Assembly (NCBI RefSeq): GCF_036345155.1 | Contig: NZ_CP107772.1 | Location: 5,890,001-5,954,000, forward strand | Length of the DNA stretch: 64,000 nucleotides | Direction of reading: 5' to 3' | Source of the DNA: Streptomyces sp. NBC_00582 | GTDB lineage: Bacteria > Actinomycetota > Actinomycetes > Streptomycetales > Streptomycetaceae | Shown here: positions 1-64,000 of the stretch, one piece after another | Position numbering within the stretch: position 1 is the first letter of the stretch | Layout: each line of letters opens with the position of its first letter | The notes under the pieces: generated by a model | Seen by the model: only the letters and a program-made list of their open reading frames with translations | The model's database searches: none | What the model was told of the DNA's origin: nothing | Position numbers and translations under genes: made by a program

Positions 1-654
1 GGAGATGCCGGAGCGCAGCTCGGAGTGGACGAGGGTGAACCGGGAGGCCTCCTCGGCGAGCTGGGCGGCGTAGGCCTCGCGGCCCACCCTGGTCGCCCGG
101 AAGGCGCCGCCGCCGGCCACCACGAAGCTGCCGGACATGACCTGGTCCCCGGGGTGCTTGACGACCGGGTCGGCCTCGCCGGTGAGCAGTGACTCGTCGA
201 TCTCCAGCCCGTCGGCCTCGACGCACACCCCGTCGACGACGACCTTGTCGCCGGGGCCGATCTCCACGACGTCGTCGAGCACGAGGTCGGCGGTGGCGAC
301 CTCGGTCGAGGTGCCGTCGCGGCGCACGGTCGGCCGGACCTCCCCGATGACGGCGAGGGAGTCGAGGGTCTGCTTGGCGCGCCACTCCTGGATGATGCCG
401 ATCCCGGTGTTGGCGAGGATGACGAACCCGAAGAGGCCGTCCTGGAAGGGGGCGACGGCGAGGACGATGAGCCACAGGACGCCGATGATGGCGTTGAACC
501 GGGTGAAGACGTTGGCGCGGACGATCTCCCCGACCGACCGGCTGCTGCGCACGGGTACGTCGTTCACCTGACCGCGCGCGACGCGCTCCGCGACCTCGGC
601 GGCGGTGAGCCCGGTCGCCGCCGGCACGGTGGCGGTTGCGTCGATAGGGGGCAT
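1..654 (-). CDS. Cation-translocating P-type ATPase, N-terminal part
   Basis: Only the first 218 residues are in the window; the gene runs off the left edge. P-type ATPases pump cations across the membrane using an aspartyl-phosphate intermediate. Visible are an N-terminal cation-ATPase domain ([16 protein letters not shown]), two membrane helices around residues 60-90 ([27 protein letters not shown]) and the start of the actuator domain with the conserved [12 protein letters not shown] segment. The DKTGT phosphorylation site and ion-binding helices lie outside, so the ion cannot be told. The ATG at 652-654 has no clear ribosome binding site. The general family is secure; the substrate is not. 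Confidence 0.9.
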
Positions 655-748
655 GGAATCGACGGTACGTGCGGATTTGGGGGTTCACCCCCCGAAGACG
701 CGGAAGATCCGACCTGGGGAGGACCCGGGTAGTGCGGAGGGTGTACGG

Positions 749-1054
749 CTACTCGGCGGGAGCCTGTTCGGTCTCCTGCTCGGTCGCCCGCGCCGGATCG
801 GCCTCCGCCGCCGCCCGCGCCCGCTTGATCGCCGCGTCCCGTCGGCGGGTGATCCGGATGCCGAGGAGGCCCAGCGCGCCCCCGGCCAGGCAGGTCCACA
901 GCCACCACAGATGGCCGTGGTCGTCGAACCAGCCGTAGAAGGGGAGCTGTGCGAGGAAGAGGACGAACCAGATGATCGTGCCGCCGGTGATGACCGGGAC
1001 CACGGGCCCTTCGAGGGGCTCCGGAGCCTCATGCTTGGGTGTCCACTTCGCCAT
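749..1054 (-). CDS. DUF2530 family small membrane protein
   Basis: This 101-residue protein has two membrane segments (about residues 20-37, VITGGTIIWFVLFLAQL, and 48-65, LWWLWTCLAGGALGLLGI). A basic RRR stretch follows, then a charged Ala/Glu-rich C-terminal tail. This is the layout of the actinobacterial DUF2530 family, whose function is unknown. It is divergent from the permease that starts at 1172; the AT-richer gap 1055-1171 (around GTTATATGTTCATAC) probably carries promoters for both. Start chosen at the ATG giving MAKWTPKHEAPEP. Confidence 0.8.
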   Translation of the reverse strand: MAKWTPKHEAPEPLEGPVVPVITGGTIIWFVLFLAQLPFYGWFDDHGHLWWLWTCLAGGALGLLGIRITRRRDAAIKRARAAAEADPARATEQETEQAPAE

Positions 1055-1171
1055 GGGGACAGCTTACGAGGTGGTCACATCTACGCGCGGAGATGGCCGA
1101 TCACATCGTTATATGTTCATACTGAAACGGTTTGCGTCTGACCACTTCTCTTCGTAGGAAACACCAAATAG

Positions 1172-2620
1172 ATGTCCACCTCGGCTCCCGCCAAGGTCCC
1201 CGCCCCTGAACAGCCGGGAGCCGGGCCCGTCCACGCACTCGACCGCTACTTCAAGATCTCCGAGCGCGGCAGCACCCTGCCCCGTGAGATCCGCGGCGGT
1301 TTCGCCACCTTCTTCGCGATGGCCTACATCATCGTGCTGAACCCGATCATCCTCGGCAGCGCGAAGGACATGTACGGGCATCAGCTCGCCAACGGCCAGC
1401 TCGTCACGGCCACCTGTGTGACCGCGGCCTTCACCACGCTCCTCATGGGCGTCATCGGCAATGTGCCGATCGCGCTCGCGGCGGGGCTCGGTGTGAACTC
1501 GGTCGTGGCGCTCCAGCTCGCCCCGCGGATGTCCTGGCCGGACGCCATGGGCATGGTGGTGCTGGCCGGTCTCGTCGTCATGCTCCTCGTGGCGACCGGG
1601 CTGCGGGAGCGCGTGATGAACGCGGTCCCGTTCGGGCTGCGCAAGGCGATCTCGATCGGTATCGGCCTGTTCATCATGCTGATCGGCCTGGTGGACTCCG
1701 GTTTCGTCTCCCGGATCCCGGACGCCGCCCACACCACCGTCCCGCTCCAGCTCGGCGCCGACGGTCATCTGCTCGGCTGGCCGGTCCTGGTGTTCATCCT
1801 GGGCGCCCTGCTCACCCTCGCCCTGATCGTCCGCAAGGTCCCGGGCGCGATCCTGATCTCGATCGTCGCCATGACGGTCCTCGCGCTGATCATCAACGCG
1901 GTCGCGCACATCCCGTCCTGGGGCCTGACCACCCCCGAGTGGCCGGGCAACCCGGTCGCCACCCCCGACTTCGGACTGATCGGCGACGTCAGCCTGTTCG
2001 GCGGCTTCGGCGAGGTCGGTGTGCTGACGGGCGTCCTGTTCGTCTTCACGGTCCTGCTGTCGTGCTTCTTCGACGCGATGGGCACGATCATGGGCGTCTC
2101 CGACGAGGCGAAGCTGACCGACGCCAAGGGCGAGATGCCCGGCATCAACAAGGTCCTCTTCGTCGACGGTCTCGCCGTCGCCGCCGGAGGCGCCAGCTCC
2201 TCCTCGGCCACCACCGCGTTCGTGGAGTCCACGGCCGGGGTCGGCGAGGGCGCCCGCACCGGTTTCGCGAACCTCGTCACGGGCGGCCTCTTCACCTTCG
2301 CGCTGTTCCTCACGCCGGTCGCCACGATGGTCCCGTCCCAGGCCGCCACCCCCGCGCTGCTCGCGGTGGGCTTCATGATCCTGGCGAACTCGGTCAAGGA
2401 GATCGACTGGGCCGACTACACGATCGCCGTCCCGGCCTTCATCACGATGGTGATGATGCCGTTCACCTACTCCATCACCAACGGCATCGGCATGGGCTTC
2501 ATCACCTTCGTGCTGCTGCGCCTGGTGGCGGGCCGGGCCCGTGACATCCCGGTCCCGATGTACGTGGTCTCGGCGGTCTTCACGTTCTACTACCTGATGC
2601 CGGCCCTCGGTCTGACCTGA
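1172..2620 (+). CDS. NCS2/AzgA-type purine permease
   Basis: A 482-residue polytopic protein of the xanthine/uracil permease family, closest in appearance to the hypoxanthine/guanine (AzgA/PbuG) branch. The N-terminal signature GGFATFFAMAYIIVLNP, the AAGLGVNS motif and the later SCFFDAMGTIMG stretch (about residues 297-308) are typical. About 12 membrane helices can be read along its length, matching the family length of 430-490 residues. It would import purine bases by proton symport. It is transcribed alone, divergent from the DUF2530 gene. A weak AGGAA lies 12 bases before the ATG. Confidence 0.92.
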   Translation: MSTSAPAKVPAPEQPGAGPVHALDRYFKISERGSTLPREIRGGFATFFAMAYIIVLNPIILGSAKDMYGHQLANGQLVTATCVTAAFTTLLMGVIGNVPIALAAGLGVNSVVALQLAPRMSWPDAMGMVVLAGLVVMLLVATGLRERVMNAVPFGLRKAISIGIGLFIMLIGLVDSGFVSRIPDAAHTTVPLQLGADGHLLGWPVLVFILGALLTLALIVRKVPGAILISIVAMTVLALIINAVAHIPSWGLTTPEWPGNPVATPDFGLIGDVSLFGGFGEVGVLTGVLFVFTVLLSCFFDAMGTIMGVSDEAKLTDAKGEMPGINKVLFVDGLAVAAGGASSSSATTAFVESTAGVGEGARTGFANLVTGGLFTFALFLTPVATMVPSQAATPALLAVGFMILANSVKEIDWADYTIAVPAFITMVMMPFTYSITNGIGMGFITFVLLRLVAGRARDIPVPMYVVSAVFTFYYLMPALGLT

Positions 2621-2641
2621 CCGACGCCGCGCCCCGGGGTC

Positions 2642-2824
2642 TCAGGTGAGCCCGTAGAACTTCTCGGTCTCCTCGACGGCCGACTGGAAGCGCTGGTCGA
2701 AGTCATCGCGAATGAGCGTCTGGACGACATAGTCCTGGACGCTCATTCCGCGTTTGGCGGCATGCTGCCGGAGCCGTTCGAGCAGCTCCCCGTCTATCCG
2801 CAGGCTGAGCACAGTGGTCCCCAT
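2642..2824 (-). CDS. Ribbon-helix-helix (CopG-like) protein
   Basis: A 60-residue protein whose N-terminus (TTVLSLRIDGELLERLRQH) fits a ribbon-helix-helix DNA-binding fold: a short beta strand followed by two helices, with AAKRGMSVQDYVVQTLI as the second helix region. Such proteins act as small repressors or antitoxins. No toxin gene is next to it: the gene on one side is the permease, and on the other it is divergent from the MarR gene. It is therefore either an orphan antitoxin or a stand-alone repressor. Family assignment is from pattern only. Confidence 0.75.
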   Translation of the reverse strand: MGTTVLSLRIDGELLERLRQHAAKRGMSVQDYVVQTLIRDDFDQRFQSAVEETEKFYGLT

Positions 2825-2944
2825 GAGACGAGGGTCGCCGCCCCCTGCCGTACGTCAGTGACTTTCCGCGCGCGTCTCACTCGTTCGAGTGATGAAGGGG
2901 TTTCCGTGGCCAGGGTCACGGGAATCCTGCCGCGCGCCAGCTTG

Positions 2945-2972
2945 TTTAGCCAGGGTAATGAGTTACGCTAAA
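2945..2972. promoter_or_regulatory. Inverted repeat overlapping the MarR start region
   Basis: TTTAGC at 2945-2950 and GCTAAA at 2967-2972 form a 6-bp inverted repeat just before the MarR gene, with GGTAA and GTTAC inside the arms. MarR repressors commonly bind such sites to control themselves and a linked transporter. No experiment supports it here. Confidence 0.4.
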
Positions 2973-2975
2973 GAG

Positions 2976-3413
2976 ATGCCTGACCTCACCCATGGCGACG
3001 ACGCGGCCGCCGTGAACTCGCTCCGGTCCGCAGTGATGCGGCTCTCCCGCCGGCTCAAACACCAGCGGGTCGACGAGTCGCTGAGCCCCACCGAGATGTC
3101 GGTGCTCGGCACCCTCTCCCTCTGCGGCAGCGCCACCCCGGGCGAGCTCGCCCGCAAGGAGCACGTCCAGCCGCCCTCGATGACCCGCATCGTGGCGCTG
3201 CTGGAGGCCAAGGGACTGGTCCGGCTGGAGCCGCACCCCGAGGACCGGCGCCAGAAGGTCGTCACCAAGACCGAGCAGGCCGAGGCCATGCTCGAGGAGT
3301 CCCGCCGCAAGCGGAACGCCTTCCTGGCCACCCTGGTCGACGGCCTCGACGAGGACGAGTGGGCGAAACTGCGCGCCGCCGCCCCCGTGCTGGAGAAGCT
3401 CGCACACCTGTAA
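2976..3413 (+). CDS. MarR-family transcriptional regulator
   Basis: A 145-residue winged-helix regulator. The helix-turn-helix reads about residues 52-72 (GELARKEHVQPPSMTRIVAL), followed by the wing containing the conserved DRR element (EPHPEDRRQKVV). MarR dimers usually repress a neighbouring exporter and release DNA on binding a small ligand or on oxidation. The MFS transporter begins 26 bases downstream, so the pair probably forms one operon. An in-frame ATG at 2958 is an alternative start. The start at 2976 has almost no room for a ribosome binding site, so it may be leaderless. Confidence 0.88.
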   Translation: MPDLTHGDDAAAVNSLRSAVMRLSRRLKHQRVDESLSPTEMSVLGTLSLCGSATPGELARKEHVQPPSMTRIVALLEAKGLVRLEPHPEDRRQKVVTKTEQAEAMLEESRRKRNAFLATLVDGLDEDEWAKLRAAAPVLEKLAHL

Positions 3414-3439
3414 GCCGCGTAACGAGGAGGCGAACCCTG

Positions 3440-4789
3440 TTGAGTACGGGACCCGGAGCAGACTCCGCCCCCGCACCGACCACCCCCGACACCCCCGCCC
3501 CTGCGACCGGATCCTCGATGTTCAGCTCGCTGAGGGTCAGGAACTACCGCCTGTTCTTCGCCGGCCAGGTCGTCTCGAACATCGGCACCTGGATGCAGCG
3601 GATAGCGCAGGACTGGCTGGTCCTGAGCCTCACCGGCTCCGCCACGGCCGTCGGCGTCACGACGGCCCTTCAGTTCCTGCCGATGCTGCTCTTCGGCCTC
3701 TACGGCGGGGTCCTCGTCGACCGCCTGCCCAAGCGCCGCGCCCTGCTGGTCACCCAGTCCTCGATGGCCCTCACCGGCATCGTGCTCGCCGCCCTCACCC
3801 TCTCCGGCCACGTCCAGGTCTGGCACGTCTACCTCGCCGCCTTCGCCGTCGGCCTCGCCACGGTCGTCGACAACCCGGCCCGCCAGTCCTTCGTCTCCGA
3901 GATGGTCGGCCCGGACCAGCTCCAGAACGCGGTCAGCCTGAACTCCGCGAACTTCCAGTCCGCCCGTCTCGTCGGCCCGGCCGTCGCCGGCCTGATGATC
4001 ACCGGCGTCGGCACCGGCTGGGCGTTCCTCTTCAACGGCCTGTCGTTCGTGGCGCCCATAGCGGGCCTGCTGCTGATGCGCGCCCGCGAGCTCCACGTCG
4101 TCGAGCGCGCCCCGCGCGGCAAGGGCCAGCTCAGAGAGGGGCTCCACTATGTGGCGGGCCGCCCCGACCTCATCTGGACGATCGTCCTGGTCGGGTTCGT
4201 CGGCACCTTCGGCTTCAACTTCCCCGTGTACCTCTCGGCCTTCGCCGACGACGTCTTCCACGCCGGCGCCGGCTCCTACAGCCTCTTCAACACCCTGATG
4301 GCGGTCGGCTCCCTCGCCGGCGCCCTGCTCGCCGCCCGGCGCGGCACGTCCAGGATGCGGGTGATGATCGGGGCGGCGGTGCTGTTCGGCGCGATGGAGG
4401 TACTCGCCGCGACCGCCCCCTCCCTGTGGCTGTTCGCCCTGCTCATGGCCCCGATCGGCATGTTCGGCATGACGATCAACGTCACCGCCAACACCAGCAT
4501 CCAGATGGGCACCGACCCCGCCATGCGCGGCCGGGTCATGGCCCTCTACATGATGGTGTTCCTCGGCGGCTCGCCCGTCGGCGCGCCGATAGCGGGCTGG
4601 ATCACCGACGCGTACGGCGTCCGGGCCGGCCTCGCGGTGGGCGGCGCGATCGCCGCGACGGCCGCGGTCACCATCGGCCTGGTCCTGGCCCGCGTCGGCA
4701 ACCTCCGGCTGTCGGTCGGCTGGCACCGCGGCCACCCCCGGGTGCGGTTCGTCCCCCGCGAGAACGGGGAGCTGGCCGCCGTGGGGTGA
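3440..4789 (+). CDS. MFS transporter (drug-efflux type)
   Basis: A 449-residue major facilitator with about 12 membrane helices. The N-terminus reads FSSLRVRNYRLFFAGQVVSN and GTWMQRIAQDWLVL, hallmarks of the MFS_3/enterobactin-exporter-like group. The loop between helices 2 and 3 carries GGVLVDRLPKRR. The TTG start is chosen because AGGAGG at 3425-3430 sits nine bases upstream. Directly downstream of the MarR gene, it is the probable target of that repressor and likely exports a toxic compound or natural product. Confidence 0.9.
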   Translation: MSTGPGADSAPAPTTPDTPAPATGSSMFSSLRVRNYRLFFAGQVVSNIGTWMQRIAQDWLVLSLTGSATAVGVTTALQFLPMLLFGLYGGVLVDRLPKRRALLVTQSSMALTGIVLAALTLSGHVQVWHVYLAAFAVGLATVVDNPARQSFVSEMVGPDQLQNAVSLNSANFQSARLVGPAVAGLMITGVGTGWAFLFNGLSFVAPIAGLLLMRARELHVVERAPRGKGQLREGLHYVAGRPDLIWTIVLVGFVGTFGFNFPVYLSAFADDVFHAGAGSYSLFNTLMAVGSLAGALLAARRGTSRMRVMIGAAVLFGAMEVLAATAPSLWLFALLMAPIGMFGMTINVTANTSIQMGTDPAMRGRVMALYMMVFLGGSPVGAPIAGWITDAYGVRAGLAVGGAIAATAAVTIGLVLARVGNLRLSVGWHRGHPRVRFVPRENGELAAVG

Positions 4790-4810
4790 CCGGCCCCCCG
4801 GGCGCCGGGG

Positions 4811-5329
4811 TCAGACCCGCCGCTCCAGCAACTGCCCCGGCCACGCGTCCCGCAGGGTGAACGCGTGCGTCGGGGTGAAGCCGTTGGCCTCGTAGTAGGC
4901 GACCAGCCCGCGGTCGTCACCGGCGTAGCAGTCCACCCGCAGCAGGGAGACACCCGCGCGCCGGGTCTCCTCGGCCGCGTGCGCCAGCAGGGCACGGCCC
5001 ACGCCGAGGCCCTTGAAGCGGCGGTCGGAGGCGAGCCAGTGGATGTACCGCTCGGGCTCGCCCGGCGGCGGCAGATGCGCGAGGTAGGCGCCGGGGGCGT
5101 CGGTCAGCGTGAGCGTGGCGGCCGGCACCCCGTCGACCTCGGCGATGAACGCCACGCCCTCCTCCATGTACCGGACGACCGATTCCACGGTCCCGGGGCT
5201 CTCCGAGAGCGGCCCGGTCCCCCACTGTCCGGTGCGGCCCTGTGAGACGAGCCACTCCACACTGCTGTCGAGCATGCCGAGCATCGCGGGGACGTCGTCG
5301 GGGCCGCCGTCCCTGATGGTGATCTCCAT
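4811..5329 (-). CDS. GNAT-family N-acetyltransferase
   Basis: A 172-residue acetyltransferase of the GNAT fold, transferring acetyl from acetyl-CoA to an amine that cannot be predicted. The acetyl-CoA-binding motif A is seen as RRFKGLGVGRALLAHA (about residues 101-116), followed by the typical YYEANGFTPTHAF beta-bulge region. It is convergent with the MFS gene and divergent from the phosphodiesterase gene at 5381. Start ATG at 5327-5329 gives MEITIRDGGPDDVPAM, a typical GNAT opening. Confidence 0.88.
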   Translation of the reverse strand: MEITIRDGGPDDVPAMLGMLDSSVEWLVSQGRTGQWGTGPLSESPGTVESVVRYMEEGVAFIAEVDGVPAATLTLTDAPGAYLAHLPPPGEPERYIHWLASDRRFKGLGVGRALLAHAAEETRRAGVSLLRVDCYAGDDRGLVAYYEANGFTPTHAFTLRDAWPGQLLERRV

Positions 5330-5380
5330 GGCACCCCATCATGCGGGCGGACAGCGGCCCCGGCCGGGAAAATCGGGGGC

Positions 5381-5953
5381 ATGAGACTTTTCGCGGCCGT
5401 GCTGCCCCCGGATGACGTCGTCGAGGAACTCGCCGTCGAGGTGAGCGAGTTGCGCAGGCTGCCCGGCGCGGAGGGGCTGCGGTGGACCGGGCGGGACGGG
5501 TGGCACTTCACGCTCGCGTTCTACGGCGAGGTCGACGACGACGTCGTACCGGCGCTGTCGGCACGGCTGGAGCGGACGGCTCTGCGCGGCGCGCCCTTCG
5601 AGCTGGCCGTGCGGGGCGGGGGCCAGTTCGGACACGGGCGGGCGCTGTGGGCGGGGGCGGCGGAAGACGTGCCGGCCCTGCGCCTGCTGGCCGACCGTGC
5701 GGAGGCGGCGGCGCGGAAGGCGGGCCTGGACATGGGGGAGCACCGCCGGTACAAGGCCCACCTCACGCTGGCCCGCAGCCGGGACACGGTGGACGTGGAG
5801 CCGTACGTCGAGGCGCTGCACGGGTTCCGGGGGCGGACCTGGACCGTGCGGGAGCTGGTCCTGGTCCGCAGCCGTCTGCCGAGGTCCGGCGTGCCGGGGG
5901 AGCAGCCCCGCTATGAGCCGGTCGGGCGCTGGGCTCTGGGCGGGGCCGGTTAG
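5381..5953 (+). CDS. thpR: RNA 2',3'-cyclic phosphodiesterase (2H family)
   Basis: A 190-residue 2H phosphoesterase, also called 2'-5' RNA ligase. It hydrolyses 2',3'-cyclic phosphate ends of RNA to 2'-phosphates. The two catalytic HxTx motifs are present: HFTL (about residues 46-49) and HLTL (about residues 127-130), each on a beta strand. The N-terminal RLFAAVLPPDDV is also characteristic. Length matches the family (175-195). It stands alone, divergent from the GNAT gene; a 29-codon membrane peptide ORF follows after 9 bases. Confidence 0.92.
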   Translation: MRLFAAVLPPDDVVEELAVEVSELRRLPGAEGLRWTGRDGWHFTLAFYGEVDDDVVPALSARLERTALRGAPFELAVRGGGQFGHGRALWAGAAEDVPALRLLADRAEAAARKAGLDMGEHRRYKAHLTLARSRDTVDVEPYVEALHGFRGRTWTVRELVLVRSRLPRSGVPGEQPRYEPVGRWALGGAG

Positions 5954-5962
5954 GCTCGGTGC

Positions 5963-6052
5963 GTGGACCCGAAGACCCGGAACCGGATCATGGCCGGTGC
6001 GCTTGTGTTGATGTTCGTCGTCGTTGCCCTGGCGGCCGCGCTCGGTAGGTAG
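5963..6052 (+). CDS. Possible 29-residue single-helix membrane peptide
   Basis: A short GTG-initiated ORF encoding a basic N-terminus (DPKTRNR) followed by one hydrophobic helix (MAGALVLMFVVVALAAALG) and a terminal Arg. It begins nine bases after thpR and could be translated from the same mRNA. Codon third positions are G/C-rich as in neighbouring genes. Similar very short membrane peptides occur next to unrelated genes in Streptomyces. Function unknown, and translation is not proven. Confidence 0.45.
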   Translation: MDPKTRNRIMAGALVLMFVVVALAAALGR

Positions 6053-6090
6053 GAGTTCGGGGAACCGCACGTGGTCGGTCGGGCGCGGAC

Positions 6091-6126
6091 CGTGGATGGC
6101 TGATCGCGCAGTTCCCCTTGCCCCTG
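6091..6126 (-). repeat. Interspersed GC-rich element, copy 1
   Basis: Read on the minus strand this is GGGGAACTGCGCGATCAGCC plus flanks, the core shared by six intergenic elements in the window. It lies between the small membrane ORF and the 3' end of the aldo/keto reductase gene, in keeping with the other copies, which also sit after gene ends. A complementary GGGGAACCGC at 6059-6068 could pair with it as a hairpin. Confidence 0.6.
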
Positions 6127-6139
6127 AGAACTCCCGGTG

Positions 6140-7129
6140 TCACCAGGCGAAGGCCTCCGGGGACGGGCCCGGGCCCGGGAAGATCTCGTCCAGGCCCTCC
6201 AGGAGTTCCTCGCTCAGCTCCAGTTCCGCCGCGCGGATCGCCGACGCCAGTTGTTCCGCCGTGCGGGGGCCGACGATCGGGCCCGTCACGCCGGGGCGGG
6301 TGAGGAGCCAGGCCAGGGCGGCCTCACCGGGTTCGACGCCGTGCTTTTCCAGCAGGTCCTCGTAGGACTGGATCTGCGCGCGTGCGGTGGGGTTGGCGAG
6401 GGTGTCGGCGGCCCGTCCGGACGCCCGGCGCCCGCCCTCGGCCTCCTTCTTGATCACGCCGCCGAGCAGGCCGCCGTGCAGCGGAGACCAGGGGATGACC
6501 CCGAGCCCGTAGTCCTGCGCGGCCGGGATGACCTCCATCTCGGCGCGGCGCTCGGCGAGGTTGTAGAGGCACTGCTCGCTGACCAGGCCGAAGGAGCCCC
6601 GCCGGGCGGCGGTCTCGTTGGCCTGGGCGATCTTGTAGCCGGGGAAGTTGGAGGAGCCGGCGTAGAGGATCTTGCCCTGCTGGACCAGCACGTCGACGGC
6701 CTGCCAGATCTCCTCGAAGGGAGTGCTGCGGTCGATGTGGTGGAACTGGTAGAGGTCGATGTAGTCGGTCTGCAGCCGCTTCAGCGACGCGTCGACCGCG
6801 CGCCGGATGTTCACGGCGGACAGCTTGTCGTGGTTGGGCCAGGACTCGCCGTCGGCGGCCATGTTGCCGTACACCTTGGTGGCGAGGACGACCTTGTCGC
6901 GCCGCTCGCCGCCCTTCGCGAACCAGTTGCCGATGATCGTCTCGGTACGGCCCTTGTTCTCACCCCAGCCGTACACGTTCGCGGTGTCGAAGAGGTTGAT
7001 GCCCGCGTCCAGGGCCGAGTCCATGATCGTGTGGGAGTCGGCCTCGTCGGTCTGCGGGCCGAAGTTCATGGTGCCGAGGACGAGTCGGCTGACCTTGAGT
7101 CCGGTGCGTCCGAGCTGCGTGTACTTCAT
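6140..7129 (-). CDS. Aldo/keto reductase
   Basis: A 329-residue NADPH-dependent aldo/keto reductase of the voltage-gated potassium channel beta/YajO-like group, a TIM barrel. Family signatures visible are MKYTQLGRTGLKVSRLVLGT at the N-terminus, the catalytic tetrad region (FDTANVYGWGENKGR, with Asp and Tyr), a Lys in VVLATKVYG, and YQFHHIDRSTP with the catalytic His. The substrate is not predictable. The upstream start at 7282 was rejected because the family begins at the MKYTQLG methionine. It is divergent from the secreted SnoaL-like gene. Confidence 0.9.
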   Translation of the reverse strand: MKYTQLGRTGLKVSRLVLGTMNFGPQTDEADSHTIMDSALDAGINLFDTANVYGWGENKGRTETIIGNWFAKGGERRDKVVLATKVYGNMAADGESWPNHDKLSAVNIRRAVDASLKRLQTDYIDLYQFHHIDRSTPFEEIWQAVDVLVQQGKILYAGSSNFPGYKIAQANETAARRGSFGLVSEQCLYNLAERRAEMEVIPAAQDYGLGVIPWSPLHGGLLGGVIKKEAEGGRRASGRAADTLANPTARAQIQSYEDLLEKHGVEPGEAALAWLLTRPGVTGPIVGPRTAEQLASAIRAAELELSEELLEGLDEIFPGPGPSPEAFAW

Positions 7130-7252
7130 GGAACTCAAGCCAACGTCTTGGAGTGCGCTCCAGGCAAGGGCGTGGGGGGGGCGAGGAACGTCAAGGGGCG
7201 GCAAGGAAGGTTGACATGGACCGCCCCGAGTGATTGCCTGACGAAGCAGAAT

Positions 7253-7264
7253 TTGAATCTTCAA
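7253..7264. promoter_or_regulatory. Palindrome TTGAA-TC-TTCAA between divergent genes
   Basis: TTGAATCTTCAA is a 5-bp perfect inverted repeat with a two-base centre, AT-rich against its GC-rich surroundings. It lies in the 176-bp divergent gap between the reductase and the secreted protein. It resembles MarR/OhrR-type operators in composition. No cognate regulator is adjacent. Confidence 0.35.
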
Positions 7265-7305
7265 GCTACTTGCTGTGTGCACGCATGAGACGTCTGGAGC
7301 GCACC

Positions 7306-8259
7306 ATGCCCCCCACTGTCCCCACCACCCCCGCCCGTAGGGCCGTCGTCGCCTTCCTCGCCGCCGCTACGGTCCTGGGCGCGACCGCCGTACCCGCCGT
7401 GGCGGCCCCGCACGGCCCGTCCGCCGGGCACGCGGCGTACGGCCAGGGCGGCTACGGCGATGCCGCCCGCCTCGGCTACCAGAAGACCGTCGCCATCACC
7501 GTCACCAAGAGGGTGTTCGAGCGCGGGGACACCGCGGTCGTCGACCGCTTCGTACGGCCGGACTACATCCAGCACAACCCGACCGCGGCCGACGGGTCGG
7601 CGGGCCTGAAGGGCCTGGCCACCTCGATCCACCAGCAGTTCCCCGACGCCCGGTACGACGTCAAGCGGGTCATCTCCCAGGGCGACCTCGTGCTGCTCCA
7701 CTCCAACGTGGTGCTGGTCCCGGGCACCAAGGGCGCGTCGGTCATCGACATCTTCCGCTTCCGGGGCGGGAAGCTGGCCGAGCACTGGGACGTGATCCAG
7801 AACGTGCCGGACACCACGGCCAGCGGCAACGACATGTTCTCCACGCTGAGTTCACCGCGGGTCTCGCAGCCCCTGGACCACCGGCTCACCCAGGCCAACC
7901 AGGCGCTGGTCACCAAGGCCTTCGACGAGCTCATGGTCCACAAGGACCTGACCGCCCTCGACCGCTACTGGGACCCCGGCTATCTCCAGCACAACCCGCA
8001 GATGCAGAGCGGCGTGGCCGCCGCGAAGGCCGGCCTCGGCGGTTACTTCGCCTCGGCACCGCAACTGACGGTCACCCCGAAGCGGATCATCGCCGAGGGC
8101 GACCTGGTGGCCGTCCACAGCCACTACGTCAACTATCCGGGAGACCGGGGCGCGGCGATCCTGGACCTGTTCCGGGTGCGCAACGGCAAGATCGTCGAGC
8201 ACTGGGACATCATCCAGAACGTCCCGGAGACCTCCGCCAACGGCAACGGCATGTTCTAG
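7306..8259 (+). CDS. Secreted protein with two SnoaL/NTF2-like domains
   Basis: A 317-residue exported protein. A Sec-type signal peptide (RRAVVAFLAAATVLGATAVP, cleavage about AVA-AP near residue 32) precedes two homologous domains, roughly residues 60-185 and 198-317. Each has a YxQHNP motif (YIQHNPTAADG, YLQHNPQMQSG), then GDLVxxHSxxV, and ends with HWDxIQNVPxT. These fit the SnoaL-like polyketide cyclase/NTF2 fold, usually cytoplasmic and single-domain. The start follows GGAG at 7296-7299. The enzymatic role is unknown; a hydrolase or isomerase is possible. Confidence 0.85.
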   Translation: MPPTVPTTPARRAVVAFLAAATVLGATAVPAVAAPHGPSAGHAAYGQGGYGDAARLGYQKTVAITVTKRVFERGDTAVVDRFVRPDYIQHNPTAADGSAGLKGLATSIHQQFPDARYDVKRVISQGDLVLLHSNVVLVPGTKGASVIDIFRFRGGKLAEHWDVIQNVPDTTASGNDMFSTLSSPRVSQPLDHRLTQANQALVTKAFDELMVHKDLTALDRYWDPGYLQHNPQMQSGVAAAKAGLGGYFASAPQLTVTPKRIIAEGDLVAVHSHYVNYPGDRGAAILDLFRVRNGKIVEHWDIIQNVPETSANGNGMF

Positions 8260-8274
8260 GGTCTGTCGTCTGGA

Positions 8275-8934
8275 TCACGCCTCAGACGCGTCGATGTGCA
8301 CGGTGGCGAACACCGCCCGGGCGCGGGTGCCGTCGGCCGCCTCCCAGGCGCCGCTGACGTGGCCGGCCGCCGTACCGGGGCGGGTGTCGGGTGCGGTGGG
8401 GTCCAGGACGCGGTGCACGCGCAGGGCCCTGCCGTCCGCGGCGGTCAGGACGGTGCTCCGCTCGTCGTCGGTGACCTCGACGGGCCACGGCGGGGAGGGG
8501 AGGGCGGGGCCCGCCCAGGAACGGGTGACCTCGTGGTCGGGGGTGTCCGTGACGCTCTGCGCCTGGGCCTGGGCGCGGCCTTCGACCAGGGCGGTCAGTT
8601 CGCCGATCAGCACCGGGTCGTGGCAGCCGTCGTAGGCCCAGCGCGGACCCAGCACACCGTGCTCCATGGTGCCGACGAGGGCGTGTTCCGCGCCGGGGAG
8701 CGGGGCGCCGCGGTAGGTGAGGGGGACGTGGTAGGCGACGGGTTCGGGGCCGGAGGTGTCGACGGCCACCATGAACTCGATGCCGACCTCCCCCTCCGGA
8801 TCATCCAGCCGGAACCCCCCGGCCCTGCTCAGCTCCGGAGCCCCGTCCCCCACGTACCACGGTCGGGTCGGCAGCCAGGCGGTGAGGAGTTCCAGCTTGG
8901 TGGGCTTGACGGTGGTGTGGTGGATGATCGCCAT
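8275..8934 (-). CDS. Maltokinase N-terminal cap-like domain protein
   Basis: A 219-residue protein whose opening (TTVKPTKLELLTAWLPTRPW) and central part (FMVAVDTSGPEPVAYHVPLTYRGAPLP, shown only in part as FMVAVD and YHVPLTYRGAPL) match the cap domain found at the N-terminus of maltokinases. Here it stands alone, without the kinase domain. It may bind a nucleotide sugar or phosphosugar, but no activity can be assigned. It is convergent with the secreted SnoaL-like gene, only 15 bases away. Confidence 0.8.
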   Translation of the reverse strand: MAIIHHTTVKPTKLELLTAWLPTRPWYVGDGAPELSRAGGFRLDDPEGEVGIEFMVAVDTSGPEPVAYHVPLTYRGAPLPGAEHALVGTMEHGVLGPRWAYDGCHDPVLIGELTALVEGRAQAQAQSVTDTPDHEVTRSWAGPALPSPPWPVEVTDDERSTVLTAADGRALRVHRVLDPTAPDTRPGTAAGHVSGAWEAADGTRARAVFATVHIDASEA

Positions 8935-8951
8935 GGACCGGATTCTGTCAG

Positions 8952-9182
8952 TCAGTCACGGGGGAACCCATCCGTTTTCAGGGTGAGGTCCAGGTCCGTG
9001 ACGGTGAGGTCGACGCAGCTTCCGAAGCCGACCGTGACGAATTCGGCGTCCTGGTGGCTCCAGAGCCCCTTCTCGTCCTTCACGGCGTCCTGGGACACGA
9101 GGGTCACATCGGTGGCGAAGCCGTTGAGGTGACCTGGGTCGTCGATCCGCACAGTCGTGGCGCTGCTCCCCGGCTGCCCCAC
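8952..9182 (-). pseudogene. Coding-like remnant, C-terminal fragment of an unknown protein
   Basis: From a GTG at 9182 the minus strand reads a 76-residue sequence with strong G/C third positions (VRIDDPGHLNGFATDVTLV, SCVDLTVTDLDLTLKTDG). It has the look of a folded C-terminal domain but no ribosome binding site or credible N-terminus. The reading frame runs open upstream into the antisense shadow of the neighbouring esterase gene. I interpret it as the 3' remnant of a gene that lost its front half; a genuine small protein is the alternative. I do not recognise the family. Confidence 0.4.
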
Positions 9183-9256
9183 GGACAGGTACAGCCGCGC
9201 GGCACAACGGCACGCACGGTGAACAGGACACGCGGAGGGGAACACATGCCCGGTTC

Positions 9257-9931
9257 CTACCTGCCGTAGGGCTCCCCCACGCCCCACGCCTGGTACATCG
9301 CGTCCGCGAAGGCCGCGGCGATCCTGTGTTCGCCGTTCGCGTTCGGGTGGGTGCCGTCGTAGGTGTCGAGGTGGATGTCGTACGACGGTGGCGGCGAGAC
9401 CAGCAGGAGAGGGGATCGGGGTTCGTCCAGGTCGGCGACCGTCTTGGCCAGCAGCTCGTTGAAGAGGGTGACCTGGGCCGCGAAGGGGGCGTCCTCGGTG
9501 GCACGGACGTTCGGGATCACCGGAAGGAACGCCATACGGACACGCGGGTTGGCCGAGCGGGCCGCCGCGACGAAGGCGCGGGTGTTCTCCGCCGTCTGCT
9601 CCGCGTTCGTGTAGAAGCCCAGGTCGATGAGGCCGAGGGACACCAGCAGCACATCGGCCCGATGCGCCCGCACCGCATCCCCGATCAGCGGCGCCATGTG
9701 CAGCCAGCCCTCGCCCCAGCCGGCCAGGTGGGCGCGGGGGAAGTCGGGATCGGCGTACTCGTACGACGTCGGGGCGTCCAGCGCCTTGTCGTGGAGCGTC
9801 TCGCGCGGGCCCACGAGGGTGAAGGGGCGGCCGTATGTGTCGCGGAGGTGCTGCCACATGCGGTAGCGCCACGTGTGTTCGCCCGCGCTGCCGATCGTCA
9901 TCGAGTCGCCTACGGGCATGAACCTGAGCAT
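9257..9931 (-). CDS. SGNH/GDSL hydrolase
   Basis: A 224-residue esterase or lipase of the SGNH fold. Block I is FMPVGDSMTIG with the nucleophile Ser; block V is DGTHPNANGE carrying the catalytic Asp and His. The block II Gly and block III Asn are less clear (LVSLGLIDLG where GxND is usual), so the oxyanion hole may be atypical. No signal peptide is seen, so it is probably cytoplasmic. A TTG at 9952 would add seven residues; the ATG at 9931 is the more usual family start. Confidence 0.85.
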   Translation of the reverse strand: MLRFMPVGDSMTIGSAGEHTWRYRMWQHLRDTYGRPFTLVGPRETLHDKALDAPTSYEYADPDFPRAHLAGWGEGWLHMAPLIGDAVRAHRADVLLVSLGLIDLGFYTNAEQTAENTRAFVAAARSANPRVRMAFLPVIPNVRATEDAPFAAQVTLFNELLAKTVADLDEPRSPLLLVSPPPSYDIHLDTYDGTHPNANGEHRIAAAFADAMYQAWGVGEPYGR

Positions 9932-10020
9932 CCGCTCATGATGAGGGATCAAGGCGGTCCATGGCGTGTGAGACCGGCCACGGGGACGGAACGCGCGTAC
10001 GGGATGGCAGGCTTGAGGGC

Positions 10021-11016
10021 ATGCGCCGACCCTTCGCCGCCCGAGCCGGGGCCCTTCTCGCCGCGACCCTCCTCGTGGGCGCCTTCGCCGTACCCGCCTC
10101 GGCCGCCGAGGGCGACGACGGCTTCACCATCGAGGACCCGCGCATCACCGAGTCCAGCGGCCTCGCCGCCTCCCACCAGCACCCCGGCATCTACTGGACC
10201 CACAACGACAGCGACGACGGCCCCTACCTCTACGCCGTCGACAGCGCGACGGGGAAGACCGTCGCGCGCCTCACCCTCACCGGCATCGGCAGCCCCCGTG
10301 ACGTCGAGGCCATCTCGATCGGCCCCGACAACAAGATCTACGTCGGCGACATCGGCGACAACCTCGGCGGCAACTGGCCGTACGTCTGGATCTACGAACT
10401 GCCCGAGCCCAAGACCCTCGCCGACGCCACCGTCCGCGCCACGCAGTACGTCGTGACGTACGCGGACGGCGCCCGCGACGCCGAGTCGCTGATCGTGCAC
10501 CCCAAGACCGGCCGGGTCTACATCATCGACAAGAACGAGGACGGCGGACATCTCTACGAGGGCCCGGCGACCCTCTCCACCCGTGGCAAGAACGTCTTCA
10601 AGCCGATCGCCACCGTCGACCTGTGGGCCACCGACGCCGCCTTCTCCCCGGACGGCACCCGGCTCGCCGTACGCGGCTACTTCGGCGGCATCCTCTACGA
10701 CTGGAACGGCGGCGAGATCGAGCGCAAGGGCCGGCTCGACGTGCCGTTGCAGCGGCAGGGGGAGTCCGTCAGCTACTCGGCCGACGGCACCAAGCTGATG
10801 TACGGCAGTGAGGGCACCGGGAGTTCGGTGGTCGCGGAGGACGCCCCCGGCGGCGGCTCGTCCGCCAAGTCCCCCTCGGGCAAGGACGGTTCGGACTCCG
10901 CCTCCGACTCCTCCGGTTCCTCGGCGGCCACCGGGAACGTCAAGTTCGGCGCCCTCGCCGTCGTCGCCGTCGTCGCCGCCTTCTTCGGCTTCCGGCGGCT
11001 GCTGCGCCGCGGCTGA
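10021..11016 (+). CDS. Secreted, C-terminally membrane-anchored beta-propeller-like protein
   Basis: A 331-residue surface protein. A signal peptide (RAGALLAATLLVGAFAVPAS, cleavage about ASA-AE near residue 32) is followed by a repeated-strand domain with phrases such as SGLAASHQHPGIYWTHND and DAAFSPDGTRLAV, which suggest a WD40/TolB-type propeller. Then come a Ser/Gly-rich linker (SGKDGSDSASDSSGSSAATG), a C-terminal hydrophobic helix and RRLLRRG. There is no LPXTG motif, so it is likely a tail-anchored membrane protein with its domain outside the cell. Function unknown. It is divergent from the SGNH hydrolase gene. Confidence 0.82.
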   Translation: MRRPFAARAGALLAATLLVGAFAVPASAAEGDDGFTIEDPRITESSGLAASHQHPGIYWTHNDSDDGPYLYAVDSATGKTVARLTLTGIGSPRDVEAISIGPDNKIYVGDIGDNLGGNWPYVWIYELPEPKTLADATVRATQYVVTYADGARDAESLIVHPKTGRVYIIDKNEDGGHLYEGPATLSTRGKNVFKPIATVDLWATDAAFSPDGTRLAVRGYFGGILYDWNGGEIERKGRLDVPLQRQGESVSYSADGTKLMYGSEGTGSSVVAEDAPGGGSSAKSPSGKDGSDSASDSSGSSAATGNVKFGALAVVAVVAAFFGFRRLLRRG

Positions 11017-11154
11017 TCCTCCTCGCGCCGCGGCGGCGTCACCCGTCCGCGCCGCACCGCGCGACACGGGTGCGGCCGTCCGGTCAGGCTGAGGTGTCCC
11101 GCGGGACGGGGGCGGACTCGGAACGCGGTCCCGCCCTCACCCTTTGGAGACCCG

Positions 11155-11712
11155 ATGCGCGGTCCTGCTGTACGTGACGTGAGAAGACGCGTCGCCCGTC
11201 GCCTCTGTCCGCTCGTGGCCGCCCTGGCCCTGACGGGACCGGTGACCCTCGCCGGCGCGCAGCCGGCCGGGGCCGCCGCCGTCGCCTTCCCGGCCGTGCA
11301 CGTGCGCACCGCCACGCTGGCGCTGAGCGGCCGGATCACGGGCGCCCAGGAGAAGATCGACATCACCGGAAGCCTCTTCGTCACCGTCGTCACCCGGACG
11401 AACCCGGGCGGCGGGGGCACGGCCCGGATCATCAGCGCCCTGGGCCCCACGACCGGCGTGGGGCAGACGACCGGCGGCCGGTATCTGTTCGTCGGCGCGG
11501 ACAGCGACGTGGTGTCCTGGCCGCCGGGTCCGATCACGCCGCTGATCGCCTCCCCGACCTTTCTCCAGATCAACCCCTTCTACCCGCCGGGGCCGGTCGT
11601 TCCCCCGCACCCGATCGACTTCGTGCGCGTCGGCGTGACCGTCACCGGGGACGGGGAGATCGACGACATCGTCGCCCTGATCAATCTCATCGAGGATCCC
11701 GACAATCCCTGA
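11155..11712 (+). CDS. Secreted hypothetical protein
   Basis: A 185-residue protein with a basic N-terminus (RRRVARR), a hydrophobic signal segment (LCPLVAALALTGPVTLAGA) and a likely cleavage near AGA-AA (residue 42). The mature part is rich in Pro, Gly, Thr and Val with an ITGSLFVTVVTR strand and a Pro-rich stretch (YPPGPVVPPHP), and ends acidic. I do not recognise the family. It is followed by a strong hairpin terminator, so it is probably a single-gene unit. Confidence 0.7.
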   Translation: MRGPAVRDVRRRVARRLCPLVAALALTGPVTLAGAQPAGAAAVAFPAVHVRTATLALSGRITGAQEKIDITGSLFVTVVTRTNPGGGGTARIISALGPTTGVGQTTGGRYLFVGADSDVVSWPPGPITPLIASPTFLQINPFYPPGPVVPPHPIDFVRVGVTVTGDGEIDDIVALINLIEDPDNP

Positions 11713-13386
<1,674 letters not shown>

Positions 13387-13391
13387 ACACC

Positions 13392-13430
13392 CGGCGCCCG
13401 GTCGTGCACGGGGTGCGCGACCGGGCGCCG
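13392..13430 (+). terminator. Hairpin terminator after the cellulase
   Basis: CGGCGCCCGGTCG (13392-13404) pairs perfectly with CGACCGGGCGCCG (13418-13430) around a 13-base loop, starting six bases after the stop codon. Confidence 0.85.
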
Positions 13431-13606
13431 TCCGCCCCGGCCCTGACGTGGTGACAGCTGTCCCGGGGCTGTGAGGCGCCTCTGAGCCAAATGAGTTCCA
13501 AATTTTTGGGCGAAAAGCTTCTTGTGGCCGTGCTTCTTCGGAAAGATCCCGCCAGGATCGTGAATCTTGCGGTCCTGTCGAACCCCCCATGGTGTGAAGG
13601 AACTTC

Positions 13607-15199
13607 ATGAGAAGAAGCACAGCCGTGCTGTGTGGCGCGACCGTCGTGCTCGCCGGGTCGCTCACGGCGGTCCCGGCCGAGGCCGCGTCGTCGCAGTCCG
13701 CCCAGACAGCAGCCCAGGCGGCGAAGGTCACCTGGAAGAAGTGCGCGACGGAGGACTACCCGACGCTCCAGTGCGCGTCGGTGAAGGTGCCGCTCGACTA
13801 CGCCAAGCCGCAGGGCCGGAAAATAACCCTCGCCCTGTCGCGCGTCCCGCACACCGCGCGGAAGTACCAGGGCCCCCTGCTGGTGAACCCCGGCGGCCCC
13901 GGTGGCAGCGGGCTGACCCTCGCCGGGTTCGTCGCGTCCTCGCTGCCCAAGGCGGTCGCGTCCCAGTACGACGTCATCGGCTTCGACCCGCGCGGCGTGG
14001 GCAAGAGCAAGCCCGCCCTCGACTGCAAGCCGGGCTACTTCAACCCGGTCCGCCCGGACTCCGTGCCCAGCACCGCCGCGATCGAGAAGGCCAACCTCGC
14101 GCGCGCCAAGTCCTTCGCCAAGGCCTGCGGCACGAAGTACGCGGACGTCCTGCCGTACATCAACACGGTCAACGCCGTGAAGGACATGGACCAGATCCGC
14201 AAGGCGCTCGGCGCCAAGAAGATCAACTACTTCGGCTACTCGTACGGCACCTACCTGGGCCAGGTCTACGCCAAGCTCTTCCCGACCCGGGTGCGCCGCC
14301 TGGTCCTGGACTCGATCGTCGACCCGAACGGGGTCTGGTACGACGCCAACATCTCCCAGGACTACGCCTTCGACGCCCGCCAGAAGGCGCTGATGGCGTG
14401 GATCGCCAAGTACAACGGCACGTACAAGCTCGGCACCGACCCGGCCGCGATCGAGGCCAAGTGGTACGCGATGCGGGCCGAGCTCGCCGCGAAGCCGGCC
14501 GGCGGCGAGGTGGGCGCCTCCGAGCTGGAGGACACCTTCATCCCCGGCGGCTACTACAACGGCTACTGGCCGATCCTCGCCTCGGCGTTCGCGGCCCACG
14601 TGAACGACAAGAACGACGCCCCGCTGATCAAGGCCTACGAGGGCATCGCGGCCATCGACGCCTCCGGCGACAACGGCTACAGCGTCTACACCGCCGTGCA
14701 GTGCCGTGACGTCTCCTGGCCGCGCGACTGGAACCAGTGGCGCAAGGACAACTGGGCCGTGTACGAGAAGGCCCCGTTCATGGCCTGGAACAACGCCTGG
14801 TACAACGCGCCCTGCGCGTACTGGCCCACCAAGTCGCTGAAGCCGGTGAACGTCGCCAACAGCAAGCTCCCGCCGGTCCTGCTGTTCCAGGCGACGAACG
14901 ACGCGGCCACCCCGTACCAGGGCGGTGTCACCGTGCACCGTCTGCTCAAGCACTCCAGCCTGGTCGTCGAGCAGGGCGGCGGCAACCACGGCATCACGCT
15001 GAGCGGCAACACCTGCCTGGACAAGTACCTGGCCAAGTACCTCACCGACGGCACGGTCCCGCGCGGCAGCGGTGTCGCCGACGCGACCTGCAAGAAGACC
15101 GCGGACCCCGTCCCGACCGCCACGGCGACCACCGCCCTGACCACGCAGCAGCCGGCCGCCACCGACACCCTGCACGGGCTGGTCGGCTTCCGCGGCTGA
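13607..15199 (+). CDS. Secreted alpha/beta hydrolase, tripeptidyl-aminopeptidase-like
   Basis: A 530-residue exported hydrolase of the Streptomyces Tap/SlpD/SlpE group, which removes short peptides from protein N-termini. A signal peptide ([20 protein letters not shown]) comes first. The oxyanion region is NPGGPGGSG, the nucleophile elbow is GYSYGTYLG, the acid is probably Asp in [11 protein letters not shown], and the His is in [11 protein letters not shown]. The C-terminal TAP-like domain ends in a Thr/Ala-rich tail. GAAGGA precedes the ATG. The gene stands alone between the cellulase and gcvH. Confidence 0.9.
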
Positions 15200-15306
15200 G
15201 CGATCTGTCACCTGCATGGCGGACCGGGGTGCCGGAAATGTCGGGTTCAGCGCATCCCTGGGGTGAGGCTGGTTCCGATCGCACCCCGACCGCCGAAGGA
15301 GCAGAC

Positions 15307-15693
15307 ATGGCTCAGGTGCCCACCCACCTCCGCTACACCGAAGAGCACGAATGGGTCGAGAGCGGGACCGACGGCACCGCGACCGTCGGCATCACCGACT
15401 TCGCCCAGAAGAACCTCGGCGACATCGTCTTCTTCGAGCTGCCCGAGGTGGGCAGGGAGGTCGAGGTCGGGGACCCCGTCGGCACGGTGGAGTCGGTCAA
15501 GTCGGTGTCCGAGCTGTACAGCCCGCTCACCGGCGTGATCGTCGAGATCAACGAGGAGGTCACCGACAGCCCGGACGAGGTCAACTCCGACCCGTACGGG
15601 ATGTGGCTCTTCAGGATCAGGAACAAGGGTGCGGCGTCCTCCAACGGGCTGCTCGACGCCACGGCGTACGAGAAGCTCATCAGCGAGGGCTGA
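15307..15693 (+). CDS. gcvH: Glycine cleavage system H protein
   Basis: A 128-residue lipoyl carrier that shuttles the aminomethyl group between the P, T and L proteins of glycine cleavage. The lipoylated lysine is Lys65 in VESVKSVSE; the preceding [10 protein letters not shown] and following [17 protein letters not shown] are fully typical. The gcvT and gcvP genes are not beside it. It instead faces serC, which shares the serine/glycine/one-carbon theme. It may be a second gcvH copy. Confidence 0.95.
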
Positions 15694-15703
15694 CCGACAG
15701 CAC

Positions 15704-15736
15704 GAGGGGCGCCCGGTGGATCACCGGGCGCCCCTC
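15704..15736. terminator. Bidirectional hairpin between gcvH and serC
   Basis: GAGGGGCGCCCGGTG (15704-15718) and CACCGGGCGCCCCTC (15722-15736) form a perfect 15-bp stem with a 3-base loop. It lies between the two convergent genes and should terminate both. Confidence 0.9.
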
Positions 15737-15757
15737 AGTGCCGTACAGAAGCGCTGA

Positions 15758-16885
<1,128 letters not shown>

Positions 16886-16976
16886 TTATCGGGTGGGGGA
16901 AACCTCGGCGAAACCTCGTCCGTCGGGTGAGACGGTGTTCCGACAGGTGGCCGATTCCGGCTGATGGGTGGACGTC

Positions 16977-19931
16977 ATGACAGAGCTGGAAGCCGAGCTG
17001 CGCAGGGTCGTCCGAGGTGACGTGGGCTTCGACGCCATGTCCCGGGCGCTGGTCACCATGGACGCGTCCAACTACCGGCGGGTCCCGCTGGGTGTCGTCG
17101 CCCCCCGGGACGCCGACGACGTGACCGCCGTCCTGGAGGTGTGCCGGACGCACGGCGTGCCCGTCGTCGCGCGCGGCGGGGGCACCTCGATCGCCGGGCA
17201 GGCGACCGGTACGGGCGTGGTGCTGGACTTCACCCGGCACATGAACCGGGTGCTCGCCCTGGACCCACGGGAGCGGACCGCCGTCGTCCAGCCCGGGCTG
17301 GTCCTCGACCGGCTCCAGGAGGCCGCCGCCCCGCACGGGCTGCGCTTCGGGCCCGACCCGGCCACGCACAGCCGCTGCACGCTCGGCGGCATGATCGGCA
17401 ACAACTCCTGCGGCTCCCACTCGGTGGCCTGGGGGACGACCGCGGACAGCGTGCGTGAGCTGGAGGTCGTCACGGCGCGCGGGCACCGGCTGCGGCTCGG
17501 GCGGGGCTGGGCCGGGGCGCCCGAGGGGCTGCGGGAACTGGTGGACGGGGACCTCGCGCGGCTGCGGACCGGTTTCCCCGAGCTGCCCCGCCGGATCTCC
17601 GGGTACGCCCTGGACGCGCTGCTGCCCGAGAAGGGCGCCGACGTCGCCCGCTCCTTCTGCGGCTCGGAGGGCACGCTCGGCGTACTGACGGAAGCGGTCG
17701 TACGGCTCGTCGAGGCCCCCCGCGCGCGTGCGCTCGCGGTGCTCGGGTACGGCGACGAGGGTGCTGCGGCCGAGGCGGCGGTCGGTCTGCTGCCGTACGG
17801 GCCGCTGACGGTGGAGGGGATGGCGGCCGACCTGGTGCCGACGGCGGCGGGGCTGCCCAGGGGCGGTGCCTGGCTGTTCGTGGAGGCCGGCGGCGCGTCG
17901 GAGAGTGCGGCACGCGCGCGTGCGGAGGCGATCGTGCGGGGCGCCTCGGACGGCACCGTGGACTCCCTGGTCGTGACCGACCCGGCGGCCCAGCGGGCCC
18001 TGTGGCGCATCCGCGAGGACGCCGCCGGCACCGCGACGCGGATGCCCGACGGTTCGGAGGCCTGGCCCGGCTGGGAGGACTGCGCGGTGCCGCCCGCCCG
18101 GCTCGGCGCCTACCTGCGGGACTTCCGCGCGCTGCTCCTCACGCACGGGCTGCGCGGGACGCCGTACGGCCATTTCGGCGACGGCTGCGTCCACGTCCGT
18201 ATCGACTTCGATCTGCTGACCGGGCCGGGCGTGGCGCGCTTCCGCCGTTTCTCCGAGGAGCTCGCCGAGCTGGTCGTCGCCCACGGCGGCTCGCTGTCCG
18301 GGGAGCACGGCGACGGGCGGGCGCGGGCCGAGCTGCTGCCGAAGATGTACGGCCCGGAACTGATCGCCCTGTTCGAGCGGGCGAAGGGCGTGTGGGACCC
18401 CGACGATCTGCTCAACCCCGGCATGCTGGTGCGCCCGGCGCCCCTGGACTTCGGGCTGCGCTTCTCCGTGCTGCCCCGTGAACCGCTGCCGGTCATCTTC
18501 GGCTACCCGTCCGACGGCGGTGACTTCTCGGCGGCCGTACGCCGCTGTGTGGGCGTCGCCAAGTGCCGTACGACGGCGGCGGCCGGGTCCGCCGTGATGT
18601 GCCCGTCGTTCCGCGCGACGGGCGAGGAGGCGCACTCCACGCGCGGGCGTGCCCGTCTGCTGCACGAGATGCTCGCCGGCGAGGTGGTGACCGACGGCTG
18701 GCGGTCGACGGAGGTCCGGGACGCCCTGGACCTGTGTCTGTCCTGCAAGGGCTGCCGCTCCGACTGCCCGGTCGGCGTCGACATGGCCACCTACAAGGCG
18801 GAGTTCCTGCACCACCACTACGCGGGCCGGCGCCGCCCCGCCGCCCACTACGCGCTGGGCCGGCTGCCGCAGTGGCTGCGCTGGGCGTCCCGCACGCGCG
18901 CGTCCCGGCTCCTGAACGTCCTCGCGCGCGTGCGGCCCCTGGCGTGGGCGGCGAAACGGGCGGCCGGGCTCGCGCCGGAGCGGGCGATCCCGCCGCTGGC
19001 CCCGGAGACGTTCGGCCGGTGGTGGGGGAGGCGGCTGGTGGCCCGGGCCCGGGCGGAGGCGCGTGGGGAACGGCGACCGGGCGGGCCCCGGCAGGCGGTC
19101 TTCCTGTGGCCGGACACCTTCACGGAGCACCTCTCCCCGTCCGTCGGCAAGGCGGCCGTACGGGTCCTGGAGGCGGCGGGCCTGGACGTCCTCACCCCGC
19201 CCACGCACCGCTGGACGAGGGCGGCCGTCGGCGACGGGGTGTCGTACACCTTCAACCCGCTCACGGCCAGGCGTGGCCGGGTGTGCTGCGGACTGACGTA
19301 CGTCTCGACGGGCCAGCTCGACCGGGCGCGGGAGGTCATGCGGCGCACCCTGGATCTCCTGGAGCCCTTCGTGCGGGAGGACGAACCACGGGAGGACGAA
19401 CCACGGGAGGACGAACCACGGGAGGGCACCCCCGAAGAGCCCCCCTTCGTCGTCCTGGAGCCGAGCTGTGCCGCCGCCCTGCGCACGGACCTCCCGGAGC
19501 TGCTGCCCGACGACCCGCGCGCGCGGCGCCTCGCGGCACGCGTGACGACCTTCGCGGAGGCGCTGGAGCGGTACGCGCCCGGCTGGGCGCCGCCCCGGCT
19601 GGACCGTCCGGTCGTCGGCCAGACGCACTGCCATCAGCACGCGGTGCTCGGTGACGCCCCCGACCGCCGACTGCGCGCGGCCGCCGGGCTCACCGGCGAG
19701 CTCAGCGGCGGCTGCTGTGGACTGGCCGGCAACTTCGGCTTCGAGACGGGCCACTTCGAGGTGTCGGCCGCCTGCGCGGAGGAGCAACTGCTGCCCGCCG
19801 TACGGCAGTCCACGCCCGACACGGTCGTCCTCGCCGACGGCTACTCGTGCCGTACCCAGCTCGACCACCTGGCCGGCGTACGGGCCCGGCATCTCGCGGA
19901 GGTGCTGGCGGACGCGCTCGGCGAGGATTAG
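16977..19931 (+). CDS. FAD-linked and Fe-S oxidoreductase (D-2-hydroxyacid dehydrogenase type)
   Basis: A 984-residue fusion of a glycolate-oxidase GlcD-like flavoprotein and a GlcF-like iron-sulfur protein, as in YdiJ-type D-lactate/D-2-hydroxyglutarate dehydrogenases. The FAD-binding part includes VVARGGGTSIAGQATG and GGMIGNNSCGSHS. The C-terminal FAD-oxidase domain has SGEHGDGRARAELLPKMYG. Then come cysteine motifs (CLSCKGCRSDCPVGVD) and a CCG-type domain (GGCCGLAGNFGFE). The ATG at 16977 is chosen over a GTG at 16968. A three-unit tandem repeat near residues 800-815 encodes REDEP repeats in a linker. Confidence 0.92.
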   Translation: MTELEAELRRVVRGDVGFDAMSRALVTMDASNYRRVPLGVVAPRDADDVTAVLEVCRTHGVPVVARGGGTSIAGQATGTGVVLDFTRHMNRVLALDPRERTAVVQPGLVLDRLQEAAAPHGLRFGPDPATHSRCTLGGMIGNNSCGSHSVAWGTTADSVRELEVVTARGHRLRLGRGWAGAPEGLRELVDGDLARLRTGFPELPRRISGYALDALLPEKGADVARSFCGSEGTLGVLTEAVVRLVEAPRARALAVLGYGDEGAAAEAAVGLLPYGPLTVEGMAADLVPTAAGLPRGGAWLFVEAGGASESAARARAEAIVRGASDGTVDSLVVTDPAAQRALWRIREDAAGTATRMPDGSEAWPGWEDCAVPPARLGAYLRDFRALLLTHGLRGTPYGHFGDGCVHVRIDFDLLTGPGVARFRRFSEELAELVVAHGGSLSGEHGDGRARAELLPKMYGPELIALFERAKGVWDPDDLLNPGMLVRPAPLDFGLRFSVLPREPLPVIFGYPSDGGDFSAAVRRCVGVAKCRTTAAAGSAVMCPSFRATGEEAHSTRGRARLLHEMLAGEVVTDGWRSTEVRDALDLCLSCKGCRSDCPVGVDMATYKAEFLHHHYAGRRRPAAHYALGRLPQWLRWASRTRASRLLNVLARVRPLAWAAKRAAGLAPERAIPPLAPETFGRWWGRRLVARARAEARGERRPGGPRQAVFLWPDTFTEHLSPSVGKAAVRVLEAAGLDVLTPPTHRWTRAAVGDGVSYTFNPLTARRGRVCCGLTYVSTGQLDRAREVMRRTLDLLEPFVREDEPREDEPREDEPREGTPEEPPFVVLEPSCAAALRTDLPELLPDDPRARRLAARVTTFAEALERYAPGWAPPRLDRPVVGQTHCHQHAVLGDAPDRRLRAAAGLTGELSGGCCGLAGNFGFETGHFEVSAACAEEQLLPAVRQSTPDTVVLADGYSCRTQLDHLAGVRARHLAEVLADALGED
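19375..19419 (+). repeat. 15-bp tandem repeat, 3 perfect units, inside the oxidoreductase gene
   Basis: GGGAGGACGAACCAC is repeated three times head to tail without change, encoding three copies of R-E-D-E-P. The unit is a multiple of three, so copy number changes would keep the frame. It lies in a charged linker between domains. Confidence 0.95.
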
Positions 19932-19976
19932 GAATCCACGGCTTGCTCAAGCAACTGCCGGCTTCTCCCAGGGTAT

Positions 19977-20150
19977 TCACAGCGGGTGCTGCTGGACGGC
20001 GTGCCGGTGCGGGACTTCCCGCCGGCGCGGCTGCGCGCATAGGTGACCCTGCTGCCGCAGGAGACGCTCGTCCTGCACGACACCGTCCGCGCGAACATCG
20101 CCTGCGGACGGCCCGGCGCGAGCGACCAGGCCATCGAGGAGGCGTTCAGA
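19977..20150 (+). pseudogene. Fragment of an ABC exporter ATPase with an internal stop
   Basis: The plus strand reads RVLLDGVPVRDFPPARLRA, then TAG at 20040-20042, then VTLLPQETLVLHDTVRANIA and CGRPGASDQAIEEA. This is the segment between Walker A and the signature motif of type I ABC exporters. The expected residue at the stop is Gln (CAG), so a single C-to-T change would make this TAG. Walker A, the signature, Walker B and the membrane domain are all absent. It is a decayed fragment, not a functional gene. The rest of the gap 19932-20477 holds a 9-bp repeat and a hairpin. Confidence 0.8.
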
Positions 20151-20305
20151 CGGGTGCGGACGGCCACACCGGTGGGGCCGGACGCGACGAACGGCGCGGC
20201 GATGCCCCGCAGCGCACCCACCCCGCCACCCCCGCCCGGCCCGACTCGGATACCCCCACTCACCCGAGTGCTCTTGAACGCACTGCGACGGCAGCAGTTC
20301 CAAAC

Positions 20306-20359
20306 CCCTACCAGCCGTACCAGCCGTACCAGCCATACCAGCCGTACCACCCGTACCAC
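20306..20359 (+). repeat. 9-bp tandem repeat (about 6 units)
   Basis: Units of the type CCGTACCAG run from 20306 to 20359 with small changes (CCATACCAG, CCGTACCAC). In one open frame they encode Pro-Tyr-Gln repeats ending in NNPSYWPGI before a TGA at 20390-20392. No ribosome binding site or start is evident. It may be the tail of a lost gene or a short peptide. Confidence 0.8.
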
Positions 20360-20408
20360 ACGAACAACCCGTCGTACTGGCCCGGCATCTGAACGTCGTC
20401 TCACGGCG

Positions 20409-20445
20409 CGAGACAGAGGCATCAGCGGTTTACGCCCCTGTCTCG
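20409..20445 (+). terminator. Hairpin upstream of the EamA exporter
   Basis: CGAGACAGAGGC (20409-20420) pairs with GCCCCTGTCTCG (20434-20445), 11 of 12 bases, with a 13-base loop. It separates the degenerate region from the exporter gene. Confidence 0.6.
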
Positions 20446-20477
20446 GTTCACTACTCTGGACTTGACAGTTCAGCAGG

Positions 20478-21440
20478 ATGAACATACGAGCCCTTGGACC
20501 ACCCGTGACGACCACCTCGGACACCTCCGCCCCCGCTCTCCCCGCCCCCGCTCTCCCCGCCCCCGCCTCCCCGCGCCGCTCCGGCTCCCTCGGCCCCGTC
20601 GGCCTCGTCCTCGCCGGCGGCGTCTCGGTGCAGTTCGGCGGCGCGCTGGCGGTGACGCTGATGCCGAGGGCGGGCGCGCTCGGGGTGGTCGCGCTGCGGC
20701 TGGCGGTCGCGGCGGTGGTCCTGCTCGTCGTCTGCCGCCCCCGGCTGCGCGGCCACTCCCGCGCCGACTGGGGCACGGTCACCGTCTTCGGCGTCACCAT
20801 GGCCGCGATGAACGGCCTCTTCTACCAGGCCGTCGACCGCATTCCGCTGGGCCCGGCGGTGACCCTGGAGGTCCTCGGCCCCCTCGCCCTCTCCGTCATC
20901 GCCTCCCGCCGCGCCGTCAACCTGGTCTGGGCGGGGCTCGCCCTCGCCGGGGTCTTCCTGCTCGGCGGCGGAGGGTTCGGCGACCTCGACCCCGTGGGGA
21001 TCGCGTTCGCTCTGGGGGCGGGTGCGATGTGGGCGGCGTACATCGTGTTCAGCGCGCGGACCGGCCGACGGTTCCCGCAGGCGGACGGCCTGGCGCTGGC
21101 GATGGCGGTGGGCGCGCTGCTGTTCCTCCCGCTGGGCCTCGCGCAGTCCGGCGCCGAACTGGCCGACCCGGTGACGCTGGGGCTGGGCGCGGCGGTGGCG
21201 CTGCTCTCCTCCGTGCTGCCGTACACCCTGGAACTCCTGGCCCTGCGCCGGCTGCCCGCCTCCACCTTCGCGATCCTCATGAGCCTGGAACCGGCCATCG
21301 CCGCCACCGCCGGTCTCCTCGTCCTCGGCCAGTCCCTCTCCCTGCCCGAGGCGGCCGCGATCGCCCTGGTCGTCGCGGCGAGCTTGGGCGCGGTGCGCAC
21401 CCAGGTGGGCCGCGCCAGGACGGCCGTACCGGAGAGCTGA
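20478..21440 (+). CDS. EamA-family (DMT) exporter
   Basis: A 320-residue inner-membrane protein with ten predicted helices in two EamA repeats, similar to RhtA-type amino acid or metabolite exporters. Typical pieces are GPVGLVLAGGVSVQFGGALA, VALRLAVAAVVLLVVC and, in repeat two, LEPAIAATAGLLVLGQSL. The N-terminus carries a short Ala/Pro repeat (APALPAPALPAPASP). AGCAGG lies just before the ATG. It is followed by a palindrome that probably controls the next operon. Confidence 0.88.
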   Translation: MNIRALGPPVTTTSDTSAPALPAPALPAPASPRRSGSLGPVGLVLAGGVSVQFGGALAVTLMPRAGALGVVALRLAVAAVVLLVVCRPRLRGHSRADWGTVTVFGVTMAAMNGLFYQAVDRIPLGPAVTLEVLGPLALSVIASRRAVNLVWAGLALAGVFLLGGGGFGDLDPVGIAFALGAGAMWAAYIVFSARTGRRFPQADGLALAMAVGALLFLPLGLAQSGAELADPVTLGLGAAVALLSSVLPYTLELLALRRLPASTFAILMSLEPAIAATAGLLVLGQSLSLPEAAAIALVVAASLGAVRTQVGRARTAVPES

Positions 21441-21472
21441 GGCGCTCTCGCGCGCGGCACCCGGAAATTAAT

Positions 21473-21486
21473 GCAAGCATGCTTGC
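21473..21486. promoter_or_regulatory. Perfect 14-bp palindrome at the head of the carboxylase operon
   Basis: GCAAGCATGCTTGC is fully symmetrical and begins 34 bases before the first start codon of the eight-gene operon. TetR regulators use such sites, and the operon ends with a TetR gene, so autoregulation is likely but inferred. Confidence 0.65.
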
Positions 21487-21506
21487 TTGTTTCTGGGGGC
21501 CCTGCC

Positions 21507-22313
21507 ATGCTCCACCCCATGGCCGACCCGACGCCCGTGATCGACGACCTGTGTGCCGAAAGCGACGAACTCGATTCCCTCGTCGCCGAGTTGGAGCCGG
21601 AGCAGTGGACGCTTCCGACCCCCGCCCCCGGCTGGACCGTCGCCCACCAGATCGCCCACCTCGCCTGGACCGACCACTCCTCCCTGCTCGCGGTGACCGA
21701 CCGGAGCGCCTTCGCCCGTGAGGTCGAGGCCGCGCTGACCGAGCCCGGGGACTTCGTGGACAACGGCGCCACGGACGGCGCGCGCAAGCCGCCCGCACGG
21801 CTCCTCGCGGACTGGCGCACCGGCCGCGCGGCCCTCGCGGACGCCCTGCGCACCGCCCCCGAGGGCGCCCGCTTCCCCTGGTACGGGCCGCCCATGTCGA
21901 CCGCCTCCATGGCCACCGCCCGGCTGATGGAGACCTGGGCCCACGGCCTGGACGTCGCCGACGCCCTCAAAGTCGCCCGCACCCCCACCGACCGCGTGCG
22001 GCACATCGTCCGCCTCGGCGTCCGCACCCGCGACTACGCCTTCGGCGTGCACGGACTCACCCCGCCGTTCGAGGACTTCCGCGTCGAACTCACCGCCCCC
22101 TCCGGCGAGACCTGGGCGTACGGCCCCGACGACGCCGACGACCGCGTCACCGGCCCCGCCCTCGACTTCTGTCTCCTCGTCACCCAGCGCGCCCACCGCG
22201 CCGACCTCGCGCTGCGCGCCGAGGGCGCCGACGCCGACCGCTGGCTGGACATCGCCCAGGCCTTCGCGGGCCCGCCCGGCAAGGGCCGCGCCCCGCGAGG
22301 GGAGTCCGGGTGA
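21507..22313 (+). CDS. TIGR03084 family mycothiol-type metal-binding protein
   Basis: A 268-residue member of the DinB/MDMPI-like group. The N-terminal four-helix metal-binding domain shows [20 protein letters not shown], with His ligands, and [14 protein letters not shown] supplies the third. A GGGGG at 21495-21499 favours the ATG at 21507; an ATG at 21519 is the alternative. The family is found next to acyl-CoA carboxylase clusters in actinobacteria. It is the first gene of the operon and overlaps the next by four bases. Its chemical role is not known; a mycothiol-dependent isomerase or transferase is possible. Confidence 0.85.
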
Positions 22314-23985
22314 CACCCCCGCCGCCCCTGCGCGTCGGCAACTTCTCCGGCTTCTACGGCGACCGCGCCGACGCCCTGCGCGAGATGCTCACCGGCGGTG
22401 ACCTCGACGTCCTCACCGGCGACTACCTCGCCGAACTGACCATGCTGATCCTCGGCCGCGACCGGCTGAAGGACCCCTCCGCCGGATACGCCCGCACCTT
22501 CCCCCGCCAGCTGGAGGAGTGCCTCGGGCTCGCCCGGGAGCGGGGCGTGCGGATCGTCACCAACGCCGGCGGCCTGAACCCGGCCGGACTCGCCGACGCC
22601 CTCCGCACCCTCGCCGAGCGGCTCGGCGTCCCCGTACGCGTCGCGCACGTGGAGGGCGACGACCTCGGCCACCGGTTCCCCGGCGCCCTCACCGCCCACG
22701 CCTATCTCGGCGGCTTCGGCATCGCGGCCTGTCTGCGCGAGGGCGCGGACATCGTCGTCACCGGGCGGGTCACGGACGCGGCCCTGGTCACCGGGCCCGC
22801 CGCAGCCCACTTCGGCTGGGAGCCGCACGCCTACGACCGGCTCGCGGGCGCGGTCGTCGCCGGGCACGTCCTGGAGTGCGGAACGCAGGCCACCGGCGGC
22901 AACTACGCCTTCTTCCGGGAGGCGGACGTCCGCCGGCCCGGCTTCCCGCTCGCCGAGATCCACGCCGACGGCAGCAGCGTCGTCACCAAGCACCCCGGCA
23001 CCGGCGGACTCGTCGACGTCGGCACCGTCACCGCGCAACTGCTGTACGAGACGACGGGCGCCCGCTACGCCGGACCGGACGTCACCGCCCGCCTCGACAC
23101 CGTACGGCTCACCCAGGAGGGCCCCGACCGCGTCCGTATCGACGGCGTCCGCGGCGAGGCCCCGCCGCCCACCCTCAAGGTCGGCCGCACCCGGCTCGGC
23201 GGCTTCCGCAACGAGGTCGTCTTCGTGCTCACCGGCCTCGACATCGAGGCCAAGGCGGAGCTGGTCCGCGAACAGCTGGCCCCCTCGCTGACGAAGGCCG
23301 CCGAGGCGCGCTGGGACCTCGTCCGCACCGACCGCCCCGACGCCGACACCGAGGAGGCCGCGAGCGCCCTGCTGCGGCTCGTCGTCCGCGACCCCGACCA
23401 GGCCGTCGTGGGCCGCGCCCTGAGCGGCGCCGCCGTGGAGCTGGCCCTCGGCAGCTATCCCGGCTTCCACGTCCTCGCCCCACCCGGCAAGGGCGCCCCC
23501 TACGGGGTGTTCGAGGCCGCGTACGTCCCCCGGGGCGAGGTCCCGCACACCGCCGTCCTCGACGACGGACGCCGGATCCCCGTGCCCCCGGCCGCCGACA
23601 GCCTCGTACCGAGGGACGTGGCGTCACCCGAGCTGCCCGAGCCCCTGCCGTCCGGACCCGTGCGCCGGGCCCCCCTCGGCCTCGTCGCCGGTGCCCGCAG
23701 CGGCGACAAGGGCGGGGACGCCAACGTCGGCGTGTGGGTCCGCACCGACGAGGCCTGGCGCTGGCTCGCCCACACCCTGACCGTCGACCGCTTCCGCGCC
23801 CTGCTCCCGGAGACCGCCGAGCTGACGGTCACCCGGCACGTCCTGCCCCGGCTGCGCGCCCTGAACTTCGTCGTCGAGGGCGTCCTCGGCGCCGGGGTCG
23901 CCGCGCAGCACCGCTTCGACCCCCAGGCCAAGGCGCTCGGCGAATGGCTGCGCTCCCGTCGTCTGGACATCCCGGAGGCACTGCT

Positions 23986-23989
<4 letters not shown>
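22310..23989 (+). CDS. AtuA-like protein (DUF1446), acyclic terpene utilisation family
   Basis: A 559-residue protein of the DUF1446/AtuA family. AtuA is needed for citronellol and geraniol degradation in Pseudomonas, but its reaction is unproven. Visible features are [19 protein letters not shown] at the start, [29 protein letters not shown] and ATGGNYAFF. The C-terminal AtuA-like ferredoxin-fold extension contains [17 protein letters not shown]. It starts with GTG in a GTGA overlap and overlaps the carboxylase beta gene by four bases, so translation is coupled. Confidence 0.9.
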
Positions 23990-25584
<1,595 letters not shown>

Positions 25585-25589
25585 GGCTC

Positions 25590-27431
25590 ATGATTACTTC
25601 TGTCCTGGTCGCGAACCGCGGCGAGATCGCCTGCCGGATCGTCCGCACCTGCGGTGAGTTGGGAATCCGGACGGTCGCCGTGCACTCGGACGCCGACGAG
25701 AACGCCCTCCACGCGCGCGTGGCCGACACGGCCGTACGACTGCCGGGCGCGGCCCCCGCCGACACCTACCTCCGCGCCGACCTGGTCGTGAAGGCCGCCG
25801 TCGCGGCCGGCGCGGACGCCGTGCACCCCGGTTACGGCTTCCTCTCCGAGAACGCCGACTTCGCCCGCGCCGTCCTGGACGCGGGACTCGTCTGGATCGG
25901 CCCGCCGCCCCGGGCCATCGAGGCGATGGCGTCCAAGACGCGCGCGAAGCAGCTCATGGGACTCGCGCCCCTGGCGGACGTGACGGAGTCCGACCTGCCG
26001 GTGCTGGTGAAGGCGGCGGCGGGCGGCGGAGGGCGCGGCATGCGCGTCGTACGCCGTCTGGCGGAGCTGCCCGCCGCCCTGGAGGCCGCCCGCGCGGAGG
26101 CGGCGAGCGCCTTCGGCGACGGCGAGGTGTTCGTCGAGCCGTACGTCGAGAACGGCCGCCATGTCGAGGTCCAGATCCTCGCCGACACCCACGGCACGGT
26201 GTGGGCGCTCGGCACCCGCGACTGCTCCCTCCAGCGACGCCACCAGAAGGTGATCGAGGAGGCGCCGGCACCCGGACTCCCCGCGGCCCTGGACGAGGAA
26301 CTGCGGGAGCTGGCCGTACGCGCCGCGCACGCCGTCTCCTACGTCGGCGCGGGCACCGTCGAGTTCCTGGTGGCCGACGGCCGGGCGCACTTCCTGGAGA
26401 TGAACACCCGCCTCCAGGTCGAACACCCCGTCACGGAGGCCGTCTTCGGCCTCGACCTCGTCGCCGAACAGATCCGCGTCGCGGAGGGCGCCGCCCTCGC
26501 CCCCGAACCGCCACGCGCGCGTGGCCACGCCGTCGAGGCCCGCCTCTACGCCGAGGACCCCGCGACCGACTGGACCCCGCAGACCGGCACCCTGCACCGG
26601 CTGACCGTCCCGGACGGCGTCCGCCTGGACACCGGCTACGGCGACGGCGACGAGATCGGCGTCCACTACGACCCGATGCTCGCGAAGATCGTCGCCCACG
26701 CCCCCACGCGCGCGGAGGCCCTGCGGAAACTGTCGGGCGCCCTGGAGCACACCGTCCTCCACGGCCCGCCCACCAACCGCGACCTCCTCATCCGTTCCCT
26801 GCGGCACGAGGAGTTCACGTCGGCCCGGATGACGACGGGCTTCTACGACCGCCACCTCACCTCCCTGACCGCTCCGGCCCCCGACCCGCACGCCCCCCTC
26901 GCCGCCGCGCTCGCGGAGGCAAGCACGGGCTCCCGCTTCGGCGGCTGGCGCAACCTGCCCTCCCAACCGCAGACGAAGCGGTACGCGGTGGACGGCGAGG
27001 AGACCGAGGTCGCCTACACACACGGCCGGTCCGGCCTCACGGCCGAGGGCGTCCAGGTGGTCCACGCCGCCCCGACCCTGGTCGTCCTGGAGATCGACGG
27101 CGTACGCCACCGCTACGAGGTGGCCCGTCACGGCGACCGCGTCCACGTCAACTCCACCACCCTGACGGCCCTCCCGCGCTTTCCGGCCCCCGAGACCCGG
27201 CACGCCCCCGGCTCCCTCCTGGCCCCCATGCCGGGCACGGTCGTCAAGCTCGCGCCCACCCTCATCACCGGATCGAGCGTCGAGGCGGGCGAACCGCTGG
27301 TGTGGCTCGAAGCGATGAAGATGCAGCACGTCCTCTCGTCCCCGGCGGCGGGAACGGTGACGGCGGTCCAGGTGACGGAAGGACAGCAGGTGCGGGTCGG
27401 CGCGCTCTTGGCGGTCGTGGAGAGCGACTGA
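25590..27431 (+). CDS. Acyl-CoA carboxylase, biotin carboxylase/BCCP (alpha) subunit
   Basis: A 613-residue biotin-dependent alpha subunit. It has a biotin carboxylase domain (LVANRGEIACRIVRTCGELG, KAAAGGGGRGMRVV for ATP, EMNTRLQVEHPVTEAVFG), then a linker and a C-terminal biotinyl domain with Lys577 in EAMKMQHV. It pairs with the beta subunit five bases upstream. Around residues 113-130 (MASKTRAKQLMGLAPLADV) the chain appears about eight to ten residues shorter than usual before the ATP-grasp loop. The gene is otherwise complete. Confidence 0.92.
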   Translation: MITSVLVANRGEIACRIVRTCGELGIRTVAVHSDADENALHARVADTAVRLPGAAPADTYLRADLVVKAAVAAGADAVHPGYGFLSENADFARAVLDAGLVWIGPPPRAIEAMASKTRAKQLMGLAPLADVTESDLPVLVKAAAGGGGRGMRVVRRLAELPAALEAARAEAASAFGDGEVFVEPYVENGRHVEVQILADTHGTVWALGTRDCSLQRRHQKVIEEAPAPGLPAALDEELRELAVRAAHAVSYVGAGTVEFLVADGRAHFLEMNTRLQVEHPVTEAVFGLDLVAEQIRVAEGAALAPEPPRARGHAVEARLYAEDPATDWTPQTGTLHRLTVPDGVRLDTGYGDGDEIGVHYDPMLAKIVAHAPTRAEALRKLSGALEHTVLHGPPTNRDLLIRSLRHEEFTSARMTTGFYDRHLTSLTAPAPDPHAPLAAALAEASTGSRFGGWRNLPSQPQTKRYAVDGEETEVAYTHGRSGLTAEGVQVVHAAPTLVVLEIDGVRHRYEVARHGDRVHVNSTTLTALPRFPAPETRHAPGSLLAPMPGTVVKLAPTLITGSSVEAGEPLVWLEAMKMQHVLSSPAAGTVTAVQVTEGQQVRVGALLAVVESD

Positions 27432-27433
27432 CC

Positions 27434-27477
27434 CCAGGGGCGCGGGGAACCGCGCGACCAGCCACACACAACCCGCG
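27434..27477 (+). repeat. Interspersed GC-rich element, copy 2
   Basis: The sequence CAGGGGCGCGGGGAACCGCG and following bases match the shared element of this window, here inside the operon between the carboxylase alpha and dehydrogenase genes. It could form a hairpin and lower downstream expression. Confidence 0.6.
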
Positions 27478-27492
27478 GCCAAAGGAGCCACA

Positions 27493-28620
27493 GTGACGAC
27501 CTTGATCGAGTCCGACGAACACAAGGCACTCCGCGCCGCGGTAGCCTCCTTCGCCAAAGCCCACCCGCACGACTCCCGTTCCCTGTGGCAAGCGGCAGCC
27601 GAACTCGGCTACATCGGCGTCAACCTCCCCGAAACCCACGGAGGAGGAGGCGGCGGCATCACCGAACTCTCCCTCGTCCTCGAAGAGATGGGCGCCGCGG
27701 GCAACCCCCTCCTCATGATGATCGTCTCCCCGGCGATCTGCGGCACGGTCATCGCCCGCTTCGGCACCGAGGCCCAGAAACAGGAGTGGCTGCCCGCCCT
27801 CGCGGACGGCACCCGCCTCATGGCCTTCGGCATCACCGAACCCGACGCCGGCTCCAACAGCCACCGCATCACCACCACGGCCCGCCGCGACGGCACCGAC
27901 TGGCTGCTCACCGGCCGCAAGGTCTTCGTCTCCGGCGTGGACATCGCCGACGCCACCCTGATCGTCGGCCGCACCGAGGACGCCCGCACCGGCAGCCTCA
28001 AACCCTGCCTGTTCATCGTCCCGCGCGACGCCCCCGGCTTCACCCGCCACAGGATCGACATGGAACTGCACAGCGTGGAGAAGCAGTTCGAGCTGGTCCT
28101 GGACGACGTCCGGCTCCCCGCCGAGGCACTCGTCGGCGACGAGGACGCCGGCCTCCTCCAGCTGTTCGCCGGCCTCAACCCGGAGCGGATCATGACGGCC
28201 GCCTTCGCGATCGGCATGGGCCGCCACGCCCTCGCGAAGGCCGTCGAGTACGCCCGTGAGCGCACGGTCTGGAAAACACCCATCGGCGCCCACCAGGCCA
28301 TCGCCCACCCCCTCGCCCAGGCGCACATCGAACTCGAACTCGCCCGCCTGATGATGCAGAAGGCCGCCCACCTCTACGACGCGGGCGACGACGTCGGCGC
28401 GGGCGAGGCGGCCAACATGGCCAAATACGCGGCGGGGGAAGCCTGCGTGCGGGCCGTAGACCAGGCAGTGCAGACCCTCGGCGGCAACGGCCTCACCACC
28501 GAGTTCGGCCTCGCGAAGCTGATCACGGCCTCCCGCGTGGCTCGTATCGCCCCGGTGAGCCGGGAGATGATTCTCAACTACGTCTCCCACCAGACCCTGG
28601 GCCTGCCCAAGTCGTACTGA
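27493..28620 (+). CDS. Acyl-CoA dehydrogenase (AtuD/LiuA-like)
   Basis: A 375-residue flavoprotein introducing an alpha-beta double bond in an acyl-CoA. Seen are YIGVNLPETHGGGGGG, the FAD/substrate loop FGITEPDAGSNSHRITT, WLLTGRKVFVSG and the C-terminal QTLGGNGLTTEFGLAKL. GTG start with AAAGGAG six bases upstream. In the Atu pathway AtuD oxidises citronellyl-CoA, and in leucine breakdown LiuA oxidises isovaleryl-CoA. Its place directly after the carboxylase genes fits either. Specificity is not decided. Confidence 0.9.
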   Translation: MTTLIESDEHKALRAAVASFAKAHPHDSRSLWQAAAELGYIGVNLPETHGGGGGGITELSLVLEEMGAAGNPLLMMIVSPAICGTVIARFGTEAQKQEWLPALADGTRLMAFGITEPDAGSNSHRITTTARRDGTDWLLTGRKVFVSGVDIADATLIVGRTEDARTGSLKPCLFIVPRDAPGFTRHRIDMELHSVEKQFELVLDDVRLPAEALVGDEDAGLLQLFAGLNPERIMTAAFAIGMGRHALAKAVEYARERTVWKTPIGAHQAIAHPLAQAHIELELARLMMQKAAHLYDAGDDVGAGEAANMAKYAAGEACVRAVDQAVQTLGGNGLTTEFGLAKLITASRVARIAPVSREMILNYVSHQTLGLPKSY

Positions 28621-28637
28621 ACCGTCTTGGAGGAACC

Positions 28638-30206
28638 GTGTTCCGCAGCGTGTACGCAGACGTCCCGCCCGTAGAGCTCCCCATCCACGACGCCGTCCTC
28701 GGCCGCGCCGCCGCCTTCGGCGAGCAGCCCGCGCTGATCGACGGCACGGACGGCACCACGCTCACCTACGAACAGGTGGACCGGTTCCATCGGCGCGTCG
28801 CCGCCGCCCTCGCCGAGGCCGGGGTCCGCAAGGGCGACGTACTGGCCCTGCACAGCCCCAACACCGTCGCCTTCCCGATCGCCTTCTACGGGGCCACGCG
28901 CGCGGGTGCCTCCGTCACCACCGTGCACCCGCTCGCCACCGCCGAGGAGTTCGCCAAACAGCTCGGCGACTGCCGGGCCCGCTGGATCGTCACCGTCTCG
29001 CCGTTCCTGCAGACGGCGCGCCGGGCCGCCGAACTCGCGGGCGGCGTCCAGGAGATCATCGTCTGCGACAGCGCGCCCGGACACCGCTCCCTGATCGACA
29101 TGCTCGCCTCCGCCGCCCCCGAGCCCAGGATCGACATCGACCCGGTCGAGGACGTGGCCGCCCTGCCGTACTCCTCCGGCACGACCGGCGTCCCCAAGGG
29201 CGTCATGCTCACCCACCGGCAGATCGCCACCAACCTCGCCCAGCTCGAACCGTCCGTGCCGGCCGGCCCCGGCGACCGCATCCTCGCCGTCCTGCCCTTC
29301 TTCCACATCTACGGCCTCACCGCCCTGATGAACGCGCCCCTCCGGCAGGGCGCCACCGTCGTCGTCCTGCCCCGCTTCGACCTGGAGACCTTCCTCGCCG
29401 CCATCCAGACCCACCGCATCACCGGCCTCTACGTCGCCCCGCCGATCGTCCTGGCCCTCGCCAAGCACCCGGCGGTCGCCCAGTACGACCTGTCGTCCCT
29501 GCGGTACGTCATCAGCGCCGCCGCACCCCTGGACGCCGACCTCGCCGCCGCCTGCGCCGACCGCCTGAACCTGCCGCCGGTCGGCCAGGCGTACGGCATG
29601 ACGGAACTGTCCCCCGGCACCCATGTCGTCCCCCTGGACGCCATGCGCGACGCCCCCGCCGGAACCGTCGGCAGACTCGTCGCCGGCACCGAGATGCGGA
29701 TCGTCTCCCTCGACGACCCCACCAAGGACCTCGGCGCGGGCGAGGACGGCGAGATCCTCATCCGCGGACCCCAGGTCATGAAGGGCTACCTCGGCCGCCC
29801 CGACGCCACCGCCGACATGATCGACCCCGACGGCTGGCTGCACACCGGTGACATCGGCCGCGTCGACGACGACGGCTGGCTCTTCGTCGTCGACCGCGTC
29901 AAGGAGCTCATCAAGTACAAGGGCTTCCAGGTCGCCCCCGCCGAACTCGAAGCCCTCCTGCTCACCCACCCCGCCGTCGCCGACGCCGCCGTCATCGGCG
30001 TCTACAACGACGAGGGCAACGAAGTCCCGCACGCCTTCGTCGTCCGCCAGCCCACCTCCCCCGACCTCTCCGAGGGAGAGATCGCGATGTACGTCGCCGA
30101 ACGGGTCGCCCCCTACAAGCGCGTCCGCCACGTCACCTTCATCGAGGCCGTACCCCGCGCCGCCTCCGGAAAGATCCTCCGCCGACAGCTCAGGGAGACC
30201 CCGTGA
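28638..30206 (+). CDS. Acyl/aryl-CoA ligase (4-coumarate:CoA ligase family)
   Basis: A 522-residue AMP-forming ligase. The P-loop is YSSGTTGVPKGVMLTH, motif A5 is AYGMTELSPGTH, then GWLHTGDIG and DRVKELIKYKGFQVAPAE, with the C-terminal catalytic lysine in AASGKILRRQL. It activates a carboxylic acid with ATP and CoA and so would feed the pathway, as AtuH does. GTG start with TTGGAGG eight bases upstream. The enoyl-CoA hydratase gene overlaps its end by four bases. Confidence 0.92.
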   Translation: MFRSVYADVPPVELPIHDAVLGRAAAFGEQPALIDGTDGTTLTYEQVDRFHRRVAAALAEAGVRKGDVLALHSPNTVAFPIAFYGATRAGASVTTVHPLATAEEFAKQLGDCRARWIVTVSPFLQTARRAAELAGGVQEIIVCDSAPGHRSLIDMLASAAPEPRIDIDPVEDVAALPYSSGTTGVPKGVMLTHRQIATNLAQLEPSVPAGPGDRILAVLPFFHIYGLTALMNAPLRQGATVVVLPRFDLETFLAAIQTHRITGLYVAPPIVLALAKHPAVAQYDLSSLRYVISAAAPLDADLAAACADRLNLPPVGQAYGMTELSPGTHVVPLDAMRDAPAGTVGRLVAGTEMRIVSLDDPTKDLGAGEDGEILIRGPQVMKGYLGRPDATADMIDPDGWLHTGDIGRVDDDGWLFVVDRVKELIKYKGFQVAPAELEALLLTHPAVADAAVIGVYNDEGNEVPHAFVVRQPTSPDLSEGEIAMYVAERVAPYKRVRHVTFIEAVPRAASGKILRRQLRETP

Positions 30207-30937
30207 CCCTCGTCGGCCGCAGCCGCGCCCGCGGCATCGAGACCCTCAGCCTCGACGCACCGGCCACCCGCAACGCCCTGTCCGCCGCCCTCGTCGGCGC
30301 CCTCATCGACGCGCTCACCGACTGCGCCGAGGACCCCGACGTCCGCGCCGTCGTCCTCACCCACACCGGAAACACCTTCAGCGCCGGCGCCGACCTGCGC
30401 GACCCGCCCGCCCCCGACGCGTTCGTGGCCCTGCTCCGGCAGATCGTCGAACTGCCCCGGCCCGTCGTCGCCCGCGTCACCGGCCAGGTCCGCGCCGGCG
30501 GCCTCGGCCTGCTCGCGGCCTGCGACATCACCGCCGCCGCCACCGGAGCCGGCTTCGCCTTCACCGAGGTACGCGTCGGCGTGGCCCCCGCCGTCATCTC
30601 CCTGCCCCTGCTGCCCCGCACCGACCCCCGCGCCCTCACCCGCTACTACCTCACCGGAGAACGCTTCGACGCCCCCGAAGCCGCCCGCATCGGCCTGCTC
30701 ACCGCCACCGGCGACGACGTCGACGCCGTCCTCGCACCCGTCCTCGACGGACTGCGCCGATCCGCCCCCCAGGCCCTCACCGAGACGAAACGGCTGCTCA
30801 CGGCTAGGGTGCTGGAGACATTCGACCGGGACGCGGCCCACCTCACCGCGCTCTCGGCCCGGCTGTTCTCCTCCGCTGCGGCCCGCGAGGGCATGACGGC
30901 CTTCCTCGAACGACGGGATCCCGCATGGGTGCTGTGA
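30203..30937 (+). CDS. Enoyl-CoA hydratase/isomerase family protein
   Basis: A 244-residue crotonase-fold protein. The oxyanion-hole segments are NTFSAGADLRD and VTGQVRAGGLGLLAACDI. The usual catalytic Glu position after GG is not obvious and FTEVRVGVAPAVISLP follows, so it may be a hydratase with one catalytic Glu or act on an unusual substrate. In the Atu pathway AtuE hydrates isohexenylglutaconyl-CoA. It overlaps the CoA ligase by four bases and the TetR gene by 13. Confidence 0.87.
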   Translation: MTLVGRSRARGIETLSLDAPATRNALSAALVGALIDALTDCAEDPDVRAVVLTHTGNTFSAGADLRDPPAPDAFVALLRQIVELPRPVVARVTGQVRAGGLGLLAACDITAAATGAGFAFTEVRVGVAPAVISLPLLPRTDPRALTRYYLTGERFDAPEAARIGLLTATGDDVDAVLAPVLDGLRRSAPQALTETKRLLTARVLETFDRDAAHLTALSARLFSSAAAREGMTAFLERRDPAWVL

Positions 30938-31554
30938 CCACGCCCGACCGGGCGTCCGGCGACCGCGTCCCCAAGCAGGACCGCAGCCGGGCCACCCGCC
31001 GGCGCCTCCTGGAAGCGGCCGTGGCCTGCCTCGCCGAACACGGCTGGACGGGCTCCACGGTCTCCGTCGTCGCCGAACGCGCGGGCGTCTCCCGTGGCGC
31101 GGCCCAGCACCACTTCCCCACCCGCGAGGACCTGTTCACCGCCGCCGTCGAGTACGTCGCGGAGGAACGGTCGACGGCGATCCGCGCCCTGTTCCCGCAA
31201 GGCCCCGCGGGCGACCGGCGCGCGGTCGTCTCCGCCCTGGTCGACCTCTACACGGGCCCGTTGTTCCGGGCGGCCCTCCACCTCTGGGTGGCCGCCTCCA
31301 ACGAGGAACAGCTGCGCCCCCGCGTCACCGAGCTGGAGGCCCGCGTCGGCCGGGAGACCCACCGCATCGCCGTGGAACTCCTCGGCGCCGACGAGTCCGT
31401 CACCGGCGTCCGCGAAACCGTCCAGGGCCTCCTCGACATGGCCCGCGGCCTCGGCCTCGCCAACCTCCTCACCGACGACACCGACCGCCGCGCCCGCGTG
31501 GTGGCACAGTGGGCGGGACTTCTGGACGGTCTGCTCGACACGAGGGAGCGCTGA
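30925..31554 (+). CDS. TetR-family regulator of the carboxylase operon
   Basis: A 209-residue TetR regulator. The N-terminal helix-turn-helix reads RRRLLEAAVACLAEHG, then VSVVAERAGVSRGAAQHHFP and REDLFTAAVEYVA, with a divergent ligand-binding domain after residue 60. A GTG at 30934 giving a GTGA overlap is an alternative start; a GGGA favours the ATG. As the last gene of the operon it probably represses at the palindrome 21473-21486 and responds to an acyl-CoA intermediate, as AtuR and similar proteins do. Confidence 0.9.
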   Translation: MGAVTTPDRASGDRVPKQDRSRATRRRLLEAAVACLAEHGWTGSTVSVVAERAGVSRGAAQHHFPTREDLFTAAVEYVAEERSTAIRALFPQGPAGDRRAVVSALVDLYTGPLFRAALHLWVAASNEEQLRPRVTELEARVGRETHRIAVELLGADESVTGVRETVQGLLDMARGLGLANLLTDDTDRRARVVAQWAGLLDGLLDTRER

Positions 31555-31564
31555 TCGATTCCAG

Positions 31565-32092
31565 GTGATCGTGGCCCCGGACGTGCGTGAGCGGGACGCT
31601 CCCGCTCTCGCGCAACGGCTGGTCGACCGGCTCGTCGCCGACGGCATCGTCCTCGCCGACCGCGGGGACCACGTCCTGGGCGCCCGCCCGCCCGGCCCGA
31701 ACCGGCACCGCGCCGCAGCCGCGGACGGGGACCGGGAACCCCCTGCGGACTCGCCGTGCACCTCGGCCGCGGCGTCTTCCCCAGCGGCGCCGACACCCCC
31801 GAGCACGCCGTCTGCCCGCACTGCCGCGCCCACACCCCCTGGACACCGACGGCTGGGCCCGCGTCGGCGCGGCCGTCCAGGCCTGGAGCGAGACCGGCGC
31901 CGCCGACCTCCCCTGCCCGCACTGCGCCACGGCCACCCCGATACCCGACTGGACCTGGGCCGACGCCCCGTCCGCCTTCGGCCACCTCGGCCTGAGGTTC
32001 TGGAGCGGCCCGACCTCGGCGAGGAGTTCCAGGCCCGCCTCACCGGCCTCCTGGACGGCCACCGCACGGCGTACCTCCGGGGAAGGCTCTGA
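31565..32092 (+). pseudogene. Frame-shifted zinc-ribbon-like gene
   Basis: Coherent protein sequence can be followed only by changing frame at least three times. Frame 1 from GTG 31565 (VIVAPDVRERDAPALAQRLV) runs to about 31740. Frame 2 then gives HLGRGVFPSGADTPEHAVCP and HCRAHTP, frame 3 gives LDTDGWARVGAAVQAWSE and PCPHCATATPIPDWTWADA, and frame 1 again gives EVLERPDLGEEFQARLTGLL to the TGA. Together they make a plausible protein of about 175 residues with two CPHC knuckles. Either the gene has decayed or the assembly has indels. The original function is unknown. Confidence 0.82.
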
Positions 32093-32104
32093 GCGCGTGG
32101 CCCG

Positions 32105-32803
32105 TCAGGGGCTGAGCCGCTCCACCGACCAGCCGCCGTCCGTCCTGACCACGTACCGCAGCCGGTCGTGCAGCCGGTTCTCCCGGCCCTGCCAGAACTC
32201 CACCGACTCCGGCATCACCCGGAAGCCGCCCCAGTGCGGCGGCACCGGCACCTGCTCGCCCTCCGGATACCGGGCCGTCAGCTCGGCGTAGGAGGCGTCG
32301 AGCTCGGCACGGCCGGCGATCACCGACGACTGACCGCTCGCCCACGCCCCGAGCTGCGAGCCGTGCGGCCGGGTCCGGAAGTACGCCGCCGTCTCGTCCC
32401 GTCCGGTCCGCCGCGCCACCCCGCGGACGACGACCTGCCGGGCCATCGGATGCCACGGGAAGAGCAACGACACATACGGGTTCTCGGCGAGGTCACGGGC
32501 CTTGCGGGACTCGTAGTTCGTGTAGAAGACGAACCCCCGCTCGTCGAACTGCTTCAGCAGCACCGTTCGTGAACTGGGCCGCCCCTCGGCGTCCGCCGTG
32601 GACACGACCATGGCGTTCGGCTCGAAGAGATGCGCCTCGATGGCCGCCTCCTTGAACCAGCGCGCGAACTGTTCCACGGGCGTGGCGGCCAGCTCCGCCT
32701 CGTCGAGCCCCTCCGCCCGGTACTGCTTGCGCATGGCGGCGGGGTCGGGCACGGGGCCGGAGTAGAGGGAGTCCGCGTCGGTCACATGGTCATCCTGCCG
32801 CAT
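32105..32803 (-). CDS. pdxH: Pyridoxamine 5'-phosphate oxidase
   Basis: A 232-residue FMN enzyme that oxidises pyridoxine/pyridoxamine phosphate to pyridoxal phosphate. Seen are the opening [18 protein letters not shown]-binding [19 protein letters not shown] and [11 protein letters not shown], and the C-terminal signature [20 protein letters not shown] with LHDRL. A GTG at 32785 ([10 protein letters not shown]) is a possible later start. It is divergent from the citrate synthase gene and convergent with the pseudogene. Confidence 0.95.
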
Positions 32804-32975
32804 GGAACACCCCTACGGGACGGAACACCCCTGCGAGCCACATGGCACTCAGTGCCGCACCACTCCCCAAAGGTGACACTCGGGGATATGGTGCAGATGC
32901 CACGACGAGTGCCGTACCGGCACTGTGGAGCCGTCGGCGCCACAACCCGCCGCACACCTCACGAGGAGCCGCCTG

Positions 32976-34076
32976 ATGTCCGATTTCGTACCCGGACTCG
33001 AGGGAGTCGTCGCGTTCGAGACGGAGATCGCCGAACCGGACAAGGAAGGCGGCGCCCTGCGATACCGGGGCGTCGACATCGAGGACCTGGTCGGCCATGT
33101 CTCGTTCGGCAACGTCTGGGGCCTGCTCGTGGACGGCGCCTTCAACCCCGGGCTGCCGCCCGCCGAGCCCTTCCCGATCCCCGTCCACTCCGGCGACATC
33201 CGCGTCGACGTCCAGTCCGCGCTCGCCATGCTCGCGCCCGTCTGGGGCCTCAAACCGCTCCTCGACATCGATGCCGAGCAGGCTCGTGAGGACCTCGCCC
33301 GCGCCGCCGTCATGGCCCTGTCCTACGTCGCCCAGTCCGCCCGCGGCCAGGGCCGCCCCATGGTCCCGCAGCGCGAGATCGACAAGGCCCACTCCGTCGT
33401 CGAACGCTTCATGATCCGCTGGCGCGGCGAGCCCGACCCCAAGCACGTCAAGGCCGTCGACGCCTACTGGACCTCCGCCGCCGAACACGGCATGAACGCC
33501 TCCACCTTCACCGCCCGGGTCATCGCCTCCACCGGCGCCGACGTGGCCGCCGCCCTCTCCGGGGCCGTGGGCGCCATGTCGGGCCCGCTCCACGGCGGCG
33601 CCCCCTCCCGCGTCCTGCACATGATCGAGGAGATCGAACGCACCGGCGACGCCGAGGCCTACGTCAAGCAGGCCCTCGACAAGGGCGAACGCCTCATGGG
33701 CTTCGGCCATCGCGTCTACCGCGCCGAGGACCCCCGCGCCCGCGTCCTGCGCCGCACCGCCCGCGAACTCGGCGCACCGCGCTTCGAGATCGCCGAGGCC
33801 CTGGAGAAGGCCGCCCTCGCCGAACTCCACGCCCGCCGCCCCGACCGTGTCCTCGCCACCAACGTGGAGTTCTGGGCGGCGATCATCCTCGACTTCGCCG
33901 AGGTGCCCGCGCACATGTTCACCTCGATGTTCACCTGCGCCCGCACCGCCGGCTGGTCGGCCCACATCCTGGAGCAGAAGCGCACCGGCCGCCTGGTCCG
34001 CCCCTCCGCCCGCTACATCGGCCCGGGCGTCCGCGGCCCCCGAGAGATCGAGGGCTACGAGGACATCGCGCACTGA
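32976..34076 (+). CDS. Citrate synthase (second, short type)
   Basis: A 366-residue citrate synthase-family enzyme condensing acetyl-CoA with oxaloacetate, or possibly propionyl-CoA (methylcitrate). The catalytic residues are seen as His in SGPLHGGAPSRVL, His in MGFGHRVYRAEDPRARVL, and Asp in FWAAIILDFAEVP. Length is that of the shorter bacterial or archaeal type. GAGGAG seven bases before the ATG sets the start. In Streptomyces this is usually annotated as citrate synthase 2, beside pdxH. Confidence 0.92.
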   Translation: MSDFVPGLEGVVAFETEIAEPDKEGGALRYRGVDIEDLVGHVSFGNVWGLLVDGAFNPGLPPAEPFPIPVHSGDIRVDVQSALAMLAPVWGLKPLLDIDAEQAREDLARAAVMALSYVAQSARGQGRPMVPQREIDKAHSVVERFMIRWRGEPDPKHVKAVDAYWTSAAEHGMNASTFTARVIASTGADVAAALSGAVGAMSGPLHGGAPSRVLHMIEEIERTGDAEAYVKQALDKGERLMGFGHRVYRAEDPRARVLRRTARELGAPRFEIAEALEKAALAELHARRPDRVLATNVEFWAAIILDFAEVPAHMFTSMFTCARTAGWSAHILEQKRTGRLVRPSARYIGPGVRGPREIEGYEDIAH

Positions 34077-34092
34077 GCCGTACGCGGCGTGC

Positions 34093-35121
34093 TCACGCGG
34101 GGCTGAGCAGCTCCGCGTGATGCCGCTCGGCCACCAGCGGATGGGCGCGCAGCTTCCCCTTCAGCTCATTGAAGCCGTACTCCGCGAACAGCGGATTCGC
34201 CGGATCGTCGCTCACCCCCGGAGCGGTGGAGGCGTAGGGGAAGACCAGCGGCTCCACGCGCGCGTCCAGCCGGGGGTTGTAGAAGAACGGCACGGAGAAC
34301 CGCTCGACGGCCCCCGGCGGGGAGACGACCCGATGGTTGGTGGCGACGAGGTACCCGTTGGTCGCCACCTCCAGCAACTCCCCGAGGTTCACCACGAACG
34401 CGCCCTCCACCGGCGGCACCTCGTGGAACAGGCCGTCCTCCCGCTGCACCTGGAGCCCGCCGACCCGGTCCTGGAGCAGCAGCGTCAGGAACCCGTAGTC
34501 CTTGTGGGCCCCCACTCCCTGCCCGGCCCCGTCCCCCGAGCTCCCCGGGTACCGCACCAGCTTCAGATGCGGATGCGCCCGCTCCCCGAAGGCGGAGTCG
34601 TAGAAGCCGGGATCGGCGCCGATGGACACGAGCAGCTCCCGCAGCAGCCGCTCGGCGACCCCGCTCAGCCGGTCGATCCAGGAGAGCGCGGCCTCCCGCA
34701 GCTCGGGCAGCGCGTCCGGCCACTGGTTGGGCCCTTGCAGCCACCAGTACGAGGGCTCACCGGGGCCGGGCGCCCGAGCGGGCCGTTCGGCCCCGATGTC
34801 GAGCTGGTCCCGCCAGTCCTGCCGGCCCCCGGTCCGCTCGTCCCCGGTGCGCGTGTAGCCCCGGAAGTGCGGCGAGTTCACGTTGTCGAGGGCGAGCCGC
34901 TCCGCCTCGGGCAGCCGGAAGAAGGCGTGCATGGCCCCGACCAGCCGATCGGTCTCCTCCTTGCCGACCCCGTGCCCGACGAGCTGGAAGAAGCCCACGT
35001 CGTGGGCGGCGCTGTGGAGCTGCGCATGCAGCAGCGCACGCGCCTGGGGGCCGCGGTCGGCGGCCGACAGATCGATGAGGGGGAGCCGGTCGTACGACGG
35101 TGTCGTCGCGTGGTGCGTCAT
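34093..35121 (-). CDS. 2-oxoglutarate/Fe(II) dioxygenase, isopenicillin-N-synthase-like
   Basis: A 342-residue non-haem iron oxygenase of the IPNS/DIOX fold. The N-terminal domain has LPLIDLSAADR and GFFQLVGHGV. The iron ligands are His and Asp in GAHKDYGFLTLL and His in VATNHRVVSPP. The Arg-x-Ser motif that holds 2-oxoglutarate is RFSVPFFYNP. The substrate is unknown; relatives hydroxylate or cyclise small metabolites. The start is the ATG giving MTHHATTPSYDR. It lies downstream of an unusual long predicted leader with two small ORFs. Confidence 0.9.
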   Translation of the reverse strand: MTHHATTPSYDRLPLIDLSAADRGPQARALLHAQLHSAAHDVGFFQLVGHGVGKEETDRLVGAMHAFFRLPEAERLALDNVNSPHFRGYTRTGDERTGGRQDWRDQLDIGAERPARAPGPGEPSYWWLQGPNQWPDALPELREAALSWIDRLSGVAERLLRELLVSIGADPGFYDSAFGERAHPHLKLVRYPGSSGDGAGQGVGAHKDYGFLTLLLQDRVGGLQVQREDGLFHEVPPVEGAFVVNLGELLEVATNGYLVATNHRVVSPPGAVERFSVPFFYNPRLDARVEPLVFPYASTAPGVSDDPANPLFAEYGFNELKGKLRAHPLVAERHHAELLSPA

Positions 35122-35216
35122 GGGATGCGTCCGCGGGGTGTACGGGGCACGGGCGGCCGCCGAGGGTGGGGCGGAGCCCAGCTGCCGGAAGGGGAGAAGC
35201 GAAGAAGGGGGCTGGG

Positions 35217-35291
35217 TCAGGCGGAGCGCCGACAGCCCATGCTCGTGACGCGGACGAAGTCCACGTGGCGGCGTCGAACGAGCGAAAGCAT
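35217..35291 (-). CDS. Predicted 24-residue leader peptide (Cys-containing)
   Basis: The minus strand encodes a 24-residue peptide with the core RRHVDFVRVTSMGCRRSA. The HVDxxRxxSxxC pattern matches the short actinobacterial peptides annotated as putative leader peptides, often found before sulfur or cysteine genes. A GGGG lies just before the ATG. It ends 95 bases before the dioxygenase start, the right place for attenuation or translational coupling. Peptide production is not proven. Confidence 0.6.
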   Translation of the reverse strand: MLSLVRRRHVDFVRVTSMGCRRSA

Positions 35292-35361
35292 GTTCCCCAG
35301 AGTACTGCCTGCGAAATTTTTCCCCGTGAGGGCGTTCCCGCACCGGAGAACACGGCCGGAG

Positions 35362-35446
35362 AACGCAGACGACCCGCGAGCCTGGTCCTCCCGGAGGGAG
35401 GGGCCGGCCGGACGTACCGGCGGCTCGCGGGTCGGGTGACTGCGTT
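35362..35446 (-). ncRNA. Large inverted repeat in the predicted leader RNA
   Basis: AACGCAG and GACCCGCGAGCC (35362-35368, 35371-35382) pair with GGCTCGCGGGTC and CTGCGTT (35422-35433, 35440-35446): 19 base pairs broken only by a small internal loop. It sits between the two small ORFs, so in the minus-strand transcript it could switch folding with translation. A further CGTGTGCG/CGCACGCG hairpin lies nearer the 5' end. It resembles no riboswitch class I can name. Confidence 0.5.
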
Positions 35447-35513
35447 GGATTGGCCGGCCGCGTGCGTCTCGCACACGCTGGTCCGGCACCGCACAGGGTG
35501 TGGTGGCGGGCCG

Positions 35514-35552
35514 CTAGCCCGCAGCCACCTCGCGCGTCCGGTTGTCATGCAT
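35514..35552 (-). CDS. Tiny ORF (12 codons) with near-perfect Shine-Dalgarno
   Basis: The ORF encodes MHDNRTREVAAG and stops at TAG. It is preceded by AAAGGAGGTGACC (35570-35558 on the minus strand), a full complement of the 16S rRNA 3' end and by far the strongest ribosome binding site in the window. A promoter-like pair lies just upstream. The ORF is too short for a functional enzyme, so a regulatory upstream ORF is likely. Confidence 0.55.
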   Translation of the reverse strand: MHDNRTREVAAG

Positions 35553-35584
35553 CTACCGGTCACCTCCTTTCTGCGATGCTCGCC

Positions 35585-35613
35585 ACCTTAAGAAGCCGTG
35601 CCGAGCCGCTCAA
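35585..35613 (-). promoter_or_regulatory. Candidate sigma-70-type promoter for the dioxygenase leader
   Basis: Read on the minus strand: TTGAGC (35613-35608), 17-base spacer, TAAGGT (35590-35585). Spacing and hexamers fit the housekeeping HrdB promoter. The predicted start near 35578 gives the tiny ORF a very short 5' UTR and the dioxygenase a leader of about 450 bases. Confidence 0.6.
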
Positions 35614-35665
35614 GTCTTTTTCTCCACGCATTGACGCGCGCGTGGGGGAGCGGTTCGCTGGTCAT

Positions 35666-36115
35666 GTGAATGATCTTCGGGTCGAGGCGGTCTCCGGCGG
35701 GGCCGCGCTGGAGCAGTGGCGGCACGTCCACAACGTGATCGTGCCGCCGGCCGCGCTGTCCCTGGACGAGGTACGGGAGCGGGCGGGGCGCAACCGGCTG
35801 GAGAACGCCTACGTCGGTGAGACGCTCGTCGGCTGCTCCACCGTGCGGCCGCCGACGGACGACGCGGTGGTGACGGTCGTCGCGCGCGTCCTGCCGGAGT
35901 TCCGTCGGCGGGGGTACGGGGCGGCTCTCTACGATCATGTTCTCGCGCACGCGCGCGTGCTGGGCGCCCGTGCGGTCGAGACGTGTGTGCTGGCCGTCAA
36001 CGAGGACGGGCTGCGTTTCGCACGCGCGCGTGGCTTCACCGAGGTCGAGCGCTATGTGCTGGACGGCGGGACGGCGGAATGGGTCGACCTGCGGCTGATG
36101 CCCGTTCCGGTGTGA
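35666..36115 (+). CDS. GNAT-family N-acetyltransferase
   Basis: A 149-residue acetyltransferase. The acetyl-CoA-binding stretch is VLPEFRRRGYGAALYDHVLA (about residues 80-99), followed by NEDGLRFARARGFTEVERY. The substrate is unknown. The start is uncertain: the GTG at 35666 follows a purine-rich GGGGGAG at 35644-35650 that is rather far away, and the frame is open further upstream. Divergent from the dioxygenase leader. Confidence 0.82.
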   Translation: MNDLRVEAVSGGAALEQWRHVHNVIVPPAALSLDEVRERAGRNRLENAYVGETLVGCSTVRPPTDDAVVTVVARVLPEFRRRGYGAALYDHVLAHARVLGARAVETCVLAVNEDGLRFARARGFTEVERYVLDGGTAEWVDLRLMPVPV

Positions 36116-36229
36116 CGGCGGCGACGGCGGCCGTACAACGATTCCCCTGCAATCTTGCGGGAACCATATGTGGGCTGCGTCACGTTCGAGTTGAATGAGG
36201 GCAAGTGAGCGAACCTGCAGGGGGTCCAG

Positions 36230-37669
36230 GTGAGTGCTTCCCGGCGTAGTGGGACCACCGACGAGCTGGGCCCGGACGAGCCCGAGCAGCCGGACGGGCG
36301 CGAGCGCCCGGAGAACCCCGGCGGCCCCGACGGCGCGGACCTCCTCGCCGCGCTGCTCGACGGCATGGACGCGGCCCTGTGCGCCTTCGACGCCGACGGT
36401 GTCGTCACCCACTGGAACCGCGAGGCGGAGCGCATCCTCGGCTGGAGCGCGACGGAGGCCGTGGGGCGGCAGGGTTTCGCCGGGTGGGCGGTGCGTGAGG
36501 CGGACGCCGAGGAGGTCGAGTCGCGGCTGATGTCGGCGATGCACGCGTCGGGCCGCCAGGTGCACGAGTTCGCGCTGCTGACGAAGGACGGCGGCCGGGT
36601 GCTCGTGCGCACCCAGTCGGCCGCGGTGCGCGGACCGGACGGCAAGCCGGCCGGGCTGTACTGCGCGTTCAGCGAGGTGCACGCCCAGATCGACCTGGAG
36701 CGGTCCATCGCGCTCAGCGAGGCGCTGTTCGACGACGCCTCCTGGGGGGTCGTCCTCGTCGACGCGGATCTGCGGCCCGCCGTGGTCAACGCGCACGCCG
36801 CCCGCGCGCTCGGCACGGGCCGTACGGCGGTGCTGGGCCGTCCGCTGGGCGAGCTGCTGACCCAGGGCGTGGAGGAGCTGGAGAACGCGCTGACGCATGT
36901 CCTCGCCGAGGGCGCCCCGCCCGCTCCGGCGGAGGTGTGGGTGGGGGTGCGCACCCCGGAGGGGGAGCGCCGGCGCTGCTGGCGGAGCGGTTTTCTGCGG
37001 CTGGCCTCGCCGCTGGCGGAGGAGCCGGTGCCGCTGGGGGTCGGCTGGCTGTTCCAGGACGTCACGGAGGCCAAGCAGGGCGAGCAGGAGGCGTCCCTGC
37101 TGCGGTTCCGCACGAACCAGGTGCACCGGGCCGCGCGCGCGGCGGCCGAGTGCGAGGATCCGGCGGAGGCGGCGACGGTCCATCTCGACTTCGCGCTGGC
37201 GGGGTTCGCCGACCATGCGCTGGTCGACCGGGTCGCGGGCGGTGCGGCGGCGGACGGGGAGCCGGCGGCGGTGCCGTTGCGGCTGGTCCGGGTCGCGGCC
37301 ACCCCCTCGGGGGGGCCGGGCCCCAGCGTGCTCACCGGTCACGCGGGACTGCCGGTCCGGTACGCCGAGGGGCATCCGGCGTTGCAGTGCGTGGCGCGGG
37401 CCGGATCGGTGCGGGCGGGCGCGGGGAGCGTGCCGCCGGAGGAGACCCGGGAGTGGGCGCGGGCACGGCAGTGGCCCGAGGACACCGTGCACGCGTTGTG
37501 CGCGGTGCTGCGCAGCCGGGGGCGCACGCTGGGCGTGGTGACGTTTCTGCGCGGTGCGGGCCGCACACCCTTCGAGCGCTCCGACGCGACCTACGCCGAG
37601 GACGTCGCCGTACGGATGGCGGCGGCGCTGGACCTGGCCGACCTGGTGGAGCGGGCCGAGGACGCCTGA
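36230..37669 (+). CDS. PAS-PAS-GAF sensory protein
   Basis: A 479-residue cytoplasmic sensor. After a Pro/Glu-rich N-terminus, PAS domain 1 spans about residues 38-155 (MDAALCAFDADGVVTHWNRE, WSATEAVGRQGF), PAS domain 2 about 165-285 (SWGVVLVDADLRPAVVNAHA, ending WLFQDVTEAK), and a GAF-like domain the remainder (GRTLGVVTFLRGAGRTPFER). There is no kinase, phosphatase or cyclase domain after the sensors, although Streptomyces homologues often carry a PP2C domain. It must act through a partner. GTG start follows AGGGGG at 36219-36224. Confidence 0.85.
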   Translation: MSASRRSGTTDELGPDEPEQPDGRERPENPGGPDGADLLAALLDGMDAALCAFDADGVVTHWNREAERILGWSATEAVGRQGFAGWAVREADAEEVESRLMSAMHASGRQVHEFALLTKDGGRVLVRTQSAAVRGPDGKPAGLYCAFSEVHAQIDLERSIALSEALFDDASWGVVLVDADLRPAVVNAHAARALGTGRTAVLGRPLGELLTQGVEELENALTHVLAEGAPPAPAEVWVGVRTPEGERRRCWRSGFLRLASPLAEEPVPLGVGWLFQDVTEAKQGEQEASLLRFRTNQVHRAARAAAECEDPAEAATVHLDFALAGFADHALVDRVAGGAAADGEPAAVPLRLVRVAATPSGGPGPSVLTGHAGLPVRYAEGHPALQCVARAGSVRAGAGSVPPEETREWARARQWPEDTVHALCAVLRSRGRTLGVVTFLRGAGRTPFERSDATYAEDVAVRMAAALDLADLVERAEDA

Positions 37670-37686
37670 CCCGCGTTCCCGCGGGG

Positions 37687-38451
37687 TCAGTGCCGGTAGA
37701 AGATCCGGTCCCCGTACTCCTCCATCACGCGCCGGTTCCAGTCGTGGCCGCCGTCGACGTTGCCGGAGCGCAGCAGCGGGGGTTCGATGCCGCGGTCGGC
37801 GAGGGAGCCGGCGGCGGTGGCCATGACGGCCTGCAGGAGGGCCGAGGTGACGACGGTGGAGGCGGGGGCGAAGGGCGCGGGGACGCCGTCGAGGGTGAGC
37901 TCGGCGTCCCCGACGGCGATCTTGGAGTCGAGGACGACGTCGCAGTGGTCCTTGAGGAAGGTGCCCGAGGGGTTGCGGGGCTCGGTCTCCGCGGCGTAGG
38001 CGACCGAGGTCACGCCGATGACCTTCACGCCGCGGGCGCGTGCCTCGAGGGCCATCTCGACGGGCAGGGCGTTGCGGCCGGACAGGGAGATGATCACGAG
38101 GGCGTCGCCCGCGCGGAGCGGGGAGGTGGCGAGGGCGGCGCTCGCGAGGCCGTCGACGCGTTCCAGGGCGGAGCCCAGGGGGGCGGGCCTGACGTCGACG
38201 CCGACGAGGCCGGGGAGGGCGAACAGGTTCATCAGGGCGAGGCCGCCCGCGCGGTAGACGAGGTCCTGGGCGGGGAGGGAGGAGTGGCCGGCGCCGAAGG
38301 CGAAGAGCCTGCCGCCGGCGGCGACGGTGTCGGCGAGGAGCGTGCCGGCGGACCGCACGGCGTCGGCCTCCTCGTCGCGGACCCGCTCCAAGAGGCCGAT
38401 CGCGGCGTCGAAGAACCGTGCGGCGAGCTCGTGGTCGCTGCGGTCGCTCAT
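37687..38451 (-). CDS. SIS-domain sugar-phosphate-binding protein
   Basis: A 254-residue protein of the SIS (sugar isomerase) fold, UPF0309-like. Signature parts are GGRLFAFGAGHSSLPAQDLV, the phosphate-binding ALVIISLSGRNALPVEMAL (Ser residues), and VKVIGVTSVAYA. Such proteins isomerise or bind phosphosugars such as N-acetylmuramate or hexosamine phosphates. It is convergent with the PAS gene, 17 bases apart, and divergent from dmdR1. Confidence 0.87.
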   Translation of the reverse strand: MSDRSDHELAARFFDAAIGLLERVRDEEADAVRSAGTLLADTVAAGGRLFAFGAGHSSLPAQDLVYRAGGLALMNLFALPGLVGVDVRPAPLGSALERVDGLASAALATSPLRAGDALVIISLSGRNALPVEMALEARARGVKVIGVTSVAYAAETEPRNPSGTFLKDHCDVVLDSKIAVGDAELTLDGVPAPFAPASTVVTSALLQAVMATAAGSLADRGIEPPLLRSGNVDGGHDWNRRVMEEYGDRIFYRH

Positions 38452-38698
38452 CCGAGGGGGCTCCTTCGCCGGCCGGGGTCCGTGTCGCGGCTCACTGTGT
38501 GGTCTGGACCAGTGCCGTGTCAATACGGCCGACGGCGGCTCGCGGAGGCCGGGACGGCGGGCGCGGGGCCTCTCGTCTCCGCCTCGTCGCAACGGCGCGG
38601 CACGGTTGTCAGTGGTATCCGGCAGAATTGGAGCCAGGGCCAGCGCACGCGCCGGAGAGCCGTCGAGCCTTCGGCAGATCTCATCGAGGGGCACACGA

Positions 38699-39391
38699 AT
38701 GTCCGGACTGATCGACACCACGGAGATGTATCTCCGCACCATCCTCGAGCTGGAGGAGGAGGGTGTGGTCCCCATGCGTGCCCGGATCGCCGAGCGCCTC
38801 GACCAGAGCGGGCCCACGGTGAGCCAGACGGTGGCGCGCATGGAGCGCGACGGTCTGGTCTCCGTGGCCAGTGACCGGCATCTGGAGCTGACGGACGAGG
38901 GCCGCCGTCTGGCCACGCGCGTGATGCGCAAGCACCGTCTCGCGGAGTGTCTGCTCGTCGATGTGATCGGCCTGGAGTGGGAGCAGGTCCACGCCGAGGC
39001 CTGTCGCTGGGAGCATGTGATGAGCGAGGCCGTGGAGCGCCGCGTCCTGGAGCTGCTGCGGCACCCCACCGAGTCGCCGTACGGCAATCCGATCCCGGGT
39101 CTGGAGGAGCTGGGCGAGAAGGACGGCGCCGATCCCTTCCTCGACGAGGGCATGGTCTCGCTGGCCGACCTCGACCCGGGCACGGAGGGCAAGACGGTCG
39201 TGGTGCGCCGGATCGGCGAGCCGATCCAGACGGACGCCCAGCTCATGTACACGCTGCGCCGGGCGGGCGTGCAGCCCGGTTCGGTGGTGAGCGTGACGGA
39301 GTCGGCGGGCGGTGTGCTGGTCGGCAGCGGCGGCGAGGCGGCCGAGCTGGAGTCGGACGTCGCGTCGCATGTGTTCGTCGCCAAGCGCTGA
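38699..39391 (+). CDS. dmdR1: DtxR/IdeR-type iron-dependent repressor
   Basis: A 230-residue metalloregulator. The winged helix is at residues 1-73 (IDTTEMYLRTILELEEEG, RLDQSGPTVSQTVARMERDG); the dimerisation/metal domain has MRKHRLAECLLVDVIG, HAEACRWEHVMS and the metal-ligand region; a C-terminal SH3-like domain follows (IGEPIQTDAQLMYTLRRAG). With Fe2+ it represses siderophore and uptake genes at iron boxes. Sequence and neighbours match Streptomyces DmdR1. I find no iron box directly upstream. The minus strand is open across the whole gene. Confidence 0.95.
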   Translation: MSGLIDTTEMYLRTILELEEEGVVPMRARIAERLDQSGPTVSQTVARMERDGLVSVASDRHLELTDEGRRLATRVMRKHRLAECLLVDVIGLEWEQVHAEACRWEHVMSEAVERRVLELLRHPTESPYGNPIPGLEELGEKDGADPFLDEGMVSLADLDPGTEGKTVVVRRIGEPIQTDAQLMYTLRRAGVQPGSVVSVTESAGGVLVGSGGEAAELESDVASHVFVAKR

Positions 39392-39898
39392 GCGCCCGTC
39401 GCCACTCCCGATAAGCTGAATGGTGTTCAACTCCTGGTGCCACTGGGGTGGTTGAGGCGATCCGGCGATGTTGTCGAATCGCAGATTCCCTGTGTCGAAT
39501 GGCAGCGCGCGGGCGCTCGCCGTGCCACGCTGTCGCGTGAGGCATATGACCTGAGGGGGCGGGGATGATGTGCCGCAGAACAGTGGAGGGCCCCGGTGCC
39601 GTTCGGCACCGGGGCCTGTCCTCCCCTGTTTCGACCCGGAGCCCCGAGCTCTCAGGGTCGTTCCCCTCGGACCGTTTTCCCCGAGCGGTCCGCCTCCCGA
39701 TGAAGGTCTCCCCTCGTCCGTGGCGATCATTCCTTGAGAGAGGTCACTCGAACGAGGGGTGTTGGTCGCGGAGAGTGCATTTCTCGAAAGAGCATTCGAT
39801 AGCCTGCGGGTGATCGACGGCAGATCGAGGACAGATCGAAGGCAGCACTAGGGCATCGGCAGCACAGCGGTACGACGGCTAGGGGGGTGCCAGGATCC
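39392..39898. other. Gene-free stretch after dmdR1
   Basis: No convincing gene lies here. A plus-strand frame at 39565-39813 (82 codons) has poor codon use and no ribosome binding site. The stretch holds one strong hairpin (39589-39616), a short direct repeat CAGATCGAGGA/CAGATCGAAGG near 39830, and AT-richer DNA before 39899 that should contain the hydrolase promoter. Confidence 0.6.
39589..39616 (+). terminator. Hairpin downstream of dmdR1
   Basis: GGCCCCGGTGCCG (39589-39601) and CGGCACCGGGGCC (39604-39616) form a perfect 13-bp inverted repeat with a two-base centre. It lies about 200 bases after the dmdR1 stop, followed by CTGTCCTCCCCTGTTT. Confidence 0.75.
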
Positions 39899-40864
39899 AT
39901 GGCGCGACGCATCGACGTGACCGGGGCGGGCGGCGTACGCCTGGCGGCCTGGGAGTTCGGCGACCCTCCCAAGGGCGACCCGCCCAGGAGCGGGACGGAC
40001 GCCATGATCCCGGCCCAGTCCACCGGCGAGCGCGACGGTCACGTCGTCCCGGGGGCGCCGCCCGGTTCGGTGAACGGCTCCGGGACCGAGCGGACCCCCG
40101 GCGTCCTGTTACTGCACGGGCTGATGGGCCGCGCCTCGCACTGGGCGTCCACGGCCCGCTGGCTCTCCGAGCGGCACCGCGCGGTCGCCCTCGACCAGCG
40201 GGGCCACGGCCAGAGCGAGAAACCCCCCGAGGCCGCCTTCACCCGTGAGGCGTACGTCGAGGACGCCGAGGCCGCGCTGGAACAGCTCGGCCTCGCCCCG
40301 GCCGTCCTCGTCGGCCATGCCATGGGAGCCCTCACCGCCTGGCAGCTCGCCGCGAAACGCCCCGACCTCGTGCGCGGTGTGATCATCTGCGACATGCGGG
40401 CCTCCGCGCTCGGCTCGGCCTCGCAGCGCGAGTGGGCCGACTGGTTCAAGTCCTGGCCCCTCCCCTTCGCCACCCTCGCCGACGTCCGCAAGTGGTTCGG
40501 CGAGGACGACCCCTGGGTGGAGCGGCCGAACCCCTCCCGCGGTGAGTTCTACGCCGAGGTGATGCAGGAGTCCCCCGACGGCTGGCGGCCCGTCTTCGAA
40601 CCCGAGCAGATGCTGAAGTCCCGCGAGACCTGGGTCTACGACGCCCACTGGGAGGAGCTCACCCAGGTGCGGTGCCCCGCGCTCGTCGTGCGCGGCCTGG
40701 ACGGCGAGCTCGGCCGGGCCGAAGCCCAGGAGATGGTCCGGGTCCTGCCCCACGGGGAGTACGCGGAGGTCGCCGACGCCGGCCACCTCGTCCACTACGA
40801 CCAGCCCGAGGCCTGGCGGGCGGCGATCGAACCCTTCCTGGACGCCGTACTCACCACACCGTGA
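39899..40864 (+). CDS. Alpha/beta hydrolase-fold protein without the nucleophile Ser, TTA codon present
   Basis: A 321-residue alpha/beta hydrolase. The oxyanion segment is VLLLHGLMGRASHW, the acid is Asp in VRGLDGELG, the base is His in DAGHLVHYDQPE. The nucleophile elbow, normally G-x-S-x-G, reads GHAMG: codon 141 is GCC (Ala, 40319-40321). The protein may be inactive, use another mechanism, or be a binding protein. Codon 71 is TTA (40109-40111), so translation should depend on the bldA tRNA and be developmentally timed. A GTG at 39887 is an alternative start. Confidence 0.87.
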   Translation: MARRIDVTGAGGVRLAAWEFGDPPKGDPPRSGTDAMIPAQSTGERDGHVVPGAPPGSVNGSGTERTPGVLLLHGLMGRASHWASTARWLSERHRAVALDQRGHGQSEKPPEAAFTREAYVEDAEAALEQLGLAPAVLVGHAMGALTAWQLAAKRPDLVRGVIICDMRASALGSASQREWADWFKSWPLPFATLADVRKWFGEDDPWVERPNPSRGEFYAEVMQESPDGWRPVFEPEQMLKSRETWVYDAHWEELTQVRCPALVVRGLDGELGRAEAQEMVRVLPHGEYAEVADAGHLVHYDQPEAWRAAIEPFLDAVLTTP

Positions 40865-40885
40865 GGAGCACGACCGCACGACCGC

Positions 40886-40940
40886 AAGGAGCACGACGGT
40901 AAGGAGCACCACGGTAAGGAGCACCACGGTAAGGAGCACC
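40886..40940 (+). repeat. 15-bp tandem repeat between convergent genes
   Basis: AAGGAGCACSACGGT is repeated three full times (40886-40930) and two thirds of a fourth. It fills the gap between the hydrolase and the ABC permease genes. It is not palindromic. Confidence 0.9.
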
Positions 40941-40977
40941 CCTCCAGGAGTGAGCCCCTTACCCCCGCACAACCCGC

Positions 40978-42567
40978 TCAGCCCTTGCTCACCGCCGCCA
41001 GGATCTCCGGCAGCCGGTCCGCCACCCGGGGGGCCGCCAGCCGCAGCCCCAGCAGGGTGATCGCCGTCCCGTACACCGCGCCCACCGGCAGCAGCACCCA
41101 ACTCCACATCGCGCCGTCCCCCGTGACGTTCAGCCAGATCGTCACCGCGATGACCGGCGCGCACAGCAGGGCCGCCGCGACCATCCCGCCGACGATGGAG
41201 ATCCAGGCGAGCCCGGTCTGACCGGGAGCCACGTTCTTGTGGCCCTCCTGCGGGATCGAGTAGGGGAAGCGGGCCGACGTCCAGGCACCGGTCGTCAGCA
41301 TCGCGCCCAGCAGCGCCAGCGACAGCCCCAGCACCTCGGGGAGCCTCGGCCAGTCCCCGAGCAGCGCGGTCGTCACCACGGTCACCAGCGTGGCGTACGG
41401 CAGAGTGATCACCAGCAGCGCGAGCGCACGCGCGCGGAGTTCGACGTAGGCGTCCCGCGGCGAGGAGATCGTCAACGCGACCATCCAGAACGCCGAGGTG
41501 TCCTGCCCGAACTGGTTGTACATCTGGACCCCGAGCATCCCGGCGGCGAAACAGGCGAAGTAGATCGAGCCGGTGCCCTGCAGCGCGTTGAACACCGGCA
41601 CGATCAGCCCGATCGCCAGCGAGGTCACCCAGGCCGTCTTCGTCTTCGGATCACGCCAGACATAGCGCAGGCTGCGCTCCATGACGGTCCCGGTCCGTCC
41701 GCCCGGCAGCAGCCGCGCCCACCCGGCTCCGCTCGGCCGCTCCCGGGCGTCCCGCTCCGCGGACCACAGCGTCGACCCGTCCGGCGCCGTCATCAGCCGG
41801 TCCAGACTCCGCGCCCACACCCAGACGAGCCCCGCCAGCACCGCCACGCCGAGCGCGAGCTGCCCGGCGGCCCTCCCGTACGCCCCCTCGCTCACCGAGT
41901 CGACCGCGCCCACCACGGACGCCGGCGGCAGCCACCGCAGTACGTCCGCCACGGGATCGAGCTGCCCCAGCCCGGCCGTCCCCAGCTTCTGCGCCCCGAA
42001 GTTGACGACCTGTACGCCCACCGCGATCACCAGCCCGCTCAGCACCGCGAGATCGCGCCCCCTGCGGCTGGACAGCAGCCGGACGTTCGCGGCGGCGACG
42101 GCCCGCGCCAGCGCCACGCACACCAGCAGCCCCAGGACGACGGCGACGACCGCGACGACGTACGCCGCCGCCCCGTGCGCGACCGCGACCACCGACCCCA
42201 CCAGCATCAGCACGGTGAACAGCGGCCCGATCCCGACCAGCGAGGCCGCCAGCAACGCCCGGACCAGCGGACGGGGCCGCAGCGGCAGCATCACCAGCCG
42301 CGTCGGATCCAGCGTCTCGTCCCCGCCGGGGAAGAACAGCGGCATCACCGCCCACCCCAGCCCCAGCACCGCCACCAGCAGCACCACCAGCGCGTCGGCG
42401 TGCGCATGCCCCCGCAGCGCGATCAGCCCGATCAGCTGCAGCACCGCGAACACCAGCGTGACCACGGCGGACGCCACATACGCGGCCCGCCGCCCACCGG
42501 ACTGCCGCAGCCCGTTCCGCAGCAGCGACAGCTTCAGCCGTACGACGGTGGCGGTCGGCGCGGTCAC
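40978..42567 (-). CDS. ABC transporter permease
   Basis: A 529-residue integral membrane protein with about 10-12 helices (for example AAYVASAVVTLVFAVLQLIG and AAYVVAVVAVVLGLLVCVAL). It has a large cytoplasmic middle section containing the RSLRYVWRDPKTKTAWV motif typical of ABC-2 type exporter permeases in actinobacteria. The GTG start overlaps the stop of the ATPase gene by four bases (GTGA), so the two subunits are translationally coupled. Substrate unknown. Confidence 0.88.
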   Translation of the reverse strand: MTAPTATVVRLKLSLLRNGLRQSGGRRAAYVASAVVTLVFAVLQLIGLIALRGHAHADALVVLLVAVLGLGWAVMPLFFPGGDETLDPTRLVMLPLRPRPLVRALLAASLVGIGPLFTVLMLVGSVVAVAHGAAAYVVAVVAVVLGLLVCVALARAVAAANVRLLSSRRGRDLAVLSGLVIAVGVQVVNFGAQKLGTAGLGQLDPVADVLRWLPPASVVGAVDSVSEGAYGRAAGQLALGVAVLAGLVWVWARSLDRLMTAPDGSTLWSAERDARERPSGAGWARLLPGGRTGTVMERSLRYVWRDPKTKTAWVTSLAIGLIVPVFNALQGTGSIYFACFAAGMLGVQMYNQFGQDTSAFWMVALTISSPRDAYVELRARALALLVITLPYATLVTVVTTALLGDWPRLPEVLGLSLALLGAMLTTGAWTSARFPYSIPQEGHKNVAPGQTGLAWISIVGGMVAAALLCAPVIAVTIWLNVTGDGAMWSWVLLPVGAVYGTAITLLGLRLAAPRVADRLPEILAAVSKG

Positions 42568-43340
42568 CGGAGCGCCCCGCCGCCGCCCAGCCAGTCGAGA
42601 TCCGACCCGGCGTCCCGCCCCCCGGCGCCGACCAGCTCCAGGAACGCCCTCTGCAGCGAGGGCGCCGACCCGCGCACCTCCTGAAGCGTCCCGTGCGCCC
42701 GGATCCGCCCCGCCGCCATCACGGCCACCCAGTCGCACAGCGACTCGACGAGTTCCATCACGTGCGAGGAGAAGACGACGGTGGCGCCGGAGGCGGTGTA
42801 CCGCTCCAGCACCCCGCGGATGGTCTGCGCCGACACCGGATCGACTCCCTCGAAGGGCTCGTCCAGGAAGAGAACCTCGGGATTGTGCAGCAGCGCGGCG
42901 GCGAGCCCGATCTTCTTGCGCATACCGGTCGAGTAGTCGACGACGAGCTTGTGCTGGGCCCCGGCGAGATCGAGGACGTCCAGCAGTTGGGCGGCCCGCC
43001 GGTCGACCTCCGCCCCGGGCAGCCCGCGCAGCCGCCCGTTGTACCCCAGCAGCTCCCGCCCCGACAGCCGATCGAACAGCCGCAGCCCCTCCGGCAGCAC
43101 CCCGATCCGCGCCTTCACCGCCACGGGATCCCGCCACACATCCTGCCCGCCCACCTCGACGGACCCCTGATCGGGCCGCAACAGCCCGGTCACCATGGAG
43201 AGCGTGGTCGTCTTCCCGGCCCCGTTGGGCCCGACGAGCCCGATGAACTTCCCGGCCGGCAGATCAAGATCGATCCCGGCCACCGCAACCTGCTGCCCAA
43301 ACCGCTTCCAGAGCCCACACACGCGCACGGCAGACGTCAT
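42564..43340 (-). CDS. ABC transporter ATP-binding protein
   Basis: A 258-residue ABC ATPase. Walker A is GPNGAGKTTT, the Q-loop lies in IGVLPEGLRLFDRLSG, the signature is YSTGMRKKI (a variant of LSGGQ), Walker B is VLFLDEPFEGVD and the H-loop is FSSHVMELVE. It energises the permease encoded immediately downstream. The YSTGM signature is typical of ABC-2 drug or lipid exporters. Confidence 0.93.
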   Translation of the reverse strand: MTSAVRVCGLWKRFGQQVAVAGIDLDLPAGKFIGLVGPNGAGKTTTLSMVTGLLRPDQGSVEVGGQDVWRDPVAVKARIGVLPEGLRLFDRLSGRELLGYNGRLRGLPGAEVDRRAAQLLDVLDLAGAQHKLVVDYSTGMRKKIGLAAALLHNPEVLFLDEPFEGVDPVSAQTIRGVLERYTASGATVVFSSHVMELVESLCDWVAVMAAGRIRAHGTLQEVRGSAPSLQRAFLELVGAGGRDAGSDLDWLGGGGALR

Positions 43341-43371
43341 ACCCGAAGCCTACGGGCGGCTGACCCGCTTT

Positions 43372-43419
43372 CAGGGGAGCGGGGAACTGCGCGAGGACCC
43401 ACCACACGCCCGCACCCGA
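43372..43419 (+). repeat. Interspersed GC-rich element, copy 3
   Basis: CAGGGGAGCGGGGAACTGCG and following bases (GCGAGGACCC, CGCCCGCACCC) match the shared element, here just upstream of the ABC ATPase gene and just past the 3' end of the primase-like gene. Confidence 0.65.
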
Positions 43420-43435
43420 CAACGGCGCTGAACGG

Positions 43436-44089
43436 CTACCGATCCCTGCCGCACGCATAGGCGAGCGGTGAGATCAACTCCTCCGCGTCCGGCAGCCACC
43501 GGTTGGCCGCGGTCGGCCGGCAGGCCCACTGCACGGCCCCCCGCGACCCGAACCGCGTGGGCGGAGCGGCCACATACGCCCCCTCGCCGAGGGTCACGAG
43601 GTCCAACGACCCCAGGGACCAGCCCAGTTTGCGCACCAGGTCGGGCACCTTGGCCGACGCGCCCGGCAGCACGAAGAACTGCATCCGCCGGTCCGGCGTC
43701 AACGTCACCGGGCCCAGCGTCAGTTCCATCCGCTCCATCCGCGCCAGCGCGAGAAACCCGGCCGTCTCCGGAACGGACAGCGCGTCGAACGTACGCCCGG
43801 TGGGGAGCAGGATCGAGGCGGACGGCTGCTTCTGCCACATCCGGCGGGCGACGGTCGCACTCCCCGTCGCCTGCGTCGACCAGTCCGACCGCGAGGGATG
43901 CGCCCCCGGTGCCGCACACGCCGTGTCGCCGCAGGAGCAGCGCTGCACACCGTCGACGGCTTCCAGCCAGGTGCCGGGGAAGACGTCCCAGTGACGTTCC
44001 TCGGCGTAGCGAACAGCTGTCTCGAGCAGCGATTCCCCGCGCTGCTTCGGGATTTGAGTGGCGTCGGCGCCCGCGATGGTCTCTTCCAC
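43436..44089 (-). CDS. Bifunctional DNA primase/polymerase-like protein
   Basis: A 217-residue protein related to the N-terminal prim-pol domain family. Recognisable parts are LETAVRYAEERHWDVFPGTW, a possible zinc site CSCGDTACAAPGAHP, SILLPTGRTFDALSVPE, and GEGAYVAAPPTRFGSRGAVQW. The family is common in Streptomyces genomes, where it is chromosomal and of unknown role. The start is uncertain: GTG at 44089 (VEETIAGADATQ) is preferred, with GTG at 44098 and 44113 possible; none has a ribosome binding site, so it may be leaderless. Confidence 0.8.
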   Translation of the reverse strand: MEETIAGADATQIPKQRGESLLETAVRYAEERHWDVFPGTWLEAVDGVQRCSCGDTACAAPGAHPSRSDWSTQATGSATVARRMWQKQPSASILLPTGRTFDALSVPETAGFLALARMERMELTLGPVTLTPDRRMQFFVLPGASAKVPDLVRKLGWSLGSLDLVTLGEGAYVAAPPTRFGSRGAVQWACRPTAANRWLPDAEELISPLAYACGRDR

Positions 44090-44366
44090 GATGAGCACAA
44101 CTCTAGCGGTCACCAGGGGTTACGCACGCCACAATGCGCGGGGGAGGAGCACCGATTCCGCGTCCGGGGCGCATGGGTGCATGCCGGGGGGCGCGTGGAA
44201 GGAACGGGCGCGGGAGCGGGTAGGCACGGGTGGGGGCGGGCTTCCGCCGATATCCCGGCAATTCTTGTGCAATCAGCACATGCCTCGCATTTTCACCGTA
44301 TCCATGGGGCATTGATCTTCTCGGCCGGAACTTTTCGGTGCGGAACTCCACAGGGGGGTAGTGCCA

Positions 44367-45752
44367 ATGGCCGCAAGGCCTCTCGTCGCGCGGCAGCCGA
44401 ACGAACGGCTGCAGGCGCTCATCCAGGAGGCGGGGTGCTCGAACGCCGGGCTCGCCCGCCGGGTCAACATGTGTGGCGCCGAGCACGGTCTCGACCTGCG
44501 CTACGACAAGACGTCCGTGGCCCGTTGGCTGCGCGGACAGCAGCCGCGGGGCCGCGCCCCGGCGATCATCGCCGAGGCTCTGGGCCGCAAGCTCGGCCGT
44601 ACGGTCACGATCGACGAGATCGGCATGGCCAACGGCAAGAACCTCGCCTCGGGCGTGGGTCTCCAGTTCTCGCCGACGGTACTGGGGGCCATCGAGCAGG
44701 TCTGCGAGCTGTGGCGCAGCGACGTGGGCCGGCGCGACTTCCTCTCCGGGTCGTCCGTCGCCGCCTCGGCGCTGGTCGAGCCCAGCCGCGACTGGCTGAT
44801 CTCGTCGCCCGACGCCCAGGTGGCGCGGTCGGCGGGACCGCGGGTGGGCCTGTCCGACGTGGCGGCCGTGAAGGCGATGACCCAGGCCCTGGTCGACCTG
44901 GACCACCAGTACGGCAGCGGGCATGTCCGCCCGGTGGTCGTCCACTACCTCAACAGCGTCGTCTCGGGGCTGCTGGCCGGCTCCTACCGGGAGGCGGTGG
45001 GCCGTGAACTCTTCGCCGCGGTGGCCCGGTTGACGGAGCTCGCCGGGTACATGGCCGTCGACACCGGCCAACCGGGCCTGGCCCAGCGGTACTACATCCA
45101 GTCCCTGCGGCTCGCCCAGGCGGCGGGCGACCGCGGTTACGGCGGGTACGTCCTCGCCGCGTCCATGAGCCATCTCGCCGCCCAGCTCGGAAACCCGCGC
45201 GAGATCGCCCAGTTGGCGCGTGCCGCGCAGGAAGGGGCGCGGGGGCGGGTCACTCCGCGCGCGGAGGCGATGTTCCACGCGGCGGAGGCCCGGGGGCACG
45301 CGCTGCTGGGCGACGTACGGTCGGCCCAGCTCGCGGCCGGCCGGGCGGTGTCGGCGCTGGAGGGCGCCGATCCGTCCACGGGCGACGACCCGGCGTGGAT
45401 CGCGCACTTCGACGAGGCCTATCTGGCCGACGAGTTGGCGCACTGCCACCGCGACCTGGGCCAGGCGGAGGCGGCGGCGCGGTGTGCCGAGCAGTCGCTG
45501 GCCGGGCATCCGGAGAGCCGGGCGCGCCGCCGTGCCATCGGGTACGTCCTCCTCGCCACCGCGCAGGTGCAGCAGCGCGAGGTCGAGCAGGCGTGCACCA
45601 CCGGTCTGAAGGCGGTGGAGCTCCTGGAGAATCTGCGCTCGAACCGGGGCGCGGAGTATCTGGAGGACCTCCAGCAGCGGCTGGAGCCCTTCCGGGAGGA
45701 GCCGGTGGTACGGGAGTTCGGGGCGCGGCTGGAGTTGCAGGCCGCGGCGTGA
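44367..45752 (+). CDS. Helix-turn-helix regulator with C-terminal TPR-like domain
   Basis: A 461-residue regulator of the kind common in Streptomyces (NsdA-like layout). An N-terminal XRE-like DNA-binding region (LQALIQEAGCSNAGLARRVN, DKTSVARWLRGQQPRG) precedes a helical repeat domain from about residue 170 to the end (RYYIQSLRLAQAAGDRGYGG, ARCAEQSLAGHPESRARR, TTGLKAVELLENLRS) that looks like tetratricopeptide repeats. AGGGGGG eight bases upstream supports the ATG at 44367. Target genes are unknown; related proteins influence sporulation and antibiotic production. Confidence 0.85.
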   Translation: MAARPLVARQPNERLQALIQEAGCSNAGLARRVNMCGAEHGLDLRYDKTSVARWLRGQQPRGRAPAIIAEALGRKLGRTVTIDEIGMANGKNLASGVGLQFSPTVLGAIEQVCELWRSDVGRRDFLSGSSVAASALVEPSRDWLISSPDAQVARSAGPRVGLSDVAAVKAMTQALVDLDHQYGSGHVRPVVVHYLNSVVSGLLAGSYREAVGRELFAAVARLTELAGYMAVDTGQPGLAQRYYIQSLRLAQAAGDRGYGGYVLAASMSHLAAQLGNPREIAQLARAAQEGARGRVTPRAEAMFHAAEARGHALLGDVRSAQLAAGRAVSALEGADPSTGDDPAWIAHFDEAYLADELAHCHRDLGQAEAAARCAEQSLAGHPESRARRRAIGYVLLATAQVQQREVEQACTTGLKAVELLENLRSNRGAEYLEDLQQRLEPFREEPVVREFGARLELQAAA

Positions 45753-45953
45753 ACGGACGGGGCGCCGTTGCGTGAACGTACGGGAAACGGACGGACCCCG
45801 TACAGGAGGCGACGGGCACAGCGCGCGGCGCTCCGGATCTGTTACGGACGTCACTGGGAGGCAGATCACGTCCTGAGCTGCGTGGCACGGGGTTCCGGGG
45901 ACCCGGTAGCGTGAGCCGACGATTCCGACAGTCCCCCGTTCGTAGGAGTCCCG

Positions 45954-47681
45954 GTGACGCAGAGTGGACAGGGCGAGGAGCCCTCGGCGCGGCCCGCGCG
46001 CGAAGGCATCGTGCTGCCCTCCGACGGTGGTGAGCCCCTCATTCCGGGGCTGACGGACGCCGGCGGGCCGCAGCCGGGGCGGCATGCGGGCGGGCAGCCC
46101 GGTCCGTACGGGGCTCAGCCGTACGGGCAGCAGCAGCCGCCCGCGCAGCCGCAGCCGCCCGCGCAGCCGCCGTCCGGCGGTCAGACCTGGGGTCAGCCGT
46201 GGGGGCCCGACCAGCAGGCGCCGGCGGCGCAGCAGGAGCAGGGCTGGCCGCTGCCCGCGGACCAGCAGTCCCAGCAGTGGGGCGGCGCGCAGCCCGACGC
46301 GTGGGGCGCGGGCCCGCTCCCGCCCGAGGGCGCCCCGGCCCCGACGTACGGTCACCACCCGCAGGCGCCGCCGCAGCCGTCGTACGACCAGAGCCCGCAG
46401 GACCCCTACGCCTACGGCCGGAACCCGCAGGTGTCGGCCTCCCCGCCGACCTACCCGCCGGGCGGGTCCGGGGTGCCGCTGCCGCCGTTCGCCGACGGCG
46501 CCGAGGGGGCCACCCAGTACATCCCGCCGGTCCCGGCGGGTCCGGTCGACGACGGCCGTACCCAGGTGCTGCCGCCCGTGCCCGCCTCCGGGCCCGTGCC
46601 GGGCGGCGACGAGGGCGCGACGCAGTACATCCCGCCGGTCCGGCCGGGCGCGCTGCCGCCCGAGACGCCGGGCGAGTCGACGCACTTCCTGGGCACCGCA
46701 GGCGGGCACGGCGCGGGCCCGATGCCGGGCGCGGGGCACTCCGACGCCGAGGCCACGCAGTACATATCGCCCGTGCCCGGGCAGGGGTATCCGCCGGCCG
46801 GTGCGGGCGCGCAGCCGCCGGCCGGGTTCGAGAACCTCTTCCGCGACGGGCCGGGCGGCGGTCCGGGTGCCGCGCCCCCCGCCGGGGCCACCCAGCAGCT
46901 TCCGCGCATCACCGAGCCGGAGACCCCCGGCTACGGCGGCGGCCCCCAGGGCTACGGCGCGGGACCCGCCGCGCGCGCCCCTCAGCCCACCTATGTGCCG
47001 CCCGTACGCCCCGACGACCACGGGGACGAGCGGGGCCGCGGCGGCCGTACCGGCTCCCGGCTCCCGCTGTTCGCGGCGATCGGTGTCGCGCTCGCCGTCG
47101 TCGGCGTCGGCGCGGGCGCGCTGCTCGGCGGCGGAGGCGGCGACGACGACAAGAGCGACGACGGCAAGACCGTCGCCGCGTCCGCCTCCGCGAGCGAACC
47201 GTCGGCCTCCTCCGGCGACGCGGCGAAGCAGCAGGCGACCGCCCTGGACAAGCTGCTCGCGGACAGCGGCAGCAGCCGGGCCAGCGTGATCGCCGCGGTG
47301 GCGAACGTGAAGGCGTGCAACAACCTCGACCAGGCCGCCTCGGATCTGCGGGCCGCCGCCGGCCAGCGCACCGGGCTGGTCACGAAGCTGGCCGCGCTCG
47401 ACGTCGACAAGCTGCCCGACCACGCGGCGCTCACCGGCGCCCTCACCAAGGCGTGGCAGGCGTCCGCGGCCGCCGACAACCACTACGCGGACTGGGCCGA
47501 CGAGGTCGCCGGCAACAAGCGGAAGGCCTGCAAGAAGGGCGGCGCCCGCACCACGGCCGCCACCGCGCAGGGCAACCGGGAGAGCGGCACCGCGAGCGCC
47601 CAGAAGAACCAGGCCGCCGGGCTGTGGAACGCGATCGCCCGGACGTACGGACTGACCCAGCGCCAGCCCACCCAGCTCTGA
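45954..47681 (+). CDS. Pro/Gln-rich single-pass membrane protein with ATQYIPPV repeats
   Basis: A 575-residue protein. The first 370 residues are low-complexity Pro, Gln and Gly with repeated motifs: ATQYIPPVP, TQVLPPVP, ATQYIPPVR, ATQYISPVP and ATQQLPRI. One membrane helix (LPLFAAIGVALAVVGVGAGA, about residues 367-386) follows. The C-terminal 170 residues are helical with an Ala-rich extracellular part containing two Cys. The disordered region is predicted cytoplasmic. No domain is recognised; the helix-plus-tail form is seen in actinobacterial envelope proteins. GTG start, AGGAG five bases upstream. Confidence 0.82.
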   Translation: MTQSGQGEEPSARPAREGIVLPSDGGEPLIPGLTDAGGPQPGRHAGGQPGPYGAQPYGQQQPPAQPQPPAQPPSGGQTWGQPWGPDQQAPAAQQEQGWPLPADQQSQQWGGAQPDAWGAGPLPPEGAPAPTYGHHPQAPPQPSYDQSPQDPYAYGRNPQVSASPPTYPPGGSGVPLPPFADGAEGATQYIPPVPAGPVDDGRTQVLPPVPASGPVPGGDEGATQYIPPVRPGALPPETPGESTHFLGTAGGHGAGPMPGAGHSDAEATQYISPVPGQGYPPAGAGAQPPAGFENLFRDGPGGGPGAAPPAGATQQLPRITEPETPGYGGGPQGYGAGPAARAPQPTYVPPVRPDDHGDERGRGGRTGSRLPLFAAIGVALAVVGVGAGALLGGGGGDDDKSDDGKTVAASASASEPSASSGDAAKQQATALDKLLADSGSSRASVIAAVANVKACNNLDQAASDLRAAAGQRTGLVTKLAALDVDKLPDHAALTGALTKAWQASAAADNHYADWADEVAGNKRKACKKGGARTTAATAQGNRESGTASAQKNQAAGLWNAIARTYGLTQRQPTQL

Positions 47682-47724
47682 GCCGGGCGGGCCGCGGCGC
47701 GGCGGGGTGCGAGTGCGGCGGGCC

Positions 47725-49059
47725 TCAGCCGAGGTCCGCGTTCTCCATGGTCTCCGTCACGTCGACGAAGCCCTTCCGCGCGGCCACCAGCCGGCCCTTG
47801 CGTACCTGCTGCACGGTCACCTCGGCGTTGGACAGCCGGGGGAAGCCGACGGCGGCGAGCCGGTTGGTGAACTTCCAGCGCAGGGTGGGGGTGAGCCCGC
47901 CAGTGGTGAACTTCCCGCCGCCGTTGAGGGCGCCGCGGACCGTGTCGGCGCTCACCTCGCCGTCGCCCAGCGACTCCACGGCCTGCCGGAGCACGTTGTA
48001 GGCGATCCAGGTGGTCTGCACACCGGTGTCGGAGGGGTCGATGCTGGTGTCCGAGAAGGCGGACTCGCTGATCACCTTCTTCATCCCGTCCCACCGCTTG
48101 TCGCTCGCCACCGGGTACCAGCCGGTGACGTACGCCCCCTCGTACGGGCCGGAGGCGCCGCCGCTGGCGTCGATGACGGTCTGGTCGACGCTGCCCAGCA
48201 CGCTTCCGGTGTTCACCGAGGGATAGTCCGCGCGGCTGCGGCGGAAGGAGTCCATGAAGGTGCCGTTGCGGTCGCCCAGCGCGGGGACCACACAGCCCTT
48301 GCGGCTGCTGCCCGCCGTACCGCCGGTGGCGGCCCGCAGGGCCTTGTCGGCCTGCGCGGAGTACTCGGTGGAGTCCTCCGCGGCCCGCTGGTCCTCGGCC
48401 CGGTCGTGGCCGCGCGCCTTCAGGCCCGCGTCCAGCATCGGCGGCAGGGCGTCGCCCGCGATGGTGTCGGGGCGCACGAGCGCCACCGGCCCGGTGCAGG
48501 AGTCCGCCAGCATCGTGCCGAGGCCGGCGAGCAGCGCGGGCTGGCCGCCGTTGACCGGGTAGGACAGCGGGCTGGTGAACTCGGGTGTGGTGACGCCGAA
48601 GCCGCCGATGTAGGGGATGCCGGCGCCCTCCAGATGCGGGAAGAACGCGTCGGAGTGCTGGCTGTAGGAGCCGACGACGGCGACCGCCTTCTCCTTGACC
48701 GCGCGCCGGGCACAGGCCGCCGCGGACACCGCGTCGTTGTGGTCGTTGCAGGTCAGGACGGTGAGCTTATGGCCGCTGATGCCGCCCTTGGCGTTGACCC
48801 AGCGGGCGTAGGCACGGGCGAAGGCGGGCATTCCGGGCTTGTTGGTGGCGGCCGTGCCCACCGGCGCCCAGGTCATCACGACGATCGGGTCGTCCCCGGA
48901 ACCCCCCGTGACTCCGGGGACGACCCCGCATCCGGCGGTCAGCGACGCGACGGCGGTCAGGGCACCCGCCGCGAGGGCGGCCGCTCTGACGTGTCCGGTG
49001 CTGCGGAGAAACCTGGGGAGGAAGGTACTTCGCTGGAGCGTGCGTCGCCTGCCGGTCAT
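47725..49059 (-). CDS. Branched-chain amino acid type substrate-binding lipoprotein
   Basis: A 444-residue extracellular binding protein of the Peripla_BP_6 (LivJ-like) class. A signal peptide ends in the lipobox LTAGC, so Cys44 or so is lipidated. The mature protein shows VMTWAPVGTAATNKPGMPAF, WVNAKGGISGHKLTVLTCND, and VAVVGSYSQHSDAFFP. Neither permease nor ATPase genes are near, so it is an orphan receptor. The ligand cannot be told. Convergent with the Pro-rich membrane protein gene. Confidence 0.88.
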   Translation of the reverse strand: MTGRRRTLQRSTFLPRFLRSTGHVRAAALAAGALTAVASLTAGCGVVPGVTGGSGDDPIVVMTWAPVGTAATNKPGMPAFARAYARWVNAKGGISGHKLTVLTCNDHNDAVSAAACARRAVKEKAVAVVGSYSQHSDAFFPHLEGAGIPYIGGFGVTTPEFTSPLSYPVNGGQPALLAGLGTMLADSCTGPVALVRPDTIAGDALPPMLDAGLKARGHDRAEDQRAAEDSTEYSAQADKALRAATGGTAGSSRKGCVVPALGDRNGTFMDSFRRSRADYPSVNTGSVLGSVDQTVIDASGGASGPYEGAYVTGWYPVASDKRWDGMKKVISESAFSDTSIDPSDTGVQTTWIAYNVLRQAVESLGDGEVSADTVRGALNGGGKFTTGGLTPTLRWKFTNRLAAVGFPRLSNAEVTVQQVRKGRLVAARKGFVDVTETMENADLG

Positions 49060-49177
49060 GAACACGCACCATTCCGTCACATGACCAACCTGGGAGTGAC
49101 CCACGGTCAACGGGGGGTGACGCGAGGGTGAATTACCGGGGGCGGTGAGGTCCCCGGGACGGGAAAACGTACGATCG

Positions 49178-49678
49178 ATGACCGTGCAAGGTTCGGAGAA
49201 CTCTTCCCGTCGCGGCCGTCGCTCCTCCACCATGGGCGGCATGCCACTCAACGACATGCCGTGGTGGCGCTGGCGCAGCAATGTGCGCTCCGCGCTGCAC
49301 ATGCTCTCCGACCCGGTGTTCCAGCAGAACGTCTGGCTGTCCGGCGCCGACGGCTACGGCGACGTCACCGACGCCGTCTACCGTCTGGTCGAGGACACCT
49401 GGCTCGACAACTGGTCCGCCGAGAAGTACGTCGGCACGATCTTCCGCGACTCGCAGGAGGCGGCCCTCGTCGACAGCGCCGTGCTGCGCGTCCTGCGGAT
49501 CATGCACCAGGTCGGCCCGGACGCGCCCGTCTCCACCTATGTCTCCCACCCCGGCTGGCCCGAGGCCGTGCACGCGGCACGGGACGCGCACGTCCGGATG
49601 GCGGTGGCCGACGGCGAGGACCCGGACGCGCCGCCGCGCACGCTGGAAGTACTGCGGATCATGACGAGGTCCGCGTAG
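49178..49678 (+). CDS. SCO4402-family conserved hypothetical protein
   Basis: A 166-residue acidic, helical protein beginning MTVQGSENSSRRGRR. Conserved-looking parts are MPLNDMPWWRWRSNVRSALH, LVEDTWLDNWSAEKYVG and VLRIMHQVGPDAPVSTYVSH. No enzymatic motif, membrane segment or signal peptide is visible. The family appears to be restricted to Streptomyces and its relatives; function unknown. It ends 46 bases before purU. Confidence 0.8.
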   Translation: MTVQGSENSSRRGRRSSTMGGMPLNDMPWWRWRSNVRSALHMLSDPVFQQNVWLSGADGYGDVTDAVYRLVEDTWLDNWSAEKYVGTIFRDSQEAALVDSAVLRVLRIMHQVGPDAPVSTYVSHPGWPEAVHAARDAHVRMAVADGEDPDAPPRTLEVLRIMTRSA

Positions 49679-49724
49679 CGGACGGCCTGCCGTCGCGCCC
49701 GGTGGACGTGAGACCCTGTGCTGC

Positions 49725-50609
49725 ATGAGTGAGCAGTCCGCCCGAGCCGCGGCGACCCCCGCCGACCAGTACGTCCTCACCCTCTCCTGCCCGGACAAGC
49801 AGGGCATCGTGCACGCCGTGTCGAGCTACCTGTTCATGACCGGTTGCAACATCGAGGACAGCCAGCAGTTCGGCGACCACGACACGGGTCTGTTCTTCAT
49901 GCGCGTCCACTTCTCGGCCGAGTCGCCGCAGACCGTGGACAAGCTGCGCGCGAGCTTCGCGGCGATCGGCGACTCCTTCCACATGGACTGGCAGATCAAC
50001 CGGGCCGACGAGAAGATGCGCGTCGTCCTGATGGTCAGCAAGTTCGGCCACTGCCTGAACGACCTGCTGTTCCGCGCCCGGATCGGCGCGCTGCCGGTGG
50101 AGATCGCGGCGGTGGTGTCCAACCACACCGACTTCGCCGAGCTGGTGGGCTCGTACGACCTTCCCTTCCACCACATCCCGGTGACGAGGGAGACCAAGGC
50201 CGAGGCCGAGGCGAAGCTGCTCGAGATCGTGCGGGAGCAGGACGTCGAGCTGGTCGTCCTCGCCCGCTACATGCAGGTGCTCTCGGACGATCTGTGCAAG
50301 CAGCTCAGCGGGCGGATCATCAACATCCACCACTCGTTCCTGCCGAGCTTCAAGGGCGCGAAGCCGTACCACCAGGCGCACACACGGGGCGTGAAGCTGA
50401 TCGGCGCGACGGCGCACTATGTGACCGCCGATCTCGACGAGGGGCCGATCATCGAGCAGGAGGTCGAGCGGGTGGGGCACGACGTCACGCCGGACCAGCT
50501 CGTGGCGGTCGGCCGTGACGTGGAGTGCCAGGCGCTGGCGCGGGCCGTGAAGTGGCACGCGGAGCGCAGGATTCTCCTCAACGGGCGCCGGACGGTCGTG
50601 TTCGCCTAG
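49725..50609 (+). CDS. purU: Formyltetrahydrofolate deformylase
   Basis: A 294-residue enzyme hydrolysing 10-formyl-THF to THF and formate, which balances one-carbon units. The N-terminal ACT domain (residues 15-95, LSCPDKQGIVHAVSSYLF) is followed by the formyltransferase fold with RVVLMVSKFGHCLNDLL, the catalytic IINIHHSFLPSFKGAKPYHQ and GATAHYVTADLDEGPIIEQE. All family landmarks and the expected length are present. Confidence 0.95.
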   Translation: MSEQSARAAATPADQYVLTLSCPDKQGIVHAVSSYLFMTGCNIEDSQQFGDHDTGLFFMRVHFSAESPQTVDKLRASFAAIGDSFHMDWQINRADEKMRVVLMVSKFGHCLNDLLFRARIGALPVEIAAVVSNHTDFAELVGSYDLPFHHIPVTRETKAEAEAKLLEIVREQDVELVVLARYMQVLSDDLCKQLSGRIINIHHSFLPSFKGAKPYHQAHTRGVKLIGATAHYVTADLDEGPIIEQEVERVGHDVTPDQLVAVGRDVECQALARAVKWHAERRILLNGRRTVVFA

Positions 50610-50630
50610 GGAGGCGGGGGGTTGCGTCTC

Positions 50631-50682
50631 GGGGGCGGGTGCGGGTCGTCCGTGGTCGCTCGCGCGGTTCCCGGCGCCCCTG
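50631..50682 (-). repeat. Interspersed GC-rich element, copy 4
   Basis: Minus-strand copy of the shared element (GGCGCCGGGAACCGCGCGAG and on through the GCACCCGC tail). It is 20 bases from an oppositely oriented copy, so the two can form a large stem between purU and the anti-sigma gene. Confidence 0.6.
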
Positions 50683-50701
50683 GAACGTCACGCCGGCTGT
50701 A

Positions 50702-50752
50702 CAGGGGCGCGGGGAACTGCGCGAACAACCCCCACGCACCCGCACCGGCCGA
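50702..50752 (+). repeat. Interspersed GC-rich element, copy 5
   Basis: CAGGGGCGCGGGGAACTGCG and the downstream CACGCACCCGCACCGGCCGA match the shared element. It is in inverse orientation to copy 4 and probably serves as a transcription barrier between the convergent genes. Confidence 0.7.
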
Positions 50753-50769
50753 CGGACCCCAACCAGCCC

Positions 50770-52128
50770 CTACATCCGGCTCAGCGACGCGGCGGCGAAC
50801 AGCACGTCCCTGATCGCCTCCCGATCCCCCAGCTGCCCCGCCGCAGCCTCCTCCGGCCGCACATGCCCCGCCGCCAGTCGGCAGAACTCCACGTCGTCCA
50901 GCGCCACGTGCGCCACCTCGTGATCGGCGGAGCCCACCGCTCCGGGTGAGTCCAGGGGGATCAGCCACTGGCCGCCGCCGTCGCCCTCGATCTCCAGCCG
51001 CAGGCTGCGGCCCGGGCTGCCGGCGCTCACCAGATGGCGCGCGGCGCTCGGCGCGGGCGCGGCCAGACCCGCGCGCCGGCGCGCCGCGAGGGCCTGCGGC
51101 AGCATCCGCGCCGCCAGGTCGATCATGCCGCGCAGATGGCGGGGCGCGGGCGGCGCGTACGGATAGTCGACCGCCTCCGCGATGTCCTCCGCGTGCACCC
51201 AGCACTCGAACGCCCGGTCCAGCATCGCGTCGCGCAGGGGCAGCTCGAAGTCCCCGTACGAGATCGGCAGGGTCCCGGGACCCGCGCCGGTGAAGGAGAC
51301 CGTGCGCACGAGCGCGTGGCTCTGTTCGCGCCAGGGGCCGCGCACCGAGCGGGTGGGCGGGAAGTGGGAGGCCTCCCAGAACGCCTCGGTGCGCTCGGCC
51401 GGGCCGCGCAGCCGGTCGGTCTCGGCCTTGACGTCGTCGCCGAGCGGGTCCTCCAGACCGAGGGCCACCGCGATCAGGCCGTCCACCGCGAGGAGATGGG
51501 CGATCACCCCGGCGACGGTGGTCCGGCGGCTGGTCTCGCCGTCGCCGCGGAACCAGCGCAGCCGTACGGGCGCGTGCCACTCGGCGTCGCCGAAGTCCTG
51601 GAGCAAAGCGTCCAGTCGCGCGGTCTCGGCGTCGTACGAGGCCGCCCACGCCGGTACCGGTATGCGCGGCGGGCGGAGGTCGAGGCAGGCCTCCAGGACG
51701 CGGGTGCGCAGGCCGGGGTCGAGGTCGAGGCTCTCGGGGCGCTGGAGCAGCCCCACCGCCTCGCGCAGCCGCCTGGCCTCGTCCGCGCAGGGGCCGCAGT
51801 CGCCGAGGTGGTCCTCGACGGCCGCCGTCTCCTCGGCCGAGCAGGCCGCCAGCGCCCATGCCCCCAGCAGGGACTTCAGTACGGGGTGCTCCAGCCGGAG
51901 CGGTTCCGTGACGGTGGGCGCCTCCAGCGCGGGCAGCGGCAGCCCGCTGTCCTCGACGGAGGCCCGGGGGAGCGGGATCCGGGGCGGACGCGCCGTGGCG
52001 CCCTCGGGGGGCGCGGGGCGGTCGGCGGTGCCGTCGTCCGCGATGTCGCCGTTCGTGGCCGGGAACTCCTTCTCCTCGTCGTCCTCGCTCTCGCCGTCGT
52101 ACGCCTCGAATCCGTCCGTGCCGCTCAC
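50770..52128 (-). CDS. Anti-sigma factor: zinc finger fused to MDMPI-like domain
   Basis: A 452-residue protein. An acidic N-terminus leads to a zf-HC2 type zinc-binding motif (HLGDCGPC, about residues 104-111) as in anti-sigma factors. A long C-terminal region (residues 155-450) resembles the mycothiol-dependent maleylpyruvate isomerase group: TVAGVIAHLLAVDGLIAVAL, FECWVHAEDIAEAVDYP with His ligands, and a C-terminal SCP-2-like part. It overlaps the ECF sigma gene by four bases. I infer that it holds the sigma factor and may sense thiol status or a metabolite. Confidence 0.82.
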   Translation of the reverse strand: MSGTDGFEAYDGESEDDEEKEFPATNGDIADDGTADRPAPPEGATARPPRIPLPRASVEDSGLPLPALEAPTVTEPLRLEHPVLKSLLGAWALAACSAEETAAVEDHLGDCGPCADEARRLREAVGLLQRPESLDLDPGLRTRVLEACLDLRPPRIPVPAWAASYDAETARLDALLQDFGDAEWHAPVRLRWFRGDGETSRRTTVAGVIAHLLAVDGLIAVALGLEDPLGDDVKAETDRLRGPAERTEAFWEASHFPPTRSVRGPWREQSHALVRTVSFTGAGPGTLPISYGDFELPLRDAMLDRAFECWVHAEDIAEAVDYPYAPPAPRHLRGMIDLAARMLPQALAARRRAGLAAPAPSAARHLVSAGSPGRSLRLEIEGDGGGQWLIPLDSPGAVGSADHEVAHVALDDVEFCRLAAGHVRPEEAAAGQLGDREAIRDVLFAAASLSRM

Positions 52129-52706
52129 GCCGCACCCCCGTATTCGGGCGGGACCCCGGGGGAGGGGGCGTCGTGGGCGGTGGACAGCAGTTGCAGGCCG
52201 AGGCGGAGCCGACGGCGGGCCTCGTCCTCGGTGACGCCCAGGTCGGCCGCGGTCTGGCGGTAGTCGCGGCGCTGGAAGTAGGCCAGCTCCAGGGCGGCGC
52301 GCAGCGGGGTGGGCATGGCCTGGACGATGTAGTCGGCGCGGGCGGCGACCGAGGCGTGCCGCACCGTGTGCTCCAGGTCGTCGGCGGTGCCGGGGCCGCC
52401 CTCGGCCAGCGCGGCGGTCCCGGCGGCGCGCAGCCGCTGCACGGCGAGCCGGTGGGTCAACGCGGCGATCCAGGTGCGCAGGGGGCTCTGCCGGGGGTCG
52501 TAGGCGTCGGGGTGCTGCCAGACATGGACGAACACCTCACGGGTGACACAGTCGGCCGCGTGTTCGTCTTTGAGCACACGATGGGCGAGGCCGTGCACGA
52601 GCGAAGCGAAACGGTCGTAGAGCTCACCGAGGGCGGCCGCCTCACCGCGCGCGAGTCGCTGCTGCATCCTGCGGTCCCAGCGGGGCGGTGCGTCCTTCTT
52701 CGCCAT
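52125..52706 (-). CDS. ECF sigma factor
   Basis: A 193-residue extracytoplasmic function sigma factor. Region 2 includes LGELYDRFASLVHGLAHRVL and REVFVHVWQHPDAYDPRQSP; region 4 is LRAALELAYFQRRDYRQTAA with DLGVTEDEARRRLRLGLQLL. The DCVTREVF box is a variant of the usual DxTQExF. It is translationally coupled to its likely anti-sigma partner. The genes it controls are not identifiable here. Confidence 0.92.
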   Translation of the reverse strand: MAKKDAPPRWDRRMQQRLARGEAAALGELYDRFASLVHGLAHRVLKDEHAADCVTREVFVHVWQHPDAYDPRQSPLRTWIAALTHRLAVQRLRAAGTAALAEGGPGTADDLEHTVRHASVAARADYIVQAMPTPLRAALELAYFQRRDYRQTAADLGVTEDEARRRLRLGLQLLSTAHDAPSPGVPPEYGGAA

Positions 52707-53056
52707 GCGGCCCCCTCACCCGTGCCCGTGTCCCGGCCCAGCCTGCGTCCACCGTCACCTCGAATGTAGTCGGCACGTACGACAACGCACGCCCCTTTGT
52801 TTCAATGTGCGCCCCTGAGCGGCCGGGCGATGGTATAGGGCGGCGCCTACCCCGACTCATCCTGACCAATCAGGATCAAGTGTGTTCTGTTTCTGATTGG
52901 TGTGGACCGATGCAGATCGAACAGGACTGGATACGACGGAATCAAGCCTCTACCCCCGCGTAGCTGTTTTTCGCCAGGTGTTTCGGGGCAACGCCGCTGG
53001 GCAGCCGCGCTGCAAGGAAGCGTAGGGACGGCTTCCGTTTACGGCGAGGGAAAGGC
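52707..53056. other. Divergent control region between the sigma factor and STAS genes
   Basis: No gene is seen in these 350 bases. There is a 9-bp inverted repeat ACCAATCAG (52865-52873) / CTGATTGGT (52893-52901), AT-richer DNA around 52860-52960, and GGTATAGG/CCTACC near 52832. The repeat could be an operator or part of an RNA leader for the STAS gene. Confidence 0.5.
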
Positions 53057-53440
53057 GTGGTGGTGGCCTTCAAAGTGACCGGCGGCGAGCGGGGCGGTTG
53101 GGCCGTGCTCCAGGTGTCGGGCGAACTGGACCTGGTGACGTCGCCGCTGCTGCGACAGCGGGTGCACGACGAGGTGGCCGAGGGCCGCCACAGCCTCGTC
53201 CTGGACCTCTCCGAGGTGTACTTCTGCGACTCCAGCGGCGTCGGCGTGCTCATCGCGGCCCGTAGGCTCATCCGCTCCTGCCGGGGCCGGCTGCGGCTGA
53301 TCCTGCCCGCGCGCGGGGCCGCGGAGGACTCCCACGTCAACCGCGTCCTGGGCGCGCTCGGCGTGCGGCGCCTCTTCGACGTGTACGGCGACCTCGCGGA
53401 GGCCGTGGCCGAGGACGGCCCGGAGCCGCTGTCGGCGTGA
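53057..53440 (+). CDS. STAS-domain anti-anti-sigma factor
   Basis: A 127-residue STAS protein like BldG/RsbV. The phosphorylation site is Ser in VYFCDSSGVGVLIAARRL (about residues 54-71). The N-terminal strand is WAVLQVSGELDLVTSPLLRQ. In its unphosphorylated form it would bind an anti-sigma kinase and free a sigma factor. An HATPase-type partner is encoded at 59982. Three GTG codons in a row (53057, 53060, 53063) leave the exact start open. Confidence 0.88.
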   Translation: MVVAFKVTGGERGGWAVLQVSGELDLVTSPLLRQRVHDEVAEGRHSLVLDLSEVYFCDSSGVGVLIAARRLIRSCRGRLRLILPARGAAEDSHVNRVLGALGVRRLFDVYGDLAEAVAEDGPEPLSA

Positions 53441-53447
53441 GCCGGGC

Positions 53448-53921
53448 TCAGGTCAGTCCGAGCGTGCCCTTGGCGGTGGTCACGAAGTCCTTGATCAGTT
53501 CCCGGGTGATGTCCCGGCACCGGTCGAAGTCCTCAGGGTCCGCCGCCTTGTGCACCCGGTCGATCTGCAGGAGCACCTCCCAGGCCCGCTGCACGAGCGT
53601 CTCGTCCGGCGACAGCATCTGCACCCGGAACAGCGCCTCCTGGGCGACGGAGCGCAGCTCGTAGCCCGCCATGCGGTTCTCCGTGACCTCCTCGGGGGAG
53701 CCGCCCTCGTGCTCACGGAACCAGCGGTGCACCAGCGCGCGCCGGTAGTTCACGAGTGCCCCGGCGTACGAGCCGTAGGCGTCCATGCGTTCCTGGCGCA
53801 GCCTCTCGTCGCGGGTGAACCGCTCGGTGCGCTCCACCGCCCGCACCTGGAACCGATGGGTGAGACCCGCGCCCAGCAGGGTCCCCAGCACCGCTATGAC
53901 ACTCGCCGCCACTGCTTCCAC
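53448..53921 (-). CDS. Small membrane-anchored helical protein
   Basis: A 157-residue protein starting with one membrane helix (AVAASVIAVLGTLLGAGLTH) followed by a long charged, largely helical cytoplasmic region (RAVERTERFTRDERLRQERM, DAYGSYAGALVNYRRALVHR) that may form a coiled coil. I do not recognise the family. It ends seven bases from the STAS gene, convergently, and starts opposite the EF-hand gene. Confidence 0.75.
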   Translation of the reverse strand: MEAVAASVIAVLGTLLGAGLTHRFQVRAVERTERFTRDERLRQERMDAYGSYAGALVNYRRALVHRWFREHEGGSPEEVTENRMAGYELRSVAQEALFRVQMLSPDETLVQRAWEVLLQIDRVHKAADPEDFDRCRDITRELIKDFVTTAKGTLGLT

Positions 53922-54082
53922 ACCGGACAGTCGATCACATCCTCGGTCTGCCACAAGGGTGTCCCGAAATTCCCCCGGTCCGGGCACAGACCCCGCTTCC
54001 GCACCGCCCCGGCACCTTCGGCGTCGTACGCTCCCTGGCGGAAGCACCCCGACATCAGGACGTACGGCGGCCCGGAGGACAC

Positions 54083-54595
54083 ATGGTCAGCAGCGAGTAC
54101 GAACGCAGGATCGCCGACCGGTTCGCCACCTTCGACCAGGACGGCAACGGCTACATCGACCGCGAGGACTTCGGCGCGGCCGCCAAGGCCCTGCTCGCCG
54201 AGTTCGGCACCGCGGCCCGCTCCGACAGGGGCCAGGCGCTGTACGCGGGCGCGGAGGCCTTCTGGCAGGGCATGGCGGGCATCGCGGACCGGGACGGCGA
54301 CCAGCGCATCACCCGGGACGAGTTCGTCGGCGGCGCGGTCAAGCGCCTGCACGACAACCCCGGCCGCTTCGCCGAGATCGCCCGCCCCTTCCTGCACGCC
54401 GCCCTGGACATCGCCGACGCCGACGGCGACGGCCTGGTCACGGTCGAGGACACCGCGCGCGTGCTGCGCGTCCTGGGCGTCCCCGAGGACCTCGCCCGCA
54501 CGGTCGCCGCCGGCCTCGACACCGACACCGACGGCCGGATCGGCGAGCCGGACGTCGTCCCCGCGTTCGCGCGCTACTTCACCGTCTCCGAGTAG
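54083..54595 (+). CDS. Calcium-binding EF-hand protein (calerythrin-like)
   Basis: A 170-residue cytoplasmic protein with four EF-hand loops: DQDGNGYIDREDF (about residues 14-26), DRDGDQRITRDEF, DADGDGLVTVEDT and DTDTDGRIGEPDV. The spacing and length are those of calerythrin and the Streptomyces CabB/CabD-like proteins, probable calcium buffers or sensors. GGAGGAC precedes the ATG. Its last 22 bases overlap the convergent CoA ligase gene. Confidence 0.93.
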   Translation: MVSSEYERRIADRFATFDQDGNGYIDREDFGAAAKALLAEFGTAARSDRGQALYAGAEAFWQGMAGIADRDGDQRITRDEFVGGAVKRLHDNPGRFAEIARPFLHAALDIADADGDGLVTVEDTARVLRVLGVPEDLARTVAAGLDTDTDGRIGEPDVVPAFARYFTVSE

Positions 54596-56085
54596 CGCTC
54601 GCGCAGCCGGTACTTGAGGACCTTGCGGAGCGTGTCGTTGCGCGGCAGGGCGTCCACCACCTCCAGCTGCTCCGGCAGCTTGTGCACGGACAGTCCCGCC
54701 GCGCGCAGATACGACGTCAGCTCCTCGAGCGTGGGATCCTGCGCGCCCGCCGCCCGCTCCACCACCGCGCACACCCGCTCCCCGCGCTCGGTGTCCGGCA
54801 GCCCGATCACCGCCACGTCCCCGACGTCCGGGCGGGCGGCCAGCAGGTCCTCGATCTCCTTGGCGGAGATGTTCTCGCCCTTGCGGATGATGACGTCCTT
54901 CAGCCGCCCGGTGAGCACCAGATGCCCGCTCGCGGTGACCCGCCCGAGGTCACCGGTGCGCAGGAAGCCGTCCTCGTCGAAGGCCTCCGCGGTCTGCGCC
55001 GGGTCCAGATAGCCCCGGCACACGGCCTCCCCGCGCAGCCGCACCTCCCCGCCCTCCGCGATCCGTATCTCCATGCCCTCCGGCGGCCGGCCCTCGGTCG
55101 TCGCGAGGTTCTCCACGGTGTCGTCCGGCGACCCCATGGTGATCATCGGTACCTCGGTCATGCCGTAGCCGTGCGTGAGCTGCACGCCCATCTCCCGGAC
55201 GACCGCGTGGTACACCTCGGGCGGCTTCGGCGCCCCGCCCCCGGCGAGCAGCCGCAGCGAGGGGATCACCGGGACGCCCGGCTGCTTGCGCTGCTCGGCC
55301 AGGAACATCGAGTAGAACGCCGTCGACCCGCCCGCCACCGTCACCCCGTGCCGGCGGTACTCGTCGAGCGCGTCCGGCAGCGCGAACTGCTCGAACATCA
55401 CCGCGGGGAAGCCGTACAGCAGGAGCATGACCGTGTAGTCGGGCCCGGCGATGTGCGCGTACGGGAAGGCCATCGAGCCCACGTCGTCGGAGGTCAGCCG
55501 CAGCGCGTGCGCGAGACAGGAGCCGCCCGCGATGAGGGAGCGGTCGGTGTGCAGGACGCCCTTGGGGTCGGAGGTCGTGCCGGAGGTCCAGTAGATCCAG
55601 CGGACCGCGGTGCCGTCGGTGGGCGGCGGGGGCAGTATCGCCGGATCGCCCTCGGGCAGGTCGTCGTAGGCGTCGAACACGCCTTTCGCACCGAGCCGCA
55701 GTGCCATCTCGCCGTGGTCGAAACCGCGCCAGACGCCCGGTACGGCGAAGAACTCCGCCCGTGACTCCCTGAGCGCGAAGCCGACCTCGCGGTCCCGGTA
55801 GAACGGGATGACGGGGCTCTGCACGGCACCCAGGCGGGCCAGCGCGAAGGACAGCACCGCCGTCTCGATCCGGGTGGGCAGCTGCCAGGCGACGACCGTG
55901 CCGGGGCGCACCCCCATGCCGTACAGCCCGGCCGCCGTCCGTTCGGCACGCGCGCGTAGCCCGTCGAACGTCAGCGCGCGGTCGCCCTGCAGCAGGACGG
56001 GCCGGTCGGGGGTGAGGTCGGCGCGCCGGGCGACCAGGTCCCACAGGGTGCGGGAGGAACTCAGGGAGTGCGGGGTGTCGTTCAT
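54574..56085 (-). CDS. Acyl-CoA synthetase (AMP-forming)
   Basis: A 503-residue AMP-forming ligase. The P-loop is IYWTSGTTSDPKGVLHTD, motif A5 is THGYGMTEVPMITMG, the adenosine-binding GFLRTGDLG, and the hinge LKDVIIRKGENISAKE. The C-terminal catalytic Lys lies in DTLRKVLKYRLRE. It activates a carboxylic acid for the neighbouring dehydrogenases. It is divergent from the amidohydrolase operon, with two operator-like palindromes in the gap. The ATG at 56083-56085 is the start. Confidence 0.92.
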   Translation of the reverse strand: MNDTPHSLSSSRTLWDLVARRADLTPDRPVLLQGDRALTFDGLRARAERTAAGLYGMGVRPGTVVAWQLPTRIETAVLSFALARLGAVQSPVIPFYRDREVGFALRESRAEFFAVPGVWRGFDHGEMALRLGAKGVFDAYDDLPEGDPAILPPPPTDGTAVRWIYWTSGTTSDPKGVLHTDRSLIAGGSCLAHALRLTSDDVGSMAFPYAHIAGPDYTVMLLLYGFPAVMFEQFALPDALDEYRRHGVTVAGGSTAFYSMFLAEQRKQPGVPVIPSLRLLAGGGAPKPPEVYHAVVREMGVQLTHGYGMTEVPMITMGSPDDTVENLATTEGRPPEGMEIRIAEGGEVRLRGEAVCRGYLDPAQTAEAFDEDGFLRTGDLGRVTASGHLVLTGRLKDVIIRKGENISAKEIEDLLAARPDVGDVAVIGLPDTERGERVCAVVERAAGAQDPTLEELTSYLRAAGLSVHKLPEQLEVVDALPRNDTLRKVLKYRLRERYSETVK

Positions 56086-56100
56086 GGCTGCCCCCAGCTT

Positions 56101-56119
56101 GGCTGACGACTCGTCAGGT
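56101..56119. promoter_or_regulatory. Operator-like palindrome A1 (CTGACGA-C-TCGTCAG)
   Basis: CTGACGACTCGTCAG (56103-56117) is a perfect 15-base inverted repeat with one central base, 16 bases before the ligase start codon. It shares the CTGACG...TCAG half-sites with palindromes at 56128 and 61915. Confidence 0.6.
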
Positions 56120-56127
56120 GCCATGCT

Positions 56128-56146
56128 ATCTGACGGGTCATCAGAT
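56128..56146. promoter_or_regulatory. Operator-like palindrome A2
   Basis: ATCTGACGGGTCATCAGAT has outer arms ATCTGA/TCAGAT and lies 26 bases before the amidohydrolase start. It matches the palindrome at 61915-61933 at 15 of 19 positions, which points to one shared regulator. Confidence 0.68.
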
Positions 56147-56172
56147 AAGTACCGTCCGGCGGAGGGGAACCC

Positions 56173-57369
56173 ATGGCCACCGAACTGCCCCGCATCATCA
56201 GCGTCGACGACCATGTGATCGAACCCGCGCACCTCTTCGCGACCTGGCTGCCGCAGAAGTACCGCGACCGCGGGCCGCAGCCCCTCACCGCCGGGATCGG
56301 CGAGCTGGCCTACGTCGCCGGGAAGTACCAGATCACCATGGACCCCGACGGCCAGCCCACCGACTGGTGGATCTACGAGGACCTGAAGTTCCCGTACAAG
56401 CGCAACATCGCCGCCGTCGGCTTCGACCGGGACGAGATGACCCTGGAGGGCATCACCCGCGAGGAGATGCGGCGCGGCTGCTGGGACCCGAAGGCCCGGC
56501 TCGAGGACATGGACCTCAACCACGTCGAGGCCTCCCTGTGCTTCCCGTCCTTCCCGCGCTTCTGCGGACAGACCTTCGCCGAGGCGCACGACAAGGAGGT
56601 CGCGCACGCGTGCGTGCGTGCCTACAACGACTGGATGGTCGAGGAGTGGTGCGGCGACAGCGGCGGCCGCCTCATCCCGCTCTGCCTGATCCCGCTGTGG
56701 GACATCGACCTGGCCGTCGCCGAGATCCGGCGCAACGCCGCCCGCGGGGTGCGCGCGGTCACCTTCTCCGAGATCCCCACCCACCTCGGGCTGCCGTCCA
56801 TCCACTCCGGCCACTGGGACCCGTTCTTCGCCGTGTGCGAGGAGACCGGGACGGTCGTCAACATGCACATCGGCTCGTCCTCGCAGATGCCGGCCGCGTC
56901 CCCGGACGCGCCCCCCGCCGTCCAGGCGTCCCTGTCGTTCAACAACGCGATGGCCTCGATGATGGACTACCTGTTCAGCGGGGTCCTGGTGAAGTTCCCG
57001 ACGCTCAAACTGGCCTACTCCGAGGGCCAGATGGGCTGGATCCCGTACGCCCTGGAGCGCGCCGACGACGTCTGGGAGGAGCACCGGGCCTGGGGCGGGG
57101 TGCGCGACCTGATCCCCGAACCGCCCTCGAATTACTACTACCGGCAGATGTACTGCTGCTTCTTCCGCGACAAGCACGGGGTGGCCTCCCTGGATGTCGT
57201 CGGCCGCGACAACGCCACCTTCGAGACCGACTACCCCCACGTCGACTCGACCTTCCCGCACACCAGGGAGGTCGCCCTCGACCACGTTCAGGGCCTCGAC
57301 GACGAGACGGTCTACAAGCTGATGCGGGGCAACGCGATCCGCATGCTCGACCTGGACTTCGACAAGTGA
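56173..57369 (+). CDS. Amidohydrolase-family protein (ACMSD/LigW-like)
   Basis: A 398-residue TIM-barrel metal-dependent hydrolase or decarboxylase of the amidohydrolase-2 group. It starts with ISVDDHVIEPAHLF, where the usual HxH is replaced by DxH. It contains NMHIGSSSQMP and ends with FETDYPHVDSTFPHTREVAL, whose Asp is the expected metal ligand. Members cleave or decarboxylate ring-derived acids. The next gene overlaps by one base (TGATG). GGAGGGG precedes the ATG. Confidence 0.9.
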   Translation: MATELPRIISVDDHVIEPAHLFATWLPQKYRDRGPQPLTAGIGELAYVAGKYQITMDPDGQPTDWWIYEDLKFPYKRNIAAVGFDRDEMTLEGITREEMRRGCWDPKARLEDMDLNHVEASLCFPSFPRFCGQTFAEAHDKEVAHACVRAYNDWMVEEWCGDSGGRLIPLCLIPLWDIDLAVAEIRRNAARGVRAVTFSEIPTHLGLPSIHSGHWDPFFAVCEETGTVVNMHIGSSSQMPAASPDAPPAVQASLSFNNAMASMMDYLFSGVLVKFPTLKLAYSEGQMGWIPYALERADDVWEEHRAWGGVRDLIPEPPSNYYYRQMYCCFFRDKHGVASLDVVGRDNATFETDYPHVDSTFPHTREVALDHVQGLDDETVYKLMRGNAIRMLDLDFDK

Positions 57370-58499
57370 TGGACCTGTCCTACTCGCCCGAGGAGGAGGA
57401 CTTCCGCGCCCGGCTGCGGGACTGGCTCGGCAAGGCGCTGCCCGCCCTCCCGCCGAAGCCGTCCCCCGACGACTGGCCGGGCCGCCGCGCCTGGGACCTC
57501 GGGTGGCAGCGCATGCTGTACGACGCCGGGTACGCGCACGTGCACTGGGACGCCGAGCCGACGACCCGGCTGATCTTCCTGGAGGAGACGGAGAAGGCCG
57601 GCGCGCCCTATGTGGGCGCCAACTTCGTCGGACTGCTGCACGCGGGGCCGACGATCGCCGCCGAGGGCACGGACGCCCAGCGCGCGCGCTGGCTGGAGCC
57701 GATCCTGCGCGGCGAGGAGGTCTGGTGCCAGGGCTTCAGCGAACCCGACGCCGGCTCCGACCTCGCGGCGCTGCGCACCCGCGCGTGGCGCGACGGGGAC
57801 GACTACGTGGTGAGCGGGTCCAAGATCTGGACCTCGCACGCCGAAGTCGCCGACTGGTGCGAACTGTTGGTGCGGACCGATCCCACGGCGGCGAAACACC
57901 GGGGCATCACCTGGCTGGCCATGCCCATGGACGCCCCCGGGATCACCGTACGGCCGCTGCGGACGCTCGCCGGGTCCGCCGAGTTCGCCGAGGTGTTCCT
58001 CGACGAGGTACGGGTGCCGGCGGCCCACCGCGTCGGCGAGGAGAACGACGGCTGGCGGGTCACCATGGTCACGCTGTCCTTCGAGCGCGGCACCGCGTTC
58101 GTCGGCGAGGTCGTCGCCTGCCGGCGCGTCCTCGGCGAACTGGCCCGCGCGGCCCATGCCGACGGCCGCTGGGACGACCCCGTCCTGCGGCGCCGGCTGG
58201 CCCTGCTGGAGGCCGAGTTCCGGGCGCTGTGGCGGCTGACGCAGTGGAACGTGAGCGAGGCCTCGGCCGGCGGGGTGCCCGGCGTCGGGGGTTCGATCTT
58301 CAAACTGAGGTATTCGCACGCCCGTCAGGAGCTGTACGACACCGCCGCCGACGTCCTGGGCGACGCGGCCCTCGACCTCGACCGGCCCTGGGTGCTCGAC
58401 CGGCTCTCCTCGCTGTCGTACACCATCGCGGCCGGCACCTCCCAGATCCAGCGCACCATCGTGGCGGAACGGATCCTCGGGCTGCCGAAGGGGCGGTGA
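57369..58499 (+). CDS. Acyl-CoA dehydrogenase, larger subunit of a pair
   Basis: A 376-residue FAD-dependent acyl-CoA dehydrogenase. Signatures are WCQGFSEPDAGSDLAALRTR, SGSKIWTSHAEVADWCELLV, a middle beta domain, and the C-terminal LSYTIAAGTSQIQRTIVAER with ILGLP. It is translationally coupled to the amidohydrolase and followed 47 bases later by a second, shorter dehydrogenase. Such adjacent long/short pairs form alpha2-beta2 enzymes in actinobacterial steroid side-chain breakdown. Confidence 0.9.
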   Translation: MDLSYSPEEEDFRARLRDWLGKALPALPPKPSPDDWPGRRAWDLGWQRMLYDAGYAHVHWDAEPTTRLIFLEETEKAGAPYVGANFVGLLHAGPTIAAEGTDAQRARWLEPILRGEEVWCQGFSEPDAGSDLAALRTRAWRDGDDYVVSGSKIWTSHAEVADWCELLVRTDPTAAKHRGITWLAMPMDAPGITVRPLRTLAGSAEFAEVFLDEVRVPAAHRVGEENDGWRVTMVTLSFERGTAFVGEVVACRRVLGELARAAHADGRWDDPVLRRRLALLEAEFRALWRLTQWNVSEASAGGVPGVGGSIFKLRYSHARQELYDTAADVLGDAALDLDRPWVLDRLSSLSYTIAAGTSQIQRTIVAERILGLPKGR

Positions 58500-58546
58500 G
58501 CGGTGAGCTTCTGCTTGCGCGGCCGAAAGGGTGGTGAGACGTCCCC

Positions 58547-59446
58547 GTGCGTTTTCGACTGACGGACGACCAGCGGGCGTTGCGGCAAGGGGTACGGGAC
58601 CTGCTCGCCCGGCGCTTCGACCGGGACGCGCTGCGGGCCGCCGTGGAGCGGCCCGGGCTCGACCGGGCGCTGTGGCGGGAGCTGGGCGCCGCCGGCTTCT
58701 TCGCGCTGCGGCTGCCGGAGGCGGCGGGCGGGGTCGGACTGGGCCTGCCGGAGGCCGTGTTGGCCTTCGAGGAGGCGGGCCGGGCCCTCCTGCCGGGCCC
58801 CCTGGCCGCCACCCACCTCGCGGCGGGCCGGGTGCCCGGGGCGGCCGAGGGGGAGACCGTGGTGACGGCCGTGGACCCCGGCGGGCTGGTGGAGTGGCTG
58901 GCGGAGGCGGACGTGGTGGAGGGGGACGCCACGGGTGCCGTGTCGCTGCGGTCGGTGGATCCGTTGACGCCGCTGCACCGGACGGCGGGCGGTTCCGGGC
59001 AGCCGGCGGCCGATCACGTCGCCGACCCCGTCGCGGTCCTCCTCACCGCCGCCGAGCAGCTCGGCACCGCCACGCGCGCGTGCGAGCTGGCCGTGCAACA
59101 CGCGCGGGCGCGCGAACAGTTCGGGCAGCCGATCGGTGCCTTCCAGGCCGTCAAACATCTGTGCGCGGAGCTGCTGGTGCGGGTCGAGGTGGCCCGTGCG
59201 GCGGTCTACGCGGCCGCCGTCACCGCCGATCCGGGTGACATCGCCGCCGCCCGCCTCCTCGCGGACGAGGCCGCCGTACGCGGCGCGCGCGACTGTCTCC
59301 AGGTGCACGGCGGCATGGGGTTCACCTGGGAGGCGGACGTCCATCTGCTGCTGAAACGCGCCTGGGTGCGCACCCGGCGTGCGGGAGGTGGTACGGAGAG
59401 TGAGGAACTGCTCGCGCGGGAACTGCTGACCGCTGCGGGCCGGTAG
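58547..59446 (+). CDS. Acyl-CoA dehydrogenase, shorter subunit
   Basis: A 299-residue member of the family, some 80 residues shorter than usual. The N-terminal helical domain is present (RLTDDQRALRQGVRDLLARR) and so is the C-terminal domain (ARAREQFGQPIGAFQAVKHL, QVHGGMGFTWEADVHLLLKR). The middle beta domain that normally holds the FAD and substrate loops is reduced to about residues 90-150. This shape fits the partner subunit of heteromeric dehydrogenases. Last gene of its operon. Confidence 0.87.
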   Translation: MRFRLTDDQRALRQGVRDLLARRFDRDALRAAVERPGLDRALWRELGAAGFFALRLPEAAGGVGLGLPEAVLAFEEAGRALLPGPLAATHLAAGRVPGAAEGETVVTAVDPGGLVEWLAEADVVEGDATGAVSLRSVDPLTPLHRTAGGSGQPAADHVADPVAVLLTAAEQLGTATRACELAVQHARAREQFGQPIGAFQAVKHLCAELLVRVEVARAAVYAAAVTADPGDIAAARLLADEAAVRGARDCLQVHGGMGFTWEADVHLLLKRAWVRTRRAGGGTESEELLARELLTAAGR

Positions 59447-59981
59447 CGCCGCTGCCTGCGCCGATGACATGAGCGTGGCTCGGACTGCCGTACGGGTGTC
59501 GCGGATTGTGGCAATCCGGGTTCACGGAGCGTTGATACCGGGTTGTGTCCGATGCGTGACCCGTCACGGCCCGGAGTCGACCGGCCCCTCCGGTACCTTC
59601 TGTGGGATGCGAGTGGTTCCGAGCACGAGCCATGCCGGTGGTGCCCCTGGGGCGGTGCCGAAACCGGCGGTGCATGCCGCTGCTCGCAGGGCGGACGGGC
59701 GTCAGGCCCCCGCCTGTTCGACTCCCTGGCGCGGGCGTCGCACAGTATGCCGCACGGGTACTCCTTCGCGCTGGAATATGCCCGAAGCGCTTGTTGAGGT
59801 GACTGTACGTCAACCAAGCTGTCTCGTAAGGGATTCACGTTCCGTCACGCTGCCTCTGGCCGTTGTTCTGGCCATGCAGAAAATGGCTACGATCGTGGCC
59901 CCCGTCGTCATGGTGCCCGCGCGACTCGCGTGGCTCGCGTGGCGCACGGCCATGTGTCCGCCGGTTCGGATGGTGTGAGCG
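59447..59981. other. Mostly gene-free stretch with one small hydrophobic ORF
   Basis: No recognised gene. An ORF at 59799-59978 (59 codons from GTG; inner ATG at 59875) would encode a hydrophobic peptide containing VTLPLAVVLAMQKMATIVAP. It ends three bases before the ATP-binding protein gene and may be translated with it, but its codon use is ordinary rather than convincing. Near its start TTGTTGA/TCAACCAA (59791-59817) forms a loose inverted repeat that may mark a promoter. Confidence 0.4.
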
Positions 59982-60569
59982 GTGCAGGTGCTTCAAGTGC
60001 AACTGGAGATCCGGCCCGACCCCGCAGAGGTGGGGCGCGCCCGGAGGTGGGCCCGTTCGCGCCTTGCCGGGTGCGGCATAGGGGATGACGAACCGCTCGC
60101 CGAGACGTTGATCCTGCTCGTCTCCGAACTGGTCACCAACGCCGTGGTGCACACCGGCCGTCCGGCCGTGGTGCGGCTGTCGCTGCCGGGCGGCGGCCGC
60201 GGCGCCGCGGCCGGGGCGGCCACCGTCCGGCTGGAGGTGGCGGACACCAGCGACCGTGCCCCCGTGCCCCGCTGTGTGGGCGACGACGCCACCGGTGGCC
60301 GGGGCCTCGCCCTCGTCGACTGCCTCGCGGACCGCTGGGGCTGGAGCGTCGAGGGCGGCGGCAAGCGCATCTGGTGCGAACTCGACCGCTGTGAGCGGCC
60401 CGCAGAGGGCGCGGCGGACGGCGAGAGCAGGGGCGAGCGCGGAGCCCTGGCGGGCGGCCTGGAGGTCACGGCCTACCCGGAGCCCGTGTATCCGAAGCCT
60501 CCCGTGTACCCGAAGCCGCCGGTCCGTCCGCAGCCCGCGTACGAGGGACGCGCGTTCGAGGCGGTGTGA
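59982..60569 (+). CDS. HATPase_c-type ATP-binding regulatory protein (anti-sigma kinase-like)
   Basis: A 195-residue protein of the GHKL ATPase fold as in RsbW/SpoIIAB. The N box is LLVSELVTNAVVHTG; the G1 box is VEVADTSDRAP in variant form (LEVADTSDRAP); the G2 box is GGRGLALVDCLADRWGW. Streptomyces has dozens of such single-domain kinases or anti-sigma factors. The C-terminal tail has a short YPKPPVYPKPP repeat. It may act on a STAS protein such as that at 53057, but no pairing is shown. A GTG at 59988 is an alternative start. Confidence 0.85.
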   Translation: MQVLQVQLEIRPDPAEVGRARRWARSRLAGCGIGDDEPLAETLILLVSELVTNAVVHTGRPAVVRLSLPGGGRGAAAGAATVRLEVADTSDRAPVPRCVGDDATGGRGLALVDCLADRWGWSVEGGGKRIWCELDRCERPAEGAADGESRGERGALAGGLEVTAYPEPVYPKPPVYPKPPVRPQPAYEGRAFEAV

Positions 60570-60826
60570 GTGCCGGGCGATCGGCCGACGGTCCGCGGTG
60601 CACGGGTGGAGAAAGCGCTGTCGCCCTGAGTCGGCGCGGTCTCGGTGCGCCGGGATGTGCTTCCGTGTGCGCCCGCTGCAAATAGGGCGTAAGTAACAAA
60701 TCTCCTGCCAGGTGTTGACGTGACGTGTCCGTTTGATCACGCTTGTGGTCAGCGATTCGCCGCGAGGGGACGGCGAGGGCTTCGGTGACCGCGGCCCTTG
60801 TCGAGTGCGGATCGTGATTCGGCGTC

Positions 60827-60942
60827 GAGTCCCTCAGGGCCGGAGGGGGAGCCGGGGAGGGCACGCCGAGTCGGATGGCGGCGCGCGGTGCCGTGCTCGG
60901 GGCGGGCAGCGGCGCGCCGCCATCGGACCTCTTGAGGGACTC
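60827..60942. terminator. Large compound inverted repeat between convergent genes
   Basis: The outer arms GAGTCCCTCA (60827-60836) and TGAGGGACTC (60933-60942) match perfectly. The inner arms 60870-60886 and 60912-60928 match at 16 of 17 bases (GTCGGATGGCGGCGCGC against its complement). The right outer arm overlaps the stop codon of the cyclase gene. It probably terminates both convergent genes, but it is much larger than the other terminators here. The rest of 60570-60826 shows nothing. Confidence 0.7.
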
Positions 60943-61867
60943 AGAGCACGGCCACGGGGGCCACCGGGGTTCCCGTCCCGCCGACGAACGGCTCCGGCAT
61001 CGCCGACAGCAGGAACGCGTACCGGCCCTCTTCTCCACAGGCTGTGGACAACTCTTCGAGATTCCAGTTCTGGCCCTGCAGCATCCCCATCTCCATCAGA
61101 TCGAGGGCGTGCACGGGCAGCCACAGGTCCTCGATCTCCGGCGGGAAGATCTCGAAGGTCATCGTGTCGTTGGCGACGGCCGCCACATCGCGCGCGTGGA
61201 ACCACTCGGGCGTGCGCACCGACAGCCCCGGCGACGGGAACGCGTACGCGTGCTTGTCGCCGGACAGATAGAGCCGGACCTGCCCGGTCCGTACGAGCAC
61301 GATGTCGCCGGCCCGCACGCGCGTGCCCGCCAGTTCCTCCGCCGCCTCCAGGTCCTCCGGGGTGACCGGGTGTCCGCCCTCCAGCCGGTCGACGCCACGC
61401 GCGCGTGCCACGTCCAGCAGCACCCCGCGCGAGACGAGGTGCCGCACCTTGTCGATCCCGCTGAACTCGGCACCCGCGTGCGCGGTGATGCCGGACGCCG
61501 GGCGGCCGTTGTAGATCTTGCCCGAGTGCGAGACATGGGTCAGCGCGTCCCAGTGGGTGGCCGCCTGCAGGCCCATCGTCACGGCGTCGTCGCTGCACGC
61601 GACCGTGCCGGGCCCGAAGATCTCCTGGTTGATCTGCACCATGGTGTGCATCGGGTTGACCCGCCCCGGGATCATCCCGGTCTGCACCCCGTCCTCGCGC
61701 AGGGGGAGGGCCAGCGGCACCCGGCGCCCCGAGCGGATCTCGGCGGCCGCGCCGCGCACCACCTCGTCGGTGATCAGGTTGAGCGTGCCGATCTCGTCGG
61801 CCGCCCCCCAGCGCCCCCAGTTGTTGACGCGCTTGGCGATGTCGTGGAACTCCTCCGGCAGTGCCAT
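60941..61867 (-). CDS. Cyclase-family protein (kynurenine-formamidase-like hydrolase)
   Basis: A 308-residue metal-dependent hydrolase of the cyclase family. The zinc-binding signature is HWDALTHVSHSGKIYNG (HxDxxxH). Other family parts are WGAADEIGTLNLITDEVV, GDIVLVRTGQVRLYLSG and WFHARDVAAVANDTMTFE. Members hydrolyse cyclic or amide bonds in ring-cleavage products. It is divergent from the SDR gene across the second operator region. GGGGAGG precedes the ATG. Confidence 0.9.
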   Translation of the reverse strand: MALPEEFHDIAKRVNNWGRWGAADEIGTLNLITDEVVRGAAAEIRSGRRVPLALPLREDGVQTGMIPGRVNPMHTMVQINQEIFGPGTVACSDDAVTMGLQAATHWDALTHVSHSGKIYNGRPASGITAHAGAEFSGIDKVRHLVSRGVLLDVARARGVDRLEGGHPVTPEDLEAAEELAGTRVRAGDIVLVRTGQVRLYLSGDKHAYAFPSPGLSVRTPEWFHARDVAAVANDTMTFEIFPPEIEDLWLPVHALDLMEMGMLQGQNWNLEELSTACGEEGRYAFLLSAMPEPFVGGTGTPVAPVAVL

Positions 61868-61914
61868 CCGGTGCCTCCCCGGGGCTTGTCCTCGCCCGTC
61901 CGGCGGGACATAAA

Positions 61915-61933
61915 ATCTAACGGACCGTCAGAT
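61915..61933. promoter_or_regulatory. Operator-like palindrome B1
   Basis: ATCTAACGGACCGTCAGAT is symmetrical about a central A at all but one base pair. It lies 48 bases before the cyclase start and 55 before the SDR start. It matches A2 at 56128-56146 at 15 of 19 positions. Confidence 0.72.
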
Positions 61934-61948
61934 ACGTTCTTCTGAAGC

Positions 61949-61967
61949 ATCTAACCGTCCGTCGGAA
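61949..61967. promoter_or_regulatory. Operator-like palindrome B2 (degenerate)
   Basis: ATCTAACCGTCCGTCGGAA is a weaker relative of B1 (ATCTAAC and CCGTC shared, same 19-base length), centred 34 bases away and 21 bases before the SDR start. Confidence 0.5.
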
Positions 61968-61987
61968 AACGCGGGAAGGGGCCGGGC

Positions 61988-62902
61988 GTGGGGAACTTCT
62001 TGACCGGCAAGGTCGTCGCCGTCACAGGAGCGGGGCGGGGCATCGGACGGGCGGTGGCGCTCGCGGCGGCGGCCGAGGGCGCCCTGGTCGTCGTCAACGA
62101 CTACGGGGTGGGCGTGGACGGCGCGTCGCCCACGAGCGAGGTCGCCGAGGCCGTCGTCAAGGAGATCGAGGCGGCCGGCGGCCAGGCCGTCGCGGTCGCC
62201 GACGACATCTCCACGATGGCGGGCGGACAGCGGGTCGTGGACACCGCCCTGGAGGCGTACGGGCGGCTCGACGGGGTCGTCTGCGTGGCCGGGATCCTGC
62301 GGGAGCGGATGCTGTTCAACATGTCCGAGGAGGAGTGGGACCCGGTGGTCGCCACCCACCTCAAGGGCACCTTCACGGTCTTCCGGGCCGCCTCCGCCGT
62401 CATGCGCCGGCAGGGATCGGGCACGCTGATCGGCTTCACCAGCGGCAACCACCAGGGGTCCGTCTCGCAGGCCAACTACAGCGCGGCGAAGGGCGGGATC
62501 ATCTCGCTGGTGCGGAGCGCCGCGCTGGGCCTGCACAAGTACGGCGTGACCGCCAACGCGGTCGCGCCGGTCGCACGGACGCGGATGTCGGCGGGCGTGC
62601 CGATGGAGCTGGCGGAGATCGGGGAGCCGGAGGATGTCGCCGCGATGGTGATTTTCCTCTTGTCGGACCGCTCGCGGGAGCTTGGGATAACCGGACAGGT
62701 CTACACCGTCGCCGGTGCGAAGATCGCTGTGTGGGCGCAGCCGCGGGAGCTGCGGGCCGCGTATGCCGAGGGGGGTTCCTGGACGCCGTCGCGGATCGCG
62801 GAGGCGCTGCCGGGGTCGGTGGGGGTGGATCCGATGCCGATGCTGGAGCGGCTGGAGGAGATGCGGCGGGCCGCGGCGGAGGGGGCGCGGCCCAACGGGT
62901 GA
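61988..62902 (+). CDS. Short-chain dehydrogenase/reductase
   Basis: A 304-residue NAD(P)-dependent oxidoreductase. The nucleotide-binding motif is VTGAGRGIGRAVALAAAAEG; the catalytic residues are Ser in GFTSGNHQGSVSQ and Tyr/Lys in ANYSAAKGG. The C-terminal 55 residues extend beyond a normal SDR (about 250), as in hydroxysteroid- and peroxisomal-type hydroxyacyl-CoA dehydrogenases. The insert VNDYGVGVDGASPTSEVAE also fits that group. A likely step is oxidation of a 3-hydroxyacyl-CoA. Confidence 0.9.
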   Translation: MGNFLTGKVVAVTGAGRGIGRAVALAAAAEGALVVVNDYGVGVDGASPTSEVAEAVVKEIEAAGGQAVAVADDISTMAGGQRVVDTALEAYGRLDGVVCVAGILRERMLFNMSEEEWDPVVATHLKGTFTVFRAASAVMRRQGSGTLIGFTSGNHQGSVSQANYSAAKGGIISLVRSAALGLHKYGVTANAVAPVARTRMSAGVPMELAEIGEPEDVAAMVIFLLSDRSRELGITGQVYTVAGAKIAVWAQPRELRAAYAEGGSWTPSRIAEALPGSVGVDPMPMLERLEEMRRAAAEGARPNG

Positions 62903-62911
62903 GTGTCGGTT

Positions 62912-62967
62912 CGATCGGCGGGTGCGGGTGCGTCGTGGCTGGTCGCGCAGTTCCCCGCGCCCCCTGA
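62912..62967 (-). repeat. Interspersed GC-rich element, copy 6
   Basis: On the minus strand this reads GGGGAACTGCGCGACCAGCC and then CACGACGCACCCGCACCCGC, the fullest version of the element. It lies between the SDR and the acyl-CoA dehydrogenase genes, within their presumed operon. Confidence 0.75.
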
Positions 62968-63002
62968 GGGGGTGACGGGTGACGTTTCTCGAGGAGGTGC
63001 AC

Positions 63003-64000
63003 GTGGATTTCGGGTTTGATCCGGCCGACGACGACTTTCGTGCCGAAGCTCGTGCCTGGCTCGACGAGCATGTGCCGGGGGTTTCCGACCGGCGTGGATG
63101 GGAGCGCACACTCGGTGCCGACGGGTGGATCGGGCTCGGGTGGAGCGAGGGCGGGTTCGGCAATCGGACCGCGAGTCTCACCCAGCAGGTCGCCTGGGCC
63201 GAGGAGTACACCCGCTCGGGTGCCCCGCCCCGGTCGGGGCACATCGGGGAGAACCTGCTCGCGCCCACGCTCCTCGCCCATGGCACCCCGGAGCAGAGGT
63301 CCCGCTTCCTGCCGCCCGTCGCCGCCGGCGCCGAGCTCTGGTGCCAGGGGTACAGCGAGCCGGGCGCCGGCTCCGACCTCGCCGGAGTGCGGACGCGTGC
63401 GGAAGCCGACGAGGGCGGGCGGACGTACCGCGTCACCGGGCAGAAGATCTGGACCTCCCTGGCGCACGAGGCCGACTGGTGTTTCGTCCTCGCCCGTACC
63501 GATCCCGGCTCGTCCCGTCATCACGGGCTGTCGTTCCTCCTCGTGCCCATGGACCAGCCGGGCCGCATCGAGGTGCGGCCGATCCGGCAGCTCACCGGCA
63601 CCAGCGAGTTCAACGAGGTCTTCTTCGACGGGGCACAGGCCCGTGCCGAGCATGTCGTCGGAGCCGCGGGCGACGGCTGGCGGGTCGCGATGAGCCTCCT
63701 CGGCTTCGAGCGCGGGGTGTCGACGCTCGCCCAGCAGATCGGGTTCGCGGAGGAACTCGGGCGCGTGGTGCGCACGGCGGTCGAGACGGGCGCGGCCGGC
63801 GATCCCCTCGTACGCGACCGGCTGGTGCGGCTGTGGGCGGAGCTGCGCACCATGCGGTGGAACGCGCTGCGGACCCTGGGCGGTTCGGGCGGACCGGGGG
63901 CGCCCAGTGTGGCCAAGCTGCTGTGGGCGGGCTGGCATCAGCGGCTCGGGGAGGCAGCGGTGCAGGTGCGGGGCGCTGCGGCGAGCGCGGGCCCGTCGGA
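63003..64000 (+). CDS. Acyl-CoA dehydrogenase, 3' end outside the window
   Basis: The first 332 residues of an acyl-CoA dehydrogenase; the C-terminus lies beyond the right edge. Visible motifs are WIGLGWSEGGFGNRTASLT, WCQGYSEPGAGSDLAGVRTR (FAD/substrate loop), VTGQKIWTSLAHEADWCFVL and FNEVFFDGAQARAEHVVGAA. GAGGAGG six bases upstream of the GTG at 63003 sets the start; a GTG at 62980 is possible. It shares the operator B region with the SDR and forms a third dehydrogenase of this locus. Confidence 0.9.
   Translation, partial: MDFGFDPADDDFRAEARAWLDEHVPGVSDRRGWERTLGADGWIGLGWSEGGFGNRTASLTQQVAWAEEYTRSGAPPRSGHIGENLLAPTLLAHGTPEQRSRFLPPVAAGAELWCQGYSEPGAGSDLAGVRTRAEADEGGRTYRVTGQKIWTSLAHEADWCFVLARTDPGSSRHHGLSFLLVPMDQPGRIEVRPIRQLTGTSEFNEVFFDGAQARAEHVVGAAGDGWRVAMSLLGFERGVSTLAQQIGFAEELGRVVRTAVETGAAGDPLVRDRLVRLWAELRTMRWNALRTLGGSGGPGAPSVAKLLWAGWHQRLGEAAVQVRGAAASAGPS

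Follow-up and report, generated by a model that had tools for sequence, protein, structure and literature searches.

The window, the whole 64-kb stretch of Streptomyces sp. NBC_00582 DNA that was analysed, carries on its minus strand a small RNA of the Ms_IGR-5 family, followed by a short Cys-containing ORF (ORF2) and a gene for a 2OG-Fe(II) dioxygenase (Table 1). All elements listed in the initial annotation (promoter, ORF1 with its Shine-Dalgarno sequence, small hairpin, long stem and ORF2) are present on that strand, and the stem described there as 19 bp consists of a 13-bp stem and a 6-bp inner stem. On the plus strand, Pfam recognises a GNAT acetyltransferase (35645-36115) and, beyond it, a PAS-domain protein (36230-37669).

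Table 1. Features of the locus, with positions numbered within the window.
Feature	Position	Strand	Basis or remark
-35 box TTGAGC	35613-35608	-	sequence
-10 box TAAGGT	35590-35585	-	17 nt from the -35 box
Small RNA promoter TTGAGC/17 nt/TAAGGT	35585..35613	-	geometry common to 235 of 272 loci
Ms_IGR-5 small RNA (RF02471)	35364..35577	-	covariance-model match, full model 1-184
Extended Shine-Dalgarno sequence AGAAAGGAGGTGACC	35558..35572	-	complementary to the 16S 3' tail
ORF1, 12 codons, MHDNRTREVAAG and stop	35514..35552	-	start, frame, length and stop kept
Pseudoknot 5' side GGAC (ORF1 codons 5-6)	35536..35539	-	pairing and compensatory changes
P2 5' side GGUGGCUGC (within ORF1 codons 8-11)	35521..35529	-	97.0% of cells paired
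Small hairpin CGTGTGCG/CGCACGCG	35477-35459	-	sequence
P2 3' side GCAGUCACC, abutting the terminal stem	35435..35443	-	alignment and compensatory changes
Terminal hairpin T, probable terminator	35370..35434	-	13-bp outer and 6-bp inner stem
Outer stem of hairpin T, 13 bp	35434-35422 with 35382-35370	-	
Pseudoknot 3' side GUCC in the terminal loop	35410..35413	-	seen in 101 of 108 loci of the held-out set
-10 box TACTCT of the ORF2-dioxygenase unit	35299..35304	-	consensus in 27 loci
ORF2 MLSLVRRRHVDFVRVTSMGCRRSA and stop, 24 codons, Cys-containing	35217..35291	-	27 of 30 dioxygenase relatives
2OG-Fe(II) dioxygenase (DIOX_N and 2OG-FeII_Oxy)	34096..35121	-	Pfam; ATG at 35121

The small RNA

An Rfam scan matched RF02471 (Ms_IGR-5) with 69.7 bits (E = 3.6e-15), above its gathering score of 45, so that by covariance-model score the RNA belongs to this family; it is the sole Rfam match above gathering score in the window. 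A CcsR1-like match on the opposite strand, with 18 bits against a cut-off of 65.3, was taken as chance. The 5' end of the RNA falls 8 nt after the -10 box, approximately at the expected transcription start, and the 3' end lies just beyond the long stem; because of these bounds, the promoter, ORF1, the small hairpin and the 19-bp stem are assigned to one known small RNA.

Ms_IGR-5 is present in 145 of 147 genomes sampled from the order, in 249 of 394 genomes of the class (247 above the cut-off) and in 57 of 296 genomes of the phylum (26 above the cut-off). Since 31 of the 57 matching genomes in the phylum search score below the Rfam cut-off, the family is probably under-counted. The distant phylum loci L047, L049, L051-L058 and L172-L182 retain the RNA, several with an ORF1 of 13-14 codons, and near-cognate ORF1 starts (CTG, ATT and ATC) occur among them.

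Promoter geometry and the distance to the Shine-Dalgarno sequence are kept in 235 of 272 loci; a control position 300 nt upstream gives 0 of 266. Positions +1, +2 and +6 to +8 behind the terminal stem are rich in T (frequencies of 0.47-0.62), after which the T frequency falls to about 0.15. These counts cover 246 of 267 loci, those in which a script detected the stem with the expected loop, and the pattern is as expected close to a transcript end. Ms_IGR-5 is probably a stand-alone transcript of about 210 nt. Published data report the family as expressed RNA in S. lividans (RNA-seq 'yes'; PMC8079986), Ms_IGR-5 as an sRNA transcription unit in S. avermitilis (PMC8780764), and expression overlapping an Ms_IGR-5 relative in M. 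smegmatis (PMC10454040). The S. coelicolor RNA scr4389, named in PMC8388888, is a candidate identity for the Ms_IGR-5 RNA. The literature searched gave no M. tuberculosis name for it, and the accessible parts of that literature held no description of an ORF1 or a pseudoknot and no assigned function.

ORF1 and its ribosome-binding site

The first set of 182 loci was reduced to 152 by removing 12 without the search motif, 17 duplicates and one without a reachable stop. ORF1 starts with ATG in 68 of the 152, TTG in 51 and GTG in 21; the remaining 12 have none of these, and in 11 of them CTG, ATT or ATC is seen nearby by eye. The stops are TAG (129), TGA (19) and TAA (4), and the length is 12 codons in 127 loci, 13 or 14 in 12 and 17 in one. 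A 12-codon ORF is also found in all 12 loci that the search motif missed. A held-out set of 120 public records, which yielded 108 loci after removal of seven at contig edges and five duplicates, has 12 codons in 106 loci and 13 in two. Because its search pattern fixed the Shine-Dalgarno sequence, GGAC and GAGGTGGCTGY, this set tests independently only the starts, the stops and the 3' partners.

Across both sets, 258 of 260 loci have their first in-frame stop exactly 5 codons after GAG, and in 235 an ATG, GTG or TTG stands at -21, 7 codons before GAG; the other two frames at these 260 loci have no comparable order of start and stop. GAG GTG itself belonged to the search motifs and was therefore not counted as evidence. 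ORF1 lengths vary by whole codons and the spacing from Shine-Dalgarno sequence to start by single bases, and no one amino acid is enriched in ORF1 among the 260 loci. By these comparative measures, ORF1 is a 12-codon frame with the marks of translation, conserved in the class and also in some groups outside it. Ribosome profiling of M. abscessus and M. smegmatis, in the accessible text of PMC4974804, reports significant reads on Ms_IGR-5 homologues and footprints on many other non-coding RNAs, with no claim for ORF1 in that text; since many non-coding RNAs show footprints too, these are weak proof of ORF1 translation.

With G-U pairs counted, the Shine-Dalgarno sequence pairs with the 16S tail over a 13-nt run in the window and over 15-16 nt in 143 of 152 loci; of the 16 letters of the tail query, 15 were confirmed, in the genome of the window only. 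The 12-mer GAAAGGAGGTGA occurs seven times in this 11.1-Mb genome, six times as the complement of a 16S tail and once at the ORF1 site, and is absent elsewhere outside the six rRNA copies and that site. Among 729 predicted gene starts, for which a generous 70 nt was searched, the longest 16S pairing is 12 nt, in two genes; the ORF1 site (13 nt) exceeds that of all 729.

Fold over ORF1

The folding energy of 35364-35577 has a z score of -4.35 (0 of 200 shuffles as low), and this value, the Rfam E value, the promoter control and the ORF1 stop kept in 258 of 260 loci place the layout beyond chance. Three helices, P2 (GGUGRCUGY within ORF1 with GCAGYCACC), the pseudoknot (ORF1 GGAC with loop GUCC) and the terminal stem, were tested on an alignment of 64 loci (A1). 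In this alignment 97.7% of cells pair and 13 pairs are changed on both sides, comprising 10 of the 10 terminal-stem pairs counted, two of nine P2 pairs and one of four pseudoknot pairs. None of 500 shuffles matches the structure on four of five measures, but 95 do as well on the remaining one, further pair types; slid versions of the structure pair in only 33-44% of cells. The pseudoknot is paired in 99.2% of cells and P2 in 97.0%, with the middle pair of P2 failing in 12 of the 64 loci.

In the held-out set, 101 of 108 loci have GUCC within the terminal loop (the best other permutation of its letters reaches 49), and P2 joins the terminal stem without a gap in 88. The last P2 pair tracks the ORF letter: C stands with G in 34 loci and with A in two, and U with A in 39, with G in 31 and with U in two. 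Seven loci have GGAU in ORF1, five with AUCC in the loop and two with GUCC (wobble); because all five belong to one family (f9), other members of which keep GGAC/GUCC, this compensation may represent few events. CGAC is met by GUCG in two of two loci, from different families, and the single CGAU locus lacks AUCG.

The 12 loci missed by the motif differ in their ORF letters and thus test P2 stringently. With the best downstream 9-mer ending in YAYC taken, nine of them form 9/9 pairs and three form 8/9, including the compensatory partners GGUGGCUAC/GUAGCCACC, GGUGACCAU/AUGGUCACC and GGUGUUCGC/GUGGACACC (ORF side first). Rearranged control 9-mers reach 9/9 pairs in 87 of 216 cases; pair counts alone are not specific, and the support for P2 is therefore taken from the compensatory changes. 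Both the conservation of the small ORFs and base-pair covariation were found by comparison across relatives.

The GCAGUCACC strand can alternatively pair with the Shine-Dalgarno sequence, which the energy model favours in the window; this pairing (GUCACC with the Shine-Dalgarno sequence) is a possible alternative closed form and would leave the other half of the motif unexplained. A further helix, P1, in which the 3' half of the Shine-Dalgarno sequence pairs with GGAC and the start codon lies in the loop, was rejected. It is kept as a possible transient only, because just 85.4% of its cells are paired and 16S pairing explains the stretch equally well.

The ORF2-dioxygenase unit

Thirty Streptomyces dioxygenase loci, the window included, were compared; these are the best 30 of 60 matches in 81 genomes, with 64-100% identity to the window protein. 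ORF2 precedes the dioxygenase in 27 of the 30, starting 134-306 nt upstream, and is missing in three. Its description as a leader-peptide-like ORF was borne out; it travels with the dioxygenase, an upstream ORF fixed before its gene, as looked for in a cysteine attenuator. A -10 consensus, GTACnCTGG, lies 6-7 nt before the ORF2 start in most of the 27 loci, with each letter of TACnCT in 70-81% of them; where several ORF2 starts were possible, the script preferred one with a -10 box. Because the box lies 6-7 nt before the start, ORF2 is probably leaderless. The initial annotation had named a transcription start between 35216 and 35122 as refuting its leader model; the conserved -10 box indicates a separate, predicted start outside that interval, near 35292, between the stem and ORF2.

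ORF2 scores 29.6 bits against NF042936 and 20.9 bits against NF042934, below the curated cut-offs of 45 and 27, respectively, and one of six ORF2s tested (that of L203, 42.6 bits) passes NF042934. With RF02471 identified, the earlier view that no known class was present no longer holds for the RNA, and ORF2 has known relatives in these two families. Cys-rich leaderless upstream ORFs near cysteine genes have been described in mycobacteria (PMC4633059). By analogy, ORF2 is likely to be an attenuator tuning the dioxygenase to cysteine or sulfur supply, and the enzyme's own Cys leader ORF is a hint that it serves sulfur or cysteine metabolism. A 2005 comparative study, PMC1262725, reportedly dealt with amino-acid regulatory RNA in actinobacteria. 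Near the dioxygenase start, within 35121-35217 on the minus strand, a conserved piece, CCCGTACACCCCGCGGACGCA, is found in most of 17 aligned loci (A2) and might pair with GCGTC of ORF2.

Proposed mechanism

On comparative grounds, the locus is best read as two neighbouring independent units, the small RNA and then the dioxygenase with its own leader ORF. The reading that we consider probable takes Unit 1 as a ribosome-gated Ms_IGR-5 RNA and Unit 2 as the dioxygenase with a Cys leader ORF. Ms_IGR-5 would be made from its own promoter and end at the terminal hairpin, and ORF1, about 25 nt from the RNA 5' end, would be translated by way of its exceptionally long Shine-Dalgarno sequence. The strand immediately 5' of the terminal hairpin would base-pair with ORF1 codons 8-11 and the hairpin loop with codons 5-6, forming a pseudoknot, and a ribosome on ORF1 and the pseudoknotted fold would be mutually exclusive. 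A ribosome on ORF1 has to unwind the two long-range helices; we therefore infer that ribosome loading acts as the switch that sets the form of the RNA, either open and translated or closed and pseudoknotted, with ribosome occupancy as the presumed regulatory signal. The switch would probably alter RNA stability, termination or action elsewhere, one possible output being that GCAGUCACC or GUCC, once freed, base-pairs with other RNAs. Translation-dependent folding, as first suggested, is plausible in this form, the ORF1 frame overlapping a covarying fold, but is not supported as a property of a dioxygenase leader.

More tentatively, and in our judgement rather unlikely, Ms_IGR-5 could be a free-standing gauge of ribosome initiation capacity, a trans-acting sRNA gated by a decoy ORF. 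Loss of free or intact small subunits (through starvation, antibiotics or cleavage of the 16S tail) would then let ORF1 collapse into the pseudoknot, and the collapse would turn the RNA into an active or stable form. Such a role would account for the extended complementarity to the 16S tail; in mycobacteria, a toxin is known that cuts this tail. Hfq is not known from the bacteria considered here, and gating, if true, would hint at the sensing of ribosome loading in such bacteria.

Unlikelier still is a dual-function RNA, in which the 12-residue ORF1 peptide would be a trans-acting product and the fold would serve only to control peptide production. The kept start, frame, length and stop would fit translation of such a peptide, Glu-Val is retained in the 12 motif-missed loci too, and Ser stands at codon 3 in 135 of 260 loci through both AGY and TCN codons. 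Residues 2-5 and 10-12 are, however, variable among loci, and codons 10-11 encode A, T, V, F, S and I while the RNA pairing persists, which disfavours constraint at the level of the peptide at codons 10-12; GAG GTG, moreover, belonged to the motif by which the 260 loci were selected, and pairing accounts for four of its bases.

Genes next to the RNA

The gene after the RNA was called by a simple codon-usage script, so that individual assignments may be in error. It lies on the opposite strand in 129 of 252 distinct loci; the 123 same-strand genes fall into 41 families, and there are 77 families overall. It is opposite in 94 of the first 150 loci, and the 109 named loci with a gene call divide into 41 opposite and 68 same-strand. 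Within single lineages one same-strand family recurs (22, 15, 12, 9 and 9 loci), and lineage-specific read-through into the same-strand gene may occur. Comparison of the loci supports the frame, the helices, the promoter and the absence of a downstream gene fixed across the phylum.

Among 35 loci from the same genus, the gene behind the RNA is the dioxygenase in six, pdxH or citA in 28 and none of these in one; most of the 35 are the best-scoring loci of the order search and not a random draw. The six are L016, L029, L043, L044, L048 and the window (32100-36100); citA adjoins in five of them and is not within reach in L044. The neighbourhood of RNA, pdxH and citA is kept in several families in rearranged form, with citA and pdxH swapping sides and strands. 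Conversely, 23 of the 30 dioxygenase loci have no RNA within 1.5 kb upstream, and ORF2 is present in 20 of these 23.

The initial annotation had joined all these elements in a single dioxygenase leader of about 450 nt, with the RNA, ORF1, ORF2 and dioxygenase co-transcribed and the folding of ORF1 controlling the dioxygenase. The elements are codirectional in the window, and the RNA lies within 1.5 kb upstream in seven of the 30 dioxygenase loci, each with ORF2 between. We nevertheless regard this reading as very improbable, and it was rejected on synteny, given next genes of 77 families with 129 of 252 on the opposite strand. The separate conserved -10 box before ORF2 and the sRNA transcription unit listed for S. 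avermitilis in PMC8780764 also speak against it. ORF1 as an amino-acid attenuator was likewise rejected: no run of codons for one amino acid is enriched, and the conserved codirectional downstream gene of a cis-acting attenuator is replaced by the 77 families. Least probable of all is a purely structural or antisense RNA with ORF1 as an accident of extended anti-16S sequence, for although parts of ORF1 are under RNA pairing constraint, the stop, written with three different codons, has a single fixed position in 258 of 260 loci, ATG, GTG or TTG stands at one exact place in 235, and the other two frames hold nothing alike.

Comparison with known systems

The RNA of Unit 1 is the same as RF02471, the whole model being matched above gathering score; the family is filed as an sRNA, and its structure line differs from the fold proposed here in leaving GCAGUCACC and the terminal loop unpaired (no P2, no pseudoknot). 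ORF2 resembles NF042936 (Ms4527A) and NF042934 (cis_reg_atten), aligning with positions 2-20 of 21 and 2-16 of 19, respectively, and standing before an enzyme gene behind a leaderless-type promoter; it differs in lying below both cut-offs, having a single Cys and preceding a 2OG dioxygenase.

Amino-acid attenuators of the trpL and leuL type, with S. lividans examples in PMC8079986, resemble the proposed switch in that a ribosome on a tiny ORF competes with pairing, whereas ORF1 has neither enrichment for one amino acid nor a phylum-wide downstream gene. The dual-function sRNAs SgrS and SR1 (PMC11133741) are likewise small RNAs that also bear a small ORF. In Ms_IGR-5, unlike these, the ORF overlaps the RNA's own fold. 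The SgrS and SR1 proteins are far longer than 12 codons. What is new within this known sRNA family is, by sequence comparison, the conserved ORF1 and the pseudoknotted fold over it, and Ms_IGR-5, common to Streptomyces and mycobacteria, gains a concrete and cheaply testable hypothesis.
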